This document shows, one piece after another, positions 1 through 64,000 of a stretch of DNA of 64,000 nt. Source of the DNA: Phycisphaerae bacterium (GTDB lineage Bacteria; Planctomycetota; Phycisphaerae; SM23-33); contig DRGC01000086.1 in assembly GCA_011050235.1 (NCBI GenBank), forward strand, positions 1-64,000, in the 5' to 3' direction. Position numbers and translations under genes: made by a program. Positions within the stretch are counted from its first letter, which is position 1, and every line of letters starts with the position of its first letter. The notes beneath the pieces were generated by a model that saw nothing but the letters and a program-made list of their open reading frames with translations, was not told the origin of the DNA and ran no database searches.

Positions 1-870
1 GGTGAGGCGCACATCGACGATCTGGCCCGTTCGCAGGCGGCCGTCGCGATTGTCGACAGTGACCTCGATGCGGCTGGTGAAGGTCCTGGTGTCGGCGAGA
101 CGGCTGATGTAGGTGATCGTGCCGGCGAACGTCTTCGCCTCGCCGCCCAGCTTGTTGACGATGACGGGGACGGCGGCGCCGAGCTCCATGAACGCTACGT
201 CGCGCTCAGGCACGTCGACGACGACCTTGATTTCATCGAGGTCGACGATTTCGGCCACCAGCGTGCCTGGCTGGACGTACTCGCCCTCTTCGACAGGCAA
301 GAGGTTGACGATGCCGTCGATGGGCGCCTTGATGACGGACCGTTCGAGCATGGCCTCGGCGAGCTGCATCTGGGCCTTGAGGGTCTCGGCCCGCATTCGG
401 GCCTGGTCGACTTCGGTCTGCGTGGCGACGCCGCGCGTCCGGGCCTGCTCCAATCGTTCGTAGTCGCGCTGATGGTAGTCGGCCTCGGATTTGAAGCGGT
501 TGTATTCCGCCTGCAGCAGGTCGGTATTGAGCCGGACGATGACGGACGCTGTTTCGTCGCAAGAGATCGGCGCGCCTTCGGTGGCGAGGATCTCCTCGAT
601 GCGCCCGGAGACTTCGGCGGTGACGTGGACGACGCGTTTCGGCTGGGCCATGCCGGGCAGTTCGATGATGTCGGGCAGTTGTGGGATCGGCTGGATGGTC
701 TGGACCGTCACCCGGCGGGGGGCCGGCGGGGTGGTGGTCGTCACCTCTTCGCGGCAGCCGGCGGCGATGACGGCAGCGCACAGGAACGCCAGCAGCATCG
801 CACCGACGAGGCGACTCCGGCCGACCTTACCGGAGGCGGCGGCGAGGGGATTATGAGGGATTGTTGGCAT
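1..870 (-). CDS. RND efflux periplasmic adaptor (HlyD/MFP family), 3' end outside window
   Basis: The first 290 codons are visible and the frame runs off the left edge. It starts at the ATG at 870-868, overlapping the end of the TetR gene by 20 bp, which suggests translational coupling. Residues about 21-39 form a lipoprotein signal with lipobox VIAAGC (Cys39). A biotinyl-lipoyl-like half motif, a helical hairpin around residues 120-175 and the second lipoyl half (APIDGIVNLLPVEEG) follow, then the start of the beta-barrel domain (VVVDVPERDVAFMELG). This order is that of adaptors such as AcrA/MexA, which bridge an inner-membrane RND pump to an outer-membrane channel. The pump gene would lie beyond the edge. 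The call is sound at family level; the substrate is unknown. Confidence 0.9.
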   Translation of the reverse strand, partial: MPTIPHNPLAAASGKVGRSRLVGAMLLAFLCAAVIAAGCREEVTTTTPPAPRRVTVQTIQPIPQLPDIIELPGMAQPKRVVHVTAEVSGRIEEILATEGAPISCDETASVIVRLNTDLLQAEYNRFKSEADYHQRDYERLEQARTRGVATQTEVDQARMRAETLKAQMQLAEAMLERSVIKAPIDGIVNLLPVEEGEYVQPGTLVAEIVDLDEIKVVVDVPERDVAFMELGAAVPVIVNKLGGEAKTFAGTITYISRLADTRTFTSRIEVTVDNRDGRLRTGQIVDVRLT

Positions 871-1522
871 CGGGGGTCTCCTGTTGAACAAGCTGTTCCG
901 CAGCTTCGGTAGCGCCGAGAACGACCAGGAATCCTCGCTTCAGCCGCAGCAGAAGTTCCTGGTCGACGACAATGCCCACACCCAGGATGCCCTGAAGCGT
1001 CAGGCCGTCGAGCGTTCCCATCAGCACCGACGCCGCCATCGTCGGCCCGAGATCGGCGAGGAATTGGCCCTGTTGTTGGCCTTGGGCAATGATGCCGGTC
1101 AGCATCTCGCGCCAGCGGGCGTACAGGTCGTTCAGCATCGTGGACATGGGGCCCACGTGGCCGTTGTGGCTTTCGCGGGCGGCCGACGCCCAGCACTCCA
1201 GGACCAGCCGCCCGATCTGCTGATGGTGTGAGTAACGTTCGTACCAGTGATCGAACAGCAGCATCAACCGGTCGACAGGGGAGGAGGTCCGGCCGAATCG
1301 GGCGACGATCTCCTTCTCTTCGACGGACATCGACTCGGTGAAGACCGAGGTGAACAACTCCTGCTTGCTCGAAAAATAGTTGTACACGCTGCCCTTTGCG
1401 ATGCCGGCCTCGGCGGCGACGGCGTCGACGGTGGCTTCGGCATACCCGTGCGTCTCGAAGACCTTCGCAGCGGCCGCTAGAATATTCTGGCGTTTGGCAT
1501 TGGCCATTTCTGCATTACCCAT
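851..1522 (-). CDS. TetR/AcrR-family transcriptional repressor
   Basis: A 223-residue protein with a TetR helix-turn-helix at residues about 10-56 (KGSVYNYFSSKQELF is the recognition-helix signature), followed by an all-helical ligand-binding domain with no close match that I recognise. It is the first gene of an operon with the RND adaptor downstream. Two identical 16-bp palindromes sit immediately upstream, so negative autoregulation and control of the pump by a small-molecule inducer are likely. The first ATG is used as the start; an in-frame ATG five codons later is possible. Confidence 0.93.
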   Translation of the reverse strand: MGNAEMANAKRQNILAAAAKVFETHGYAEATVDAVAAEAGIAKGSVYNYFSSKQELFTSVFTESMSVEEKEIVARFGRTSSPVDRLMLLFDHWYERYSHHQQIGRLVLECWASAARESHNGHVGPMSTMLNDLYARWREMLTGIIAQGQQQGQFLADLGPTMAASVLMGTLDGLTLQGILGVGIVVDQELLLRLKRGFLVVLGATEAAEQLVQQETPDANNPS

Positions 1523-1541
1523 AGGACGGTCCTTTCGCTTT

Positions 1542-1590
1542 CGACTGACCGGTCAGTCGCCAGGCCCATCCAGCGACTGACCGGTCAGTC
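1542..1590. promoter_or_regulatory. Tandem TetR-type operators
   Basis: Two exact copies of the palindrome gactgaccggtcagtc lie at 1543-1558 and 1575-1590. The first extends to an 18-bp perfect palindrome (1542-1559). Their centres are 32 bp apart, about three helical turns, so two dimers could bind one face of the DNA. They lie 20-70 bp upstream of the tetR start. The gaccggtc core resembles known AcrR/TetR-family operators. Binding by the adjacent repressor is inference. Confidence 0.85.
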
Positions 1591-1774
1591 ATTAATATTC
1601 TAGGGAATGCAATGGCCTGAGAAAAGGTCTTTTTTGGGCGAAAGTCCCCTGTGCGTGCACGGGCTTCTGGCGGCCTTGGGGTGGCCTGCGAGCGGCCCAC
1701 AGGCCAACTGTCCGCGGTCTGGGGACGGCCCCCTTTGTGTGAGGACCGGAGGGCCAGGGGTGTTTACTTGGCGG

Positions 1775-3496
1775 CTATTCCGCGTCGTCGGCCTGCTGCT
1801 GCTTGTCCAGAAAACCCTCGAGCTTGCGGGCGCGAACGGGGTGTTGGAGTTTGCGGATGGCCTTGGCCTCGACTTGTCGGACGCGCTCGCGCGTGACCTT
1901 AAAGATTCGGCCGACTTCTTCGAGCGTGTAGGTGTAGCCGTCGCCGATGCCGTAGCGGAGCTTGATGATCTCACGTTCGCGGTAGGTGAGGGTCTTGAGG
2001 ACGTCCTCAATGCGGTCCTTGAGCATCTCCGTGCCGGCGCTGACCATGGGGCTCTCGGCCGAATCGTCTTCGATGAAATCGCCGAAGTAGCTGTCTTCGC
2101 TTTCGCCGACGGGGCGGTCGAGGCTGATCGGGTGGCGCGAGATCTTCAGGACGCGCCGGGCCTCTGAGACGGTCATGCCGGCGTCGTTGGCGATTTCCTC
2201 GATGGTGGGCTCGCGGCCGAGGCGCTGGACGAGACGCTTGGAGATATTCCGCAGGCGGCTCATGGTCTCGATCATGTGGACGGGGATGCGAATGGTCCGG
2301 GCATGGTCGGCGATGGCGCGCGTGATGGCTTGGCGGATCCACCAGGTGGCGTAGGTGGAGAACTTGTAGCCTCGGCGGTATTCGTATTTGTCGACGGCCC
2401 GCATCAGGCCCGTGTTGCCTTCCTGGATGATGTCCAGGAAGCTCAGGCCGCGGTTGCGGTACTTCTTGGCGATCGAGACGACCAGGCGGAGGTTGCCGGC
2501 GGACAGCTCGCGTTTGGCCTGCTCGTAATCGTTAAAGACCTTGTGGATCGCCTTGATGCGCTTGCGCAGGGTGTCGGGGTCTTCCAGGACCAGGTCCTGC
2601 AGGCCGTCTATTTCTTCGCGCATGACCTCCAAGTCTTCCTGCGGCAGATCGCCGTTGCCCGAGTCGATCGTGCGCCTCAGCTCGTCCATTTTCTCGGAGA
2701 TGTGCTGGAGCTTCTTCATGAGCGGCTGGACGCGACTGGTCCGCAGGGAGAGCTCTTCGACAAGTTTGGCGGCTCGACGGCGGCGCTGCCAGAGATTGCG
2801 CAAGGCGTTATGCTTGCCGACCTCGCTGCTCTTGGTGGAATGGATGGTGGCCCAGTCGGACAGGTTGCGCTGGGCGATCATATCCAGCGTTCCAAGGTTG
2901 GCCGGCATGCGGGCGGTGATGGTTTCCTTGGAGAGATTCTCGGCGGTGGAGATCTTCATGGTGCGGTCGAAGGGCAAATTGCCTTCGAACACCTGTTTGA
3001 GGATTTCGATCGCCTGGGTGGCGCAGTAGTCGCTCTCCAGGACGCGTCGGCGGAAGTGCATGCGGGTCATCTCGATCTTCTTGGCCAGATCGATTTCCTG
3101 CTTCCGCGTGAGCAGGGGGATCTCCCCCATCTGCGTGAGATACATACGAACGGGGTCGTCAATCCGCCGCCCAGGCGCCTCGAGATCGTCGGTTTTGACC
3201 TTGGAGGCCGAGGCCTTTCTCTTCGGTTTCGGTTCGGCGTCGGCAGTGAACTTATCGGTGCGCGACTCGGCCTCTTGCTCGTCCAGAAGCTCGATCCCCA
3301 GTTCGTCGAACGTCATCAGGAGCGAGTCGAGCTTGTCCGGCGAGACGGCTGCATCGGGAAGATCGTCGTTCATCTCCTCATAGGTTATGTATCCGCGCTG
3401 CTTGCCCTTGGCGATGAGGTTCTTGACGCTGGCATCGAGAGTGTCTGAGGCATCCTCGATCGCGCCGGAGACGATCGGTTTCTCTGGTTGTACCAT
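1775..3496 (-). CDS. rpoD: RNA polymerase primary sigma factor RpoD (sigma-70)
   Basis: A 573-residue housekeeping sigma factor. The N-terminus has a region-1.1-like segment (residues about 20-75). Region 1.2 contains [18 protein letters not shown]. Region 2 has the core-binding and -10 recognition block ([29 protein letters not shown], split here only by its known subregions). Region 3 follows, then region 4 with the -35 helix-turn-helix ([24 protein letters not shown]). A strong consensus-like promoter lies upstream. Length and motif order are those of a group 1 sigma factor, not an alternative one. An acidic QQQADDAE tail ends the protein. Confidence 0.98.
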
Positions 3497-3541
3497 TGCA
3501 CCCGCTCGCTAGTTATGCTGAATTAGACAGGGGAACCCCAT

Positions 3542-3571
3542 ATTGTATGGTTTGTCCTGCCAGTAGGTCAA
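3542..3571 (-). promoter_or_regulatory. Sigma-70 promoter of rpoD
   Basis: Read on the minus strand: TTGACC (3571-3566), an 18-bp spacer, then TACAAT (3547-3542). This places the start of transcription about 40 bases before the rpoD ATG. It is divergent from, and only 25 bp away from, the -35 box of the tRNA-Leu promoter. Confidence 0.6.
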
Positions 3572-3596
3572 CGACTTTTTGCCAAAGGGCGCTGCC

Positions 3597-3625
3597 TTGA
3601 CAAGGTCCCGCTGGGTGTCTAAAGT
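3597..3625 (+). promoter_or_regulatory. Sigma-70 promoter of tRNA-Leu
   Basis: A perfect -35 box TTGACA (3597-3602), a 17-bp spacer and a -10 box TAAAGT (3620-3625). The predicted start is near 3632, a few bases ahead of the mature tRNA 5' end at 3636. Confidence 0.6.
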
Positions 3626-3635
3626 ACCTCACGCC

Positions 3636-3721
3636 GCCCGGGTGGCGGAATTGGCAGACGCGCCAGGTTGAGGGCCTGGTGGGGTTCATACCCCGTGCTG
3701 GTTCAAATCCAGTCCCGGGCA
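3636..3721 (+). tRNA. tRNA-Leu (anticodon GAG)
   Basis: The 86-nt class II tRNA folds with acceptor arms GCCCGGG (3636-3642) and CCCGGGC (3714-3720) and discriminator A at 3721. The anticodon stem CCAGG/CCTGG (3663-3667, 3675-3679) encloses loop TTGAGGG, anticodon GAG at 3670-3672. There is a variable arm and a T arm with GGTTCAAATCC. The 3' CCA is not encoded and must be added after transcription. It reads CUC and CUU codons. Confidence 0.95.
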
Positions 3722-3846
3722 TTGTTGGATGCTGACAGGGCGGCCTGATCGGCGAGGGAGGGGGCTGTTGCGGGCCGAAATCGGCCGCTGCGGGGCGATG
3801 TTGAGTTGAGCGGGGAAAAATCTTCCCGGGTTTGTGGACTGGTATG

Positions 3847-3875
3847 TTGCATCGGCCGGGGCGGCGCGTCATAAT
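3847..3875 (+). promoter_or_regulatory. Possible promoter for the small helical protein pair
   Basis: TTGCAT (3847-3852), a 17-bp spacer and CATAAT (3870-3875), about 60 bases upstream of the first small gene. A 13-bp palindrome (actatcggatagt, 3900-3912) lies in the predicted 5' leader. Assigned by pattern only. Confidence 0.4.
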
Positions 3876-3935
3876 CGGCTCGGCCAATACTGTGGACGTA
3901 CTATCGGATAGTCTAGAGCGAACGGAGACCACATC

Positions 3936-4163
3936 ATGGGGCCCTCGCCAATAGCTGCTTCGAGCCTGAACGATATCGAAGCCGACCTCGCCGCCACGCT
4001 CAGTGAAACCGTCGATGAGATCGAACACATGGACTGTTTCGATCCCGAACAGCGGGCCGAGCTCTATACCATTCTTCGGGCCATGGTGTCCGATACGCAG
4101 CAGCATCGGGCGCTGCTGGCCAAGCTGATGGCCGCGGCGATCCAGGAGCCGGCGAATGTTTGA
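3936..4163 (+). CDS. Small two-helix protein, first of a pair
   Basis: A 75-residue acidic protein of no family I recognise. Start chosen at the ATG preceded by acGGAGaccacatc. Two amphipathic helices are predicted, separated by a turn at FDPEQR. The second helix contains DTQQHRALLAKL. The same spacing (DP..R, then D.Q.H..L...L) recurs in the next gene, so the two look like ancient tandem duplicates. The Glu/His-containing helical hairpin recalls one half of a ferritin-like bundle, but the full metal-ligand set is not evident. Function unknown. Confidence 0.6.
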   Translation: MGPSPIAASSLNDIEADLAATLSETVDEIEHMDCFDPEQRAELYTILRAMVSDTQQHRALLAKLMAAAIQEPANV

Positions 4164-4347
4164 GCAGGCGGTCCTGGCCGAACGGTTTGAACGCCTTCTG
4201 CTCAAGCAGCAGCAAGCGGCCCGGGCCTACGCTGAGTTGCTCAAGGGCCTGGAAGACCCCCAGCTCCGTCACCAGTTCGATCAGATTCATCGGGACAAGC
4301 AGCGACACGTGCGCCTCTCGGAGCGTCTGCTGGAGATCATGCCCTAG
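4156..4347 (+). CDS. Small two-helix protein, second of a pair (half-ferritin-like)
   Basis: A 63-residue protein that overlaps the preceding gene by 8 bp, so the two are almost certainly translationally coupled. It has two helices with a turn at LEDPQLRHQ. The first holds YAELLKGLE and the second DKQRHVRLSERLLEI, a Glu followed by a D..RH pattern reminiscent of ferritin-like half-domains. A heteromeric four-helix bundle with the upstream protein is a plausible structure but is inference. Function unknown. Confidence 0.6.
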   Translation: MFEQAVLAERFERLLLKQQQAARAYAELLKGLEDPQLRHQFDQIHRDKQRHVRLSERLLEIMP

Positions 4348-4398
4348 GGCAGGGAGGCGCGGTGGGGAGCGGCCCTGTTTGTCGCAGAAACAAGAGAG

Positions 4399-4496
4399 CA
4401 GAAGCAAGAGAGCGAGATTTGGGGATTTTAGGGATTAGGGGATTGTTGTTTTGGCTCAAAAAAGAATCTCTTAATCCCTGGAATCTTCTAATCCCC
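4399..4496. repeat. Hairpin repeat element, copy 1
   Basis: A ~98-bp element that matches 4542-4640 at most positions. Within it, ggggattttagggattagggg on the left pairs imperfectly with ggaatcttctaatcccc on the right, around an internal block (gattgttgttttggctca). It is AT-richer than its surroundings and lies between convergent genes. No reading frame of note. Confidence 0.75.
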
Positions 4497-4541
4497 CTTT
4501 CTCTTCCTTCCTCCCGCAGCTCACGGCTTTCTTTCCTGATC

Positions 4542-4640
4542 GCAGAGGCAAGAGAGCGGGATTTCGGGATTTCTGGGATTAGGGGATTGTTGTTTTTGGC
4601 TCAAGAAAAATCTCTTAATCCCAGGAATCCAAAAATCCCC
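4542..4640. repeat. Hairpin repeat element, copy 2
   Basis: A second copy of the element at 4399-4496, in direct orientation after a 45-bp pyrimidine-rich spacer. It starts gcagaggcaagagagcggg and ends aaaaatcccc, with the same inverted-repeat ends. It lies just past the stop of prfA, which ends at 4695, so on the minus strand it may act as a terminator or mRNA-end stabiliser. The repeat family is not one I recognise. Confidence 0.75.
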
Positions 4641-4694
4641 CTCTCTCTTCTTTCTTCTTCGTGTGGGAGATGTGCGCGCGGTGGGGAGGGCCCA

Positions 4695-5798
4695 TTAGAG
4701 ATCGGCCAGTCGCTGGGCCTTGTCGCGCGTGATCAGCCCGTCGATCATCTCGTCGAGATCGCCGGCCAGAATGCGATCGAGGTTGAAGTTGGCTCCCTCC
4801 GTGCCCTCGCCCTTGAGGCGATGATCGGTGCAGCGGTTCTGTGGGAAGTTGTAGGTCCGCACGCGTTGCGATCGATCGCCCGAGCCGATCATCTTCTTCT
4901 TGGCGGCGGACTGCTCGGCATGTTTTTCCTGTTCGAGCTTCTCGTGGACGCGGGCGGCCAGCAGGCGGCGGGCCTTGGCGCGGTTCTTGTGCTGGGACTT
5001 CTCGTCGCGCATCGACACGGTGATGCCGGTCGGCGTGTGTTCGAGCTTGATGGCCGATTCCAGCTTGTTGACGCTCTGGCCGCCGGGGCCGCTGGCGCGC
5101 ATGGTGTGTTCGATGACATCCTTGCTCCAGTCGATGTCGACCTGGATGTCTTCCGGCTCGGGCAGGACGGCAACGGTGGCGGCGGACGTATGGATTCGGC
5201 CCTGCGATTCGGTCTTGGGTACGCGCTGCACGCGGTGGCCGCCACCTTCGTATCCCAGCCGGGCCCAGACGCCCGGGCCGCTGACCGATGCGACCACTTC
5301 GCGGCAACCTCCCAGATCGGTCCTCGTGGCCGAAAGGACCTCCAACGTCCACCCGCGACGCGCGGCGTACTGGGTATACATCGTCAGCAGGTCACCGGCG
5401 AATAGGGCGGCCTCGTCGCCGCCGGTGCCCGCGCGGATCTCTAGCACCAGCGAATCGACGGCCGCATCGTCGCTCATCACCAACAGGCCTTTGACCAGGG
5501 CCAGCGCGTCGTCGATGCGGGAGAGGAGGTCCTGCACTTCCGCTTCGGCCAGGGCCTTCATGTCGGCGTCGGTGTCGGGGTCGTCGACCAAGGCGCGCGC
5601 GTCGGCCAACTCCTCGGCGAGGCGGCTGTAGAGGCGATATGGCTCGACGATCCGCAGCAGTCGGGCATGTTCTTTGGACAGGTCAACCATCCGCGTGACA
5701 TTGGTGGCCACGTTGGGGTCGTTCATGAACTCGGTGATCTCGTCGCAGCGGCGGTCGAGCTGGTCGAGCTTGTCCAGTAATGTGTCGTGGGTGTTCAT
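4695..5798 (-). CDS. prfA: Peptide chain release factor 1
   Basis: A 367-residue class I release factor recognising UAA and UAG. The peptidyl-tRNA hydrolysis motif GGQ is at residues 239-241 (SGPGGQSVNK). The stop-codon tripeptide region reads P-K-T at 194-196 (VPKTESQGRIHTS) where most bacterial RF1 proteins have PAT or PVT; PKT is also seen in mitochondrial RF1-type factors. The order rpmE-prfA is common in bacteria. Start ATG chosen because the N-terminal helical domain has the expected length. Confidence 0.97.
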   Translation of the reverse strand: MNTHDTLLDKLDQLDRRCDEITEFMNDPNVATNVTRMVDLSKEHARLLRIVEPYRLYSRLAEELADARALVDDPDTDADMKALAEAEVQDLLSRIDDALALVKGLLVMSDDAAVDSLVLEIRAGTGGDEAALFAGDLLTMYTQYAARRGWTLEVLSATRTDLGGCREVVASVSGPGVWARLGYEGGGHRVQRVPKTESQGRIHTSAATVAVLPEPEDIQVDIDWSKDVIEHTMRASGPGGQSVNKLESAIKLEHTPTGITVSMRDEKSQHKNRAKARRLLAARVHEKLEQEKHAEQSAAKKKMIGSGDRSQRVRTYNFPQNRCTDHRLKGEGTEGANFNLDRILAGDLDEMIDGLITRDKAQRLADL

Positions 5799-5879
5799 CG
5801 TCGCTTACCTGGAAAGATGGCGACATAAGAACGCCGATGGCCCGACGAGGGCGATCGGCGCTTATTTCAGAGGGGGGCG

Positions 5880-6110
5880 CTACTTCTTGGCTTTGGCGGG
5901 ACGGCGGAAATAATCACCGCCAAACTTCCGCTGGAACTTTTCCACGCGTCCGGCGGCGTCGACGAACTTCTGTTTGCCGGTGTAGAACGGGTGGCAGTTC
6001 GAGCAGATGTCGACCTGCATGTCATCGCCTGTCGAGCGCGTGGTGAACGTATTTCCGCACGCGCACTTGACCGTGATTTCTTTATAGTCGGGATGGATCT
6101 TCTGTTTCAT
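5880..6110 (-). CDS. rpmE: Large-subunit ribosomal protein bL31
   Basis: 76 residues starting [20 protein letters not shown]. The zinc-binding form is shown by CAC (residues 16-18) and CSNC (37-40). It is followed by the diagnostic [20 protein letters not shown] block. It is the first gene of an rpmE-prfA operon, with an 81-bp gap to prfA. Presence of the cysteine form means the protein can double as a zinc store. Confidence 0.97.
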
Positions 6111-6148
6111 CGTTGGCGTGTCCGCAAAGGCAACTGCCGAAACATCTC

Positions 6149-6177
6149 ACTATACCTTTCTATCATCGCAGCGGCAA
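6149..6177 (-). promoter_or_regulatory. Sigma-70 promoter of rpmE-prfA
   Basis: On the minus strand: TTGCCG (6177-6172), a 17-bp spacer, TATAGT (6154-6149), about 35 bp before the rpmE ATG. Confidence 0.5.
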
Positions 6178-6398
6178 GGCCAAATCCTGCACAAAAAAAG
6201 CAAGTCCGCGCGTCTTTATCGTCTTGATATTCCACCTGAAAGGCGTCAACCTTTTGTGAACATTTCATAACCGACGTGCCGATGGGTAAATATGCCACAA
6301 ACCGGGCGACTTGTCGCCGCGTGCCTCTGCCAGCGTAGGCAGCGCATGATCGGCGCAGAGAATCGTCGACCCGAAGACGAGTCAGAGGAGCCACAAGC

Positions 6399-6575
6399 AT
6401 GGCAAAGAAGAAGGCCAAGAAGAAAGCAGCCAAGAAGAAAGTAGCCAAGAAGAAGACCAAGAAGAAGGTCGCGAAGAAGAAGTGCTCGGCCAAGACGTGC
6501 AAGCCGAAGAAGAAAAAGGCCAAGAAGAAAGTAGCCAAGAAGAAGGCCAAGAAAAAGGCCAAGAAGAAAAAGTAA
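6399..6575 (+). CDS. Lysine-rich histone-H1-like protein (AKKK repeats)
   Basis: A 58-residue protein made almost only of Lys, Ala and Val in AKKK/VAKKK repeats, interrupted once by CSAKTCKP. Start ATG at 6399 is preceded by gtcagaGGAGccacaagc, a good ribosome-binding site, and a strong terminator follows the stop. Such sequences resemble the C-terminal tail of eukaryotic histone H1 and bacterial H1-like DNA-compacting proteins (Hc1, AlgP-type). A role in DNA binding or nucleoid compaction is inference from composition. The two cysteines could form a dimer. The antisense frame is Phe/Leu-rich only because lysine codons read as Phe/Leu in reverse. Confidence 0.8.
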   Translation: MAKKKAKKKAAKKKVAKKKTKKKVAKKKCSAKTCKPKKKKAKKKVAKKKAKKKAKKKK

Positions 6576-6613
6576 TCGTCGCGGCTCGGCTCTAAGAGCT
6601 TTGATTCGACAAG

Positions 6614-6646
6614 AAACGCAGGCCGACCATGTGTCGGCCTGCGTTT
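6614..6646 (+). terminator. Rho-independent terminator after the lysine-rich gene
   Basis: A perfect 14-bp stem (6614-6627 with 6633-6646, aaacgcaggccgac) closes a catgt loop and is followed by gttta. It lies 38 bp past the stop codon. The stem is symmetric with A and T ends, so it could also stop leftward transcription. Confidence 0.8.
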
Positions 6647-6695
6647 GTTTATGCAGGATGCGCCCGGAGGACGGCAAAGCCCCGTTTGGGCGGAG

Positions 6696-7427
6696 TTATT
6701 TCAGGAACCAGCCAAGTTCCGGGCTCTCGCAGGTCGAGATGACGCGGGGGCCGGCCGGCTTGGCCCAGCGGCAGGCGTTGGTGATGACCTTCTGGACGTT
6801 CTCGTTGTAGAATACCGGATACGTTTCGTGGCCGGGGCGGAAGTAGAACACCTTGCCCGCGCCGCGCCGCCACGTGCAGCCGCTGCGGAAAACCTCACCG
6901 CCTTCGAAGCTCGAGATCAGGATCGTCTCGTCCGGCTCGGGGATGTCGAAGAACTCCCCGTACATCTCCACGTGATCGATAATAAAGTGGTCTTCGATGC
7001 CCTGGAGGATCTCATGGCCCGGGCGCGTCACCCACAGCACCTCGCGTTCGGCGACTTCACGCCACTTCAGGTTGCACGGCGTGCCCATGAGCTTGGTGAA
7101 GATCTTCGAAAAGTGAGCGCTGTGCAGGCAGATAATGCCCATGCCGCTCACCACGTGTTCGTAAACGCGCTGGGCGATCGCGTCGTCGACGTCGCCGTGG
7201 GCGATGTGGCCCCACCAGGTCAGCACGTCGGTGCCGGCCAGGACCTCTTCGGTCAGACCGTGCTCGGGTTCGTCGAGGACCGACGTGCGGGCGTCGATGT
7301 CGTCCTGGGTGTTGAGGAAGTTGGCAATGTACGTGTGCATGCCATCGGGATAGAGCTTCTGCGTTTCGGCGGTGACCTTCTCGTGGGCGTTCTCGCCCCA
7401 GACGGTTACGCGAATCTTGTCAGCCAT
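6696..7427 (-). CDS. ThuA-like domain protein
   Basis: 243 residues. The class I glutamine-amidotransferase-like fold of the ThuA family is indicated by VTVWGENAHE at the N-terminus, TWWGHIAHGDV, GMGIICLHSAHFSK in the nucleophile-elbow region (the catalytic Cys is followed by LHS), and GAGKVFYFRPGHETYPV near the end. ThuA relatives are linked to trehalose or other sugar use and to sugar dehydrogenases; planctomycetes carry many. No sugar genes adjoin it, so the substrate is unknown. It appears monocistronic. Confidence 0.85.
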   Translation of the reverse strand: MADKIRVTVWGENAHEKVTAETQKLYPDGMHTYIANFLNTQDDIDARTSVLDEPEHGLTEEVLAGTDVLTWWGHIAHGDVDDAIAQRVYEHVVSGMGIICLHSAHFSKIFTKLMGTPCNLKWREVAEREVLWVTRPGHEILQGIEDHFIIDHVEMYGEFFDIPEPDETILISSFEGGEVFRSGCTWRRGAGKVFYFRPGHETYPVFYNENVQKVITNACRWAKPAGPRVISTCESPELGWFLK

Positions 7428-7615
7428 TGCTTGGCCTCCTTTGGGAACAACGTGGTCGAATGTCGAACGATTGGGGATATATACCGGGGTGACAGATCGT
7501 TGCCAAGGGGCCCGGGGATTTTTCTGGCGGCCGGGCCGGTGAGGCTCGAAGCGCGCCCGCTGCCGGCGCGGGTTGATTGCCTCGAAAAGCTACTGGCGGG
7601 CCGATCGAGGCGGGT

Positions 7616-7621
7616 TATAAT
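7616..7621 (+). promoter_or_regulatory. -10 box candidate for the S41 protease gene
   Basis: A perfect TATAAT 67 bp upstream of the chosen ATG. No good -35 box sits at the usual distance, so an activator or another sigma factor may help. Weakly supported. Confidence 0.3.
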
Positions 7622-7687
7622 GGCCCAATCGTGGCGGGGGCGATTCGTATATCCTATACTCACCTAAGGTCTACATTAAGAGAAACG

Positions 7688-10441
7688 ATGGTCTTCGTGA
7701 GACATATGGTCGCATACATCGGCAGATGGCAGTGGCTGGCGGCGCTGCTGGTGGTCACTGCGTTTTCGTGCGCCGAGCCGCCCACGCCAACGACAGCGCC
7801 GACCACTGCCCCACTAACCGAGCCGATCGCGGCGCCTGCGAGTGCACCAACGCTTGCGCCGCCGCCGACGCCGGCCGTGGCAATAACGCCCGCCACGGCG
7901 CCGACACCTGTCGAAGCGCCGACGCCTGCGGTCATCAAGCCCGTGCCGATGCCGCCCACGCCGCCTGCCGATGCGCCTGCTCGGGCGGCTGAACTGCGGG
8001 GCGACGCCGTGACCGATGCGCTCCTGGGTGAGTTTGACGTCGCCCTGGACAAGCTGCGCCGGGCGGCCGCCCTGGCCCCCAACGATTCGAAGACGGCCAT
8101 GTCCGTCGAACTGCTGAAGACCTACGTCGCCAGGCGACACGAAGCCGAAACGCAGCGCGCCGCCGAATATGTCCAGGCCGTGCGACGCGTCAAGCGCGCC
8201 ATGATGGCGCAGGCCCACCTGACCGATGACAGCGACCAGAAACACCTGGAGACGCTTCGCGAGGCGGTCGGTCAGTTGGCCAAGACCTATGAGGGGCTCA
8301 CGTCGCCTCGGGCCCTTCGGGAGGCCGGCGCCGACGAGGCCAAGCAGATGCGGGCCGATAGCCTGGAAGCCCTGGACAAAGCTCAGGCAAAGCTCGGTGA
8401 GATTAAGGGCCTGCTGCTGGCCGGTGGCGACGGCGAGTACCGCCGAGAGTTCGTCGAGGTCGTCGACGCTCTGCTGGCCGAGCTAAGCCGCTATCGCCAA
8501 GCATGGGCCGATGCGAACTTCGCTTCGCCCGACGACCACGAGACCTCCGTGCGCGGCATCCAGCGGGTCGAGAGCGACCTGGCCTATGCGATCTCCGACG
8601 TGGAGGTGATGGTCTCCGAAAGACCTTGGCGGATGGCACTGGTCCATGCCGCCCTGGCCCGCAAGGTCGCCAGCGAGGCCGACCGCATCACCGAGCAGCC
8701 GTGGTACCGACAGTTGCTGGCCGACAGCGTCGAGCGAGGACAGGCGTTGATCGACGAGGCCGAATGGACCATGGCGCTGGTGGCCTACATGGGACTGGAG
8801 GCGATGGTGGATGGCAACGGCGAGTACAAGCGCACGGCCAAGCTTGTACGCAGGCACGTCCGTGTGCTGGGACTTTACGGCCCGCCGGAGACCGCGCCGT
8901 CAGGGGCCGACGCGCCGATCGATGAGTTCTGGCAGGATGATGAGTTCTGGCGGGATGTGGTCCAGGGCATCACCGAGCAAATGGTCCGGACCATCATCTC
9001 CCGCGTGGACAGTTACTATGTCACGACCATCGACTATCGCAAGCTCATCCACGGCGCCCTGACGAGCGTGTTGGTGTTGGCTGAGACCCCCCAGATCACC
9101 GGAACGTTCGAAGGGCTGGCCGATGACAGCAAGCGTGAGGCCTTCGGTCGGGCGATCCATAACGCCATCGACCACTTCGCCGCCAAGCCGGATCCGTTGG
9201 ACTATCTGGAGCTTCTGCTGGCGCTGAAAACCGTCCTCGATGCGTCCGATGCGACCGTCGACCTGCCGATCGGCGTGCTCGGCATGGAGTTTGCCGACGG
9301 ATTCCTGGACGAGTTGGATGATTTCAGCCAGCCGATCTGGCCCAAAGAGGTCTCGCAGTTCAACAAGGTGACAAAAGGCGCGTTCGTGGGCGTGGGCATC
9401 CAGGTCCACAAGGATCTTGGCGAGCCGATGAAGGTCGTCACGCCGATAGCGGGAACGCCGGCGTTTCGGGCCGGCATTCAGACGGGCGATCTGATTGTCG
9501 CCGTCAACGGCGTGCCCACCAAGGACCTACCCATCGACCATATCATTCAGATGATCGTCGGCGACAAGGGCACGACGGTCGTCCTTCGCATTCGTCGTCG
9601 CGGGATCGTAGCGCCAATGGACGTGGAGCTCGTGCGCGATACGATCAAAATTCGGTCGATCAAAGGCTGGCGACTGGGGCCCACCGGCGAGTGGGACTTC
9701 ATGGTCGACCCGGCCCATAAGATCGGCTACATCCGCCTGGCGCGGTTTACGGAGGAGACGGCGTCGGACCTCACTCGGGCGCTGAAGGCGCTTCAGGGGC
9801 AAGGCGCGACATCGGTGATCCTGGATATGCGACTCAATCCCGGCGGGCTGCTGCGGGCGGCGACGCGTACGACCAATGAGTTCGTCGACGGGGGAAAGAT
9901 CGTCATGACGCGAGGTCGGCACGTGCCGAAGGTGGAATACAAAGCCAACTGGCGAGGCCAGTTTGTTCGCGGCCGGCTGGTCGTGCTGATCGACGAATAC
10001 TCCGCCTCGGCCTCCGAGATCGTCAGCGGCGCCCTGCAGGATATGGGCCGGGCGAAGATCATCGGGCAGCGCAGCTACGGAAAGGGCAGCGTTCAGCAGG
10101 TCCTGCCGATCGCTTTGCCCCCCAACGAGGCCCAGGCGCTGCTGCGACTGACGGCCGCTTACTATTACGTGGGCCCGTCCGAGCATCTGCTGCACCGCAC
10201 CAGCGGCGCGGCCGTGTGGGGGGTCCAGCCGGACGTCGTCATCCGCATGACGCCCCGGCAGATTAGGCGCTGGCTGGAGATTCGCCAGCAGACCGACCTG
10301 CTGCATGAGATCGCACCGGATCGCTTGGAGGCCGATCTGGCCGAGCAATACGAGGCCGACCTTCAGTTGATCACGGCGGTGACGCTGCTGAAGCTCGAAT
10401 ATCTCCACACCGCCCCCGAAGAACAGGCGGCGGCCGAATAA
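7688..10441 (+). CDS. Large periplasmic S41 (carboxy-terminal processing) protease with PDZ domain
   Basis: 917 residues from the ATG at 7688. The open frame extends 37 codons further upstream, but that extension has no hydrophobic start and overlaps the promoter region. A signal segment (WLAALLVVTAFSC) may be type I or an atypical lipobox. Then come a Pro/Thr/Ala linker, ~450 residues of helical sequence of unknown role, a PDZ domain around 575-660 (GTPAFRAGIQTGDLIVAVNG) and the S41 catalytic core. By comparison with E. coli Tsp, the Ser/Lys dyad is S774 (SASASEI) and K799 (SYGKGSVQ), with D785 conserved. It probably cleaves exported or membrane-bound proteins near their C-termini. The long N-terminal helical region is unusual for CtpA enzymes. 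Confidence 0.9.
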   Translation: MVFVRHMVAYIGRWQWLAALLVVTAFSCAEPPTPTTAPTTAPLTEPIAAPASAPTLAPPPTPAVAITPATAPTPVEAPTPAVIKPVPMPPTPPADAPARAAELRGDAVTDALLGEFDVALDKLRRAAALAPNDSKTAMSVELLKTYVARRHEAETQRAAEYVQAVRRVKRAMMAQAHLTDDSDQKHLETLREAVGQLAKTYEGLTSPRALREAGADEAKQMRADSLEALDKAQAKLGEIKGLLLAGGDGEYRREFVEVVDALLAELSRYRQAWADANFASPDDHETSVRGIQRVESDLAYAISDVEVMVSERPWRMALVHAALARKVASEADRITEQPWYRQLLADSVERGQALIDEAEWTMALVAYMGLEAMVDGNGEYKRTAKLVRRHVRVLGLYGPPETAPSGADAPIDEFWQDDEFWRDVVQGITEQMVRTIISRVDSYYVTTIDYRKLIHGALTSVLVLAETPQITGTFEGLADDSKREAFGRAIHNAIDHFAAKPDPLDYLELLLALKTVLDASDATVDLPIGVLGMEFADGFLDELDDFSQPIWPKEVSQFNKVTKGAFVGVGIQVHKDLGEPMKVVTPIAGTPAFRAGIQTGDLIVAVNGVPTKDLPIDHIIQMIVGDKGTTVVLRIRRRGIVAPMDVELVRDTIKIRSIKGWRLGPTGEWDFMVDPAHKIGYIRLARFTEETASDLTRALKALQGQGATSVILDMRLNPGGLLRAATRTTNEFVDGGKIVMTRGRHVPKVEYKANWRGQFVRGRLVVLIDEYSASASEIVSGALQDMGRAKIIGQRSYGKGSVQQVLPIALPPNEAQALLRLTAAYYYVGPSEHLLHRTSGAAVWGVQPDVVIRMTPRQIRRWLEIRQQTDLLHEIAPDRLEADLAEQYEADLQLITAVTLLKLEYLHTAPEEQAAAE

Positions 10442-10474
10442 AGAGGACAGGCCCGCCCAGGGGCCGGGGAGAAT

Positions 10475-12208
10475 CTAGGCGTTTTCGTGCGAGTCGGTGT
10501 CTTCGCTGTCGGCGGGCTCTGGGGGCGGCTCGGCGGGTAGGCCCGTCGGCTCGACCACAATCGTTCGGGCCAGAAGGTCCCCCAGCCGCTGACGTCCAGC
10601 CGTCAGCACCGGCAGCAGCAACAGCAGCAGCAACATGGTTATCGCCAGGAGAATGAGGACCTTCAGGAGATTGCGGATCAGGGCCTGGCGCACCGTGATC
10701 GCCTTGCCGTCCAGGCTCACCACGCGCAGGCCCATCAGTGTCTTGCCCAGCGTCGCCCCTCGCAACGTCTCCATGGCGACGCCGTAGATCAGGAACACTC
10801 CCATGGCGACGGCGCTGATGACGGCGGAGACCTGGGTCTTGGTAAGGCGCGTGATTACGTCCATCGACGGGCGGGAGTCCATCTCCTCGAGTGTGAGGAT
10901 GGGGTTGACCTTGACGTACCAGTACATCATCGCCGCCGATGCGATCAGGAGTATCGGCGCCAGATCGATCACCTGGGCCAGCAGGCGCTTGAGCAGGTGG
11001 GCGGGTCGGACGCTTTTCGGCAGGGCCTGCAGTGTGAGCTGCTGGGCCGACCGCCCCAGGAGCATGCATGCCAGCGTCGCCAGCACCAACGTGATGAAGA
11101 CATACTGCATCACGATCCCCCCGTCCTGATCGAACTCGGGCTGGCTGAAGATGCCGATCGGTTGCGGCGGCTCGGCCGTGCCGTTCGACGCGACCAGTAG
11201 GAACTGGACCTTGTCCTCCGTCGACCACACCACCGCCAGTCGATTGCCCAGGACCGTCGCCAGCAGCATCGTGTCCGCCGGCCAGAGCACGGCCTCCTCA
11301 TCTCGCAGAACCGTCTGATGGCTGAACGTCCCATCGCCCGTCAATGTCGAAACCGTCAGGCCGATCTGTCCCTCGGCCCCCGCCGAGGTCAGCAGGACGG
11401 TAAGCTTCCCACCGAGCCCATCCATCGACACGATCGTTCCGTCGGCAAGGGGGTGCGGCAGGTCGGGCCGGCTCCACTGGCCGTTGCGCCAGGCGTACAG
11501 GCGGTTGCCGGGCGGCCCGGCGGTGCGGACCATCACATACAGCGCGTCGCCAGCGGTGGCGGCCAGGACGGTTGTTTGCGGGGTCAGGGGAATGGCTTCC
11601 AGATCGGCCACGTGGCGCCATTGACCGGCAACGGTCTGAAAGATGCCGAGTGTCGCCTCGTACGTTTCCATCACCGGTGCGGCCAGGCCGAGCCCGGTCG
11701 CCGGCGGCGCTGGCTCGGCCTGCTCGGCCCCCTCGCCGGGCAGGCGGCGCGGCACGACCGTGAGAATCGACGGGCCCCGCGCGTCGCCGAAGCCGGTGGC
11801 ATCGCAAGCGGCCAGAGGCGCAATCGCTTTCGGCCAGCGCGGGTCCTGCGGGTTGCGGCCAACCAGTGAGTCGCCGTCGACGGCGCTGTAGCTGACTCGC
11901 CCGGTGGGTGCGCTGCTCAGCACGTGCAGCCGCCGGCCCAGCACGATGGCGAAATCCACCCGGCCGGACAGGCCGCGCTTGAGCCATCGCCATTGGTCTT
12001 GCCCTCCGCCGACGGGCCAGACGAGCAGGTCGAAGGTCTCCTCGTCCCGATGGCGGTCGACGATCCACAGATCGTCTCCGCTGCCGGCGATGAGCAGGTC
12101 GTGGTCCGATGAAAGACTCTCTTGGGCTGCCCCCGGGACCGGCGCCGCCAACAGGACTGCGGCGGCGACCATGCAGGCCAGGAGCACGTGTTTAGGCGAG
12201 ATACTCAT
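10475..12208 (-). CDS. RDD-domain membrane protein with secreted propeller-like N-terminal half
   Basis: 577 residues. A signal peptide (LLACMVAAAVLLAAPVPGAAQ) precedes ~330 residues of repeated beta-type sequence (ILWPADTMLLATVLGNRLAVVW-like blades), suggesting a periplasmic beta-propeller. One transmembrane segment is near 365-385. A C-terminal RDD domain (about 400-560) has the conserved Arg/Asp pair in RLLAQVIDLAP and a final helix run of leucines before AGRQRLGDLLARTIVV. RDD proteins are membrane proteins of mostly unknown, possibly transport, function. It is the last gene of a four-gene operon and overlaps the preceding stop by ATGA. Confidence 0.85.
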   Translation of the reverse strand: MSISPKHVLLACMVAAAVLLAAPVPGAAQESLSSDHDLLIAGSGDDLWIVDRHRDEETFDLLVWPVGGGQDQWRWLKRGLSGRVDFAIVLGRRLHVLSSAPTGRVSYSAVDGDSLVGRNPQDPRWPKAIAPLAACDATGFGDARGPSILTVVPRRLPGEGAEQAEPAPPATGLGLAAPVMETYEATLGIFQTVAGQWRHVADLEAIPLTPQTTVLAATAGDALYVMVRTAGPPGNRLYAWRNGQWSRPDLPHPLADGTIVSMDGLGGKLTVLLTSAGAEGQIGLTVSTLTGDGTFSHQTVLRDEEAVLWPADTMLLATVLGNRLAVVWSTEDKVQFLLVASNGTAEPPQPIGIFSQPEFDQDGGIVMQYVFITLVLATLACMLLGRSAQQLTLQALPKSVRPAHLLKRLLAQVIDLAPILLIASAAMMYWYVKVNPILTLEEMDSRPSMDVITRLTKTQVSAVISAVAMGVFLIYGVAMETLRGATLGKTLMGLRVVSLDGKAITVRQALIRNLLKVLILLAITMLLLLLLLPVLTAGRQRLGDLLARTIVVEPTGLPAEPPPEPADSEDTDSHENA

Positions 12209-13170
12209 TGCTCGTCGGTCTCTTCTGGGATCAGGTGCCGGTCGACCTGAATGATCCGGTCATCCGTCATCGATGGCGGCAGATGATCGCGAAAACGGCA
12301 GGCGGCGCGATCCCATTTGTCGTCGACCGTCATCTCCGAAAGGACCAGATGGATGCCGGCCCCGCTGATCGGCCAGGTAATTCGAATGTTTGTCGGCATG
12401 ACGACCGGCGGCTCGTCGTCGTCGGCCGATGGAAACGTCTGATAGTCGGCCAGATCAGCCGTCATGATGCACTCACCATCGGCATCGAAGAACCGCATCA
12501 GGAAAGGCCGACGCGCCTGCGTATCGGACCAACGAATGTGGATCTCACGCTGCAGCAGGATCTGCCCCGTCACCGGCTGATGATCGATGTGCTGCAGAAC
12601 GTAGGCGTAGGGGCCGGGCGGCGTGCGGTCCATCTGCAGCACCACGGCCGGCAGGTCCGTTGGGTCGGCGGGCAGGTCGCTGATGCCCAATGCGGTCAGC
12701 AGGTCCTGAGGGTTCATCGCCAGCATCCTCAGGCCCGGCGCGCCCGCCAGATCGGTATGGCCCCAGTAGGCGGCGGCCTCGTCGCCGAGGTTGTACCAGA
12801 AATAATAGGCGCCTTCGTCGCGGCTGATGCCCACGCGGAACAATTCCATCGCGGCGGTCTCGCGGCCGATCAGGACGAAGTCGTCCGGACCAGGCCGATC
12901 GCCCTTGGCCAGCAGCACCAGCCCGTTGGGCGTCGCCAGGGGGCTGACCGATCCCCACGTCGTCGGCAGGCCGCCGTCGGGGTTGGCCATGGTGAACTTG
13001 ATCTTCGCCCGCGCCCACAGACGCGGCGCGCGGCGGGCGTTGGCGTTATGCTCACGCACCAATTGGCCCAGCGCGACGCGCGTTTTCGGGAGCGGCTCGG
13101 GACAGCCGGGCAGGGCCAGAACACCCGCCACCAGCACGGCCAATTTGCACCAGATGGACGATGCGGTCAT
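12205..13170 (-). CDS. Lipoprotein of unknown function
   Basis: 321 residues from the ATG at 13170, preceded by GGAAGAGcccat. The frame stays open further upstream, but only the part from this ATG begins with a signal (LAVLVAGVLALPGC, lipobox LPGC). The mature part is beta-rich (WGSVSPLATPNGLVLLAKG, VVLQMDRTPPGPYAYVLQHI) and recalls outer-membrane lipoprotein folds such as LolA/LolB, but I cannot assign it. It overlaps both neighbours by ATGA, so it is translationally coupled to the 168-residue protein before it and the RDD protein after it. Confidence 0.8.
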   Translation of the reverse strand: MTASSIWCKLAVLVAGVLALPGCPEPLPKTRVALGQLVREHNANARRAPRLWARAKIKFTMANPDGGLPTTWGSVSPLATPNGLVLLAKGDRPGPDDFVLIGRETAAMELFRVGISRDEGAYYFWYNLGDEAAAYWGHTDLAGAPGLRMLAMNPQDLLTALGISDLPADPTDLPAVVLQMDRTPPGPYAYVLQHIDHQPVTGQILLQREIHIRWSDTQARRPFLMRFFDADGECIMTADLADYQTFPSADDDEPPVVMPTNIRITWPISGAGIHLVLSEMTVDDKWDRAACRFRDHLPPSMTDDRIIQVDRHLIPEETDEQ

Positions 13171-13673
13171 ATGGGCTCTTCCATGATTTCGTTGAGGTGG
13201 TCGCTGACCTCGGCGATCTGCTCCTCGTCGAGGTTCGGGTCGATGACCTCGTGCATGCGGTCGGTCCCGCGAACGCGAAGCTGCCAGATATCGCGCCCCT
13301 GGCCGTCTTTTTCCATGTGGTCGTAGACCAACAGCTTCTTGCGCATCAGGATCAGCGTCAGCACGTAACGGAAGTTGATCCGTGCCGGCTCGTCGGCCCC
13401 ATCGAGGCGCTCGAATAGGTTCAGCAGCAACTCGTTGTCGATCAGGAGCTTTTTTTTCTGCTGGGGCTCGGGAATGTGTGTGCGCCATGTGCCCACGACC
13501 GACGGGTCGTTTTCGCACGGATGGGCCTGCCAGTATTCCAGGCAGTAGTCCTCGCGGAGCAACTGGCCGTCGGACTCGCGCAGCACGGCCACGAACGCTT
13601 CCCCGGGCACCAGTTCCCGGTTCGAGCCGTGGCAGAGGCCCGCAGGCTTGGCGATGTCGTAGTCCTTGGCCAT
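13167..13673 (-). CDS. Conserved hypothetical protein (168 aa)
   Basis: Cytoplasmic, no signal or membrane segment. It begins MAKDYDIAKPAGLCHGSNRE and contains HPCENDPSVVGTWRTHIPEP, then a KKKLLIDNELLLNLFERL segment and a basic RYVLTLILMRKKLLVYD core. I recall similar proteins in planctomycetes, always without known function. Its place between a cyclodeaminase-like gene (3 bp away) and a lipoprotein (4-bp overlap) suggests a shared job, perhaps in envelope biogenesis. Confidence 0.8.
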   Translation of the reverse strand: MAKDYDIAKPAGLCHGSNRELVPGEAFVAVLRESDGQLLREDYCLEYWQAHPCENDPSVVGTWRTHIPEPQQKKKLLIDNELLLNLFERLDGADEPARINFRYVLTLILMRKKLLVYDHMEKDGQGRDIWQLRVRGTDRMHEVIDPNLDEEQIAEVSDHLNEIMEEPI

Positions 13674-13676
13674 CGG

Positions 13677-14303
13677 TTATGGCAGATGCACGGCCCCAAG
13701 GGCCTCGATCTCGTCCAGCAGGGCGATCGCGCGGGCCAGGTCGTCGGCCGACCCCTGCTTGATATCGGCGGCCGCCGCCTTGTCGGTGAGATTCGGCACA
13801 TTGACGCGAACATTGTAGTCGCTCAGCCGGACCGTCGCAGCCAGCAGGGCGCCCGCGGCGAGCAGGTCGGTGATCAGGTACGGATTGCACTTGTCGGCCA
13901 GGGCCTTCATGTCGTCCATGATCGCCAGGGCGAGCTTGGCGGTTTCGCGCGGGACATGGATCGCCGCCGCGGTGGCCAGTTGGACGGCCTCATCCTTTTC
14001 CGGCCCGTCGTCTTGCCGCGTGGCCTGCTGATAGAGCTGATAGGCCTGCACATCATCGGCAACGAGGTCCTGGAACATTCCGCGGGCCCGTTCGAGTCGC
14101 TCGCCCAGGCGGGTGTAGAATGCCTCGTGGTCGGCGAACTTCTTCTTGCCGCGGGTGAAGTTCAGCGCCATTTCCCCCAGGGCCGTCCCCAACGCGCCCG
14201 CCACGCCGGCGATGCTGCCGCCGCCGGGGGTGGCGGTTTTCGCGGCAGTGCAGGCGACAAACTCGCTGACGGGCATGGCCATGAAGTCTTTGGTTTCGCT
14301 CAC
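13677..14303 (-). CDS. Cyclodeaminase/cyclohydrolase family protein (FtcD C-terminal/FchA-like)
   Basis: 208 residues, all helical, of the formimidoyltetrahydrofolate cyclodeaminase / methenyl-tetrahydrofolate cyclohydrolase family. The diagnostic TATPGGGSIAGVAGALGTAL is at residues about 23-42 and CNPYLITDLLAAGALLAATVR near 142-162. Enzymes of this family act on one-carbon folates. There is no histidine-degradation gene nearby, so a cyclohydrolase role is more likely than FtcD activity. It is the first gene of the leftward four-gene operon. Confidence 0.9.
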   Translation of the reverse strand: MSETKDFMAMPVSEFVACTAAKTATPGGGSIAGVAGALGTALGEMALNFTRGKKKFADHEAFYTRLGERLERARGMFQDLVADDVQAYQLYQQATRQDDGPEKDEAVQLATAAAIHVPRETAKLALAIMDDMKALADKCNPYLITDLLAAGALLAATVRLSDYNVRVNVPNLTDKAAAADIKQGSADDLARAIALLDEIEALGAVHLP

Positions 14304-14408
14304 CGTGTCTCCTCGTGTCTTTCAGCGTTTACGAATGAGGGCGCCCCGTCAAACCAGGCCGGGCCCGGCGGCGCCCGGAGCGGACATCTCGGCTGCGCCG
14401 GCGGCGCG

Positions 14409-14900
14409 TCAGGCCTTCTCTTCGTCGGCCCCGGTGTCTCGGGCCTCGACCTCGCTGAGATACGCCAGTGTGCGGTCCAGTTCGTTCTTCAGATGGCTGA
14501 CGCGAAGGAGGCTCTTGACGCGCGTCAGAAGCTCCAGCCGATTGACCGGCTTGGAGATAAAGTCATCCGTTCCGCTGGCCACCGCCCGCTCGATATCGCC
14601 CAGTTCGTTCAAGGCCGTCACCATGATGACCGGAATGTCGCGGGTCTTCGGGTCGCTCTTGAGCTTTGGACAGACCTCAAAGCCGCTCATCTTCGGCATC
14701 ATGATATCCAGAAGGATCAGGTGGTAGTCGGTCTGTTGGACCTTCTCCAGGGCCTCCGGGCCGTCGGTGGCGGTGTCGATCTGGCAGCCGAGCGACTCGA
14801 GATAGGCAACGATCAGTTCGAGGTTCTGAAGGTTGTCATCGACGACCAGGACTCGGCTGTCGGCGATGCTCGGCTGGCCGCTTAGGGGCGGTTCGGGCAT
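14409..14900 (-). CDS. Single-domain response regulator
   Basis: 163 residues: one receiver domain and a short C-terminal helix, no output domain. Acidic pocket D21/D22, phosphoacceptor D65 (LLDIMMP), T95 and K117 are all present. Such stand-alone receivers pass phosphate to or from hybrid kinases, or act by protein contact. No cognate histidine kinase is in the window. Confidence 0.94.
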   Translation of the reverse strand: MPEPPLSGQPSIADSRVLVVDDNLQNLELIVAYLESLGCQIDTATDGPEALEKVQQTDYHLILLDIMMPKMSGFEVCPKLKSDPKTRDIPVIMVTALNELGDIERAVASGTDDFISKPVNRLELLTRVKSLLRVSHLKNELDRTLAYLSEVEARDTGADEEKA

Positions 14901-15116
14901 GTTACGTTCTCCTGAGGCGACCCCAGTGGGGCGCCGAATGCGCGCATGACCCTATCGAGCGGAGGGACAAATAGCAAGGTCTTGTTAAGGGTGGGAACTG
15001 GGATGGGTAGGCGTCCGCATGTCGCAGCTTGTGGGCCCCGCGGTGGGGGGCTTGCCTGTCAAGGGGTGCAGCTTCGGCCGGTGGCGTGGCTGAGGCCGGG
15101 CCAGTAGGATGCACCC

Positions 15117-17366
15117 ATGGCCAAGCTGTTCGAGGACACCTCGGATGCGCCGCCCCAGCAGATAGACCCCAGCGCCCGCGTGGTCGGTGTGGCCGTCAAC
15201 GCGAACGTGTGGCGGACATTCGATTACCTCTGGCCGGCGGCCTTGGGCGATCCGCTGGTGGGCCAGCGGGTGAAGGTGAGTTTCGGCCGCGGCGACCGCA
15301 AAACGGGCGGCGTCGTGGTCGACGTCGATCGGACGCCCGGCTCCCACGCCCTCAAGCCGGTCGCCGAGGTCATCGATGCATCCCCGCAGCTCGATGCGTC
15401 GCTGATGGCGCTGGGGCAGTGGATCAGCGACTACTACATGACGCCGCTGGGGGGGACGCTGGCGGCGATGGTGCCCTCGGCCGTCGGTCGCCACGCCGCC
15501 GCGGCCGAGACGGTGGCCTATCTGGCGTGCGAGCGGCACGATTGGCCGGCGCGGCTGGGCGGGCGGCAGAAGCGCGTTCTGGACGAACTGCTGGAAGCGC
15601 GCAAGCAGAACGTCGAGCCGCTGACGCTGGAATTGCTGATGCACCACAGCGGCGCATCGCGCGATACGATCAAACGCCTGGCCGGGCGGAACATGATCCG
15701 CCTGGACACGCGCCCGGTGACGTTGCCGGAACTGTCCGAGACCGCCGGGAAAGACCCCTTTCCCCTCAACGATGACCAGATCGGCGTCTTGGCCGCCCTG
15801 GAAGACAAGCTGGCGGGCGGTTTTTCGTGCACGCTGCTGCACGGGGTGACCGGAAGCGGCAAGACCGAAATCTATGTCCGCGCGATTCGCCAAGTGGCCG
15901 CCGCCGATAAGCAGGCGATCCTGCTCGTGCCGGAAATCGCCCTGGCCACCCAGACGCTGCAGCGGCTGTTGGCGCGCCTGCCGCGCGTAGCCGTGCTGCA
16001 TAGTGGCCTGACCGACGTCCAGCGGGCGTTCTATTACGACCAGATCCGCGACGGCCACGCCTCGGTCGTCGTCGGGCCGAGAAGCGCCATCTTCGCCCCG
16101 GCGCGAAAGCTGGGGCTGATTATCGTCGACGAGGAGCACGAGTCGACCTACAAGCAGGACACCGCCCCGCGCTATCATGCGCGCGACGTAGCGGTCAAGC
16201 GGGCGTCGCTGGCGGACGTGCCGATCGTGCTGGGGTCGGCGACGCCGTCGCTCGAATCGCTCCAGAACGTTCACCTGGGGCGGTACGAGTTGCAGGAGCT
16301 GCCGCGCCGCGTCCGCGGCCTGCCGATGCCGTTGCTGAAGATCGTTCACTTGCGGAAGGAATTGCAGGTGGGGCGAATCGAACTGATCGGCCGGACGCTC
16401 ACGCGTCAGATGGCGGCGACCCTGGACCGTGGCGAGCAGATCATCCTGCTGATGAACCGGCGCGGGTTCGCGAGCTTTGTCTTTTGCCCCAAGTGCAAGT
16501 GGGAGCTGACGTGCGACCACTGCGAACGGACCATGGTGTTTCACCAGGCGACGCAACTGGTGATGTGCCACTACTGCCAGCGCACCGCGGCGCTGCCGGA
16601 GTTTTGCCCGGCCTGCCGGGGCAAGCTGCTGCTGTTCGGGATGGGGATCCAGCGGGTGGAGGGCGAACTGGCCCGAAAGTTTCCCGACGCGCGGGTCGCC
16701 CGCATGGACAGCGACACGATGACCTCGCCCAAGCAGTTCCAGAAGGTCTTCGACGCCTTTTCCGCCGGCGAACTGGACATTCTGCTGGGCACGCAGATGG
16801 TGGCCAAGGGGCTGGATTTTCCGCATGTTTCGCTGGTGGGCGTGATCTCGGCCGACACGTCGCTGCTGATTCCCGATTTTCGAGCGTCCGAGCGGACGTT
16901 CCAGTTGATCGTGCAGGTGGCCGGTCGGGCCGGCCGGGCCGAGCATGTCGGCGAGGTGGTCGTTCAGACGCTCCACGCCGACGAGCCCGCCGTCGCCCTG
17001 GCGGCCGGTCACGATTACGAGCAATTTGCCGCCGGCGAACTGGCCAGCCGGCGCGAGGCGAAGCTGCCTCCTTTTGCGCGGATGGTCCGCTTCATCATCC
17101 GCGACCGGCAGTCAACGAAGGTCGAGCAGTCGGCGATCCAACTGGCCGAGCGTCTCAGGTCGCTGCTGGCGGGGGCGGAGGTGAGGGTGTTTGGCCCCCA
17201 GCCGGCCGGGGTCATAAAGATTCGAGACCAGTTCCGCTGGCAAGTCCTGCTGATCGCCGAGACGGCCGGGACGATCCAGAAGATCCTTCGACCTCAGATG
17301 GAAACACTCTGTCGGGCCTGCGGCAGCGACGTGATCGCCGACGTGGATCCGGTGAATCTGATTTGA
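15117..17366 (+). CDS. priA: Primosomal replication protein N' (PriA helicase)
   Basis: 749 residues. The N-terminal 3'-end-binding domain is followed by a superfamily 2 helicase: Walker A GVTGSGKT at 243-250, DEEH at 338-341 and GSATPSLESL. A zinc-binding insert (CPKC, CDHC, CHYC, CPAC, about 460-505) follows, then AGRAGRA in motif VI. PriA restarts stalled replication forks. An antisense frame of comparable length on the other strand is a codon-bias artefact. The ATG is chosen because no other in-frame start lies upstream near a ribosome-binding site. Confidence 0.97.
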   Translation: MAKLFEDTSDAPPQQIDPSARVVGVAVNANVWRTFDYLWPAALGDPLVGQRVKVSFGRGDRKTGGVVVDVDRTPGSHALKPVAEVIDASPQLDASLMALGQWISDYYMTPLGGTLAAMVPSAVGRHAAAAETVAYLACERHDWPARLGGRQKRVLDELLEARKQNVEPLTLELLMHHSGASRDTIKRLAGRNMIRLDTRPVTLPELSETAGKDPFPLNDDQIGVLAALEDKLAGGFSCTLLHGVTGSGKTEIYVRAIRQVAAADKQAILLVPEIALATQTLQRLLARLPRVAVLHSGLTDVQRAFYYDQIRDGHASVVVGPRSAIFAPARKLGLIIVDEEHESTYKQDTAPRYHARDVAVKRASLADVPIVLGSATPSLESLQNVHLGRYELQELPRRVRGLPMPLLKIVHLRKELQVGRIELIGRTLTRQMAATLDRGEQIILLMNRRGFASFVFCPKCKWELTCDHCERTMVFHQATQLVMCHYCQRTAALPEFCPACRGKLLLFGMGIQRVEGELARKFPDARVARMDSDTMTSPKQFQKVFDAFSAGELDILLGTQMVAKGLDFPHVSLVGVISADTSLLIPDFRASERTFQLIVQVAGRAGRAEHVGEVVVQTLHADEPAVALAAGHDYEQFAAGELASRREAKLPPFARMVRFIIRDRQSTKVEQSAIQLAERLRSLLAGAEVRVFGPQPAGVIKIRDQFRWQVLLIAETAGTIQKILRPQMETLCRACGSDVIADVDPVNLI

Positions 17367-17374
17367 TCGCACAA

Positions 17375-17404
17375 TTGACTTGTCCCGTTGTTGACCGATA
17401 GAAT
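17375..17404 (+). promoter_or_regulatory. Sigma-70 promoter of pheA
   Basis: TTGACT (17375-17380), an 18-bp spacer and TAGAAT (17399-17404), about 45 bp before the pheA start. No attenuator-like leader peptide rich in Phe codons fits in the remaining space. Confidence 0.5.
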
Positions 17405-17449
17405 CAGGGAGTCGGGCCCGTCGAGGTTTGGGCCCTGCTAAGATACGCC

Positions 17450-18577
17450 ATGGCCAAACGTAAGCAGAAAAAGAAGACGAAGAAAGCTTCAGCCGCCAAA
17501 TCGTCTCCCCCAATGAACCGACTGCGGCGGCAGATCGACCGCTGTGACACGGAGATCGTTCGGCTTCTCAACGAGCGGGCGTCGGTCGTCGTTCAGATCG
17601 GTGACATCAAACGCGATCGGAGCTCACCCATCTATTCGCCCGATCGGGAACATGCGGTTCTTCAGCACATCGCCCATCTGAACCACGGGCCGTTGCCGCG
17701 CAAGGCGCTCCAGGCGATCTATCGCGAGGTGATGAGCGGATCCTACGCGTTGGAGAAGCCCTTGCGCATCGCCTACCTCGGCCCGGAGGGGACGTTCAGC
17801 CACCAGGCGGCGATGCGAAAGTTCGGCGCGTCGGTGGAGTATCTCCCCCTGCCGGACATCCCGGCGATCTTCGAGGAAGTGGCCCGAAAGCATTGCAGCC
17901 TGGGGGTCGTGCCGATCGAAAATACGCTCGGCGGCGGCGTGGTCGATACGCTCGACTGCTTCGCGCATTTTCACGTGCCCATCTGTGCGGAAATCTTGCT
18001 GGAAGTCCACCACAACCTGCTGACCAAGGGCCCGACGAAGAAGATCAAACGAATCTACTCGCGGCCGGAGGTCTTCGCCCAGTGTCGCGAATGGCTTTCC
18101 AGCCAGTTTCGTGATGCGGAGCTGATCCCAATGGCCAGTTCGGCCCGCGCGGCCGAGCAGGCCGCCCGGTTGGTCAATGCGGCGGCGCTGGGATCGGAGC
18201 TGGCGGCGAAGGTGCACGGCCTGCGTGTGGCGTTTGCCCACGTCGAGGACAACCCGCACAACATAACGCGGTTCCTGGTGCTGTCGGACGCGCCGGCCAA
18301 GCCCACGGGGAATGATCGCACGGCGCTGATGTTCACGACGCGCCACAAGGCCGGGGCCTTGGTGGATGTGTTGAACGTCTTCTCGCGGAACAAGATCAAT
18401 CTCAGCAGTATCGACTCTCGTCCGACGCGGCGGCGCAACTGGGCGTACTACTTCTTCATCGAAGCCGAGGGACACGTCGACGACCCGCGATTGGTCAAGG
18501 CTGTCGAACAGGCCGGCCAGCATTGTGGCGAATTGCACGTGTTGGGCAGCTTCCCGCGCGACACCACGCCGGTCTGA
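17450..18577 (+). CDS. pheA: Bifunctional chorismate mutase / prephenate dehydratase (P-protein)
   Basis: 375 residues. An AroQ chorismate mutase helix set (MNRLRRQIDRCDTEIVRLLN, about 22-105), a prephenate dehydratase domain (YLGPEGTFSHQA; VPIENTLGGGV; the catalytic Thr lies in HNITRFLVL) and a C-terminal ACT domain (RTALMFTTRHKAGALVDVL, ESRP-like IDSRPTRRRNWAYYFFIE) for feedback inhibition by phenylalanine. It makes phenylpyruvate from chorismate. The first 20 residues are very lysine-rich (KRKQKKKTKKASAAK). If translation started at M22 this tail would be lost, so the start is somewhat uncertain. Confidence 0.96.
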   Translation: MAKRKQKKKTKKASAAKSSPPMNRLRRQIDRCDTEIVRLLNERASVVVQIGDIKRDRSSPIYSPDREHAVLQHIAHLNHGPLPRKALQAIYREVMSGSYALEKPLRIAYLGPEGTFSHQAAMRKFGASVEYLPLPDIPAIFEEVARKHCSLGVVPIENTLGGGVVDTLDCFAHFHVPICAEILLEVHHNLLTKGPTKKIKRIYSRPEVFAQCREWLSSQFRDAELIPMASSARAAEQAARLVNAAALGSELAAKVHGLRVAFAHVEDNPHNITRFLVLSDAPAKPTGNDRTALMFTTRHKAGALVDVLNVFSRNKINLSSIDSRPTRRRNWAYYFFIEAEGHVDDPRLVKAVEQAGQHCGELHVLGSFPRDTTPV

Positions 18578-18583
18578 TTGCGG

Positions 18584-18612
18584 TTGACTCCCCGGCCGCT
18601 TGGCGTCATAGT
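18584..18612 (+). promoter_or_regulatory. Promoter of tpiA-secG
   Basis: TTGACT (18584-18589), a 17-bp spacer and CATAGT (18607-18612), some 90 bp upstream of the tpiA start. Confidence 0.45.
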
Positions 18613-18704
18613 ACGCCGTTTAACCCGCCGCCGGACTGGCCGCTTCGCCGGGAACTCCCGGCGGTGGACCGGTTCGACGCCAACTGAGTAACAAGGACGG
18701 TCGA

Positions 18705-19472
18705 ATGCCCCGAAAGCTGTATATCGCCGGCAATTGGAAAATGAACACGTCCCTGGCCGAGTGCGCCGCCCTGACCGAGGGACTGGTGGAACGTCTGGGC
18801 GACGTGGCGGATGTGGATCTGGCGATCGCGCCGCCGTTTGTATACCTCCAGGCCGTGGGCCGGCAGGTGCAGGGAAGCCGGATCGCGCTGGGCGCCCAGA
18901 ACATGTTCTACGAGGACAACGGCGCCTATACGGGCGAGACGTCCGCGGCGATGCTCAAAGACGTCGGGTGTTGCTTCGTCATCCTGGGCCACAGCGAACG
19001 CCGGCACGTGATCGGTGAGACCGATGAGTTGATCAACCGCAAGGTGCTCAAGGCCCTGGCCGACGGACTGACGGTGATTTTGGCGGTGGGCGAGCTTCTG
19101 GAGCAGCGCCAGGCCGGGCAGACGATGGATGTGGTCCGGCGACAGGTCCAGGTCGGCCTGGAAGGCGTCGGCGTCGCCGAGATGGCCGGCGTGACGCTGG
19201 CCTATGAGCCGGTCTGGGCCATCGGCACGGGCGAGACGGCCTCGCCCGCCCAGGCGCAGGACGTGCACGCGATGATCCGCACTCTTGTCGGTGACCTGTA
19301 CGACGCCGAGACGGCGGCGGCGACGCGAATCCAATACGGCGGGTCGGTCAAGCCGTCCAACGCGGCGGAGTTGCTGGCGCTGGACGACGTGGACGGGGCC
19401 CTGGTTGGCGGCGCGAGTTTGAAGGCAGAGGATTTTGCCGGGATCGTTCAGGCCGGACGAGACGTCCCCTAG
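18705..19472 (+). CDS. tpiA: Triosephosphate isomerase
   Basis: 255 residues, the usual length. Catalytic residues: K12 (GNWKMN), H96 (LGHSERR) and E168 ([11 protein letters not shown]), plus the phosphate-binding [10 protein letters not shown] and GALVGGASL near the end. It interconverts dihydroxyacetone phosphate and glyceraldehyde 3-phosphate. It is followed 25 bp later by secG, a linkage found in many bacteria. Confidence 0.98.
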
Positions 19473-19497
19473 AACGACCCCAACGAGAGACCAAACC

Positions 19498-20070
19498 ATG
19501 CAGGCATATGCATTCTGGGAAATCACACTTGCGACGTTGTTTGTCATCACGTGCGTGCTGCTCGTCCTGATCGTGCTGCTGCAGAAGGGACGCGGCGGCG
19601 GGTTGGGGGCCGCCTTCGGCGGGGCCGGCAGCAGTGCGTTCGGCACGCGGACCGGTGACGTGTTTACGTGGATCACGATCGTCCTGACGGGGCTGTTCCT
19701 GCTGCTGGCGGTGGGCACGACCGTGCTGCTTCGGCCGCCCCCCGACATCGTTGAGCGCCCGCAGTTCACGCCCCCGCCCCCCGGGACCCTTGGCGGGGAG
19801 ACAAAGGTGGCCCTGGAGTGTGCGACCAAGGGCGCCGACATTTACTACACCCTCGACGGCACCGACCCCACCCGGGAATCAGGCATCCCATATGAGCGGG
19901 AGATCCCTGTCCAGCCCGCCCAGACGCTCAAGGCCATCGCCGTGCGATCGGGCTGGAAGGATAGCGGGATCCGGAAGGGACGCTACGGGGTCAAGCCGGA
20001 GACGTTGGACGCGACCGATGGGATTCCGCCTTTGGTGTTGCCGAGCGGCACGGCCCCCGGTGACGAATAA
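19498..20070 (+). CDS. secG: SecG translocon subunit fused to a chitobiase-like C-terminal domain
   Basis: 190 residues from the ATG at 19498 (acGAGAGaccaaacc upstream). The first ~85 residues are SecG: two transmembrane helices around the conserved [16 protein letters not shown] and [15 protein letters not shown]. SecG normally ends soon after the second helix. Here a Pro-rich linker leads to ~65 residues matching the CHB_HEX_C type beta-sandwich ([30 protein letters not shown]). With the usual topology this domain would be in the periplasm. Both parts are in one frame with no stop. I know this fold from glycosidases and planctomycete surface proteins; its role on SecG is unknown. Confidence 0.93.
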
Positions 20071-20099
20071 CGAACGCCAGGCGCTGCTGGGAGACGACC

Positions 20100-20981
20100 A
20101 TGCTTCGTTCGATGACGGGTTTTGGAAGCGCCAAAGGCAAAGCGGACGGTGTTGAATACGACGTTGAGATTCGCGCCGTCAACCATCGTTACTTCAAAGC
20201 CTCCATCAAGCTTCCCGAGGCCTGGTCATCGGCGGAAACCGACGTGGAGGCGCGCCTCCGCAGGGATATCCAGCGCGGGAGCGTCACGGTTTCGGTCCGC
20301 ATGAAGGTCGCCGACGAGCAGGCAGCCTATCATGTCAACATGGCGGCGATGGCGCGCTACGTCGATCAGTTGCGAGAGCTGGAGGTTGACGGCAACCTCA
20401 CGATGCGAATCGATCTCGGCTCGCTGCTGCAGCTGCCGGGCGTCTGCGAGCCGCCCGCCCTGGAAGATCTGTGCGTCAAGACCCACGCGGCGCTGATGGC
20501 GTTGATCGACGAGGCCGTCAAAGGTCTGATCGCGATGCGCCAGCGCGAAGGCGAGGCGTTGCGGACCGATCTGTTGGCCAACTGCGACGTGATCGATGAA
20601 CATCTGGCATCCGTCGCCGAGCGATCGCCTCTGGTCGTCAGCGACTATCACGAGCGGCTGCACCAGCGCGTGGCGGAGTTGACCGAGACGGGCAAGATCT
20701 CTCTCGACGCCGATGTCCTGACGCGGGAGGTGGCGATCTTCGCCGAGCGATGCGACATCGCCGAGGAGATCAGCCGGTTGGGCGGGCACCTCGATCAGTT
20801 CCGCAAGACGGTGAACGCGTCGGAGGCCTCCGGGCGGAAGCTGGACTTCATCACCCAGGAGATGCTCCGTGAGGCCAACACCATCGGCTCCAAGGCCAAC
20901 GATACCGAGATCGCCCGGGCGGTTGTTGAGATCAAGACAGCCGTCGACCGCATCAAGGAACAAGTCCAGAACGTCGAGTAG
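20100..20981 (+). CDS. yicC: YicC family endoribonuclease-like protein
   Basis: 293 residues starting MLRSMTGFGSAKG, the invariant start of YicC. The C-terminal DUF1732 block reads EEISRLGGHLDQF, then GRKLDFITQEMLREANTIG. YicC proteins have been linked to RNA cleavage and stationary-phase growth. The order yicC-gmk-rpoZ-coa(B)C is conserved in many phyla. Confidence 0.95.
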   Translation: MLRSMTGFGSAKGKADGVEYDVEIRAVNHRYFKASIKLPEAWSSAETDVEARLRRDIQRGSVTVSVRMKVADEQAAYHVNMAAMARYVDQLRELEVDGNLTMRIDLGSLLQLPGVCEPPALEDLCVKTHAALMALIDEAVKGLIAMRQREGEALRTDLLANCDVIDEHLASVAERSPLVVSDYHERLHQRVAELTETGKISLDADVLTREVAIFAERCDIAEEISRLGGHLDQFRKTVNASEASGRKLDFITQEMLREANTIGSKANDTEIARAVVEIKTAVDRIKEQVQNVE

Positions 20982-21015
20982 CGTTTCACCCGGCGGTTCG
21001 ACTCCGGAGACGGTC

Positions 21016-21591
21016 TTGAGCAAGCGCGGAAAACTTGTTGTGGTCACCGGCCCCTCCGGCGTGGGCAAGAGCACCATCGTCGGCGAAGTGGTGCGGCGCA
21101 CGGGCGCCGCCTTCAGCGTCTCGGCGACGACGCGCCCGGCGCGCCCAGGCGAGGTCGAGGGGCGGGAATACCAATTCATCGACGAGGCGACCTTCGAAGG
21201 CATGATCCAGCGCGACGAGCTGCTGGAATGGGCGAAGGTTTACGGCTGCTACTACGGCACGCCGTCGGCGCCGGTGCGGCAGGGGATCGAGGCCGGCAGG
21301 ACCGTGATTCTGGAAATCGACGTCGAAGGCGGCAAGCAGGTGCATCGCCACATGCCCGAGGCGACGTTTGTTCTGATCGAGCCGCCCTCGGCGGATGCGC
21401 TGGCCCATCGGCTAACCGGGCGGGGCAGCGAAACGTCCCAGAAGCGGCAGGAGCGCCTGGCCAAGGCGGACGAAGAAATCGCCGCCGCCAAGGCCAGTGG
21501 CGTGTATAATCGCAGCGTCGTTAACGACGATCTGGAGGCCGCCATCGAGCAGGTGGCCGCGATCGTCCGAGAGGAGTCTATAGACACATGA
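21016..21591 (+). CDS. gmk: Guanylate kinase
   Basis: 191 residues from the TTG at 21016, preceded by cGGAGAcggtc. The open frame is longer upstream but lies inside yicC. P-loop GPSGVGKS is at residues 10-17, then SATTRPARPGEVEGREYQF (GMP site), and LEIDVEGGKQV. It converts GMP to GDP. The stop overlaps the rpoZ start by ATGA. Confidence 0.95.
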   Translation: MSKRGKLVVVTGPSGVGKSTIVGEVVRRTGAAFSVSATTRPARPGEVEGREYQFIDEATFEGMIQRDELLEWAKVYGCYYGTPSAPVRQGIEAGRTVILEIDVEGGKQVHRHMPEATFVLIEPPSADALAHRLTGRGSETSQKRQERLAKADEEIAAAKASGVYNRSVVNDDLEAAIEQVAAIVREESIDT

Positions 21592-21848
21592 TTGAAGAAC
21601 TTAAGAGCGATGACCTGGTCAACAAGGTCGGCGGGCGATTCAAGCTGACCGCCCTGATTCAACACCGACTGGTAGAACTGGTGCAGGGCCAGCGGCCGTT
21701 TGTGGACCGCAAGATGCCCGATGGCAGGCAACGGACCGATATGGAGATCGTCATCCAGGAAATCCTGGAAGACAAGATCGCCATCGACTACGAGAAGTCC
21801 GACGTCACCTCGCCCGAGAAGATAGCGAAGCTTGATAAGGGGACGTAA
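21588..21848 (+). CDS. rpoZ: RNA polymerase omega subunit
   Basis: 86 residues, small and acidic/basic mixed. KVGGRFKLTALIQHRLVELVQG corresponds to the conserved omega helix, followed by MEIVIQEILEDKI. Position directly after gmk, with a 4-bp overlap, strengthens the call. It aids assembly of beta-prime into the polymerase. Confidence 0.88.
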   Translation: MIEELKSDDLVNKVGGRFKLTALIQHRLVELVQGQRPFVDRKMPDGRQRTDMEIVIQEILEDKIAIDYEKSDVTSPEKIAKLDKGT

Positions 21849-21863
21849 TCCACTGGCGGCGCG

Positions 21864-22457
21864 ATGGACGAACGCAACGATAATCCGCTGGCCGGCTACC
21901 AGGTGCTGCTGTGCGTTACGGGCGGCATCGCGTGCTATAAGTCCGCGGACCTGGCCAGCAAACTTACCCAGGCCGGCGCCGATGTCACCGTCGCCATGAC
22001 CGACGCCGCTCAGCGGTTCGTCACCCCGCTGACGTTCCAGGCCCTGACGGGCAGGGAGGCCTACACCAGTCTGTGGCAGGCGAGCGAAGCCTACAGCATT
22101 CGTCATACCTCCCTGGCCGACCGGATCGATCTGATGATCGTCGCGCCGGCGACGGCGGATAGTCTGGCGAAGATGGCGGTCGGTATCGCCGACGATCTGG
22201 TCACCACGACGGCCCTGGCGGTCTCTGGCGCGTGTGATATCCTGGTCGCCCCGGCAATGAACCCGCGGATGTGGCAGGCGCCCGCCACGCAGACGAACAT
22301 GAAAACGCTCGTCGATCGCGGCGTGCACGTGGTCGGCCCGGAAGAGGGGCGCATGGCCTGCGGAACGGTCGGGCCCGGGCGCATGACCGAGCCTGTCGAC
22401 ATCCTCAAGGTCGTCGCCGACCTGCTCAAACGCACTCCCCCTCGCAGCGCCGGCTGA
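21864..22457 (+). CDS. coaC: Phosphopantothenoylcysteine decarboxylase (CoaC, flavoprotein)
   Basis: 197 residues of the HFCD flavoprotein family. GGIACYKSADLASKL and the catalytic His in YSIRHTSLADR are present. PAMNPRMWQAPATQTNM is the substrate-recognition clamp, and EEGRMACGTVGPGRM follows with the catalytic Cys. It makes 4'-phosphopantetheine for coenzyme A. Most bacteria have a CoaBC fusion of about 400 residues; here the CoaB synthetase half is absent, so it must be encoded elsewhere or replaced. Confidence 0.9.
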   Translation: MDERNDNPLAGYQVLLCVTGGIACYKSADLASKLTQAGADVTVAMTDAAQRFVTPLTFQALTGREAYTSLWQASEAYSIRHTSLADRIDLMIVAPATADSLAKMAVGIADDLVTTTALAVSGACDILVAPAMNPRMWQAPATQTNMKTLVDRGVHVVGPEEGRMACGTVGPGRMTEPVDILKVVADLLKRTPPRSAG

Positions 22458-22514
22458 TCGCCGCTCACCAGCGGCCGGGCCGGGCGTTTCAACCAACCGA
22501 ACCGGAGGCAACAG

Positions 22515-23552
22515 ATGGTTTTCGATGCGTGCCTGGCCGACCTGGACGCACGGCTGGACGACCAGCAGGAACTGGCCAAACGGCAGGAGTGGCGGCGTTT
22601 TCTGGACGACCGGTGGGAGGGGGAATACTTCACCCCTTCCCCCCGCGCACCCGCCCCGGCGTCGGTCGATTGGCCCGCCATCCATATCAACGACGCCATC
22701 GAAGACGTCGACCTGATGGTCCTCAGCGAACTGGCCGGCTGCTCGGACGCGCTGGCCGACGGCGGCCGATCACCGTTGAACGTCCGGTGCAACTATGGGA
22801 CAGCCATCATGCCGCTGCTGTTCGGCTGCGAGCTGTTCGTCATGCCGCGAGAAACATCCACGCTGCCGACGGCTGTGCCCTTTCACAGCGATGACGACGT
22901 GCGCCGACTGCTCGACGCCGGCGTGCCCGATGTGCGAACGGGCCTGGGCGGACGGCTGTTCGACACGGCCGAGCGGTTCCTGGAGGTCTTCGAGGCCTAC
23001 CCGGCCGTCGGGCGAAACGTCACGCTCTATCATCCCGACGTCCAGGGGCCCGTCGACATCGCCGAGATGGTCTGGGGCAGCGAGATGTTCTACGCCTTCA
23101 TCGAACAGCCCGACCTGGTCAAGCAGTTCCTGGCCCTGCTGACCGATACCTACACCGCCTTCATGACCGCGTGGTTCGATCTGGTCCCGCCGACGCCCGA
23201 GTTCTCGCCGCACTGGGGCCTGGTGCACAAGGGCCCGCTGATGCTGCGGAACGACTCGCTGATGAACCTCTCGGGCGAGATGTACGTCGAGTTCGTCCGG
23301 CCGGCCGATCAGGCTCTGTTCGACCGCTTCGACGGCGGGGCGATCCACTTTTGTGGCCGGGGTGACCACTACATCGAGGCGATGTGCGAGATGGACGGCC
23401 TGACGGCCATCAACATGTCACAGCCGGAACTCAACGACATGGACGTCATCTTCCGAAACACGGTCGACAAGGGCATCAAGCTCGTGGGCTTCGGCGGGAT
23501 GGACCTGGACAACGTCGGTCGGCCCTTGCGGGGACACGTGCAGACGGGGTAG
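22515..23552 (+). CDS. Uroporphyrinogen-decarboxylase-like protein, copy 1
   Basis: 345 residues with the URO-D (beta/alpha)8 layout: PVDIAEMVWGSEMFYAF, SPHWGLVHKGPLMLRND, GAIHFCGRGDHYIEAMCEM, then NMSQPELNDMDVIF. The N-terminal residues for porphyrin decarboxylation are not evident. The HFCGRGDHY region (His and Cys) resembles corrinoid:coenzyme methyltransferases of the MtaA/MtbA branch. Planctomycetes encode many such paralogs. No haem or corrinoid gene adjoins it. Function unknown. Confidence 0.85.
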   Translation: MVFDACLADLDARLDDQQELAKRQEWRRFLDDRWEGEYFTPSPRAPAPASVDWPAIHINDAIEDVDLMVLSELAGCSDALADGGRSPLNVRCNYGTAIMPLLFGCELFVMPRETSTLPTAVPFHSDDDVRRLLDAGVPDVRTGLGGRLFDTAERFLEVFEAYPAVGRNVTLYHPDVQGPVDIAEMVWGSEMFYAFIEQPDLVKQFLALLTDTYTAFMTAWFDLVPPTPEFSPHWGLVHKGPLMLRNDSLMNLSGEMYVEFVRPADQALFDRFDGGAIHFCGRGDHYIEAMCEMDGLTAINMSQPELNDMDVIFRNTVDKGIKLVGFGGMDLDNVGRPLRGHVQTG

Positions 23553-23568
23553 CCGGCCGCAGCGGGCG

Positions 23569-23868
23569 TCAGGGCAGGGGGATTCGCTTGTCGTCGTCGA
23601 GGCGTTTGTTGGCCCGGTACAGAAGGGCCGTTCGCCCGATCACGCCCACACAGGTCGCCGTGAGCGTCTCGGCCGCTTCGGCGGCCAGTATCTTGCGCTC
23701 GGACCCGGCGGGCAGCTTGATCTTCACCAGCTCGTGGTGATCGAGCTGATCGGACAGCGCCGCCAGCACGGCTTGGGTCAGGCCCGCCTTGCCGACCGAC
23801 ACCAGCGGGGCCAGCGACTGGCCCCGGCTGCGGAGGAAACGTTTCTGCTTGCCTGTCAGGGCGTCCAC
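23569..23868 (-). CDS. yhbY: YhbY family RNA-binding protein (CRM domain)
   Basis: 99 residues from the GTG at 23868; the open frame continues upstream but inside the next gene. The YhbY/CRM signature is complete: LTGKQKRFLRSRGQSLAPLV, VGKAGLTQAVLAALSDQLDHHELVKIKL, and CVGVIGRTALLYRANKR. YhbY binds pre-50S particles in assembly. It is the last gene of a leftward set with a kinase and phosphoesterase. The start codon is a judgement. Confidence 0.88.
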   Translation of the reverse strand: MDALTGKQKRFLRSRGQSLAPLVSVGKAGLTQAVLAALSDQLDHHELVKIKLPAGSERKILAAEAAETLTATCVGVIGRTALLYRANKRLDDDKRIPLP

Positions 23869-23885
23869 GGGGATTGTCTTTCGCC

Positions 23886-24743
23886 TCAGGCGCCCGACCC
23901 GAGGGCGCCCAGCAGGCGGGCGGCCGTCGGCAGGTCGTCGGCGGTGAAGGGCGTGTCGGTGCGAAAGCTCACGATACAGCCGCGCAGACTGTCGCTGGTG
24001 ATCGCGGCGGCGCAGTCGCAAAGCAATTCGTAGCTGCCGTCGACGGGGCGGTGGCTGAGCAGGAAGAAACTCACACCCAGCGTCTCGGCCAGTGCGTCGA
24101 TCTGCTCGGGGGTTTGGTTTCGCCCCCACGTCCATTCGTAAACGCCGCCGCCGCGGTGGAGGTCTTCGTCGCAACTGACCCGGTCGAGGATGTCCACGCC
24201 CGCCAGGTCCATACGCTGCGGCGAGGGGATGGAGTGCGCGATGAAGACGCCGTTTCGGCATCGGATGGCCAGCGGCATCGAACGCAGGAACGTCAGCGTC
24301 GCGGCCAGCACGTCGTCGCCGCCTTCGGCAAATGCCGATACCGTGTCGGTGGCGAACTGCTTGCAGACGCCGCGGCCGTCCTTGGAGATCTCGCCGCCCG
24401 TGACCTGGGCCAGCGTGTGGTTGGACATCACAAACAGGACCTGCTCGGGGTGGGCCAGCCTCAGCCGCGCCGACCGCAGGAGCAGGTCCACACTGCGGTC
24501 CTTGCCGGTGGCCGGGTCGAGATCGCCGTGGATCAACTCCTGCAGAACCAGGATGCGGCCGGCGTTGGCCGACAAGGCGGCGTGGGCGATGATTCGGGCC
24601 AGCAACTTGCGCTGGCCATGCACGTCGCCGGCGACGATCACCTCGTGGTCGTCTTCCAGCCAGAGCGTGTTCCCGCGTCGGCGCTGATCCTGCTCGTTCA
24701 GCTCGGCGGCGCGTCGGAAGATGTCGGCAGCCGGGTGAGACAT
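23886..24743 (-). CDS. Metallophosphoesterase, divergent PPP-like
   Basis: 285 residues from the ATG at 24743 (MSHPAADIF), 8 bp after the kinase stop. The first calcineurin-like motif is intact (GDVHGQ, residues 39-44). The second reads LQELIHGDLD where PPP phosphatases have GDxVDRG, and the third SNHTLAQ where they have GNHE. Later AHS and SHRP histidines could still complete a metal site. Its fold is PPP-like but activity may be altered. Operon context with a Ser/Thr kinase suggests a kinase/phosphatase pair, which is inference. Confidence 0.78.
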   Translation of the reverse strand: MSHPAADIFRRAAELNEQDQRRRGNTLWLEDDHEVIVAGDVHGQRKLLARIIAHAALSANAGRILVLQELIHGDLDPATGKDRSVDLLLRSARLRLAHPEQVLFVMSNHTLAQVTGGEISKDGRGVCKQFATDTVSAFAEGGDDVLAATLTFLRSMPLAIRCRNGVFIAHSIPSPQRMDLAGVDILDRVSCDEDLHRGGGVYEWTWGRNQTPEQIDALAETLGVSFFLLSHRPVDGSYELLCDCAAAITSDSLRGCIVSFRTDTPFTADDLPTAARLLGALGSGA

Positions 24744-24750
24744 GACGTGG

Positions 24751-25659
24751 TCAGGCCCTTCGGGGGCCGGTCTTAGCCAATGCGCGGCGGATGAGCCCCA
24801 GCCGCGACACGACGGCATCCATGGTCTCGGGGCGCCGCTTGGGCCGCAGCTCGATGCAGTCCAGCACGAGCTTGCTCAGCGCCGGCGGTACGTCTGGGTT
24901 AATGTGGTCGGGCGGCTGGGTGGCCAGGTCGGCCTTGAGAGTGACCTGGCTTTGCTTGGGCAGCACGGTCGTGATCGGCTTGCCCGCAAGCACCCAGTAC
25001 AACGTGGCGCCGAAGTTATAGACATCGGTCCGGGCGTCCAGCGGCTGGCGCTTGACCTGCTCGGGCGCGATGAAGTCCGGCGTGCCCTGGATGCGCTCCT
25101 TGATCTTGCCCAGGCGGCAGCTCTGGCCCAGGTCGATGATCTTCACCGTGCCGTCTTCGGCCACAAGAATGTTGTTGGGCTTGAGGTCGGCGTGCACCCA
25201 GCCTGTCGCATTGACGTAGGCGACGGCCTCGGCCACTCGGGTGAAAATATGCATGACGTCGCGGATCAGTGTGGGACGCCGATCCTGGAGGCTCTCGCCG
25301 GCGCACAGCTCCATGAACAAATGCAGCTCGCTGACTCGCAGAAACTTGCGGATCTTCCGAAGGCGATAGATCTTCCGGATGACAGGATGATCGAGATGCT
25401 GAGCGACGTGAAATTCGTTCGTGACCTGGTCCAGAAAGCGCTGATCGGACGAATCGTGTCTGAGGACCCGTTTGAGCGCAAACTCCTCACCGCTCTGGCG
25501 GTTGCGGACCTGCCAGATCGTACTCCGCGCCCCGCTGCCGAGAGGCCTGATCACTCGACAGCCGGGCACCTGCAACGTCCGTGATGGATTCAGCACAGTT
25601 TTGAACTCGGGGTATAAGGTATGAATGAGTTCATGTATATCGGCTGAGATTGTACGCAC
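24751..25659 (-). CDS. Serine/threonine protein kinase
   Basis: 302 residues, a kinase domain with no membrane segment. Gly-rich loop LGSGARSTIWQV, catalytic Lys in EFALKRVL, HADLKPNN in the catalytic loop (HAD for HRD), IIDLGQS (DLG for DFG) and GTPDFIAPEQ. All residues needed for catalysis are present. It starts at a GTG with no clear ribosome-binding site. It is the first gene of a leftward operon with the phosphoesterase and yhbY. Confidence 0.9.
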   Translation of the reverse strand: MRTISADIHELIHTLYPEFKTVLNPSRTLQVPGCRVIRPLGSGARSTIWQVRNRQSGEEFALKRVLRHDSSDQRFLDQVTNEFHVAQHLDHPVIRKIYRLRKIRKFLRVSELHLFMELCAGESLQDRRPTLIRDVMHIFTRVAEAVAYVNATGWVHADLKPNNILVAEDGTVKIIDLGQSCRLGKIKERIQGTPDFIAPEQVKRQPLDARTDVYNFGATLYWVLAGKPITTVLPKQSQVTLKADLATQPPDHINPDVPPALSKLVLDCIELRPKRRPETMDAVVSRLGLIRRALAKTGPRRA

Positions 25660-25841
25660 TTATCGGCACGGTGGCAACGCCGGCGCTGCGGGCATTTTCC
25701 CCGGCGCCCAAGATTGTCCCAAACGATATCGACGCCCGGTAACTTACTCAAGTGACGGGCCTTCCGATCCGACGAAGATATGGGAACGCGCGGTCTGTCC
25801 ACCCGTTGGACACGGCGGCGCATAACTTGGAGGCACACATC

Positions 25842-26609
25842 GTGGCGAACCTTCATGACCTTAGTATCGACCAGATCCGTCAGGTCATCATAACTGCGGT
25901 GTCCAAGCAGACGCCAATTACCGTAAGTGTCAAACGTGACGGTGGTTGGGAGAACTATAGAAGTTCATTCCTGGCCATGTACGAACTGGGTCTTCTGATG
26001 CGCCCGCCGGTCAACGAGGCTGGCGCGGGCCCGGCGCTGCAGCTGGCCGATCAGGTAGGCATCAGCTTCAAACAGGGCCACCACAAGCATGTCTTTTTGG
26101 CCACGGTAGCCGGCACGGCGTCCCATGTCGGGGCCGACGGGGAGCCCGTCACCGCGCTGAAGATCATCGGGCCATCCCGGATGCAGCGAATTCAGCGCCG
26201 GGCGTTCGAGCGCGTGATGGTGCCCGATGGCGAGCTGGTCCGCGTGGCGTTCTGGCTGGGCGGCCAGGAGGTCGAGCCCCGAAGCAGCGCCAACGAGCAA
26301 GCTGTCTGGACCGGCCCGGTGAATGACCTCAGCGCGGGCGGCTTTCAGGTAGCCCTTCAGGACTACCAAGGCCCCGAGCTGCAGACCGGCGACCTGGTGG
26401 GGGTGCGGCTGATGTTCGGCGTCGCCAACGAGACGTGCTTCGCTGACGCCCAGTTCCGCCACAGCAAGACCCACGGCCATGGAATCCTGATGGGCTTTCA
26501 GTTTGTGGGCCTGGCCCACAGTCGCCGGGGCCGATCGGCGCTGCAACTGATCTCCGCCAAAGTGGCCGGCTTCTACTGCGCCCAAGGCCCTCGCCGCCGC
26601 GCATCCTAA
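25842..26609 (+). CDS. PilZ domain protein (c-di-GMP binding)
   Basis: 255 residues from the GTG at 25842, preceded by ttGGAGGcacacatc; the frame is open upstream without a better site. The N-terminal YcgR-like half is followed by PilZ motifs QRIQRRAFERV (RxxxR) and DLSAGGFQV (D/NxSxxG), both needed for c-di-GMP binding. It probably tunes motility or secretion. A diguanylate cyclase/HD-GYP protein at the right edge of the window could set the signal level. Confidence 0.88.
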   Translation: MANLHDLSIDQIRQVIITAVSKQTPITVSVKRDGGWENYRSSFLAMYELGLLMRPPVNEAGAGPALQLADQVGISFKQGHHKHVFLATVAGTASHVGADGEPVTALKIIGPSRMQRIQRRAFERVMVPDGELVRVAFWLGGQEVEPRSSANEQAVWTGPVNDLSAGGFQVALQDYQGPELQTGDLVGVRLMFGVANETCFADAQFRHSKTHGHGILMGFQFVGLAHSRRGRSALQLISAKVAGFYCAQGPRRRAS

Positions 26610-26652
26610 GCGCCCCCCTTGATGGGCGTCTTGGCGGCGGTAAGATGGCGGC

Positions 26653-27183
26653 ATGGCCGATGAATCCGTCAGCGCCTTGACCTACGCCGTCTGGGCGACC
26701 GCATGGGGCCCGACCGCAGCGGTGGTCGATGGCGAGGACCTCTGTCGCTTCGTTCTGCCGCACTATCGAATGGATGAGCTGGAGGATCTGCTGCGTTGGG
26801 AGCACCCCGGCTGTCGGCGACAGGACGCAGCCTTCGAGCCCCTGATCGAGCTTGTGCGGCAGTACTTCAACGGCCAGCCTGTGAGCTTCGACACCCTCTC
26901 CTGTCACCTGCCCAGCGAGACCACGTTTGCTGGACAAGTCCTGCGGGCGTGCCGGCAGATTCCCTTCGGCGAAACGCTCAGCTATCGCCAACTCGCACTG
27001 CGGATCGGGCGGGAGGACGCCGCCCGCGCCGTCGCCGCTGCGCTGGGCAAGAACCCCATTCCCCTGGTCGTTCCCTGTCATCGGGTGACCTACGCCGACG
27101 GGCGCGCCGGTGGGTTTTCGGCCGCCGGCGGCGTGGAGCTCAAGCAGCGCATGCTGGCGATGGAGGCCGGCGCGAGCTCGTAG
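26653..27183 (+). CDS. ogt: Methylated-DNA-protein-cysteine methyltransferase
   Basis: 176 residues. The active-site motif PCHRV has its acceptor C142. The helix-turn-helix YRQLALRIGREDAARAVAAALGKNP precedes it, as in Ogt/AGT. It removes O6-alkyl groups from guanine in a suicide reaction. No Ada-type regulatory domain. Confidence 0.96.
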   Translation: MADESVSALTYAVWATAWGPTAAVVDGEDLCRFVLPHYRMDELEDLLRWEHPGCRRQDAAFEPLIELVRQYFNGQPVSFDTLSCHLPSETTFAGQVLRACRQIPFGETLSYRQLALRIGREDAARAVAAALGKNPIPLVVPCHRVTYADGRAGGFSAAGGVELKQRMLAMEAGASS

Positions 27184-27268
27184 GCGCCCCGGCCGCGCGG
27201 CGTTGTCTGGAGGGGGACCGTGTGGTATCCTAGCCGCTTCGAACGGTCCCAAACGCTTGGGAGAGCCC

Positions 27269-29350
27269 ATGCCGCAGTCGCTGATCACCAAGATCCTGGC
27301 CGATCACCTGGTCGAAGGCCAACTTACGCCCGGCCGGGAGATCGCTATTCGCATCGATCAGACCCTCACGCAGGATGCGACGGGAACGACCGCCTTCCTG
27401 CTGCTGGAGGCGATGGGGATTCCCCGCGTCCGCACCGAGCTGTCGGTCAGTTACGTCGACCACAACATGGCGCAGTTCGGCCCCGAGAATCACAACGACC
27501 ACCTGTACCTGCAGTCCGTCGCCGCCAGCGTGGGGGCGGTCTTCTCGCGGCCGGGCAACGGCATCTGTCACCAGGTCCACCTCGAGCGGTTCGCCCGCCC
27601 GGGCCGAACGCTGCTGGGCGCCGACAGCCACACGCCCACCGGCGGGGGCATGGGCATGTTGGCCATCGGCGCCGGCGGGCTGGACGTAGCCGTCGCCATG
27701 GGCGGCGGGCCGTTCTACCTGACCAGCCCGCGCATCATCGGCGTGGAGCTTCGCGGCCGGCTTGGCCAGTGGGTGACGGCCAAGGACATCATCCTCAAGC
27801 TGCTCAGCATCCTAACGACGCGCGGCAACGTCGGCTGCATGGTGGAGTATTTCGGCGACGGCGTCGCCTCGCTGCCCGTGCCCGCCCGCGCCACCTGCAC
27901 GAACATGGGCGCCGAACTGGGCGTCACCGCCAGCGTGTTCCCCGCCGATGACGTGACCGAGCAATTTCTCCGCGCCCAGGGCCGCGGCGAGCAGTTCGTC
28001 CCGCTGGCCGCCGATGACGGGTGCGCCCATGACACGATCACCAAGCGTCTGCACGTCGAGCGAGATGCCGCCGCAATCGAGGCCATTCGTCGACATGCCG
28101 CCGATGCCTCCCTCGGCCCGCCGGATGCGGATGGGTTTGCGGAGATGCGTTTCGGGCCGCTGGCGATCGATCTGGCCGAGCTGGAACCGCTCGCCTCCCG
28201 CTCGCCCAGCCCCGACAATGTCTTGCCCGTGGCCGAGCTGGCCGGTAAGAAGGTCTCGCAGGTGCTGATCGGCTCGTGCACGAACTCCAGCTATCAGGAC
28301 CTGATGCGGGTCGCCGGTGTTCTGGCCGGGCGGACCGTGCATCCGGATGTGGAGTTGGGGATCGCTCCCGGCAGTCGGCAGGTGCTGACCATGCTGGCCG
28401 AGAACGGCGCGCTGGGCGACCTGGTCCGCGCGGGCGCGAGGGTCCTGGAATCCGCCTGCGGGCCCTGTATTGGGCAGGGATTCTCGCCCGCCGAGAACAC
28501 CGTCAGCGTCCGAACGTTCAACCGGAATTTCACCGGGCGGACCGGCACATCAAATGATGAGGTGTACCTGGTTTCGCCGGAGGTGGCCGTCGCAGCCGCG
28601 ATCGCCGGCGAGCTGACCGATCCGCGCGCCCTGGCTGAGCGGCTGGGGCTGGATGGTTCGCCCATCGACGCGCCGGAGGCGTTCTGCATCGACGACGGCA
28701 TGATCACCATGCCCCCGCCGGCCGACCAGGCCCAACGCGTCGAGATCGTGCGGGGGTCGACCATCGTCAAGCCGCCCGCCGGCGATGTGCTGCCCGACCC
28801 GCTGACCGGCAGCGTGGTCATCAAGGTCGGTGACAAGATCACCACCGACCACATCATGCCCGCCGGAAGCCTGCTGAAGTTCCGCTCGAACGTGCCCGAG
28901 TACGCCCAGTATGTCTTCAACTGCTTCAACGAGCCGGATCAGCCCACCTTCGCCGAGCGGGCGCTAGCGGCCAAGCAGGTGGGCTGCGCCGGCGTGATCG
29001 TCGCCGGCGACAGCTACGGACAGGGCTCCAGCCGCGAGCATGCGGCGCTGTGTCCGATGTATCTGGGCGTGCGCGTCGTGATCGCCAAGGCGATCGAGCG
29101 CATCCACCAGGCCAACCTGGTCAACTTCGGCATCCTGCCGCTGACGTTTGTGTCCTCGGCCGACTACGACGCCGTCGCCGCCGGCGATGAGGTGACGATC
29201 GAGAATGTCGCAGCCGCGGTCGCCTCGGGCGAGACGATCACGGTCGCCATCGGTGGAGGCGAGCTGACCTGCTGTGTCGATCTGACGCCGCGCCAGCGGG
29301 CCATCCTGGCGGCCGGTGGGTTGCTGACCTACACGCGGAACGCGCGATAA
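27269..29350 (+). CDS. Aconitate hydratase
   Basis: 693 residues from the ATG at 27269 (ttGGGAGagccc). The frame is open upstream into ogt but that part has no aconitase sequence. [4Fe-4S] ligands are in GSCTNSSYQD and ACGPCIGQG. Substrate-binding regions DSHTPTGGGMGM, VRTFNRNFTGRTG and the swivelling domain GDSYGQGSSREHAALCP are complete. Converts citrate to isocitrate in the TCA cycle. This compact form resembles the bacterial/mitochondrial-type enzyme family rather than the ~890-residue AcnA. A LOG-family gene follows after 2 bp. Confidence 0.95.
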   Translation: MPQSLITKILADHLVEGQLTPGREIAIRIDQTLTQDATGTTAFLLLEAMGIPRVRTELSVSYVDHNMAQFGPENHNDHLYLQSVAASVGAVFSRPGNGICHQVHLERFARPGRTLLGADSHTPTGGGMGMLAIGAGGLDVAVAMGGGPFYLTSPRIIGVELRGRLGQWVTAKDIILKLLSILTTRGNVGCMVEYFGDGVASLPVPARATCTNMGAELGVTASVFPADDVTEQFLRAQGRGEQFVPLAADDGCAHDTITKRLHVERDAAAIEAIRRHAADASLGPPDADGFAEMRFGPLAIDLAELEPLASRSPSPDNVLPVAELAGKKVSQVLIGSCTNSSYQDLMRVAGVLAGRTVHPDVELGIAPGSRQVLTMLAENGALGDLVRAGARVLESACGPCIGQGFSPAENTVSVRTFNRNFTGRTGTSNDEVYLVSPEVAVAAAIAGELTDPRALAERLGLDGSPIDAPEAFCIDDGMITMPPPADQAQRVEIVRGSTIVKPPAGDVLPDPLTGSVVIKVGDKITTDHIMPAGSLLKFRSNVPEYAQYVFNCFNEPDQPTFAERALAAKQVGCAGVIVAGDSYGQGSSREHAALCPMYLGVRVVIAKAIERIHQANLVNFGILPLTFVSSADYDAVAAGDEVTIENVAAAVASGETITVAIGGGELTCCVDLTPRQRAILAAGGLLTYTRNAR

Positions 29351-29352
29351 CC

Positions 29353-29880
29353 ATGCCCGATCGCGGCTCCAACGTGGTGACGGTATTCGGGTCCAACGAC
29401 CCGCTGGCCGGGGAAGGGGCGTACGAACTGGCCCGACAGGTCGGCGGCGAGCTGGCGAGGCTGGGGTTTGCGGTGGCCAACGGCGGCTATGGCGGCACGA
29501 TGGAGGCCTCGGCCTGCGGCGCCAAGGAAGCGGGCGGCCGCACCATCGGCGTCACGTGTCGGATCTGGTCATCCGAGCCCAACGGCTTCATCGACGATGC
29601 CATCGTCACCGACGACTACTACCAGAGGGTCCGGACGCTGGTCGATCTGGGCGTCGGCGGGTATGTGGTCCTGCCGGGCGGGACAGGCACGTTGGTGGAA
29701 CTGGCCGTGGCGTGGGAGTTGATGTGCAAGGGGCAGTTCGCCGATCGCCCGTTGGTGTGCGTGGGGGACTTTTGGCAGCCCGTGATCGATCGGGTCAGCT
29801 TGCAGCGGCCCGCGCACCGGCGATTTGTGGCCATGGCCCAGACCCCGCGAAACCTGGCCGACCACTTTTCGCTGTCATAG
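29353..29880 (+). CDS. LOG family protein (TIGR00725-like)
   Basis: 175 residues, Rossmann-like. The PGGTGTLVELAVAWE motif (LOG proteins: PGGxGTxxE) and NGGYGGTMEASACGA are present. LOG enzymes hydrolyse nucleoside monophosphates such as cytokinin ribotides. The physiological substrate here is unknown. It starts 2 bp after the aconitase stop, so coupled expression is likely. Confidence 0.88.
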   Translation: MPDRGSNVVTVFGSNDPLAGEGAYELARQVGGELARLGFAVANGGYGGTMEASACGAKEAGGRTIGVTCRIWSSEPNGFIDDAIVTDDYYQRVRTLVDLGVGGYVVLPGGTGTLVELAVAWELMCKGQFADRPLVCVGDFWQPVIDRVSLQRPAHRRFVAMAQTPRNLADHFSLS

Positions 29881-29929
29881 TCGCTTGGACCGGGCGGCAA
29901 AGACGCGTAAAATACCCGGGATCAATCCT

Positions 29930-31258
29930 ATGAGGGTGATTTCCATTAACCGATATTTGGCCATTATATTGTGTGCGCTGCTGCTGGCCGGCTCGGCCCC
30001 GGGTCAGGAAGACCTCGAAAAATGGGCCGGCCGCTCCAGTCAGGCGCCCGCTGAGTCCGGTGAGGACGATGCGGCTAAGTCGACGGACACCGACGAGCCG
30101 ACCGGCGACACCTCCGGTCTGGTCTGGCCGCCGCCGGACGAGTACGAATCGGTCCTTCTCGATGGCGATGGCCAGGCCGAGGAAACCGACGACGAGGGCG
30201 AGCTGCTCGATCCCGGAGAGGTGCCCCGTTCCCGGCAGCGCGGAGACAAAGGTCGGCGCGCCGGCCCGCCGCTGCCGATCCCCGGAAGCGCGCTGGTGAA
30301 TCGGCTCTGCACGCTGCATCCGGATCCGAGGACCGGGTGGGTGATCATATATTTCCCGGATGAGCCCGGTCGCAAGGCGGAGGTGGAGCGTTGGGGTCTG
30401 CCCAACCGGATGCTGGAATACATGGAGCGGATCGTGGCCGACAGGCCCGCCACGGTGTTCCGCATCAGCGGCGAGAACACACGCCATGCGGGCCTGTCGT
30501 TCCTGCTGATCCGAAAGGCCACGGCCCTGACCGAGGGCGACGTTCACATAACGACCAGGCCGGTCGATGAACCGGACTCCGACGACGAGGATGCCGACGC
30601 GACAACTCGGCCCGGTCGGGACGGACCGACAACTCGACCCGCTCTGGACGGACCGACAACCCGGCCGGCCCAGGATGAGCGGACACGGCGATTCGTTTCG
30701 GCCGAGCCGACGACCCGGCCTGCCGAGGACGAGTTGATACCCCAATTGGTTTCGGAAGAACCGACGACCCAGCCCGCCCCCGAGGAACCGACGACTCAAT
30801 CGGCCTCAGACGAGCCGACGACCCAACCGGCGCTCGCCAGCAGCGATGAGGTGTTGGAGCACTTGTTCCAGGATAGCCCCGGTGCGCCGGTGTTGCCGCG
30901 GGTCCGTCAGCCTTATGAACTTCGGCCCCAGCCGGGTTCGGAAGCGCCCATGGACGACCAGAATGTTGTCCACCCCGGTCGGGGGCACATGGTGATCGAT
31001 CGGCTGGTGACGTTTCTGCCGGTAGGGCACGGCAACTGGGTCGAGGCGGTCTTCGAGGCCGACAACAACGGTCAGGAGCCGCCCCTCCGCGTGCTGCCCT
31101 CGCTGCTTCTGCCTGGGCCGCCGGACGGGACGGACCCCGATTCGATGGTTGGAACGACCCAGCGGTATTGGGTCTCCGGCGAGATTACGGAATACCGAGG
31201 CCGGAAATACCTGCTCCTGCGAAAGGCGCTGGTGCGCCGGGATATGGGGCAGTTCTGA
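29930..31258 (+). CDS. Secreted protein with duplicated domain and TTRP repeat linker
   Basis: 442 residues from the ATG at 29930, the first start followed by a signal peptide (LAIILCALLLAGSAPGQ). Two related ~85-residue domains are visible: residues about 120-205 (NRLCTLHPDPRTGWVIIYF ... FRISGENTRHAGLSFLLIRKA) and 350-435 (DRLVTFLPVGHGNWVEAVF ... WVSGEITEYRGRKYLLLRKAL). Between them is a linker with repeated TTRP/TTQP units (about 220-300), rich in Asp and Glu. No known family. The beta-type domain ending in YLLLRKA occurs, to my memory, in other planctomycete proteins. Probably periplasmic. Confidence 0.8.
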   Translation: MRVISINRYLAIILCALLLAGSAPGQEDLEKWAGRSSQAPAESGEDDAAKSTDTDEPTGDTSGLVWPPPDEYESVLLDGDGQAEETDDEGELLDPGEVPRSRQRGDKGRRAGPPLPIPGSALVNRLCTLHPDPRTGWVIIYFPDEPGRKAEVERWGLPNRMLEYMERIVADRPATVFRISGENTRHAGLSFLLIRKATALTEGDVHITTRPVDEPDSDDEDADATTRPGRDGPTTRPALDGPTTRPAQDERTRRFVSAEPTTRPAEDELIPQLVSEEPTTQPAPEEPTTQSASDEPTTQPALASSDEVLEHLFQDSPGAPVLPRVRQPYELRPQPGSEAPMDDQNVVHPGRGHMVIDRLVTFLPVGHGNWVEAVFEADNNGQEPPLRVLPSLLLPGPPDGTDPDSMVGTTQRYWVSGEITEYRGRKYLLLRKALVRRDMGQF

Positions 31259-31305
31259 CCGGCCCGGGCAGCCGCGGACCGTTCGAGCAATTCTGACGAG
31301 ACGCC

Positions 31306-33030
31306 ATGACGCTGCATTGGCCATGGATGCTACTGACACTGCCGATAGTGGCTGCGGTGGCGATCTGGGCGCTGCTTCGGCCGGATCGACCGCGGGTGCT
31401 GGTCGGCAGCCTGTCGTTGTGGCGCGAGGCGCTGGCCTCGCTCGATGCCGCCGGTCGGCGACGCGCGCGGCGCGTGTCACTGGCTTGGCTGTGCGTGCTG
31501 GTCGGCAGCGTGCTAGCGGCGGCAGCGCTGGCTCGGCCCGCCCACCACGCTACCCGTCCGCTGCGTCACGTGTCATTGATCGTCACTCCGTCGGCCGAAC
31601 TGGCCGGTGATGGGGCAGCGAAACTCCGCGGCGCCGTCAGCGCATTTCTGGGCCGCCTCGGCCCCGACGACCGCGTTCAGATCGTCCTGCCCGCTGCGTT
31701 GGGCGGGGCAGGTGAATGGCTGACGGTTGCCCGGGCCCGGGAGCAGATCTCGGACCTCAAGCCGCTGCCGGCGCGGTGGGATGAACTGACCGTGCCCAAA
31801 TCGTCCGCCGATGCGCACCTGCGCGTGGCGTTCGTGCCCGCCGGCGCCATGACCGACACCCTATCGGCCGATGCGATCGTCGAGGTACCCGTATCGCTTC
31901 CGCCGGTGACGATCGACCGGTTGGCCGCTGCGGGATCGGACGGCCAGTTGCAGGTGTTCACCAGCCTGCGGAACCACACCCTATCGCCGCAGACCGTTTC
32001 GCTGGACCTGGCGGTGTTTATCGGCGGACAGTTGACCACCGGCGGGCTTTGGGATGTGACCGTCCCGCCGCAGGCGACGCTCGACGTCGTGCGAACGGCC
32101 GGGCCGGGCGAGTGGGTGGCCGTGATGGTAGCCCAGAGAGACTGGCCGTCCGATCTTGTGCGGGCCTATCTTGTCCATCGCCCTGTCGTCCGGCGAGCGG
32201 TGGCCATGGTTGGCCGCGACGATCCGATGGTCCGGCGATTCATCCGGTTCGATCCGCTGCTGCACCTGGTGGCGGATGTTGAGCGGGCCGACCTCGTCAT
32301 CGCCATCGGCGCCGAGGCGCCCGTCGGCAAGCCCGTCATGCATCTGGGCCCGCCCGCGGGAACGACGGAGTATCGTGAGAACGTTTCACTCGCCCGCGCC
32401 AGCGCAGCTGTTGATGACGACGTGATGGCGGGTGTGGACCTGGCCGATGTGGCCATCCGTCGCCTGCCGCTTCGGCCGTCGGGCGTCGGACGAGCGGGCA
32501 AGCGGTTGGTCACGGTCGACGGGCAGGACGTTATTGTTCGCAGCAAGCCCACGCTCCTGTCGGGCCCGTCGGATCGCACCATCGACGTGGCCTTTGATAT
32601 CAGCCCGGCCAATACCAACTGGACGTTGACCGAATCGTTCGCGATTTTCATGACCAACGCCGTGCGCTGGTTGGTGCCGGCCGGCGAGACGGACGACCAC
32701 TACGGCTACCTGACGTCGCTGGAGGCCGGACCTCGCTCGAACGAGGCGTATCGCATCGCGCCGTCGGAACTGCTGATCGACTGGGCGGACGGGTTCCTGT
32801 CGCCGGGCAGGTTTCAGGTGACCGAGGGTGAGTCGAAGCGACTGATGGCCGTCAGCCTGGTCGGCCTGCGGGGCGGTCGGCCGGCCAGGCCCGTTGCCGA
32901 GCAGATTGTCGCAGTGCACCTGCCCGCCCCGGCCTACGCTGATGTCGGGCGCGAGCTTTGGCCGATGGCGGTCATAGCGGCGGGGCTGTTCTGGCTGGCC
33001 GGCTGGCGGTTGAGCGTGCGGCGCCGATAG
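31306..33030 (+). CDS. BatA-like membrane protein (aerotolerance-type N-terminal domain)
   Basis: 574 residues. The N-terminus is a BatA_N unit: a membrane helix (residues 7-23), a loop with VLVGSLSLWREALASLD, and a second helix (about 60-78). A ~450-residue periplasmic region follows, with VWA-like and glutamine-amidotransferase-like strands (VRRAVAMVGRDDPMVRRF). One helix closes the C-terminus (LWPMAVIAAGLFWLAGW). The MIDAS motif of true VWA domains is not evident. Related proteins accompany MoxR ATPases, but none is in this window. AmrS follows after 11 bp. Confidence 0.78.
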   Translation: MTLHWPWMLLTLPIVAAVAIWALLRPDRPRVLVGSLSLWREALASLDAAGRRRARRVSLAWLCVLVGSVLAAAALARPAHHATRPLRHVSLIVTPSAELAGDGAAKLRGAVSAFLGRLGPDDRVQIVLPAALGGAGEWLTVARAREQISDLKPLPARWDELTVPKSSADAHLRVAFVPAGAMTDTLSADAIVEVPVSLPPVTIDRLAAAGSDGQLQVFTSLRNHTLSPQTVSLDLAVFIGGQLTTGGLWDVTVPPQATLDVVRTAGPGEWVAVMVAQRDWPSDLVRAYLVHRPVVRRAVAMVGRDDPMVRRFIRFDPLLHLVADVERADLVIAIGAEAPVGKPVMHLGPPAGTTEYRENVSLARASAAVDDDVMAGVDLADVAIRRLPLRPSGVGRAGKRLVTVDGQDVIVRSKPTLLSGPSDRTIDVAFDISPANTNWTLTESFAIFMTNAVRWLVPAGETDDHYGYLTSLEAGPRSNEAYRIAPSELLIDWADGFLSPGRFQVTEGESKRLMAVSLVGLRGGRPARPVAEQIVAVHLPAPAYADVGRELWPMAVIAAGLFWLAGWRLSVRRR

Positions 33031-33041
33031 GAACGCGAGCA

Positions 33042-34067
33042 ATGCCTGACGATCTTCACGACGCAATGCTGTCCGACGCGATGGACGATCGGACGGTCCG
33101 CTGCAATCTGTGCGGCCATCGGTGCCGACTTGGGCCGGGGGACTTTGGAATCTGCAGCGTTCGCCAGAATGTCGGCGGGGTTCTCAAGACGCACAGCTAC
33201 GGGCAGATCGTGGCGATGAACGTCGACCCGATCGAGAAGAAGCCGCTCTTTCATTTCCTGCCCGGCACGATGAGCCTGTCGATTGCGGCGGCGGGGTGCA
33301 ACTTCCAGTGCGAGTTTTGTCAGAACTGGCAGATATCTCAGCAGCCTCGCATGGGCGGCCCGTCGCAGGGAAAGGCGACCACGCCGCTGCAGATTGTCTC
33401 GGCCGCTCGGAATTACGACTGCGCGTCCATCAGCTACACCTACACCGAGCCGACGATCTTCTTCGAGCTGGCCTACGATACGGGCACGCTCGCCCACGAG
33501 CAGGGAATCCGGAACTGTTTCGTCTCCAACGGGTACATGACGCCCCGCGCCGTCGAGACGATCGCACCGGTGCTGGATGCGATCAACGTGGACCTCAAGG
33601 CGTTTCGCGATGATACGTATCGCCGCGTGATGCACGCCCGTCTTCAGCCGGTGCTGGACTGCCTGCGGGCCCTGGTGGCCGCGGGGGTGTGGGTGGAGGT
33701 GACCACGCTGGTCGTGCCGGGCGTGAACGACTCGGCCGAGGAGTTGGGCGAGATCGCGCACTTTATCGCCAACGATCTTGGCCGCCACGTGCCCTGGCAC
33801 GTCAGCCGGTTCCACGGCGATTTTAAGATGTCGCAGACGCCGCCGACGCCGCTGGAGACGCTGCAACTCGCCTGCCGGCTGGCGCAGGAGGCGGGGCTGA
33901 AATACGTCTACTGCGGCAATGTTTCGGGGCAGGTGGACGAACGAACACTGTGCCCCTCGTGTTCGAAGGTGCTGGTGGATCGCGTGGGGTACACCGTCCG
34001 CGATGTGTGCCTCGCCGACGGGCGTTGCGGCGATTGCGGCGAGGCGATCGAAGGTCTCTGGAGCTAG
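33042..34067 (+). CDS. amrS: AmmeMemoRadiSam system radical SAM enzyme
   Basis: 341 residues from the ATG at 33042. The radical SAM cluster ligands are C86, C90 and C93 (AGCNFQCEFCQNW). N-terminal CNLCGHRC and HSYGQIVAMNVDPIEKKPLFHF are typical of AmrS/PflX relatives. A C-terminal zinc-ribbon-like pair (CPSC ... CGDCGE) closes it. The family's usual partners, AMMECR1 (AmrA) and Memo (AmrB), are not in the window. The reaction is unknown, thought to be a modification of protein or RNA. Confidence 0.92.
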   Translation: MPDDLHDAMLSDAMDDRTVRCNLCGHRCRLGPGDFGICSVRQNVGGVLKTHSYGQIVAMNVDPIEKKPLFHFLPGTMSLSIAAAGCNFQCEFCQNWQISQQPRMGGPSQGKATTPLQIVSAARNYDCASISYTYTEPTIFFELAYDTGTLAHEQGIRNCFVSNGYMTPRAVETIAPVLDAINVDLKAFRDDTYRRVMHARLQPVLDCLRALVAAGVWVEVTTLVVPGVNDSAEELGEIAHFIANDLGRHVPWHVSRFHGDFKMSQTPPTPLETLQLACRLAQEAGLKYVYCGNVSGQVDERTLCPSCSKVLVDRVGYTVRDVCLADGRCGDCGEAIEGLWS

Positions 34068-34100
34068 CGGACCGGACGGCTATAGGGCCGACGCCGGCGG

Positions 34101-34178
34101 CTACTTGCGCTTGCGGCGATTGCGTCGCTCGCGGCGCTTCTTCGAGCCGATCTTGCGGCGTCGTCTGGGCTTACTCAT
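34101..34178 (-). CDS. 25-residue Arg/Lys-rich peptide, possibly COX24/bS22-like ribosomal protein
   Basis: Seventeen of 25 residues are Arg or Lys (MSKPRRRRKIGSKKRRERR and so on). The ATG at 34178 is preceded by cAAGGAacgat, a clear ribosome-binding site. Its composition and length recall very short basic ribosomal proteins of the AURKAIP1/COX24 or bS22 type that sit in rRNA. It is antisense to no gene and lies in a 180-bp gap. Real expression is likely; the family assignment is tentative. Confidence 0.6.
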   Translation of the reverse strand: MSKPRRRRKIGSKKRRERRNRRKRK

Positions 34179-34248
34179 ATCGTTCCTTGGGTCGGATCAT
34201 TCAAGCGACAGATGATACGCCGAACGCGGCCGGGGAGCAACAGCAAAG

Positions 34249-34277
34249 ATGACAGCGGAGGGCGGCCAGCCTATAAT
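34249..34277 (+). promoter_or_regulatory. Strong sigma-70 promoter of dprA
   Basis: ATGACA (34249-34254, 5 of 6 of the -35 consensus), a 17-bp spacer and a perfect TATAAT (34272-34277). The predicted start, near 34284, is only about 4 nt ahead of the ATG at 34288. This argues that dprA starts there and that its mRNA is nearly leaderless. Confidence 0.6.
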
Positions 34278-34287
34278 CGCCGATGAC

Positions 34288-35409
34288 ATGAATGATCCAC
34301 GGGGACTTCGGCCTTATCTGCGGCTGCACTTGGCCTCCGGTGTGGGGCCGACGATTTTTGGGCGGTTGGTGGAGGCGTTCGGCGACGTTGAGACGGCCGC
34401 TGAGGCTTCGCCGTCGCAGTGGCGGCGGGTCAAGGGGATCGGGGAAAAGCTCGCCGCCGACATGGCGGCCGTCACCGACGAGCAGATCGACGCCGAACTG
34501 GCCGAGGCCGAGCGGCGGAGCGTTGCGATTCTGAGTCGCGAACACGACGACTACCCGGCGGCATTGAGGAATATCCACGACCCGCCCGCGCTGCTGTACG
34601 TTCGCGGCCGGCTGGCCGAGGCCGACGCGATTGCCGTCGGCGTGGTGGGGGCGCGGCGGTGCACACATTACGGGGGCGAGCAGGCCGACCGGTTTGGCGG
34701 ACTGTTGGGCCGGGCGGGCTTTACGGTGATCTCGGGCGGGGCGCGGGGGATCGACACGGCCGCCCACCGCGGCGCGCTGGCGGCCGGCGGGCGGACGGTG
34801 GCGGTGATGGGCTGCGGGTTGGCGAGCGTCTATCCGTTGGAGAACGAGAAGCTTTTCGACCGGATCGTGGATGAGGACCGCGGCGCGATCGTCAGCGAAC
34901 TGCCGATGACGTTCGAGGTCCGTTCCGGGAACTTCCACGCGCGGAATCGGATCGTCTCGGGTCTGTCGCTGGGCGTGGTGGTTGTCGAGGCGGCCCGTCG
35001 CAGCGGGGCCCTGATCACGGCGCGCATTGCGGCAGAGCAGGGCAAGACGGTCTTCGCCGTGCCCGGGCGGGTGGACTCCCCGATGTCGGCCGGCGTGAAC
35101 CAGCTCATCCGCGACGGCGCCGTCCTGGCCGCCGACCTGGACGACATTCTCGAGCAACTCGGCGAGCTGGGCCGGAAGATGGGCTTCGAGCCGGACAAGA
35201 CATCGGACGGCGATCGACCACTGCCGAGCGGGCTGGATGAAGCGGAAACAGCCCTGGCCGGGGCGTTGGCCAACGGGCCGTTGACCCTGGATGAACTGGC
35301 GCGTCGCACGGAGCTGGAAAGCGGCAAGGTGGCCGCGGCCATGACGATGCTGGTGCTCAAAGGCGTCGTAGCCCAACAGGCAGGAAATATCTTCGCCCGA
35401 AAACGCTGA
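34288..35409 (+). CDS. dprA: DNA-processing protein DprA/Smf
   Basis: 373 residues from the ATG at 34288; an in-frame ATG at 34249 is possible but overlaps a -35 box. N-terminal HhH-like segment (GVGPTIFGRLVEAFGDV, VKGIGEKLA), then the Rossmann-like core: VVGARRCTHYGGEQA, ISGGARGIDTAAHRGAL, AVMGCGL and RSGALITARIAAEQGKTVFAVPG, and a C-terminal winged helix (GPLTLDELARRTELE). DprA loads RecA on incoming single-stranded DNA in transformation. No other competence gene is nearby. Confidence 0.95.
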   Translation: MNDPRGLRPYLRLHLASGVGPTIFGRLVEAFGDVETAAEASPSQWRRVKGIGEKLAADMAAVTDEQIDAELAEAERRSVAILSREHDDYPAALRNIHDPPALLYVRGRLAEADAIAVGVVGARRCTHYGGEQADRFGGLLGRAGFTVISGGARGIDTAAHRGALAAGGRTVAVMGCGLASVYPLENEKLFDRIVDEDRGAIVSELPMTFEVRSGNFHARNRIVSGLSLGVVVVEAARRSGALITARIAAEQGKTVFAVPGRVDSPMSAGVNQLIRDGAVLAADLDDILEQLGELGRKMGFEPDKTSDGDRPLPSGLDEAETALAGALANGPLTLDELARRTELESGKVAAAMTMLVLKGVVAQQAGNIFARKR

Positions 35410-35437
35410 GACGCAAAGGCGGGACATCTGCCGTTTC

Positions 35438-36112
35438 TCACTGTAGCCGCATGCCCCACGTCTGGAGCTGCATCGGTTGGGATTCGACATGGGCGAAAGC
35501 GGTCAAGGGGGTCGAATGCAGACACGCCAACCCCGCGCGTCGACAGAATGCAAGGGAGGCGGTGTTGAGGCTGATGACCTGTGCGTGCAGCCCCGGGGCG
35601 CGGGCCTGGCGGGCAGCGTCGATGAAGCGCATCAGCATCTGTGTCCCCAGCCCGCGGCGGCGGGCCTCGGGCAGAAGGTTGAAGTGCCACGTCGCCGGGT
35701 ACTGGCGCAGCAGGCTGTCGGGGACGGTCATCTCGCCTTTGATCGCCGATCGCACCAAGGCCAGCATCGGCCGGCGGGAGCGGGCGTTGCTGATGAGGCG
35801 TTTTCGGATCACGCGCCAAATTATGCCGCCCAGAAGATATGGCACGTAGGCGTCAAAGTCTCTGACGTCGGCTGTCCCCGTGAGGTAGCCGACGACGCGG
35901 CCATCGGCTGGGCGAACGGCCACCCATGACAGCCGCGGCTGGCGGTCGGTGAAATATCGCGTCCAATATTCAGCCCACAGCCAATCGTCCGGCGCGATGT
36001 CGGCGCGATACTGGCCCATCCAATTTGTGGCGACGCAGATATCTCGGACGGCTTGCCGGTCGCATCGCCGAAGCGGGCGGATGTGGTAGGGGGTGTCGGT
36101 CGGCTGGCCCAT
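35438..36112 (-). CDS. GNAT family N-acetyltransferase
   Basis: 224 residues from the ATG at 36112; the frame is open upstream into pheS sequence. Acetyl-CoA pyrophosphate loop is PEARRRGLGTQMLMRF (R/Q-xxGxG/A) and the C-terminal part has VISLNTASLAFCRRAGL. Substrate unknown. An insert (LLGGIIWRVIRKRLISNARSRR) between strands is longer than usual. It sits 17 bp after pheS, where pheT would often be. Confidence 0.88.
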   Translation of the reverse strand: MGQPTDTPYHIRPLRRCDRQAVRDICVATNWMGQYRADIAPDDWLWAEYWTRYFTDRQPRLSWVAVRPADGRVVGYLTGTADVRDFDAYVPYLLGGIIWRVIRKRLISNARSRRPMLALVRSAIKGEMTVPDSLLRQYPATWHFNLLPEARRRGLGTQMLMRFIDAARQARAPGLHAQVISLNTASLAFCRRAGLACLHSTPLTAFAHVESQPMQLQTWGMRLQ

Positions 36113-36129
36113 GGCGGCCCCCGGGGAAG

Positions 36130-37134
36130 CTAGAATTGATGCAGAAATCGCACGTCGCCGGCGAAGAGGAGGCGGATGTCGGGGATGTTGTACTTCCGCA
36201 TGACCAGCCGCTCGACGCCCAGGCCGAATGCGAAGCCGGTGTATTTCTCGGTGTCGTAGTCGACGGCCTCGAAGACGTTCGGGTGGACCATGCCGCAGCC
36301 GCCCAGTTCGATCCATTTGGTCGAGCCGTCCTCATAATGGAACTGGATGTCCAACTCGGCCGAGGGCTCGGTGAAGGGGAAGAAGCTCGGGCGGAACCGG
36401 GTGGCGACGTCGGGGCCGAAGTAGGCCTTGACGAACTGGTCGAGGCAGGTCTTGAGGTCGGCCATCGTGACGCCCTCGTCGACATACAGCCCTTCGACCT
36501 GGTGGAACATGAAGCTGTGCGTGGCGTCGACGGTGTCGGGGCGATAGACGCGCCCCGGCGAGATCACGCGGATGGGAGGTTGGCGATGCTCCATCACGCG
36601 GATCTGAACGGTGGAGGTCTGCGAGCGGAGCATGGTCTGCTCGGTGATGTAGAAGTTCTCCAGCGGGTCGCGGGCCGGGTGCGAGGGCGGAATGTTCAGG
36701 GCCTCGAAGTTGTGGTGGTCGTCCTCGACCTCCGGGCCGGTGGCGACCTCGAACCCCATTCGTCCGAAGATATCGCAGATCTCGTTGATCGTCTGGGTGA
36801 TGACGTGGACGTGCCCGATCGTGGGCTTGTCGCCGGGGAGGGTGACGTCGATGGCGGGCCCCGCGGCGGGCTGCCCGGCGTCGCCCAGATCGGCGACGGT
36901 CTGGTCGTAGGCGGCCTGGAGGGTGTTCTTGAGCTCGTTGGCGGCTTTGCCGGCAGCGGCCTTTTGGTCCTTGGGGACCTTCTTGAGGCGCTGCATGACG
37001 GCCTTGAGGGCACCCTTGCCGCCGAGGTACTTGATGCGCCACGCCTCGAGGGCGTCCGAGCCACCCGCGGCGGCCAGGTCGTCGGTCGCCTGCGAGATCA
37101 ACTGGTTGAGATCGTCGACGAAAGCCACATCCAT
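36130..37134 (-). CDS. pheS: Phenylalanyl-tRNA synthetase alpha subunit
   Basis: 334 residues. N-terminal coiled coil (residues 1-90), then class II core: HPARDPLENFYI, motif 2 RVYRPDTVDATHSFMFHQVEGLYVD (cited as its two halves RVYRPDTVDATHS and FMFHQVEGL) and motif 3 GLGVERLVMRKYNIPDIR. Works as alpha2beta2 with PheT, whose gene is not in this window. Confidence 0.97.
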   Translation of the reverse strand: MDVAFVDDLNQLISQATDDLAAAGGSDALEAWRIKYLGGKGALKAVMQRLKKVPKDQKAAAGKAANELKNTLQAAYDQTVADLGDAGQPAAGPAIDVTLPGDKPTIGHVHVITQTINEICDIFGRMGFEVATGPEVEDDHHNFEALNIPPSHPARDPLENFYITEQTMLRSQTSTVQIRVMEHRQPPIRVISPGRVYRPDTVDATHSFMFHQVEGLYVDEGVTMADLKTCLDQFVKAYFGPDVATRFRPSFFPFTEPSAELDIQFHYEDGSTKWIELGGCGMVHPNVFEAVDYDTEKYTGFAFGLGVERLVMRKYNIPDIRLLFAGDVRFLHQF

Positions 37135-37175
37135 CCTTGTATTGCTCGTCGTTGGCCTCTCCGGGCCGGCCGGCG

Positions 37176-37538
37176 CTATGCGGCTGCGACGGCGGCCTTG
37201 GAGACTTCCACGATCGCGTCAAAGGCGGCCGGGTCGGCGATGGCGACTTCGCTGAGCATCTTGCGGTTCAGCGTGATGCCGGCCTCGTTCAACCCGTGCA
37301 TGAACTGGCTGTATTTCAGGCCTCGCTGGTCGCAGGCCCCGGTGATCCGGGTGATCCACAGACGGCGAAAATCGCGTTTGCGGTTTCGGCGGTCGCGTGT
37401 GGCGTAGACGCCGGCCTTGAAGGTTCGCTCCAGGGCGATACGGTATCGGCGGGAGGCCGAACTGTAGTAGCCCCGGGCGGCCTTGAGAACTTTCTTGTGT
37501 TTACGGTGCCGAGTGGCGCCCGATCGTACGCGTGGCAT
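37176..37538 (-). CDS. rplT: Large-subunit ribosomal protein bL20
   Basis: 120 residues starting MPRVRSGATRHRKHKKVLK, followed by AARGYYSSASRRYRIALE, and WITRITGACDQRGLKYSQFM. All typical. In other bacteria L20 represses its own operon by binding the infC-rpmI region; whether that happens here cannot be told. Confidence 0.98.
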   Translation of the reverse strand: MPRVRSGATRHRKHKKVLKAARGYYSSASRRYRIALERTFKAGVYATRDRRNRKRDFRRLWITRITGACDQRGLKYSQFMHGLNEAGITLNRKMLSEVAIADPAAFDAIVEVSKAAVAAA

Positions 37539-37638
37539 GGACTGCTCCTGCGGTCATTGGCCGGTGGACGTCCTGACCGGACTGTTCCGAGCCGTCCGGT
37601 TGGACGGCCGCCCCAAGGGGCTCCCACCTGGGCCGGTT

Positions 37639-37833
37639 TTATTTGGCCATCATCCTCTTGGCCGCCTTGGCGAATGCTGAATGCACCTCGGTGGTCTTAC
37701 GGAACCGACGAATCCGCGAAGGGGACTTGACGGACTTCAAATGGCTGGCGCCGCTACGGTTGCACACCACCTTGCCGCGGGCGGTAATCCTGACCCGCTT
37801 AGCGACGGCCTTGTTTGTCTTCATCTTCGGCAT
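37639..37833 (-). CDS. rpmI: Large-subunit ribosomal protein bL35
   Basis: 64 residues from the ATG at 37833 (MPKMKTNKAVAKRVRI). An ATG three codons earlier exists, but AAGGA lies 9 nt before 37833 and directly abuts the earlier one, which decides the start. Ends with FAKAAKRMMAK, typical length. Confidence 0.95.
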   Translation of the reverse strand: MPKMKTNKAVAKRVRITARGKVVCNRSGASHLKSVKSPSRIRRFRKTTEVHSAFAKAAKRMMAK

Positions 37834-37943
37834 AGAAACCATTCCTTAAGACCGGCTCGCCGACCGGTCAAAAGATCGGTATTGTACTGCTCATTCGGTG
37901 TTTGTAAAGGCCTTTTTTGTCGCTAAGCTGGCCGGGCTGCGGC

Positions 37944-38630
37944 CTATGCGTCCGAAGGCGTTTCCGCCGGACCAGTCTCGGGCTCGGCCGGGGGGGCTTC
38001 GGCGTCGGTGGCCGGGGGGGCGGTTTCGGCGGCCGGGGTGTCCTTCTTGTCCTTCTTGTCTTTCTTGGGGGGCTTCTTCTTGGAGATTTTCTTGACGGTG
38101 GAGGACAGCATCATCGTGATACGTCGGCCTTCGCGCCGGGGGTGCTGCTCGACCTTCGAGATATCCGCCAAGGCGTCCCTGATCTTCTCGAAGACCTTCA
38201 GGCCCTCGTCAATGTGGGCCAGCTCTCGCCCGCGGAAACGCAGGCCGAACTGCACACGGTCACCGCGCTGGAGGAACTCGTGGGCGTGATCGACCTTAAT
38301 CTGCAAGTCGTGTTCGCCGATCTTCGGCGTTTTGATGCGGATTTCCTTCAGCTCGACCTCGTGGCGTTGGGCCCGGCTGCGCCGCTCGTCCTTGCTCTGC
38401 GAATACTTCCATTTGCCGTAATCCATGATCCGGCAGACGGGGGGGGACGACTGGGGGGCGACTTCGACCAGATCCAGCCCGGCTTCGCGGGCCATGGCGA
38501 GGGCCTCGACGGTTTCGATGATACCGATCTGTTCGTCGTTCTGGCCGATCACGCGGATCGGCGAAACCCGGATACGTTCATTGCGGCGCGGCGACTTCGC
38601 TGGGGGCGGCCGTCTTCTGGGTATGGGGAT
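37944..38630 (-). CDS. infC: Translation initiation factor IF-3 with AUC (or AUA) start codon
   Basis: 228 residues. The N-terminal domain reads NERIRVSPIRVIGQNDEQIGI and the C-terminal domain VDHAHEFLQRGDRVQFGLRFRGRE. No ATG, GTG, TTG or CTG occurs in frame between the upstream in-frame TGA (~38700) and NERIRV. An AGGAG lies 8 nt before an ATC at 38630-38628, so initiation at AUC is the best reading; AUA two codons later is the alternative. E. coli infC also uses a rare start (AUU), which lets IF-3 repress itself. The GTG at 38552 would delete conserved sequence. A Lys-rich then Ala/Glu/Pro-rich C-terminal tail adds ~45 residues. Confidence 0.93.
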   Translation of the reverse strand: MPIPRRRPPPAKSPRRNERIRVSPIRVIGQNDEQIGIIETVEALAMAREAGLDLVEVAPQSSPPVCRIMDYGKWKYSQSKDERRSRAQRHEVELKEIRIKTPKIGEHDLQIKVDHAHEFLQRGDRVQFGLRFRGRELAHIDEGLKVFEKIRDALADISKVEQHPRREGRRITMMLSSTVKKISKKKPPKKDKKDKKDTPAAETAPPATDAEAPPAEPETGPAETPSDA

Positions 38631-38710
38631 GGCTGTGACTCCTATGTCTACGTTCCCGGTCGACCCGCGCCCTCCACAGGCGTTGGCCGTAGCCGGTCAT
38701 TATTGTCTGG

Positions 38711-40693
38711 TCAGCTTCCCGTCGGAAGCAAGGGTGTTTCGAGCCCTTTGGAATCGATTTCCTGTCGCAGTTGGGCGACGAACTCGTCGACCGCCAGCGC
38801 TCCGGCCTCGCCGCCGGTGCGATGGCGAACGGCGATCGTGCCGGCAGCGGTCTCGCGCTCGCCCAGAACGGCCATGTAGGGCGCCTTGGCGAGCGTGGCG
38901 CGGCGAATCTTGGCGCCGATTTTTTCGGGCGAGTCGTCCAGTTCGGCGCGGATGTCGGCGGCCTTCAGGGCCGACAGGACGGTGGCGGCGTAATCGTTGG
39001 TCTTGTCGCTGACGGGCAGGACGGCCACCTGCATCGGCGACAGCCATAGCGGAAACGCTCCGGCATAGTGCTCGATCAGGATCCCCACGAACCGCTCGGG
39101 CGATCCAAGGGGGGCGCGGTGGACCATGATGGGGCGGTGGGCGGCGTTGTCCGAGCCGATGTATTCCAGGTCGAACCGCTCGGGCAGATTGTAGTCGACC
39201 TGGACCGTCCCGAGCTGCCATTCGCGGCCGAGACAGTCTTTGACGACGAAATCGATCTTCGGCCCATAAAAGGTGGCCTCGCCGCGCTCCTCGGTGAAGT
39301 TCATGCCGAGCTTGCCGACGACGTTGCGGATGTTGTCCTCGGCCTGGTCCCAGTGGGCGGCGTCGCCGGTGTACTTGTCGCTGTCGGCGTCGCGCAGGCC
39401 CAGCCGAACTCGGTAGTCGCTCAGCCCGAGCGTCTGCAGGATCATCTGCGTCAGCTCGATGCAGGATTCGATCTCGGCTTCGAGTTGGTCGGGGGTGCAG
39501 AAGATGTGGGCGTCATCCTGGCAGAAGCCTCGCACCCGCGTCAGGCCGCTCAGTTCGCCGGACTTCTCGAACCGGTAGACCGTGCCGAACTCCGACAGGC
39601 GGACGGGCAGGTCGCGGTAGCTGTGTTGGACGGCCTTGTAGATCTGAATATGGTGCGGGCAGTTCATGGGCTTGAGCAGATAGCCCTCGTCCTCGCTGAT
39701 CTGGATCGGCGGGAACTGCGATTCCTTATAGTAAGGATAGTGGCCGCTGGTCCGGTACAGGTCCAGCCGCCCGATGTGGGGCGTGTAGACGGGCAGGTAA
39801 CCGCGTTTGAGCAATTCCCCGCGAAGCCACGTCTCCAGCTCCATGCGGATGATGGCGCCGTTGGGCATCCACAGCGGCAGGCCCGGGCCGACGGCGTCGG
39901 ACAGGAGGAACAGGCCCAACTGCTTGCCGATGACGCGATGGTCGCGCTTGCGGGCCTCTTCGATGCGGTCCAGATGGGCGGCGAGATCCTTCTTGTTGAA
40001 AAAGGCGACACCGTAGATGCGGGTGAGCATCTTGTTGGCCTCATCGCCTCGCCAGTAAGCGCCGGCGACGGTCAGCAGCTTGACCACTTTCAGCCGGGCG
40101 GTGCTGGGCAGGTGCGGGCCCCGACACATATCCACGAACTCCCCCTGCTTGTAAAAGCTGACGACCGAGGCGCCTTCATCGCGGGCGAGGTCGTCGATCA
40201 TCTCGACCTTGTAGTCCTGGCCGAGTTGGGCCATCCGCTGCTTGGCCTGGTCGATGGGCAACTCGGACCGCTCGGTGGGCAGGTCCTCGGCGATGATCTT
40301 GGCCATCTCCTTCTCGATCGTCGGCAGGTCTTCGGCCGAGATCGGCTCGGGCAGATCGAAGTCGTAATAGAAGCCGTACTGGAAGTCGTCGATCAGCGCC
40401 GGGCCGATCGTGTATTGGACCTTTGGGCCGTAGAGGCGCACGACCGCCTGGGCCAGCACGTGGGCGGCGCTGTGGCGCAAGACCTCCAGGGCCTGCTCAT
40501 CACGATCGGTGACCAGTTGCAGCTCGTGCTCGCCTTCGATGACAGCGGACAGGTCACACAGTTGGCCGTCCACCCGGGCTGCGACAGCGGCGGAGGCGAG
40601 TCGCCCAGAGATGTCTCCGGCCACCTGCAGGGCGGTCACGGGCCCGTCGTAGGGACGCTGAGAGCCATCGGGCAATGTAATCACGGTGTTCAT
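38711..40693 (-). CDS. thrS: Threonyl-tRNA synthetase
   Basis: 660 residues from the ATG at 40693 (MNTVITLPDGSQ). N-terminal TGS domain (1-62), editing domain with HSAAH (LRHSAAHVLAQAV), class II catalytic core with Zn ligands in MNCPHH and HRPIMVHRAPLGS, and the anticodon-binding domain from about 555 (VAVLPVSDKTNDYA). The start is chosen at the TGS domain; the frame is open upstream. It is the first gene of thrS-infC-rpmI-rplT-pheS, as in many bacteria. Confidence 0.97.
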   Translation of the reverse strand: MNTVITLPDGSQRPYDGPVTALQVAGDISGRLASAAVAARVDGQLCDLSAVIEGEHELQLVTDRDEQALEVLRHSAAHVLAQAVVRLYGPKVQYTIGPALIDDFQYGFYYDFDLPEPISAEDLPTIEKEMAKIIAEDLPTERSELPIDQAKQRMAQLGQDYKVEMIDDLARDEGASVVSFYKQGEFVDMCRGPHLPSTARLKVVKLLTVAGAYWRGDEANKMLTRIYGVAFFNKKDLAAHLDRIEEARKRDHRVIGKQLGLFLLSDAVGPGLPLWMPNGAIIRMELETWLRGELLKRGYLPVYTPHIGRLDLYRTSGHYPYYKESQFPPIQISEDEGYLLKPMNCPHHIQIYKAVQHSYRDLPVRLSEFGTVYRFEKSGELSGLTRVRGFCQDDAHIFCTPDQLEAEIESCIELTQMILQTLGLSDYRVRLGLRDADSDKYTGDAAHWDQAEDNIRNVVGKLGMNFTEERGEATFYGPKIDFVVKDCLGREWQLGTVQVDYNLPERFDLEYIGSDNAAHRPIMVHRAPLGSPERFVGILIEHYAGAFPLWLSPMQVAVLPVSDKTNDYAATVLSALKAADIRAELDDSPEKIGAKIRRATLAKAPYMAVLGERETAAGTIAVRHRTGGEAGALAVDEFVAQLRQEIDSKGLETPLLPTGS

Positions 40694-40981
40694 CGATTCG
40701 TATGCCTCATGCGGGGGCCCGGCCGGTGCGCGGAGCGGCCCCCAAGACGTAGATCCCAAAGGGCCCACCGCCCGCCAGGGGGCGAGAGAGAGTCGACAGA
40801 CCACGACAGGGCCGCCCGCGATGTCTCGGGCGACCACACTACGATGTTACGGTCGTCATGGTCAACGACATGACAGCAACCTTGAATGGCATCCCATTGT
40901 CACCACGGGGAATTTAATCGCCCGGACCCGGGCTTGTCAACGGGGTTCTGTTGGGGCCCGGGGCCGGGGGAGGTGGGCGAT
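40694..40981 (-). other. Leader region upstream of thrS, no gene seen
   Basis: 288 bp between thrS and the glycogen phosphorylase stop. It has several GC-rich inverted repeats, for example gggccgcccgcg...tcgggcgacc around 40810-40836 and ggggccc...cggccccc near 40715-40745. A translational operator or attenuator for thrS is possible, but I could not identify a T-box or tRNA-like structure with certainty. Confidence 0.35.
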
Positions 40982-43543
40982 CTAGGCCCAGCGGATCATG
41001 CCCATCGCCAGGGGGCCGGTCAGCAGGGGGTTGGCGGGCATGACGCGGACGGTGTACCCGACCATGCCCGTGCCGGCGCACGGCATCTGTGTGGCGTACT
41101 TGGCGCGGTTGTCGGCCAGCGACTCAACCTGGTTCATCCTGAGGCTCTGGCCGTCGTTGAGCTGGCCGTCCTCGTCGAGGGAGCCGAAGTACAGTTCGAC
41201 CGTCACGTCGTCCGGGGTCAGATGGGCGAGATTCACGACCGCCTCGACGCAGACATCCCGCCCGACGACGGCGCCGGCGGCGCCGTTCATGTCGTCGGTT
41301 ACGCGGTCGACCCGGACATGGACGAACTGGTCACGAACTCGCTGTTTCCAGGCGCTGAGGTCTTTGGCGCGGTCCATGTGGTTGGCCCAGAGGGTGTCCC
41401 ATCGCTCGACGGCGGGGGCATAGAACATCTCGGCATACTGGCGGAGCATGCGGTTGGTGTTGAACATCGGCGCCAAGCGGGTCATGGTCGCCTTCATCTT
41501 GCGAATCCACCCGCGTGGGATATTGTCGGCTCCGCGGTCATAAAACAGCGGAACGATTTCCTTTTCCAACAGGTCGTAGAGCGCCTGGGACTCGACGGTG
41601 TTCTGATACTCCAACTCGTCGTAGTTCTCGCCCGAGCCGATGGCCCAGCCGACGTCGGGGTTGAAGCCCTCCGCCCACCATCCGTCGAGAATCGAGACGT
41701 TCAGGCCGCCGTTGGCGGCGACTTTCATGCCGCTCGTGCCGGAAGCTTCCATGGGTCGAAGCGGCGTGTTGAGCCACACATCGACCCCTTGAACCAGATA
41801 GCGGGCGACGTTCATGTCGTAGTCTTCGATGAAGACGATCGACCTGCAGAAGGCTTCGCGCCGGGCGGTGTGGATGATCTCGCGGATCAGGTCCTTGCCC
41901 GGGTTGTCGCGCGGGTGGGCCTTGCCGGCGAAGATGATCTGGACGCGTCGGCCGCTGGTGTTCAGCAGCTTGGCCAGGCGGTCCAGGTCCGCCAGGATCA
42001 AGTTGGCCCGCTTGTAGGTGGCGAACCGCCGGGCGAACCCGATGGTCAGGGCCTCGGGGTCGAGCACCTCGTCGGCGGCGCCCAACTCGGCGGCGCCGGC
42101 CCCGCGGTGGGTCAGTTGGATCTTCAGACGGCGTCGGGCGAAGGCCACCAGGCGCTCGCGGCGGCGTTCATGCGTGCGCCACAGCTCGGTGTCGGGGATC
42201 TGCTCGACCGCCTGCCAGACGGTCTGGTCGGAGGGCTTTTCGTGCCAGCGCGGGCCCAGATAGCGAACGTACAGATCGGCGAGGTCCTGGCTGAGCCAGC
42301 TTCGCGTGTGGACGCCGTTGGTGATCTGGCTGATGGGCACCTCACCGGTGGGCACGCCGGGCCAGACGCCGGCCCAGAGCGTTCGGCTGATCTGCCCGTG
42401 CAGTCTGCTGACGCCGTTGTGCCCGCTGGAGAGGCGCAGGGCCAGAACCGTCATGCTCATCGGTTCGTCGGCGTTGGATGGATCCTGCCGCCCCAGGGCC
42501 AGGAACTCCTCGCGCTGGAGACTGAGCTGGCCTCGATAGGCGGCAAAATACTTCTCGATCATTTCCGGATCGAAGGCATCGTTGCCGGCCGGCACGGGCG
42601 TATGCGTGGTGAAGACATTGGACGCGACGACGGCCTCAAATGCCTCGGCGAAACTGACGCCCTGTTCGGCCATCAGCAAACGAATTCGCTCCAGGCCCAG
42701 AAAGGCCGCATGCCCCTCGTTCATGTGATAGGCCTTGGGGTTGATGCCCAGCGCCTTGAGCATCCTGACGCCGCCGATGCCGAGAACGATCTCCTGGCCA
42801 ATGCGGTTGGTCAGGTCGCCGCCATACAGTTGGGCGGTGATATGGCGATCCTGCGGCGAGTTCTCCGGCACGTTGGTGTCCAGCAGGTACAAGCGCACGC
42901 GCCCGACCCGCGCCAGCCAGGCGTGAATGTGGCAGCGCCGTCCGGCGATGGTCACCTCGACGCTGACGGGCCTGCCTTCGGCGTCGCGGACCAGCTCAAC
43001 CGGCAACGTCGAGAAATCGTTGCGCGGGAACATTTCCAGTTGCCAGCCGTCAGCGTTGAGACGCTGGCGGAAATACCCCTGCTGGTAGAGCAGCCCCACA
43101 GCCGCCAGGGGGATACCCAACTCCGACGCGCTTTTCAGATGGTCGCCGGCCAAGACGCCCAGGCCGCCCGCGTAGATCGGCAGGCAGTCGGTCAGGCCGT
43201 ACTCGGCGCAGAAATACGCCACCTGCGGTGTGCCGTCGCCGCCATAGGTCTTCGGCCACCAGCCGGGCGTCTGAAGGTAGGCCTGCAGGTCCGCATGCAC
43301 GCGCTGGACCTGGGCGAGGAACCCTTCGTCTTCTGCGGCGCGCTGGAGGCGATCCTGCGCAATGCGGCCCAGCAGCAGCACGGGATTGTGATCCGTCTCT
43401 TCCCAGGCGAGGGTGTCCAGTCGGCGGAACAGTTCCATCGCCTCGCCGTGCCAACTCCACCGCAGGTTGTAGGCGATCTCCTGCAGGGCGCCCAATTCCG
43501 GCGGCAAACACGGCTCGATAGTAAATGCTCTTAACGGTCGCAT
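40982..43543 (-). CDS. glgP: Alpha-glucan (glycogen/maltodextrin) phosphorylase
   Basis: 853 residues from the ATG at 43543 (MRPLRAFTIEPCLPPEL), the conserved start of the DUF3417-containing bacterial form. Signatures: AYFCAEYGLTDCLPIYAGGLGVLAGDH (quoted as AYFCAEYGLTDCLPIYAGG), NEGHAAF, RRVQIIFAGKAHPRDN and the PLP-lysine motif EASGTSGMKVAANG. It releases glucose 1-phosphate from storage glucan. This family is shorter and diverged from the classic animal/E. coli enzyme. Appears monocistronic. Confidence 0.95.
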   Translation of the reverse strand: MRPLRAFTIEPCLPPELGALQEIAYNLRWSWHGEAMELFRRLDTLAWEETDHNPVLLLGRIAQDRLQRAAEDEGFLAQVQRVHADLQAYLQTPGWWPKTYGGDGTPQVAYFCAEYGLTDCLPIYAGGLGVLAGDHLKSASELGIPLAAVGLLYQQGYFRQRLNADGWQLEMFPRNDFSTLPVELVRDAEGRPVSVEVTIAGRRCHIHAWLARVGRVRLYLLDTNVPENSPQDRHITAQLYGGDLTNRIGQEIVLGIGGVRMLKALGINPKAYHMNEGHAAFLGLERIRLLMAEQGVSFAEAFEAVVASNVFTTHTPVPAGNDAFDPEMIEKYFAAYRGQLSLQREEFLALGRQDPSNADEPMSMTVLALRLSSGHNGVSRLHGQISRTLWAGVWPGVPTGEVPISQITNGVHTRSWLSQDLADLYVRYLGPRWHEKPSDQTVWQAVEQIPDTELWRTHERRRERLVAFARRRLKIQLTHRGAGAAELGAADEVLDPEALTIGFARRFATYKRANLILADLDRLAKLLNTSGRRVQIIFAGKAHPRDNPGKDLIREIIHTARREAFCRSIVFIEDYDMNVARYLVQGVDVWLNTPLRPMEASGTSGMKVAANGGLNVSILDGWWAEGFNPDVGWAIGSGENYDELEYQNTVESQALYDLLEKEIVPLFYDRGADNIPRGWIRKMKATMTRLAPMFNTNRMLRQYAEMFYAPAVERWDTLWANHMDRAKDLSAWKQRVRDQFVHVRVDRVTDDMNGAAGAVVGRDVCVEAVVNLAHLTPDDVTVELYFGSLDEDGQLNDGQSLRMNQVESLADNRAKYATQMPCAGTGMVGYTVRVMPANPLLTGPLAMGMIRWA

Positions 43544-44167
43544 AGTTGTCAGATGATTCGAAAAGCGGCGGTCAACGTCGGTCTGCACAAACGGTCTACT
43601 ACCTAACTATAATCGGCAAGAGAGCTTTGAAAGCTTATCGGAACCGTGGGCCAGGTGAAGAGGCCTTCCGGCGGTCGCTGGGCTCGGTCGAGGCCGCAGC
43701 GTCGCCTCAGCCCTGCCGTCGCGGCGGCCTGCGCCCCTATGGTAGCACCGATGGGTGGCAAAAGAAGTTTTCTTGCACTTTCAGCCTGCATCAGGCCTTG
43801 GGCCGGCGAGAATCGTACAATTAAGTGGATGGCCCGGCGTGAATATGTCGATCTTGACCGAGGCCAGGCTGGACCGGTCGGCCGCAGGGGAGACCGAGCG
43901 GGCCGGACGAGAAAACGTGCGTATAACTGACTGATAATAATAGGATTACAAAGTATGCGGCGAAGGGCCCGATCCAATAGGTCATCGATGATCGCCCGGC
44001 ATGCCAGGCACCGGCCGCGGCGCGTCGCGCTGCCATGGCGACGAAGGTGGCGACGGACGATCGCTGCATCGCTGGCCGAGCCCTGCGACCTGCCCCCCGC
44101 CGGGACGTGGCGAGATTAATTGGCCCATCGTCTTGACGGGGACGTCAGACGGTGAGAAAACGCGATC
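43544..44167. other. 624-bp intergenic region, no convincing gene
   Basis: Lies between divergently transcribed glgP and a secreted-protein gene. Several short frames exist on both strands, none with a ribosome-binding site and family motif. Features seen: TATAGT on the minus strand at 43611-43606, a possible glgP -10 box; an agcttt-g-aaagct palindrome near 43624; and an AT-rich stretch near 43921-43960. A small RNA could be hidden here, but nothing recognisable was found. Confidence 0.5.
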
Positions 44168-45703
44168 ATGCGAATGTTGTGCACGTTATCGGCGGTTGTG
44201 TTATTGGTCGGCAATCTTGCCGCCCAGCAGGATTCCCGTGTGCAGACGGGCAATGTCCTGGACGCCAACCCCCAGATCGGCAGCAGCGGCGCCAATACGC
44301 CCGTTCGCACGTATCGGCCCGTCAACAGCCAACTGTATGTGACCGGGCAGGTCACCGGCCTGTCGAGGTTCCGCGGGTCGGTGGGTTATTTCGCTCCCGA
44401 TCAACTGAATCTGACTCTCCCCGGTGAGGATATCCGCACGTTTCGGGCCCGGTCGGTTGGCTTGCGGCAGGTGACCAGCGGCCTAAGCCCCTACCGCACA
44501 CATGCGTATCTCGACCGGGCGCAGACCGTGCTCAAGGCGCGGGCCATCGCCTCCGGCGCGGCGGCGACGGGGACGAACGTTCCGTTGCACAGCACATTGT
44601 CGCCGCAAGTAGCGGCCGAACTGTTCAGCCAGGCCACGCGACCCTACCGCGCGATGATCGAGCCGGTGTCCCGGACTGCTTCGACGGCTATGCCGCCGGT
44701 TGGGCGGGAGGCGCTCGCACCCGCCTGGATCTCGGCGCAGCAGGTGCGCACCCCCGACCGATTCGAAGATGTGGACCGTCCCGGAGCGACGGCGCTGTTT
44801 GCCCTGCCGTGGTACGGGGACCGCGAGGAGCTCGTTCGCCAGCTGCGCCGTCAGCGCGACCGTGACGAGCTCGATGAGGACGACGCTCGGCTCGGCTCGC
44901 GGACCGAGGCCCGACTTGACGCTGAGCTCTATTCCGAGGATGGGGGCCCGATGGATGTGAGCCTGGACAGGGGGATACCCCCACCGGCGGTAACGGCGAT
45001 GCCCGACCCCGGCGAAGACATCTTTCACGATCTGCTGGTCGAGTTGCGCCGCCGCCAGCTGCAGCTCAAGACTGGGACGGACACAGACCAGCCCGATGAA
45101 GACGCCGAAGACTCCGAGGACGACGAGTACCTGATCGTTCTGACCACGCTGGGCGGGCGCCACAGGGACTACTTTAATGACTTCATGACCAAAGGCGACC
45201 GAGCGCTCAAGGACGGGCGATATTATGACGCCGCCCTGGAGTACCGGGGGGCTTTGTCCGTCAATCCGAAGAACCCGCTGGCTCGGCTGGGCGCGGCGCT
45301 GGCCCTGTTCGGCGCGGGCGAAAGCTACACGGCCGCCCTGCACCTGCGCAGGGCAATGGCGCTGTTCCCGCCGCTGATGGAGACGCGGCTGGATATTCCG
45401 TCACTGATGGACCCGGTGACGTTCGACGAGCGACTGAAGGCGTTCAAGCTGGACCTGAAGGAAGACTCCCAGAAGCTGGAACGGCCTGAGCCGCTGCTGT
45501 TGGCGGCATACCTGCATATGTGCGTGGGCGAGCGGCTGGAGGCAAGACACTATGCGCATCGGCTCAGGGCGGTCGCGGGCCGTGACGAGGTCTACCTGGC
45601 CTACGCGCGGTTCGTGCTGACGGGCAAACGCCCCGACGAACCGGACGACGAAACGCCTGTCGACAAAACGCCCGCCGAGGGGGCCAAAGGCCCCGTCGAA
45701 TAG
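44168..45703 (+). CDS. Secreted TPR-like protein of unknown function
   Basis: 511 residues with a signal peptide (LCTLSAVVLLVGNLAAQ). The first ~270 residues are low in motifs and rich in Arg/Thr/Pro. An acidic linker (DQPDEDAEDSEDDEYLIV, about 308-325) follows. Then two to three TPR-like helical repeats (GDRALKDGRYYDAALEYRGALSVNPKNPLA and GERLEARHYAHRLRAV, named here by their starts). It is probably a periplasmic scaffold. The function is unknown. Confidence 0.78.
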   Translation: MRMLCTLSAVVLLVGNLAAQQDSRVQTGNVLDANPQIGSSGANTPVRTYRPVNSQLYVTGQVTGLSRFRGSVGYFAPDQLNLTLPGEDIRTFRARSVGLRQVTSGLSPYRTHAYLDRAQTVLKARAIASGAAATGTNVPLHSTLSPQVAAELFSQATRPYRAMIEPVSRTASTAMPPVGREALAPAWISAQQVRTPDRFEDVDRPGATALFALPWYGDREELVRQLRRQRDRDELDEDDARLGSRTEARLDAELYSEDGGPMDVSLDRGIPPPAVTAMPDPGEDIFHDLLVELRRRQLQLKTGTDTDQPDEDAEDSEDDEYLIVLTTLGGRHRDYFNDFMTKGDRALKDGRYYDAALEYRGALSVNPKNPLARLGAALALFGAGESYTAALHLRRAMALFPPLMETRLDIPSLMDPVTFDERLKAFKLDLKEDSQKLERPEPLLLAAYLHMCVGERLEARHYAHRLRAVAGRDEVYLAYARFVLTGKRPDEPDDETPVDKTPAEGAKGPVE

Positions 45704-45735
45704 CTCTCTGAGTTCCCGGTTCCCCCCAAGAATCG

Positions 45736-47688
45736 TCAGTCAGAGGTCTTCCCGCCCGGTATCTTCGCCAGGGAGGCGTTGAAGGTTTCGAGCATCTCGC
45801 GGAGTTGGTCCAGCGACCAATGAATGTAGGCATCGCTGTGGGCGGGTTTGCCCCGGCGTTCGGTCATCAACCCCTTATAGATCGGCCCGAGAAATGCCTC
45901 GATCTCAGCCAGCGACAGCGGCTGCGGGTCGGCGCCCCAGGCCAGCAGGTCGTCATACAGCCGTCGAATGCGCTGGACCTGCAGGTACTGGTCGGCGACC
46001 AGAAAGTTCCCCGGCCGAAGATGAAGCTGCAGTCCCTTCAACGCCACCAGGATGGGTTCGTAGTTTAGCTGCGGCGAAAGCCTGAGAAACTTGAACTGCT
46101 GCACGTATCGACCGGCCTGCGCTCGCCCGCCGAGCAGCGCGTGGGAATCGTCGCTCTCGCGGCTGTGTCGCTCGGTGATCTGCGAAAACATCATCGTCGG
46201 ATGCGGTTGGCTCTGGCGGATCTCATCGCTGACGAGGCGATTGATGACGACCGGACCGTCGCCGCCGTCGGTGGGCTCGCAGGCAATGGCGAACAGGCAT
46301 TTCAGCACAGCCAACGGCAAGGGGCGGTCGGCCACCGGGCGCTGGTGAGACCGCAGTTGCAGCGAAATATGCACGCTGTGGGGGGCGACCTCGTAGAACC
46401 GCTGAGTTTCGTGGATCAACTGGTTCAGCGTCCACGGATCGCTGGTGACGGGCTTGGAGATATTGGCCTGGACGGACAGGCTGCCCAGGGCGACCTCGAA
46501 GAACCCCCGTCGCGGCGTGGGGGTGGCCTTGTCATGGTGGTCGTCGATGTGCCCGCCCAGCTTCCACGTGAGGGCATCGAGGGCGAAGTCGTAGAAGTAC
46601 AGGAACCCGTCGTACCGACGGTCGCGGAGGCGGGCGCCTTGCGGGTCGCGAATGACCCCATGGCCGATGTCAGAGAACTCCAGTTCGGCGCCTAGCGGGG
46701 TGTGGCCTCCGCCGGTGTGGCGGGCGATGAAGTCGACCTCGGCCCGGGCGGGAGCGGGGTCGTAGAGCTTTTCGGCGATGATGACGGCCTGACGAACGAA
46801 GTCCACCAGGTCGTTGGTTTCGAAGTGCAGCGTTGCCAGGCCCTGCTGCACGAGGGCGTCGACCTCGCCGGCGGCGCGGTTGACCATGCGCAGGGCGGCC
46901 AGCAGGCTGAACGTTCGTCCGTAAAACATCTCACCGGGATCCATCCGGTTCAGTTCGTAACGGCAGTCGTGATGGATGCAGTCTTCGATCTGGTTAACGA
47001 TCACCTGGCGGATGGCGAAGCGCAGATAGTTATCCGACAGCGCCCGGGCCTCCGCATCGCCGGTGATGCGGCCGTAGTTCGGCAGCGGCGTGTCGCCCAG
47101 CAAGTGGCGGATGGCGTAGTCGCTGATGCCGCCGGCTTCGAAGTGTCGGCGGTGTAGATCGCGAATGGTGGCTCCGCGCAGTTCGGCGATCGCCCGACGC
47201 GCCTGGAGCTCGCCGGTGCGCAGTTGCTGCTGCTCGGTGACCAGCAGGGCGGCGTCGATTTTCTCATCGAGGATCACTTCCTGTTTGAAGTGGTCGCGAA
47301 ACTCATAGCCGAAGGCATGCTGCAGCTTGGCAAGGTTCCCCACGAACACCAGGGCCCGCTCGTCGCCCTGGCCCGTGTGCACGGCCAGCGTGCGCCGCTG
47401 GTAGTTGTCGCCCTCGTAGCGCAGCAGCAGCGAGAGGCACTCGCTGGGCAGCGGGCCGACCACGTAGCCGCTGATCCGCCCTTGCTCGTCCGGGACGGCG
47501 TACTGGTAGGTGTTATCGGGGCTGATTTTCTTGTAGCGGTTGAGGATCGCCCGGCGCGGATAAAAATTCTCCGTGCCGTCGGCCCGGTGAGAGACCGAGA
47601 CCAGGCGCTTACCCAGAACCGCCCGAAACACCCATGGGTTCATGAGCGTGCCGTACACAAAGAGCTGGAACGGCTTTTGCCGGGCCAT
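45736..47688 (-). CDS. Fusion of GGCT/AIG2-like and amidoligase-like domains
   Basis: 650 residues. The N-terminal ~130 residues are a gamma-glutamylcyclotransferase-like domain: FVYGTLMNP (YGTLM at 12-16) and RYEGDNYQR with the expected catalytic E92. A helical region of unknown type covers 190-320. From about 330, GAELEF (E335, E337), RGFFEVALGSLSVQ and APHSVHIS (H437, H440) match, in order and spacing, the glutamate-cysteine-ligase/amidoligase fold. Such ligases make amide bonds to carboxylates and are known to co-occur with GGCT-like enzymes that cut them. The amidoligase call is from motifs only. It starts 5 bp after the sppA stop. Confidence 0.65.
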   Translation of the reverse strand: MARQKPFQLFVYGTLMNPWVFRAVLGKRLVSVSHRADGTENFYPRRAILNRYKKISPDNTYQYAVPDEQGRISGYVVGPLPSECLSLLLRYEGDNYQRRTLAVHTGQGDERALVFVGNLAKLQHAFGYEFRDHFKQEVILDEKIDAALLVTEQQQLRTGELQARRAIAELRGATIRDLHRRHFEAGGISDYAIRHLLGDTPLPNYGRITGDAEARALSDNYLRFAIRQVIVNQIEDCIHHDCRYELNRMDPGEMFYGRTFSLLAALRMVNRAAGEVDALVQQGLATLHFETNDLVDFVRQAVIIAEKLYDPAPARAEVDFIARHTGGGHTPLGAELEFSDIGHGVIRDPQGARLRDRRYDGFLYFYDFALDALTWKLGGHIDDHHDKATPTPRRGFFEVALGSLSVQANISKPVTSDPWTLNQLIHETQRFYEVAPHSVHISLQLRSHQRPVADRPLPLAVLKCLFAIACEPTDGGDGPVVINRLVSDEIRQSQPHPTMMFSQITERHSRESDDSHALLGGRAQAGRYVQQFKFLRLSPQLNYEPILVALKGLQLHLRPGNFLVADQYLQVQRIRRLYDDLLAWGADPQPLSLAEIEAFLGPIYKGLMTERRGKPAHSDAYIHWSLDQLREMLETFNASLAKIPGGKTSD

Positions 47689-47693
47689 AAGTT

Positions 47694-49592
47694 TCAGCGA
47701 ATCGATATGTGCATGGGCATGGCCGTCAGGATCGGCTCCTCAGCCATCAACTGGGCCATGTTGATCAGATAGGCTGCGCCTGGATGGCGGGCCAGAATGT
47801 TCTGCAGCAACTGCATCTCCTGCGACACAGGCGTGCGGATCGAGACGTCCTCGGTTCCCATTAGAAGGTCGAGGATCGTCTTGGGGCGCGGCAGCGTGAT
47901 GTAGTGGCATCGCGTGAGGTCGGCGGCCTTGCGGGCGAGCATGACGGCGTCGTTGAGCGTGCCGGTTCGATCGACCAGCCCGAGTTCGACGGCCCGAGGG
48001 GCCGTGAAGATTCGGCCCTGAGCGACGGCGTCGATATCGGCGATCTTGTCCCCTCGCGACGCGGAGACGCGCTCGACGAAGATGTCGTAGATCTCCTGGG
48101 CGTCGGCGCGAATGATTGCGATCTCGCGCTCGGTCCAGGGGCGCATGGCCATCAGGCCGGCATTCTTGCCTCGCGAGGCCTCATACGTCGTGATGCCGAT
48201 CTTCTCCAGCGTGCCGGTCACGGCCAGTTTGCCGCTGACCACGCCGATGCTGCCGATGATCGCGGCATTGTCGGCCACGATCGTCGGGGCGCCGACGGCG
48301 ACGTAGTAGCCCCCGCTGGCGGCCATGCCGGAGACGCTGGCGATGACGGGCTTCTTCTCGGCGCATCGCCGGACGGCCTGGTAGATCAACTCGCTGGCCA
48401 GGGCCGAGCCGCCGGGAGAATTGATCCGCAGCACGATGGCCTTGATTCTCGAGTTCTCGCGAAGTCTATTCAGCAGCCGCACCAGGGTCCTTGCCCCGGC
48501 CATCTGCTCGCCGAACATCGCCCGCCCGCTGCTTCCCAGGCCAATGACGCCGTCCACGTGGAGGATGGCGATCGTCGGGTCTCGTACAGGCTTCCGCCGG
48601 GAGCTGGCGGCCAGCGATCCGAACAGCGCCAGCGGGTTGGACAGATCCAGCGCCGCACTCCTGTCGGCGCCGTAGTCGGCCACCCACCGGACGTTGACAT
48701 CTTTGGCGCCTTCGGCGGCAGCGCCCATAGCGGCGACCTCCACGATGTGCCGCCACATGTGCCTCGACAGTTGGTGATCGATCAGGCCCAGTCGCTCAGC
48801 TTCGGGGGCCGAGAAGGGCCCTTCGTCGATGGCCGCCTTGACGGCGTCGACCTCAAGTGAGCGTTGCGAGGCGATCTGACCGCACAGTTGGCCGTAGAGG
48901 CCGTCGAGGAGCTCGTCCAACTCGCGGGCTGCCTCGTCCGACGGTTGGGTGTGCGTCATCGGCTCGGCGGCGCCCTTGAAACGGCCGATCTGGATGAACT
49001 GCGGCTCGATGCCCAGCCAATCGAGCGCGCCGCGGAAGAACATCATCTCCGCGTTTAGGCCCACGATCATCAGCCGGCCGGTCGGCTCGAGCGACACGTC
49101 ACCGGCCGCCGAAGCCACAAGGTAGCTGCTCGTGCCGCCCGAGGGCAGGTACGCGTAGACGGGCTTGACGGCGTTCAGCCGTCGCACCGCCTCGGCGAGC
49201 TCCTGGGCCTGGGCCCAGCCCATCGCGGGCCGGTCGATCTCCAACGCAACGGCGTGAATGTTCTTGGCGTTGCGGGCCTTGGCCAAACGCCGAAGCCACT
49301 CTTCCAGCGTGTGGCGATGAGAGAGGCCGAACAATTCCACGTCGGGCGGGCTGGCATAGATTCGCCCGGCCAGGCGAATGTGGGCGATGTTGACAGCCGG
49401 CGGCGCCGGGGTGAATCCAGGCGCTGTGGCGGCCGGTGCGGTGGTCGGCTGTGTGGCCGGTTCGGTGGTCGGTAGCTGAGGTCCTGTCGTGGGTCCATCG
49501 GCAATCAGCAGGGACGTCGAGACGGCCGCCAGAACAACAACGAGACAGGAAACCGCCGTGAAGGGAAGGAATAATGATTGTCGCAGAGACAT
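47694..49592 (-). CDS. sppA: Signal peptide peptidase SppA (protease IV, 67K type)
   Basis: 632 residues: one N-terminal membrane anchor (residues 9-31), a Pro/Thr/Ala-rich linker, and two S49 domains. Catalytic Lys K206 (RFKGAAEP) in the first domain and Ser S396 (NSPGGSALASE) in the second match E. coli K209 and S409. It degrades cleaved signal peptides in the membrane. The next gene (GGCT-amidoligase-like) begins 5 bp downstream, implying an operon. Confidence 0.95.
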   Translation of the reverse strand: MSLRQSLFLPFTAVSCLVVVLAAVSTSLLIADGPTTGPQLPTTEPATQPTTAPAATAPGFTPAPPAVNIAHIRLAGRIYASPPDVELFGLSHRHTLEEWLRRLAKARNAKNIHAVALEIDRPAMGWAQAQELAEAVRRLNAVKPVYAYLPSGGTSSYLVASAAGDVSLEPTGRLMIVGLNAEMMFFRGALDWLGIEPQFIQIGRFKGAAEPMTHTQPSDEAARELDELLDGLYGQLCGQIASQRSLEVDAVKAAIDEGPFSAPEAERLGLIDHQLSRHMWRHIVEVAAMGAAAEGAKDVNVRWVADYGADRSAALDLSNPLALFGSLAASSRRKPVRDPTIAILHVDGVIGLGSSGRAMFGEQMAGARTLVRLLNRLRENSRIKAIVLRINSPGGSALASELIYQAVRRCAEKKPVIASVSGMAASGGYYVAVGAPTIVADNAAIIGSIGVVSGKLAVTGTLEKIGITTYEASRGKNAGLMAMRPWTEREIAIIRADAQEIYDIFVERVSASRGDKIADIDAVAQGRIFTAPRAVELGLVDRTGTLNDAVMLARKAADLTRCHYITLPRPKTILDLLMGTEDVSIRTPVSQEMQLLQNILARHPGAAYLINMAQLMAEEPILTAMPMHISIR

Positions 49593-49673
49593 TCGAGGCT
49601 CCTATTTCCCGGGTGTGTCGTAGGGAGCTATTGTAGCGTTTGTCCGGCCGGTGGCAATGCCTACAATGGCGCC

Positions 49674-50690
49674 ATGCAACGCCTGAATCGCGGCGAGCCG
49701 ATGGCGGTGAAGACCTGGTCGTCGGCGGGATTGATAGTGACCACCTGGTGCAATGCCCAGTGTGCGTCGTGTTATCTGTCTTGCCGCCCGGATCGTCGCG
49801 AGGATATGACGGTCAATGAAGGATTGCGGCTGTGGCGGCAACTGGATGAGGCCAGCCCCCATGGGTGTCGGATTCATCTGACCGGCGGCGAGCCGTTCGG
49901 GCGATGGGATGTTCTGATCGATCTGTGTCGCCGGGCGGCCGACGAAAGGCTGCGGCCGCCTCAGAATGTTGAGACCAACGCGTTTTGGGCGACCGGTGAA
50001 GCCGTTGTGCGCGAGCGCCTGATCGCGTTGGATCGTGCGGGGGTCGAGTCCTTCGTCGTCTCGGCCGATCCGTATCACCAGCAGTTCGTCCCGATCGCCA
50101 ATGCCCGCCTGGCGGTGCGTGTGGCGGAAGACGTCATGGGAAGCGACCGCGTGCGGGCGCGGTGGGCCGACTGGCTGGCCGACGGGCGCGACACCGGCGA
50201 GCTCGATGACGCCGGACGTTTCGAATTGTTCCTGCGCTATGCCCAGGACGGTCGGGACCGAATGAACGGTCGGGCGGCCGCTGCGCTCGGTCCGCATCTG
50301 GCGGACAAGACGGTGGCCCAGCTCGCCGACCGGCCTTGCCGCGAGGCGCTGCTGCGCAATAAGCAGATCCACGTCGGCCCGGGGGGCTGGATTGTGCCCG
50401 GGACGTGCGCGGGGATTCTCGTCGGTCGGGCCGACGAGCGGACGAGTATCGCCGAGTGTTGGCAACGTCTGGCCGACGATCATGCCGCCCGCCCGATCCT
50501 GGGCCCGCTCGCCGAGGCCGGGCCGGTAGGCCTGCTGCCGTTGGCGGAGACGGAAGGTTTCACCCCCGCCGACCACTACGCCGGCAAGTGTCATCTCTGT
50601 TTTGCGATCCGCACGCATCTGTCCGCCCGAGGACTCGGCGGTGACGAGTTAGGGCCCGCGGCGTGCTACGACACTGTTGCCGCAACGTAG
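49674..50690 (+). CDS. Radical SAM protein of unknown function
   Basis: 338 residues from the ATG at 49674; M10 is an alternative start. Cluster ligands C26, C30 and C33 (TTWCNAQCASCYLSC), then LTGGEPFGRWD. Further Cys are in GTCAGILVG and, near the end, GKCHLCFAI, which could hold a second (SPASM-like) cluster. I have no named family for it. It is divergent from sppA with an 80-bp gap and has no precursor-peptide gene beside it. Confidence 0.85.
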   Translation: MQRLNRGEPMAVKTWSSAGLIVTTWCNAQCASCYLSCRPDRREDMTVNEGLRLWRQLDEASPHGCRIHLTGGEPFGRWDVLIDLCRRAADERLRPPQNVETNAFWATGEAVVRERLIALDRAGVESFVVSADPYHQQFVPIANARLAVRVAEDVMGSDRVRARWADWLADGRDTGELDDAGRFELFLRYAQDGRDRMNGRAAAALGPHLADKTVAQLADRPCREALLRNKQIHVGPGGWIVPGTCAGILVGRADERTSIAECWQRLADDHAARPILGPLAEAGPVGLLPLAETEGFTPADHYAGKCHLCFAIRTHLSARGLGGDELGPAACYDTVAAT

Positions 50691-50706
50691 CGACGGGTCT
50701 TTTGGC

Positions 50707-50735
50707 TTGACGGCGTTAAAGGCTGGGCGTATCGT
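50707..50735 (+). promoter_or_regulatory. Promoter of the tail-anchored kinase gene
   Basis: TTGACG (50707-50712), a 17-bp spacer and TATCGT (50730-50735). The predicted 5' leader then contains a run of nine G residues (50761-50769). Confidence 0.4.
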
Positions 50736-50796
50736 TGGTCAGGGCGTCAAGGCGCAGTGCGGGGGGGGGATGTGACGGCATGTCATCAGGAAAGGC

Positions 50797-52044
50797 ATGA
50801 TGACGGACCAGCAGGAAGAACACAAAGTCGACGCATCCCCAGCCGATACGGAACTGGCCCGGGTGGTGGTCGAGCAGAAGCTTGTCACCCGCGAGGAAAT
50901 CGACCTCTGTGTGGCAGCCCAGGCGGAAACGCCCGACAGTTACAGTTCGTTGGCTGACGTGATGATCCAGAAGGGCGTTGTGACGTCCAGCCAGATCGAT
51001 CGGGTCAAGGCGATCGTGGACGCGTCCCGCGGGCAGCAGATTCCGGGGTATCAGATTCTGGCCAAGGTGGGCGCCGGCGCGATGGCGACGGTTTTCAAGG
51101 CCCGTCAGTTGAGTCTGGACAGGCTGGTGGCCATCAAGGTCCTGCCCCGCAAGCTGTCGGAAAATGCCGACTACGTCACGCGGTTCTACAAAGAGGGCAA
51201 GGCTGCGGGGCTGCTGAACCATCCGAACATCGTGCAGGCCTTCGATGTCGGCGAAGCGGGGGGCTTTCACTATTTCGTGATGGAGTACGTTGAAGGCCAC
51301 TCGCTGCACGACGAACTGACCGAAGGGAAGCACTTCACCGAAGCCGACGCGATTGGCGTTATTCTTCAGATCGCCCGCGCGTTGGAGCACGCCCACAGCC
51401 AGGGCCTGATTCACCGGGATGTGAAACCCAAGAACATCATGATTGCCGCCGACGGCACGGCCAAGTTGGCCGATATGGGATTGGCCCGGGTGACGACCGA
51501 TGTGGAGGCCGCCCAGGCCGAGGCCGGCCGCGCCTACGGCACGCCGTATTACATCTCGCCCGAGCAGATCCGGGGCGAAGTCGACATCGACTGCCGGGCC
51601 GACATCTATTCGCTCGGCGCGACGTTCTATCACCTGGTCACCGGGCAGGTGCCTTTCGAGGGGGCCACGCCCGCGGGCGTGATGCACAAGCATCTCAAGG
51701 ACCCGCTCATCCCACCCGATCACATCAACCCCGAGCTGTCGCAGGGGCTGGGCGAAGTCGTCGAGGCGATGATGGCCAAGGATCGCGACCGGCGGTACGC
51801 CTCGGCGACCGACCTGATCGTGGACCTGGAGGCCCTGCAGCGCGGCGAGCCCCCGCTGCAATCGCGCCGGCATCTCAGCGCGGTCGTGCTGACGGGTCTG
51901 GCCGGGGAGGCCGAAAGCGATGAGACCCAAATGGACATGGCCCCTCCCTCGCCGGCCGGCCCGCTGCTGACGTGGGTGATCGTTCTGGCGGCGATCCTGC
52001 TGGCCAGCCTGGTGTTGAACGTCATTCTCATTATGAGCGGCTAA
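50797..52044 (+). CDS. Tail-anchored serine/threonine protein kinase
   Basis: 415 residues. The first ~80 residues form a helical module (ELARVVVEQKLVTREEIDLC; a pattern like the N-terminal part of some planctomycete kinases). The kinase domain spans ~85-345: VGAGAMATVFKA, VAIKVL, IHRDVKPKN, LADMGLA (DMG for DFG) and GTPYYISPEQ. A single C-terminal membrane helix (LLTWVIVLAAILLASLVLNVI) leaves only a few residues outside, with no sensor domain. ATG at 50797 follows AGGAAAGGC. Confidence 0.93.
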   Translation: MMTDQQEEHKVDASPADTELARVVVEQKLVTREEIDLCVAAQAETPDSYSSLADVMIQKGVVTSSQIDRVKAIVDASRGQQIPGYQILAKVGAGAMATVFKARQLSLDRLVAIKVLPRKLSENADYVTRFYKEGKAAGLLNHPNIVQAFDVGEAGGFHYFVMEYVEGHSLHDELTEGKHFTEADAIGVILQIARALEHAHSQGLIHRDVKPKNIMIAADGTAKLADMGLARVTTDVEAAQAEAGRAYGTPYYISPEQIRGEVDIDCRADIYSLGATFYHLVTGQVPFEGATPAGVMHKHLKDPLIPPDHINPELSQGLGEVVEAMMAKDRDRRYASATDLIVDLEALQRGEPPLQSRRHLSAVVLTGLAGEAESDETQMDMAPPSPAGPLLTWVIVLAAILLASLVLNVILIMSG

Positions 52045-52092
52045 CGGGTCCCGCGCTTACCGGGCCGACCCAACCCTCTGCAGCCCAATAGA

Positions 52093-52124
52093 AAAGCCCC
52101 CCACCTTTATCGGCGGAGGGCTTT
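52093..52124. terminator. Bidirectional hairpin terminator between kinase and secDF
   Basis: A 13-nt stem (aaagccccccacc, 52093-52105, with 52112-52124) with two mismatches and a six-base loop. On the minus strand it is followed by ttttct, as in a Rho-independent terminator for secDF. It is also well placed to stop the kinase transcript. Confidence 0.7.
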
Positions 52125-52149
52125 GGCATTTTCACGGGCCGTCGCCGTG

Positions 52150-55100
52150 CTAAGAGGCGTTGGGTTTTTCGTCTGTCGCATTGATTCCGGTCGTGCGGGC
52201 GACGAGGGCCTTCTTGAAGCCCATCAGCAGCGGGCTGGCGATGGCCACCGATGAATAGGTCCCGAACAGCACGCCGGCGATTAGCGCGAAGCTGAACGAG
52301 TGAATGGTGCTTCGCCCACCCCAGACGTACATGATGACCACGACCATCAGCGTCGTGCCCGATGTCAGCAGCGTCCGGGCGAGCGTCTGGTTGATCGAGC
52401 GGTTGATGATGGCCGGGCTGATAGCCGTCAGCTTTCCGCGGTTTTCACGGATACGGTCGAACACGACGATCGTGTCGTTGACCGAGTAACCGATGACGGT
52501 CAGGAACGCAGCGACCATGGGCAGGTCGATCTTGAACGACGATATCCCCAGCCACTGGCCGACGGTTGTGTTGACCAGCCATCCGGAGGCCGCCACCAGG
52601 CCGACGACGATGAGCACGTCGTGGATCAGGCAGATCACCGCAGCGAGGCCCCACTGGATCGAGCCGAACCGCAGCCACAGGTAGGCCACGATCGCCAGCC
52701 AACTCAGGACGATGGCCATGACGGCCCGGCCGCGGGCCTCGCCGGCGATGGCCGGGTCGAAGTTGGTCATCACCATCGATTCCTCGCGTTCCAGCGAGTC
52801 CATGACGATTTCCTTCTCGATCGCGGCGAAACGCTTCCAGTCGGCGGTCTTGTCGACCGTGAGCGGGTCGAGGGCGCGGACCAAGACAGCAAAGGCCGAG
52901 TAGCCGTTGCCGCTTGGGGTCAGGCCCACCACCTCGGTCGGGTTGGCGCGCTGGTCTTCGAACTCCGGCTGGTCGCGCATCTCGCGGATGCGGGCCCGCA
53001 GTTCGCCGTCGCTTACGGACGGGTTGATGTTCTCGATCACGAAGATCACGCCGCTGTCGAAGTCTTCCAGCAGGTCGCGATAAGACGACAGGGGGTTGGG
53101 CGCGATGCGCGTCAGACCGTCTTCAGCCATCGTCACGCCGAACGCCTCGACCGCACGCCCGGTAACCAACCGGGCCCCGCGGAGGGGGATGCGCCGCTGC
53201 AACGCCGGTCCGAAAGCGGCGGAGGCAACGTCGCGGATGCGCTTCGGGTCGATCTCGGTCGTGGAGACCTGAAACATTCGTGGCGGCAGGCGTTCGGCCA
53301 GCTCGTCGCGGGTCAGCGCGCCGTCGCTCTCGGTATCGAGGGCGGCGAAGAAGGCTGGATTGGCCTTGGCCTTTTGCCATTCGTCCGTCGTGACGATCGT
53401 GTCGCCGTCGGCATCGTATTCTTCGAGAAACGCCGCGACGGCTTCGGGGTCCTGCAGCTCTTCCACGCGCGCCGTGGCGGCGATCAGAGCGCCCTCATCA
53501 CCGAGGGTGACAGCCTGTGCAATAAAGCGATCGCGGACCACTGCGTCGTTGGGCAGCACCGCCTGGCCGTCGGCGCCTTCGAGCGTGGCGTCGTTCTTGA
53601 GGCGGATAATGGCCTCGGTGCCGGAGGAAAACTCGATGCCCATCACGTCTTCCCCCTGCCAGAACAGCGATGCAATGCCCATGACGACCATCACAGCGGA
53701 CGCCGCCCAGAAGAAATGGCGTTTGGCCATCCAGTTGATCGACGGGACGCCGACCAGCGACATCATCTTCAGATGTCCGCGGATCAGGTTCGTGTTGAGC
53801 AGCAGTTGGAAGACCCATCGCGTGACGACCAGGGAGGTGAACATACTCGCCACGACGCCCAGACCCAGCGTGACGGCGAAGCCGCGGACCTCTTCGGTGC
53901 CGATCCAGCCGAGGATCAGACACACGATCAGCGTGGTGACGTTGGCGTCAAAGATCGCGCTGAAGGCGCGGCTGTAAGCGTTCTTGATCGTCAGGGCGGG
54001 GGATTGGCCCTTGGTCTGCTCTTCGCGGAGGCGCTCGAAGATCAGCACGTTGGCGTCGACGGCGATGCCGATGGTCAGGATGATGCCCGCGATGCCGGGC
54101 AGCGTGAACACAGCCCCGAAGATGCTCATCCCGCCGAGGATGAGCACGATGTTCAGCATCAGGGCGAAGTTGGCGATGGCCCCGGCCATGAGATAGTACA
54201 CCATCATGAACGCCGCCACGGTGATCAGCGACCAGAAGGCGGCCCGAATGCCGCGGTCCCTATCGATTCGGCCGATCCCCGGGCCGAAGGTGTTCTCGCG
54301 CACCGGGTTGGGGTCCAGCTTGGCCGGCAGCGAGCCCGCCCGCAGGGTCTTGACCAACTCAGTGACTTCCTGAGGGTCGCCGCCGACAGTGATCTGGCCT
54401 CTGTTGGAAATTTGTCCCTTGATCGACGGCGCGCTGTAGACTTCGTCGTCCAGGATGATGGCCATCTTCTGGTCCATATGGTTCGATGTCAGGTCCAACA
54501 TCAGACGGGCGCCTCGGGGGTCCAGCTCAAAGTCGACGGCTGGCTCGTTGCTCTTGCCGCGCCCCTCCCGGGCGTCCTCAAGCTCCCACCCGCGCTCGCC
54601 GCGGTCATGGAGCATGACGTATCCCGGGCGATTGTGAAGCAGCAGGTATCGCTGGCCCGCGTATTCGGCCACGACTAGGCCCGGGAAACGCTCGTCTTTA
54701 TCGTGAATCGCCAGCCAAACGTAGGCCCTGTTTTGGCGCATGACTTCACTGGGGCCTGCCTCCTGCAGCAGCCGCAGGTATCGCTGACGCTCGGGGATGG
54801 AGATGACGTTTTCCGTTCGGCCGGTCTCATGGATCGATGGCGCGATGCGGAACTCCAGCACGCCCACCTTCCGCAGGATCCGCTTGAGCGTAAACGGGTC
54901 CAGCAAGCCATGGCGCAGGTCGGCCCAGCTCTGGTACAGCGTGACGGCGTGTTCGATTTGGCCCCAGCGCGGGCTGTATTTTTCCTTCAGGGCGGCCAGG
55001 TCATCGTCCAATTGCTCCTGACGCTTGCGAATCTCCTCGGCGCCATCGCGCTGCTTGCGCAGCTGGTCTTCCTCGCGCGGTGGGATGTAGCTCCTCAGAA

Positions 55101-55863
55101 GGTTCTGCAACCGGATGGGGTTGATGTTCTGCTCCAGCACCTGCCGGACGCGGGCTTCGTAGGCGACCAGGGCATTGTCGAGGTCGTTCTCGGCCTGGGG
55201 ACGGGCGGACTTCTTGGCGGCGTCCAGGGCCTTTTGCGCGTCGGTGACAGCCTGTTGGGCGTCCATCAAGCCGCGCAGACGTTCGGCGGCGACCGGGTCG
55301 CCGAACGAATGCCGCTCGATCAGTTCCGCTTGGCGCTGCGGGTTGGCCGTCGACATGCGGCGGATGACGGCCCGCGTGATGTTGCCCTCGCCGAGCGTTT
55401 CCAGGGCTTTGCGATACGCGTCGCCCGCTTCCTTGGCGGCGCTGCTGGCGATCGGCATGCGAATCTGAATACGGTTCTTGCCGACCGGCCGAATCTCCCA
55501 GGCCAGCAGGCCGGTCGGGTCGACGCGATTCTTGATTGTCTGGGCCATCTCCGGCCCCAGGTTGCCGCCGGCGCTGGTGCGCTCGAGCCGGTCGATCTCG
55601 GCGGTGACCTCGGCCAACTTGTCCTGGAGCGCCTGCTTCTGGTCGTCAGAGGTCGCCGCCGCGAGCTCCTTCTCCAGAGCAGCCTTCTGGCCCTGCAGGT
55701 TCTCGACCTTGGCGTCGTTGCTTTGGATTTGGAACGTCAGGCTGTGGCCGCCGCGCAGGTCGATGCCTTCGGTCAGACCGTTGCCGAAGAACAATGACCC
55801 CAGACAGACCGCGATCAGCAGGGACAGTAGACCGAACTTCAACGCAAGATTCTTTGTTTCCAT
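52150..55863 (-). CDS. secDF: SecDF protein-export fusion with coiled coil and EF-hand insert
   Basis: 1237 residues, against ~740-770 for typical SecDF fusions. SecD part: TM1 (LLSLLIAVCLGSLFF), DLRGGHSLTF, a long P1 domain that includes two coiled-coil stretches (about 50-95 and 200-310), GPGIG and five further helices. SecF part: TM7, GIEFSSGTEAIIRL, P4 domain, FDPAIAGEARGRAVMAI-like region, and the final helices. In P4 there are two EF-hand loops: D817-E828 (DADGDTIVTTDE) and D843-E854 (DTESDGALTRDE), which fit calcium-binding spacing. These face the periplasm in the known topology. SecDF uses ion flow to pull proteins through SecYEG. Confidence 0.95.
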   Translation of the reverse strand: METKNLALKFGLLSLLIAVCLGSLFFGNGLTEGIDLRGGHSLTFQIQSNDAKVENLQGQKAALEKELAAATSDDQKQALQDKLAEVTAEIDRLERTSAGGNLGPEMAQTIKNRVDPTGLLAWEIRPVGKNRIQIRMPIASSAAKEAGDAYRKALETLGEGNITRAVIRRMSTANPQRQAELIERHSFGDPVAAERLRGLMDAQQAVTDAQKALDAAKKSARPQAENDLDNALVAYEARVRQVLEQNINPIRLQNLLRSYIPPREEDQLRKQRDGAEEIRKRQEQLDDDLAALKEKYSPRWGQIEHAVTLYQSWADLRHGLLDPFTLKRILRKVGVLEFRIAPSIHETGRTENVISIPERQRYLRLLQEAGPSEVMRQNRAYVWLAIHDKDERFPGLVVAEYAGQRYLLLHNRPGYVMLHDRGERGWELEDAREGRGKSNEPAVDFELDPRGARLMLDLTSNHMDQKMAIILDDEVYSAPSIKGQISNRGQITVGGDPQEVTELVKTLRAGSLPAKLDPNPVRENTFGPGIGRIDRDRGIRAAFWSLITVAAFMMVYYLMAGAIANFALMLNIVLILGGMSIFGAVFTLPGIAGIILTIGIAVDANVLIFERLREEQTKGQSPALTIKNAYSRAFSAIFDANVTTLIVCLILGWIGTEEVRGFAVTLGLGVVASMFTSLVVTRWVFQLLLNTNLIRGHLKMMSLVGVPSINWMAKRHFFWAASAVMVVMGIASLFWQGEDVMGIEFSSGTEAIIRLKNDATLEGADGQAVLPNDAVVRDRFIAQAVTLGDEGALIAATARVEELQDPEAVAAFLEEYDADGDTIVTTDEWQKAKANPAFFAALDTESDGALTRDELAERLPPRMFQVSTTEIDPKRIRDVASAAFGPALQRRIPLRGARLVTGRAVEAFGVTMAEDGLTRIAPNPLSSYRDLLEDFDSGVIFVIENINPSVSDGELRARIREMRDQPEFEDQRANPTEVVGLTPSGNGYSAFAVLVRALDPLTVDKTADWKRFAAIEKEIVMDSLEREESMVMTNFDPAIAGEARGRAVMAIVLSWLAIVAYLWLRFGSIQWGLAAVICLIHDVLIVVGLVAASGWLVNTTVGQWLGISSFKIDLPMVAAFLTVIGYSVNDTIVVFDRIRENRGKLTAISPAIINRSINQTLARTLLTSGTTLMVVVIMYVWGGRSTIHSFSFALIAGVLFGTYSSVAIASPLLMGFKKALVARTTGINATDEKPNAS
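54274..54864 (-). repeat. secD P1 segment duplicated in inverted orientation (copy A)
   Basis: This part of secDF (residues about 334-530) matches 57814-58404 on the opposite strand at roughly 85% of bases where I compared them, and ~75% of residues. The match begins at VLEFRIAP and ends at FGPG, just before the second SecD membrane helix. Confidence 0.9.
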
Positions 55864-56034
55864 CAGGGCTTCCTATCTACGACAGGACGATGGCTATCGT
55901 TGGGCAAACCGAGTCGCCGATTATGCCTCCCACTGGGGTCGAACGCAAGGGATTCGTGCGTTGGCGACGGTCGGTTGACATGCGGTCGGTTGGGGCGTAT
56001 CACACGAGATGGGTGCCCGCTAAGGAGCGATGCG

Positions 56035-57096
56035 ATGTCATACGACGACGGCTGGGCGGCGCTGAATCTGGAGAAACCGGCCCGCATCCCGCACACCGAG
56101 ATGAGCGCGGAGTGGTACCACTGGCCTCTGGTGGCGGCGGTGACCGGTATTGATGTTGATATTGACTCACCGGTCGAGACACGGGAAAAGGCCTGCGCCG
56201 CTTTCGTGGCTGCATGGGACTACGACGTGCACATGACCTTCTGGTTCGAGCCCAACGCTTACGGCGACAACTGGACCTACATGGGCCATGCCGATTACGC
56301 CCAGGAAGGGCGCGACTTCGAGCACGGCTGGGCGTGCCCCTACAAGACCGTCGAGGAGGCGCTGGCGCTGGATCCGTTCGAAAGGTTCACCACGATCGAT
56401 CACGCCGACCTTGTGGCCGGCTTCAATGAGTCCAATGAGCTGGAGAAGCGGTTCTATCCCAGCATTGTTCCGGGAACGGGCATCTACCAGACCCTCATGA
56501 GCGGCATGATCGCCATTTTCGGGTGGGACATGCTGCTGACCATGGCCGGTGAGGACCCAGACGGATTCGGCGAGGTCATGAACCGGTATGCCGTTTGGGG
56601 TCAGCGGTACTACAACGCCCTGGCCGAGTCCGAGGCCGAGGTGGTTTGGGTGCACGACGACATGGTCTGGACGGAAGGGGCGTTCCTGCATCCTTCGTGG
56701 TACCGCCAGTACGTGTTCCCCAACATGAAGAAGCTCTTCGCCCCGCTGGTCGAGGCGGGCAAGAAGATCCTGTTCGTCAGCGACGGCGACTACACCGAGT
56801 TCGCCAAGGATGTCGCCGATTGCGGCGTCACGGGGTTTTGGTTCGAGTGCTTCACCGATCTGAAATACATGACCGAAACGTTCGGCCAAACCCACATCCT
56901 CGTCGGCAACGGCGACTGCCGGCCGTTGACATTCGGCACAAAAGACGACGTCCGCGCCGAGGTCGAACGCTGCATCGCCCTGGGCCGCGACTGCCCGGGC
57001 TATTTCATGTGCATCTCCGGCCACTTCCCGCCTAATATCCCGGTCGAAAACGCGCTGTACTACTACGATGTTTACAACGAACTTAGCCGGCGGTAA
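56035..57096 (+). CDS. Uroporphyrinogen-decarboxylase-like protein, copy 2
   Basis: 353 residues from the ATG at 56035, preceded by taAGGAGcgatgcg. URO-D fold motifs: IPHTEMSAEWYHW, VVWVHDDMVWTEGAFLHPSWY, KILFVSDGDYTEFAKDV and ILVGNGDCRPLTFG. It is only distantly related to the copy at 22515, with different motif wording, so they may act on different substrates. No haem gene nearby. It is followed after 24 bp by the SecD-like membrane protein, so they may be co-transcribed; a functional link is not obvious. Confidence 0.85.
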   Translation: MSYDDGWAALNLEKPARIPHTEMSAEWYHWPLVAAVTGIDVDIDSPVETREKACAAFVAAWDYDVHMTFWFEPNAYGDNWTYMGHADYAQEGRDFEHGWACPYKTVEEALALDPFERFTTIDHADLVAGFNESNELEKRFYPSIVPGTGIYQTLMSGMIAIFGWDMLLTMAGEDPDGFGEVMNRYAVWGQRYYNALAESEAEVVWVHDDMVWTEGAFLHPSWYRQYVFPNMKKLFAPLVEAGKKILFVSDGDYTEFAKDVADCGVTGFWFECFTDLKYMTETFGQTHILVGNGDCRPLTFGTKDDVRAEVERCIALGRDCPGYFMCISGHFPPNIPVENALYYYDVYNELSRR

Positions 57097-57120
57097 GTCG
57101 GGCGAGAAAGGGGACTCACG

Positions 57121-58650
57121 ATGCAAGAGACAATGACTGAGATGACGTTCAAGGCGAGCGACATTGGGATGTCCCATGGGATGGCGGCCATGTGGCCGCT
57201 GTTTGTCCTGCTGGGGCTGCTTATCGTGGCGGCGGTTCTGGTGTTGGTGGTTCATCGGCGGACGTTCGTGCGGATCTTCTCGGCGGCGACGGCTACGTCG
57301 GGGATGCTGCTGGTGGTGCTGTTCTTCCTGCCGTGGCTGGGGGCGCAATGCTCGGGGACGGAAGTGCAGACGGCCAGCGGCTACGAGCTAGCCGCCGGGG
57401 AGACATCCCTGTCGGATGAAATGCCGCCGCAGATTCGACAGACGATCGACCTGTCGGAACACGGGCAGGCTGCCGGCGTGCAGGTCGACGGGACGGCGGA
57501 GGCCACCCTTGATACGTCCACCATTGATGCCCATGACACGGAGCCCAAGCCGTGGATTTACGCCGGGCTGGTCCTGGCGGCGGGGTTGGGGCTGCTGGGC
57601 GTGACGACACTACTGCGGCCTTCGACCCGGGGTGCGACCGGCGCACTGATCTGCGTTCTGGGGCTGGCCGGCTGCGCGCTGATGGGCTACGTGGCCTGCA
57701 TCCAGAGCTTCGACGGATGGATCACGCCCAAGCCGCCCGAGCCGCCGACGATGCCCATGGCGGCGACGAGCCCGGCGCCTGCCCCCGTGGCCGCCTCAGA
57801 TGCCGACGAGGGCGCCGTGCTGGAGTTCCGCATCGCGCCCTATCAACCTGAGACCGGCCGGACGGAAAACATCATCTCCATCGCCGAGCGCCAGCGATAC
57901 CTGCAGCTGCTGCAGGAGGCAGGCCCCAGTGAAGTCCTGCGCCGGAACATGCCCTACGTCTGGCTGGCGATCCATGACGACGACGAGCGTTTCCCGGACC
58001 TGGTCGTGGCCGAATACGCGGGCCGGCGATACCTGCTGCTTCACAATCGCCCAGGATACGTCATGCTCCATGACCGCAGCGAGCGCGGGTGGGGGCTCGA
58101 AGACGTCAGTGAGGGACGCGATAGGAGTAACGAGCCCGCCGTCGACTTTGTGCTGGATCCCCGAGGCGCCCGTCAGATGCTGGACCTCACGTCGAGCCAT
58201 ATGAACCAGCACATGGCCATGATCATCGACGGCGAGGTCTACATCGCCCCACAGATCCGGGGCCGAATTTCCAACAGAGCCCAGATCACCACCGGCGGCG
58301 ACGCTAAGGAAGTCGCTGATCTGATCAAGACCCTTCGGGCGGGCTCATTGCCGGCCAAGCTGGACCCCGAGCTGGTGCACGAGAGCAGCTTCGGCCCGGG
58401 GATGGAGGTGGTGATGGGTGGCATGATGACGGATATGCAGAGCGCCGTGAGGCAGTACCTCAGCGTACGGACGAAGTGGCCGCTGTTTGCGTCGCTGTCG
58501 CTCTACGTGTTGGCCATCGGCTGTGGCGTGTTGATGCGGATCAAGGGCCCCGGGATGCGGGCGTCCTTGGCGCCGACCGCGGCCGCGCCACCAGAGGCAG
58601 CGCCGACGCCGCCCCAGCCGACCGAGCCCACAACGCCCGATCATCAGTGA
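57121..58650 (+). CDS. Membrane protein carrying an orphan SecD P1-like domain
   Basis: 509 residues. Four predicted membrane helices (about 22-45, 53-75, 142-162, 170-192) are unlike Sec proteins. Then residues 232-428 are a close copy of the SecD P1 segment in secDF, starting VLEFRIAPYQPETGRTEN and ending ESSFGPGM. A fifth helix (WPLFASLSLYVLAIGCGVLM) and a Pro/Ala-rich tail follow. SecD helices that conduct ions are absent, so it cannot itself be SecD. It may bind the translocon or compete for partners. The 3' end overlaps purH, which converges, by 7 bp. The gene has a GGGG-containing leader 7 nt before its ATG. Confidence 0.85.
   Translation: MQETMTEMTFKASDIGMSHGMAAMWPLFVLLGLLIVAAVLVLVVHRRTFVRIFSAATATSGMLLVVLFFLPWLGAQCSGTEVQTASGYELAAGETSLSDEMPPQIRQTIDLSEHGQAAGVQVDGTAEATLDTSTIDAHDTEPKPWIYAGLVLAAGLGLLGVTTLLRPSTRGATGALICVLGLAGCALMGYVACIQSFDGWITPKPPEPPTMPMAATSPAPAPVAASDADEGAVLEFRIAPYQPETGRTENIISIAERQRYLQLLQEAGPSEVLRRNMPYVWLAIHDDDERFPDLVVAEYAGRRYLLLHNRPGYVMLHDRSERGWGLEDVSEGRDRSNEPAVDFVLDPRGARQMLDLTSSHMNQHMAMIIDGEVYIAPQIRGRISNRAQITTGGDAKEVADLIKTLRAGSLPAKLDPELVHESSFGPGMEVVMGGMMTDMQSAVRQYLSVRTKWPLFASLSLYVLAIGCGVLMRIKGPGMRASLAPTAAAPPEAAPTPPQPTEPTTPDHQ
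57814..58404 (+). repeat. secD P1 segment duplicated in inverted orientation (copy B)
   Basis: See the matching segment at 54274-54864. The third codon positions also differ little, so the duplication or a later gene conversion is recent compared with the age of SecDF. The two copies lie about 3 kb apart and form a long inverted repeat. Confidence 0.9.
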
Positions 58651-60269
58651 TTGAAGTGTCTGGCGCCGGTGAAGATCATGGCCAGGCCTAGTTCGTCGGC
58701 GCGGGTGATGACGTCGGCGTCTTTCTTGCTGCCGCCGGGTTCGATGACGGCGGTGGCGCCGGCTTCGACGGCCCAGTCGAGCGAGTCGGGGAAGGGGAAG
58801 AACGCGTCGGAGGCCAGCGTGCAACCGGCCGTGTCGACCACGTCGCCGCCGCCGTACTGGGTGGCGATCATGCCGGCCAGTCTGGCGGAGTTGACGCGGC
58901 TCATCTGGCCGGCGCCTGCGCCCAGCAGCGCGAGGTCCTTGGCCAGGACGATGGCGTTGCTCTTGACGTGCTTGCAGACGATCCAGGCGAATCGCATGTC
59001 GGCGAGCTCGGCCTCGGTGGGCTGCCGCTTGGTGACGACCTTCCAGTCGTCCTCGTTGCAGCCAAGCAGGTCGCGGTCCTGAACGATCGCCCCGCCGACG
59101 ATGTACTTGATGAACTTTTCGGTATTGCGCCGCCCGGTGAACGGGCCCACTTCCAGGATCCGCACATCCGGTCCCCAGCCCTTGCGGTTCTGGATGATCT
59201 GAATCGAATCGCCCTCGAAACTCGGCGCCGCGACGATCTCCGCGTAGAAGCCGCCCGCTCCGGCCGGCTTGCCCCATCGCTTGTAGGTCTCGACGATGGC
59301 GGCGGCCAGAGCCTCAGTGACCGGCCGGTTGACGGCGATGATGCCGCCCATGGCTGCGTTGACATCGCCGAAGTACGCCTTGCGGTAAGCCTCCACCAGG
59401 TCGTCATCGATCGCGCAACCGGCGGGGTTGGCGTGTTTGATAATGGCGACGGCCGGGGTGTCGAAGTCCTTGACCAGTTCCAGCGCGCCGTTGGCGTCGA
59501 AGTAGTTGTTGTAGCTGATGGGCTTTCCGCCCAGCAGTTTCGCGCGGGCGATGCAGGGCTCGGCGGCGTCGGGGCTGACGTAGAAGGCGGCCTGTTGGTG
59601 GGGGTTCTCGCCGTATCGCAGGTCGCCGGCCTTGGTGTAGCTGAAAGCGATGCGGTCGGGGAACGGCTCGCCGAGCTGGGCGGCGAGGTAGCGGCTGATG
59701 ACGGTGTCGTAGTGGCACGTCAGGGCGAAGGCTTTTTGGGCCAGCGCCTGGCGCGTCGGGAAGCTCACACACCCGTCATTGGCGCGGATCTCCGAGAGCA
59801 CCTGGGCGTACTGGTCGGGCGAGGTGACGATGGTGACGAACTTGTGGTTCTTGGCCGCCGCCCGGACCATGGTGGGCCCGCCGATGTCGATCATCTCGAC
59901 CGCATCGGCCAGCGTGCAGCCGTCCTTGGCAATGGCGTCCTCGAAGGGATACAGGTTCACGCAGACCAGGTCGATGGGTTCGAGGCCGTAGGTCTCGATG
60001 TCCTTCTGGTGCTCGGGGTCGTCGCGCAGGGCCAGCAGCGAGCCGTGCACCTTCGGGTGCAGCGTCACGACGCGGTGGCCCAGCATGGCGGGAAAGCCCG
60101 TCCACTCCTTCACGTCGCGGACGGCGACGCCGGCGGCTTCGATCGCCTTGGCCGTGCCGCCGGAGGAGATAATTTCCGCGCCCATCTCAGCAAGGGCTTT
60201 GGCGAAGGGCTCGATGCCGGTCTTGTCGTAGACGCTGATCAGTGCCCGCTGGATCTTGGCGCCTTCCAT
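58644..60269 (-). CDS. purH: Bifunctional purine biosynthesis protein PurH
   Basis: 541 residues. N-terminal IMP cyclohydrolase (RALISVYDKTGIEPFAKAL, TLHPKVHGSLL, DIGGPTMVRAAAKNH) and C-terminal AICAR transformylase (YGENPHQQAAFY, AIIKHANPAGCAI with catalytic Lys and His, SDAFFPFPDSLD). It performs the last two steps to IMP. Start preceded by aaAGGAGacgtcc. It is the last gene downstream of a PQQ-propeller lipoprotein. Confidence 0.98.
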   Translation of the reverse strand: MEGAKIQRALISVYDKTGIEPFAKALAEMGAEIISSGGTAKAIEAAGVAVRDVKEWTGFPAMLGHRVVTLHPKVHGSLLALRDDPEHQKDIETYGLEPIDLVCVNLYPFEDAIAKDGCTLADAVEMIDIGGPTMVRAAAKNHKFVTIVTSPDQYAQVLSEIRANDGCVSFPTRQALAQKAFALTCHYDTVISRYLAAQLGEPFPDRIAFSYTKAGDLRYGENPHQQAAFYVSPDAAEPCIARAKLLGGKPISYNNYFDANGALELVKDFDTPAVAIIKHANPAGCAIDDDLVEAYRKAYFGDVNAAMGGIIAVNRPVTEALAAAIVETYKRWGKPAGAGGFYAEIVAAPSFEGDSIQIIQNRKGWGPDVRILEVGPFTGRRNTEKFIKYIVGGAIVQDRDLLGCNEDDWKVVTKRQPTEAELADMRFAWIVCKHVKSNAIVLAKDLALLGAGAGQMSRVNSARLAGMIATQYGGGDVVDTAGCTLASDAFFPFPDSLDWAVEAGATAVIEPGGSKKDADVITRADELGLAMIFTGARHFNH

Positions 60270-60310
60270 GGACGTCTCCTTTCACTCCGTCGGTATGTGG
60301 GCGGCCGCTA

Positions 60311-61561
60311 CTAACGCGGTCGGGGGGTGGCCTCGAGCATTTCGGCGGTCAAATGCCCGGCCTCCAGCGAGCGGATGCAGTAGATCTGCCCGTCGCGCGT
60401 GGCGGCATAGATCGCCGGAATGGTCGTATTGCCCAGAAACAGCTCGAAGCCCGTCATCATCAGCGTTGCGGCGACCTGCCCGGACATCTCATCGACGATC
60501 TGGAGCGCTTGGCTGTCGTCCAGGACGTAGGCTTTGCTGTCCATGACGGCAAGGATCTTCCGCCCGGTGGGCATGTCCCATCGCTTCTGGCCCGTCATCA
60601 GGTCGATCGCATACAGGCGATCTTCATCGGCATATTGGAAGATCGTGTCGGTGGCCACCTGGATGGGTCGTCGGCAGGGCCCGCGGGTGATGAAGGGCTC
60701 CCAGAGCTTGCGGCCGTGGAGCGGCTCGAAGGCGTAGATTCGGCCATCCTCGCAGGGCACGTAGCATCCGCGGTTGCCGACGTAGAACTCCGCGGTGATC
60801 GGCCCGCCGACGGTCTGGGTCCAGATGCGTTTCTGCCAGCCGATCAGTTGGATCGCATAGAACTTGTGGTCCTCGCCGCCGGCGTAGACGTGGTTGTTAT
60901 GGTATTGCGGCGGGGCGGTGATGATGTCGTCGGTGGGGATCTCCCAGGCGGTGATGGCTTCGGCGGGGCGCACGGCGACGAGTTCGCCCTCGGCGGAGCC
61001 GACAAAGAAGGACTCCCCGTCGGTTGCGCCGCCGGTGTTGGCGGAGAAGCCGAACGCCACGTCGTACCGGTCGCGGACGACCCGGCCGGTTGTGCGATCG
61101 AACACCAGCAGGTGCGTGAGGGTGTTGATCATGACCGCGTCGAAGGCCACGACGTATTCGACGCTGGCGGGGTCGAGGACGCCGCGGATGCCGACGGGCT
61201 CGTCGGTCAGGACCATCTCATTGGCGTGTACGGGATCGAAGATCGTCGAGTTGGGGTCGGTGATCTGATAGCGCCACTTGGGCACGCCCCGCAAGGCGTC
61301 GATGGCGATCAGGTAGTTGTCGTTGGTGATGCAGTAGAGGTTCTCGTCGAGGCGATAAAGCCGTTCAATGCGTTCCCCGGGGTTCAACGTCAGCGGCAAG
61401 GTCCAGTAGTACTGCAGGTCGACCTTGGCCAGGACGTCCGGGTGAACGGGTTGTTGGGAGGGATCGACGATCCGTGTCCGGTTCGTCGGGGTGGATTCCG
61501 GTGGGCAACCGATGGTCACCAGGCAAACGGCCAGTAACAACAGCAGGGCCAACACACGCAT
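60311..61561 (-). CDS. PQQ-type beta-propeller lipoprotein
   Basis: 416 residues from the ATG at 61561, preceded by GAGGAGcttcac. The lipoprotein signal reads LALLLLLAVCLVTIGC. The rest is a set of PQQ-like blades (YLIAIDALRGVPKWRYQI, YAFEPLHGRKLWEPF, YAIDLMTGQKRWDMP, YVLDDSQALQIVDEMSG), a fold shared with BamB and with planctomycete outer-envelope proteins. No quinoprotein catalytic residues are visible, so a scaffolding role such as BamB is more likely than dehydrogenase activity. Confidence 0.86.
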   Translation of the reverse strand: MRVLALLLLLAVCLVTIGCPPESTPTNRTRIVDPSQQPVHPDVLAKVDLQYYWTLPLTLNPGERIERLYRLDENLYCITNDNYLIAIDALRGVPKWRYQITDPNSTIFDPVHANEMVLTDEPVGIRGVLDPASVEYVVAFDAVMINTLTHLLVFDRTTGRVVRDRYDVAFGFSANTGGATDGESFFVGSAEGELVAVRPAEAITAWEIPTDDIITAPPQYHNNHVYAGGEDHKFYAIQLIGWQKRIWTQTVGGPITAEFYVGNRGCYVPCEDGRIYAFEPLHGRKLWEPFITRGPCRRPIQVATDTIFQYADEDRLYAIDLMTGQKRWDMPTGRKILAVMDSKAYVLDDSQALQIVDEMSGQVAATLMMTGFELFLGNTTIPAIYAATRDGQIYCIRSLEAGHLTAEMLEATPRPR

Positions 61562-61613
61562 GTGAAGCTCCTCAGATATCAAAGGGCGGCTCACGGTCCG
61601 CTCGTTCAGGGGG

Positions 61614-61889
61614 TTATGGTTCGATATCTACGTAATCGGTCAAATCCGCGCCTACGGATTGCTCGAAACGGCGCAGACGTCGAATGCGATCCAGATCGTC
61701 GGCAATGCGGTGGGCGAGCTTGAAGATATAGGGTCGTCCGTCCAGGCGGGCCCGCAAGTCCGTTTCCATGTCGTTCCAGCTGCCGTCATACAGTTCCTGC
61801 CGAAGCACGACGAGCATTCGCTCCTCACTCGTCATGCGTTCGACAAAGCGTCGAATCTTCTGTTGAACGTCTGCAGGAACGTCACCCAC
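61614..61889 (-). CDS. Small conserved-looking hypothetical protein (91 aa)
   Basis: 91 residues from the GTG at 61889, with gGGAtgtccc upstream. The open frame extends further upstream with proline-rich nonsense-like sequence that is unlikely to be real. Mostly helical: ERMTSEERMLVVLRQELYDGSW, RPYIFKLAHRIADDLDRIRRLRRFE. It has no signal or membrane helix and no family I know. It may be co-transcribed with the PQQ lipoprotein 52 bp away. Confidence 0.55.
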   Translation of the reverse strand: MGDVPADVQQKIRRFVERMTSEERMLVVLRQELYDGSWNDMETDLRARLDGRPYIFKLAHRIADDLDRIRRLRRFEQSVGADLTDYVDIEP

Positions 61890-62062
61890 GGGACATCCCT
61901 TTCCGGCTGGTCCGTAAGTCAGGCGTAGGATGGATTCCGCAACTGTCGATTTTACTCTACGCAGGGGCGCGGACCATTGCAACCGGTTTGTCAGCCGGAC
62001 GTTCGCGACAATCGGGCCAACGGGCTGCGATGGTGATCCCGGTCTCCGACGGCGGGGAGGGA

Positions 62063-64000
62063 TCAACCGACCGGGAGGGGCTGGCGGGCGTCCGCTGGGG
62101 CCAGGGCGATCTGGATGAAACGGTCCCCATGGCGGCCGATTAGGGCCAGGAAGGCTTCCACGATGGCCGGGTCCAACTGCTTGTCCGACTGGCGCTTCAG
62201 TTCGTCCAGGGTCTCGGCTTGGCTCATCGCCTGGCGCCACGGACGGGAGGACGTCATCGCGTCGAACACGTCGGCGACGGCCAAGATACGGGCAGACAAT
62301 GGAATGGCCGGTCCGATCAGCCCTTCCGGATAGCCGCTGCCGTCGAAGTGCTCGTGGTGGTAACGGACGGCCGGGACCTCCTGGTCGAGGAACTGCATCC
62401 CTTGCATGATCCGCACGCTGATGAGCGGGTGCTCGCGCAGCAGTTGGCGTTGGCTCTCGTCCAGTCGTTGCGACGACATCAGGATGCTGTCCGGCAGGAC
62501 GACCATGCCGATGTCGTGCAGCGTGGCGGCGATTTCGATGTGCTCGATCTGGTTGGTGGGCAGGCCCATTTGCTCGGCCAGCAGGGAGGCATAGTGCTGC
62601 ACTTTGCGGGCATGGTCGGCCATGTGCGGGCCCCGGGCCTCCAGCACCTCGACGATGCCTTCGATTGCGTCGTGGAACAGCGAGCGGAACTCACCGTTGA
62701 GGCCGGCCAGTTTCTCGCTCAGCCGACTGACCCGACGGTCCTCGGACGTGCCAGCATAGTGCAGGCCGCTCAACTCCTGGGCCTGGATGACGCAATTCCG
62801 GCCGCGGTCTTTGGCGAGATACATCGCCTGGTCGGCCACGATCTTCATGGCCGCCGGCGAGTCGATCTCGCCGACGTTCAGGTCGGTGACCCCGACCGAG
62901 ATGGTCACGTGCAGGCTCAACGATTGGAGTTTGACCTCATGGTTGGCGATGGATTCCCGGAGGCGCTCGGCGACCTTGGCGGCGTCCTGGCAGGTGGTCT
63001 CCGGCAGGAGGATGGCGAACTCATCGCCGCCCAGGCGAACGGGCAGGTCGGCCCGGCGGCAGGCGCGGCGGAGGTTCTGGGCGATCAGTTGCAGCAGTTC
63101 GTCGCCGGCCTGATGGCCGCCGGTGTCGTTGACGGCTTTGAAGAAGTCCACGTCCATAACGAGCAGCGAGAGAGGACGGCCGTAGCGGCGGGCCTGGGCG
63201 TAGAACTCGGTGAGGGCCTGGTCGAAATGGCGGCGGTTGGCCAGATCCGTCAGTGTGTCGGTCCGGGACAGCTCGGCCAATTTGTCGAAGGCCGACTCCA
63301 GTCGGCGGGCCAGGGCCAGCGGCTCGCCGTGAAGGTTGCGGGTGAGGTCTTCGGGGGCGTGTTCGCCGAACGGAAGGTTCCGCAGGCGGCCCATCAGGCG
63401 ATACATCGGCCCGGTTACCAGGACGTGCATGCCCAGAAAAATCAACGCCACCAGCCCGATCGACAGCCACAGAACGATCAGCACCATTCGCCGCGAGGCG
63501 ACGGCCTGTCGGTGGATCTGCCCGACCGCAGCGGAGGCCTGATAGAAACCGATCGTCCGCTCGGTGGCCCCCACGGCGGGCCAGGCGACGGTGAGTGTCT
63601 CGTCTTGCCGCTGCCACCACAGCGAGCGGCTGCGGTCGCCGGGGTCCAGCACGCTCGGCGGCAGGGGGCAGCCGACGACGACCACGACGCCGGTGGGCAG
63701 GACGCGGGCCAGTGGATTGACCAGCCATAGATCGTAGGCGTGGGCCCCACCCTTGGCGGCCAGACGGCGGCGGGCAAAAACGACCGTCACGTCACCGACC
63801 TGGATGACCCCACCGGTAGGCGGGGTCTGGGCGCTGAGGACCCACTGAACGGCTTCGGCGATATCGCCGTCAGCCAAGGTCGCTGCGCCGGTGTTGGCGC
63901 TATCCGTCACTGAGGCCTGATGAACCAGCGCGCCGGCTTGGTCGGTCAGCCAGATGTGTTCAGCGCCGGCCAGGCCCGCCAGGTGCAACAGGGATGTCTG
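62063..64000 (-). CDS. GGDEF and HD-GYP sensor protein, N-terminus outside window
   Basis: About 645 residues are visible and the frame stays open to the right edge, so the gene starts beyond it. A periplasmic sensor region is followed by a membrane helix (MVLIVLWLSIGLVALIFLGM). Then come a HAMP-like linker, a GGDEF domain (LTDLANRRHFDQ, LGGDEFAILL; the RxxD I-site is not obvious) and an HD-GYP domain (HDIGM ... HHEHFDGSGYPEGL). One domain makes cyclic di-GMP and the other degrades it. The PilZ protein at 25842 could be a downstream receptor. Confidence 0.93.
   Translation of the reverse strand, partial: QTSLLHLAGLAGAEHIWLTDQAGALVHQASVTDSANTGAATLADGDIAEAVQWVLSAQTPPTGGVIQVGDVTVVFARRRLAAKGGAHAYDLWLVNPLARVLPTGVVVVVGCPLPPSVLDPGDRSRSLWWQRQDETLTVAWPAVGATERTIGFYQASAAVGQIHRQAVASRRMVLIVLWLSIGLVALIFLGMHVLVTGPMYRLMGRLRNLPFGEHAPEDLTRNLHGEPLALARRLESAFDKLAELSRTDTLTDLANRRHFDQALTEFYAQARRYGRPLSLLVMDVDFFKAVNDTGGHQAGDELLQLIAQNLRRACRRADLPVRLGGDEFAILLPETTCQDAAKVAERLRESIANHEVKLQSLSLHVTISVGVTDLNVGEIDSPAAMKIVADQAMYLAKDRGRNCVIQAQELSGLHYAGTSEDRRVSRLSEKLAGLNGEFRSLFHDAIEGIVEVLEARGPHMADHARKVQHYASLLAEQMGLPTNQIEHIEIAATLHDIGMVVLPDSILMSSQRLDESQRQLLREHPLISVRIMQGMQFLDQEVPAVRYHHEHFDGSGYPEGLIGPAIPLSARILAVADVFDAMTSSRPWRQAMSQAETLDELKRQSDKQLDPAIVEAFLALIGRHGDRFIQIALAPADARQPLPVG

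Follow-up and report, generated by a model that had tools for sequence, protein, structure and literature searches.

A gamma-glutamyl cyclotransferase domain joined to a predicted carboxylate-amine ligase-fold domain in a single Phycisphaerae protein

Introduction

The locus considered here raises the question of what a single 650-residue protein may do when a domain of a bond-breaking type precedes one that resembles bond-making enzymes, and of whether it works together with the signal peptide peptidase SppA, whose gene lies immediately upstream. A preliminary description of the sequence had read the product as a gamma-glutamylcyclotransferase (GGCT)-like domain fused to a region of the amidoligase / glutamate-cysteine ligase type, and had coupled it to SppA. 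The gene was analysed within a stretch of 64,000 nucleotides, hereafter the window, from contig DRGC01000086.1 of a Phycisphaerae bacterium (assembly GCA_011050235.1); the features discussed are collected in Table 1.

Linkage of amidoligase and GGCT genes, to which the preliminary description appealed, is on record for phages, in the form of separate genes. A single gene block of LUZ24-like phages combines a PF06094 protein with Amidoligase_2, COOH-NH2_lig, ATP-grasp and glutamine amidotransferase (PMC3890496), cluster AL Arthrobacter phages carry adjacent AIG2-like and amidoligase genes (PMC5513430), and the planctomycete phage ZRK32 possesses both amidoligase and gamma-glutamylcyclotransferase genes (PMC10945688). 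Since PF06094 proteins share a phage gene block with Amidoligase_2 and other ligases, the pairing of chemistries has a precedent. As these sources describe them, the phage blocks have in common with the fusion the same two chemistries and the same cyclotransferase family, PF06094; however, they consist of separate genes and employ another ligase family, whereas the fusion is one protein and cellular. In the portions of the open-licence literature consulted, a cyclotransferase-ligase fusion is not described, and an earlier mention elsewhere is possible.

Table 1. Features of the fusion gene and its surroundings, in window coordinates.
Feature	Position	Strand	Basis and remarks
Fusion gene P0001	45736..47688	(-)	650-aa cyclotransferase / ligase-fold protein; ORF and orthologues
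Gamma-glutamyl cyclotransferase domain, residues 9-118	47335..47664	(-)	PF06094; Y12-G13-T14-L15 motif, E92
All-helical middle region, ~residues 133-324	46717..47292	(-)	AlphaFold secondary structure
Predicted carboxylate-amine ligase fold domain, residues 319-643	45760..46734	(-)	AlphaFold, Foldseek, conservation
sppA, signal peptide peptidase (S49), 632 aa	47694..49592	(-)	Directly upstream of the fusion gene
Radical SAM protein	49578..50690	(+)	PF04055, 31.5 bits; divergent; beside the fusion gene in 10 relatives
Ser/Thr protein kinase	50797..52044	(+)	Pkinase, 6e-52; adjoins the radical SAM gene; near the fusion gene in 8 relatives
TPR-containing protein	44168..45703	(+)	TPR_16 below cut-off; convergent; homologues downstream in 8 relatives

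A conserved two-domain gene

Orthologues of the full-length fusion were found in 37 of the 100 genomes searched, its own genome counted. From the wider collection 80 loci were retained among 146 confirmed, and the family analysed comprises 81 sequences, with identities to the window protein of about 35-59%. The presence of the full-length fusion in many independent assemblies shows that it is neither a chance open reading frame nor an assembly artefact, and the two-domain protein that had been proposed is a real gene, conserved at 81 Phycisphaerae-type loci. Among 392 sampled genomes of the phylum, the fusion was confined to the same class, Phycisphaerae; the records listed as bearing it are titled Phycisphaerae, Sedimentisphaerales or other planctomycetes, apart from a small number of metagenome bins under the names Actinomycetota or Actinomycetes. 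No relatives of the C-terminal domain were found in viral contigs or in plasmid or phage collections. A long GGCT-bearing frame in another genome (G261) was rejected as a second fusion; its cyclotransferase lies at the end of the frame, and the remainder is out of frame with a sugar-kinase-like ORF that it overlaps. The protein represents a new two-domain architecture within a known superfamily, with an active site that looks intact.

The cyclotransferase domain and the helical middle

The N-terminal domain corresponds to what the preliminary description had seen, a GGCT-like domain with a catalytic-type glutamate at position 92. The PF06094 (GGACT) model matched residues 9-118 with 33.1 bits against a cut-off of 22.8, and it matched all 32 of the fusion-family members scanned. 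When the full-length AlphaFold model (pLDDT 87.9, pTM 0.89) was compared by Foldseek, AIG2-like and GGCT structures ranked first, among them the AIG2-like entries 2jqv (3.1e-4) and 2g0q (3.2e-4), each with probability 1.00; glutamine synthetases, PafA and Dop were also present, with weak E-values. E92, which we take to be the catalytic Glu of GGACT/AIG2-type cyclotransferases, is invariant in 80 of 80 comparable sequences, in the context Y-E-G-x-x-Y-x-R, and the YG[ST]L region is likewise conserved in the fusion family. The domain match, the fold, the catalytic-type Glu and the YG[ST]L motif are thus common to the fusion and to known PF06094 enzymes; the latter are mostly small, single-domain proteins, whereas here the domain is the N-terminal part of a 650-aa chain.

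Between the two domains lies a helical region that, in the window protein, has no Pfam match above cut-off. Conserved stretches occur there in the fusion family, for example G-G-I-S-D-Y-A-I-R.

Fold of the C-terminal domain

A separate AlphaFold model of residues 319-645, built with 80 sequences (pLDDT 83, pTM 0.87), was compared with the PDB by Foldseek. The best match was PafA (E 8.7e-5, probability 1.00), followed by glutamine synthetase (2.1e-4) and Dop (3.9e-4), and the top 17 matches were PafA, Dop or glutamine synthetase throughout, with the bifunctional glutathione synthetase GshAB next at 0.028. By query length, TM-scores of the best PafA/Dop matches were modest, at 0.42-0.49, the highest belonging to Dop (4b0r, 0.49; 9cku, 0.47). 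In a viral structure library, phage proteins named "Amidoligase enzyme" were weak matches (E 0.015 and 0.046). Because the top Foldseek matches are PafA, Dop and glutamine synthetase, and because the invariant residues stand in the order known from Dop, a carboxylate-amine ligase (GS / GCS / PafA) fold is supported for the C-terminal part; among solved structures, PafA/Dop come closest to the model. The fold proposed in the preliminary description was accordingly recovered, all of the first 17 PDB matches lying in the superfamily, and residues of the ATP/metal-site type are conserved, so that neither outcome named there as a refutation, a missing fold match or a missing ATP site, was encountered.

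Conserved residues and a putative active site

Eight positions of the C-terminal domain (E335, E337, D382, H384, E398, G402, H437 and H440) are the same in all 81 sequences, as are, in every sequence that covers them, R484, E489, Q531, R536 (80 of 80) and E544. The GAELEF and HSVHIS motifs singled out earlier are where they had been placed, GAELEF at residues 333-338 and the latter within PHSVHIS at 436-442, and their E335, E337, H437 and H440 are among the invariant residues. In Dop, magnesium is held by Glu8, Glu10, Tyr92, Glu99, His155 and His241, and Asp94 is also used (PMC8599861). E335, E337, D382, E398, H437, H440 and R536 fall on predicted strands and follow one another as the metal-binding and catalytic residues of Dop do, the succession E-x-E, Y-x-D, E, H in the fusion corresponding to Glu8/Glu10, Tyr92/Asp94, Glu99 and His155 (PMC8599861). 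Position 380 is Y in 55 and H in 26 of the 81 sequences, H380 being present in the window protein, and Y/H380-x-D382 resembles Tyr92-x-Asp94 of Dop in a comparison by motif rather than by superposition. From motif order and strand position, in place of a superposition, the conserved residues probably form a metal/ATP site. The last strand differs: family consensus strings have E-x-R there in glutamine synthetase, GCS2 and Amidoligase_2, and the fusion has F-x-R (F534, R536), lacking the Glu as PafA/Dop do.

Two divergent members of about 35-37% identity, L053 (6134-8083) and L054 (3843-5795), show in the alignment E337D or E335D and the loss of D382; some members may therefore be inactive. L053 is surrounded by GlcNAc-epimerase and heparinase-type genes.

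Relationship to known ligase families

The C-terminal domain (residues ~319-643) was assigned to no family in Pfam, NCBIfam or PHROGs. Among the 32 members scanned no match was obtained with the HMMs of Amidoligase_2 (PF12224, at E up to 1), GCS2 (PF04107), the Pup ligase/depupylase family (PF03136) or glutamine synthetase (PF00120), and the first three were also without a match in the window's genome, which does encode a separate glutamine synthetase. The COOH-NH2_lig model (PF14395) matched nothing, control sequences included, and therefore carries no information on this family. The C-terminal alignment was then compared, profile against profile, with the four ligase families, reversed profiles and unrelated families serving as controls. 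P values were 0.36 for Amidoligase_2, 0.11 for GCS2 and 0.22 for the Pup ligase, the reversed-profile controls spanning 0.06-0.92, while the positive controls (Amidoligase_2 with GCS2, and GCS2 with the Pup ligase) gave about 1e-5. Glutamine synthetase reached P 0.0025 over 27 columns, which weakened to 0.025 when more of its sequences were included; the short match sits just past the last catalytic strand, where both share a G-L/I-x5-PG spacing. Because the glutamine synthetase profile detects none of the other ligase families, the comparison can miss true superfamily relatives. As far as sequence profiles go, the domain is therefore not a close member of the Amidoligase_2, GCS2, Pup ligase or glutamine synthetase family, and the assignment to Amidoligase_2 or GCS2 made in the preliminary description was not upheld.

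The likeness to PafA/Dop comprises the best structural matches, the G-x-E-x-E strand, a Y/H-x-D motif resembling that of Dop, the later Glu and the fourth-strand H; against it stand the missing HMM and profile-profile matches and the cyclotransferase that the fusion carries. Glutamine synthetase shares the structural match and the spacing after the last strand, and differs in that the fusion has no Pfam match to it and is without the Glu of E-x-R.

Proposed activity and alternative readings

We favour, with a probability of roughly 0.6, a two-domain gamma-glutamyl amide enzyme that makes and releases, or edits, one gamma-glutamyl amide. For this protein we infer the use of ATP, both reactions and a shared substrate. 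The C-terminal domain of GS / Pup-ligase fold would most likely use ATP to convert a gamma or side-chain carboxylate into an acyl phosphate, which it would then couple with an amine. The GGACT-type domain at the N-terminus would most likely break the gamma-glutamyl amide by internal cyclisation, yielding 5-oxoproline and the free amine, and both activities of the chain would act on the same amide. In favour of this reading are the PF06094 matches with the invariant E92, the two high-confidence models, the top 17 PDB matches, the order of the invariant residues, the short glutamine synthetase match and the phage precedent. Against it weigh the missing HMM matches, the weak profile comparisons, the modest TM-scores, the mapping of residues by motif order, the Glu absent from the last strand, the altered residues of L053 and L054 and the lack of a partner gene shared by all clades. 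If so, predicted gamma-glutamyl bond making (or a second breaking activity) and release by a cyclotransferase would be joined in one chain, and both could be tested on one purified protein. As amidoligases and GGCT genes are neighbours in phage blocks, the fusion opens a direct route to studying their cooperation. The protein also adds a ligase-fold family unrecognised by the family libraries used, and suggests a PafA/Dop-like active site outside pupylation.

The C-terminal domain might otherwise be a Dop-like hydrolase that, with nucleotide or phosphate bound, cleaves a gamma-glutamyl isopeptide, the cyclotransferase finishing the task; bonds would then be broken in two steps rather than made and broken. 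Dop ranks with the best structural matches and has the highest TM-scores, and D382 stands in all 81 sequences in a motif like that of Dop; yet the ligases PafA and glutamine synthetase have the better Foldseek E-values. PafA too has an Asp equivalent to the catalytic Asp of Dop, and for that reason Y/H-x-D cannot separate ligase from hydrolase; we consider the hydrolase unlikely, while taking it seriously. It would be a long shot to place the fusion next to PafA and Dop as a third branch, a cellular one, attaching a glutamate-type carboxylate to protein or peptide amines and equipped with its own eraser domain; were this true, the Phycisphaerae would have a self-contained make-and-break isopeptide modification system. 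The altered metal-site acids and lost D382 of L053 and L054 are what would be expected if the ligase-like domain served the cyclotransferase as a binding scaffold without catalysing anything itself, but invariance of metal-site-type acids and histidines in 81 sequences at about 35-59% identity makes such a role distinctly improbable. Membership of the phage/fungal Amidoligase_2 or of GCS2 is more improbable still: the superfamily fold, the G-x-E-x-E and H-x-x-H motifs and the weak matches to phage "Amidoligase enzyme" structures agree with it, but neither the HMMs nor the profile comparison gave a signal, although those two families pair with each other at P 1e-5, and their E-x-R is F-x-R here.

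Gene neighbourhood

The preliminary description had also tied the fusion protein functionally to SppA, whose released peptides it could modify or recycle. The upstream product is clearly SppA (Peptidase_S49, 2e-61; SppA_dom, 239.9 bits, above cut-off), the two genes lie on the same strand, and exactly 5 bases, AACTT, separate the sppA stop from the fusion ATG, as originally noted; the same order is repeated in L064 (56% identity). Against this, sppA adjoins the fusion gene at 2 of 81 loci, the window and L064, in both of which it separates the fusion gene from a radical SAM gene; it was found at 0 of 58 sister-clade loci and nowhere else in the window's family, where some upstream sequences are short. 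Moreover, SppA has an N-terminal hydrophobic anchor, and the fusion protein has no such segment. The linkage is not conserved, and the suggested coupling, now hardly credible, finds no support: the fusion protein is not functionally tied to SppA, and the adjacency is a local accident.

Loci of the window's own family typically have, around the fusion gene, a divergently oriented radical SAM gene, a gene for a Ser/Thr kinase and a convergent TPR gene, the radical SAM gene being a more conserved neighbour than sppA. At 48 of 58 loci of the sister clade (L081-L138) a GT2 glycosyltransferase gene (32 loci) or an alanine racemase gene (16 loci, GT2 standing immediately before the racemase in 15) precedes the fusion gene on the same strand; farther upstream, also on that strand, come an aminotransferase (PF00155) and a large membrane protein, some 900 aa long, that matches no Pfam family. 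This context hints at envelope glycan or D-amino-acid metabolism and is offered as a lead. Other lineages have unrelated neighbours, such as a beta-CASP nuclease, a histidine kinase and polysaccharide-related genes; as neighbours differ among clades, no universal partner is indicated, and no substrate or partner gene common to all clades was found in the neighbourhoods of the loci examined.

Several minor observations concern the same regions. A malate/lactate-dehydrogenase-type gene lies downstream of the fusion gene at 14 sister-clade loci. The radical SAM protein of the window scored 52 bits with the YydG peptide epimerase model, whose cut-off is 300. Farther along the window, a 1237-aa ORF at 52150-55863 (-) reads as a SecD-SecF fusion, and nearby a separate protein at 57121-58650 (+) matches the SecDF P1 head model PF22599 with 73 bits.
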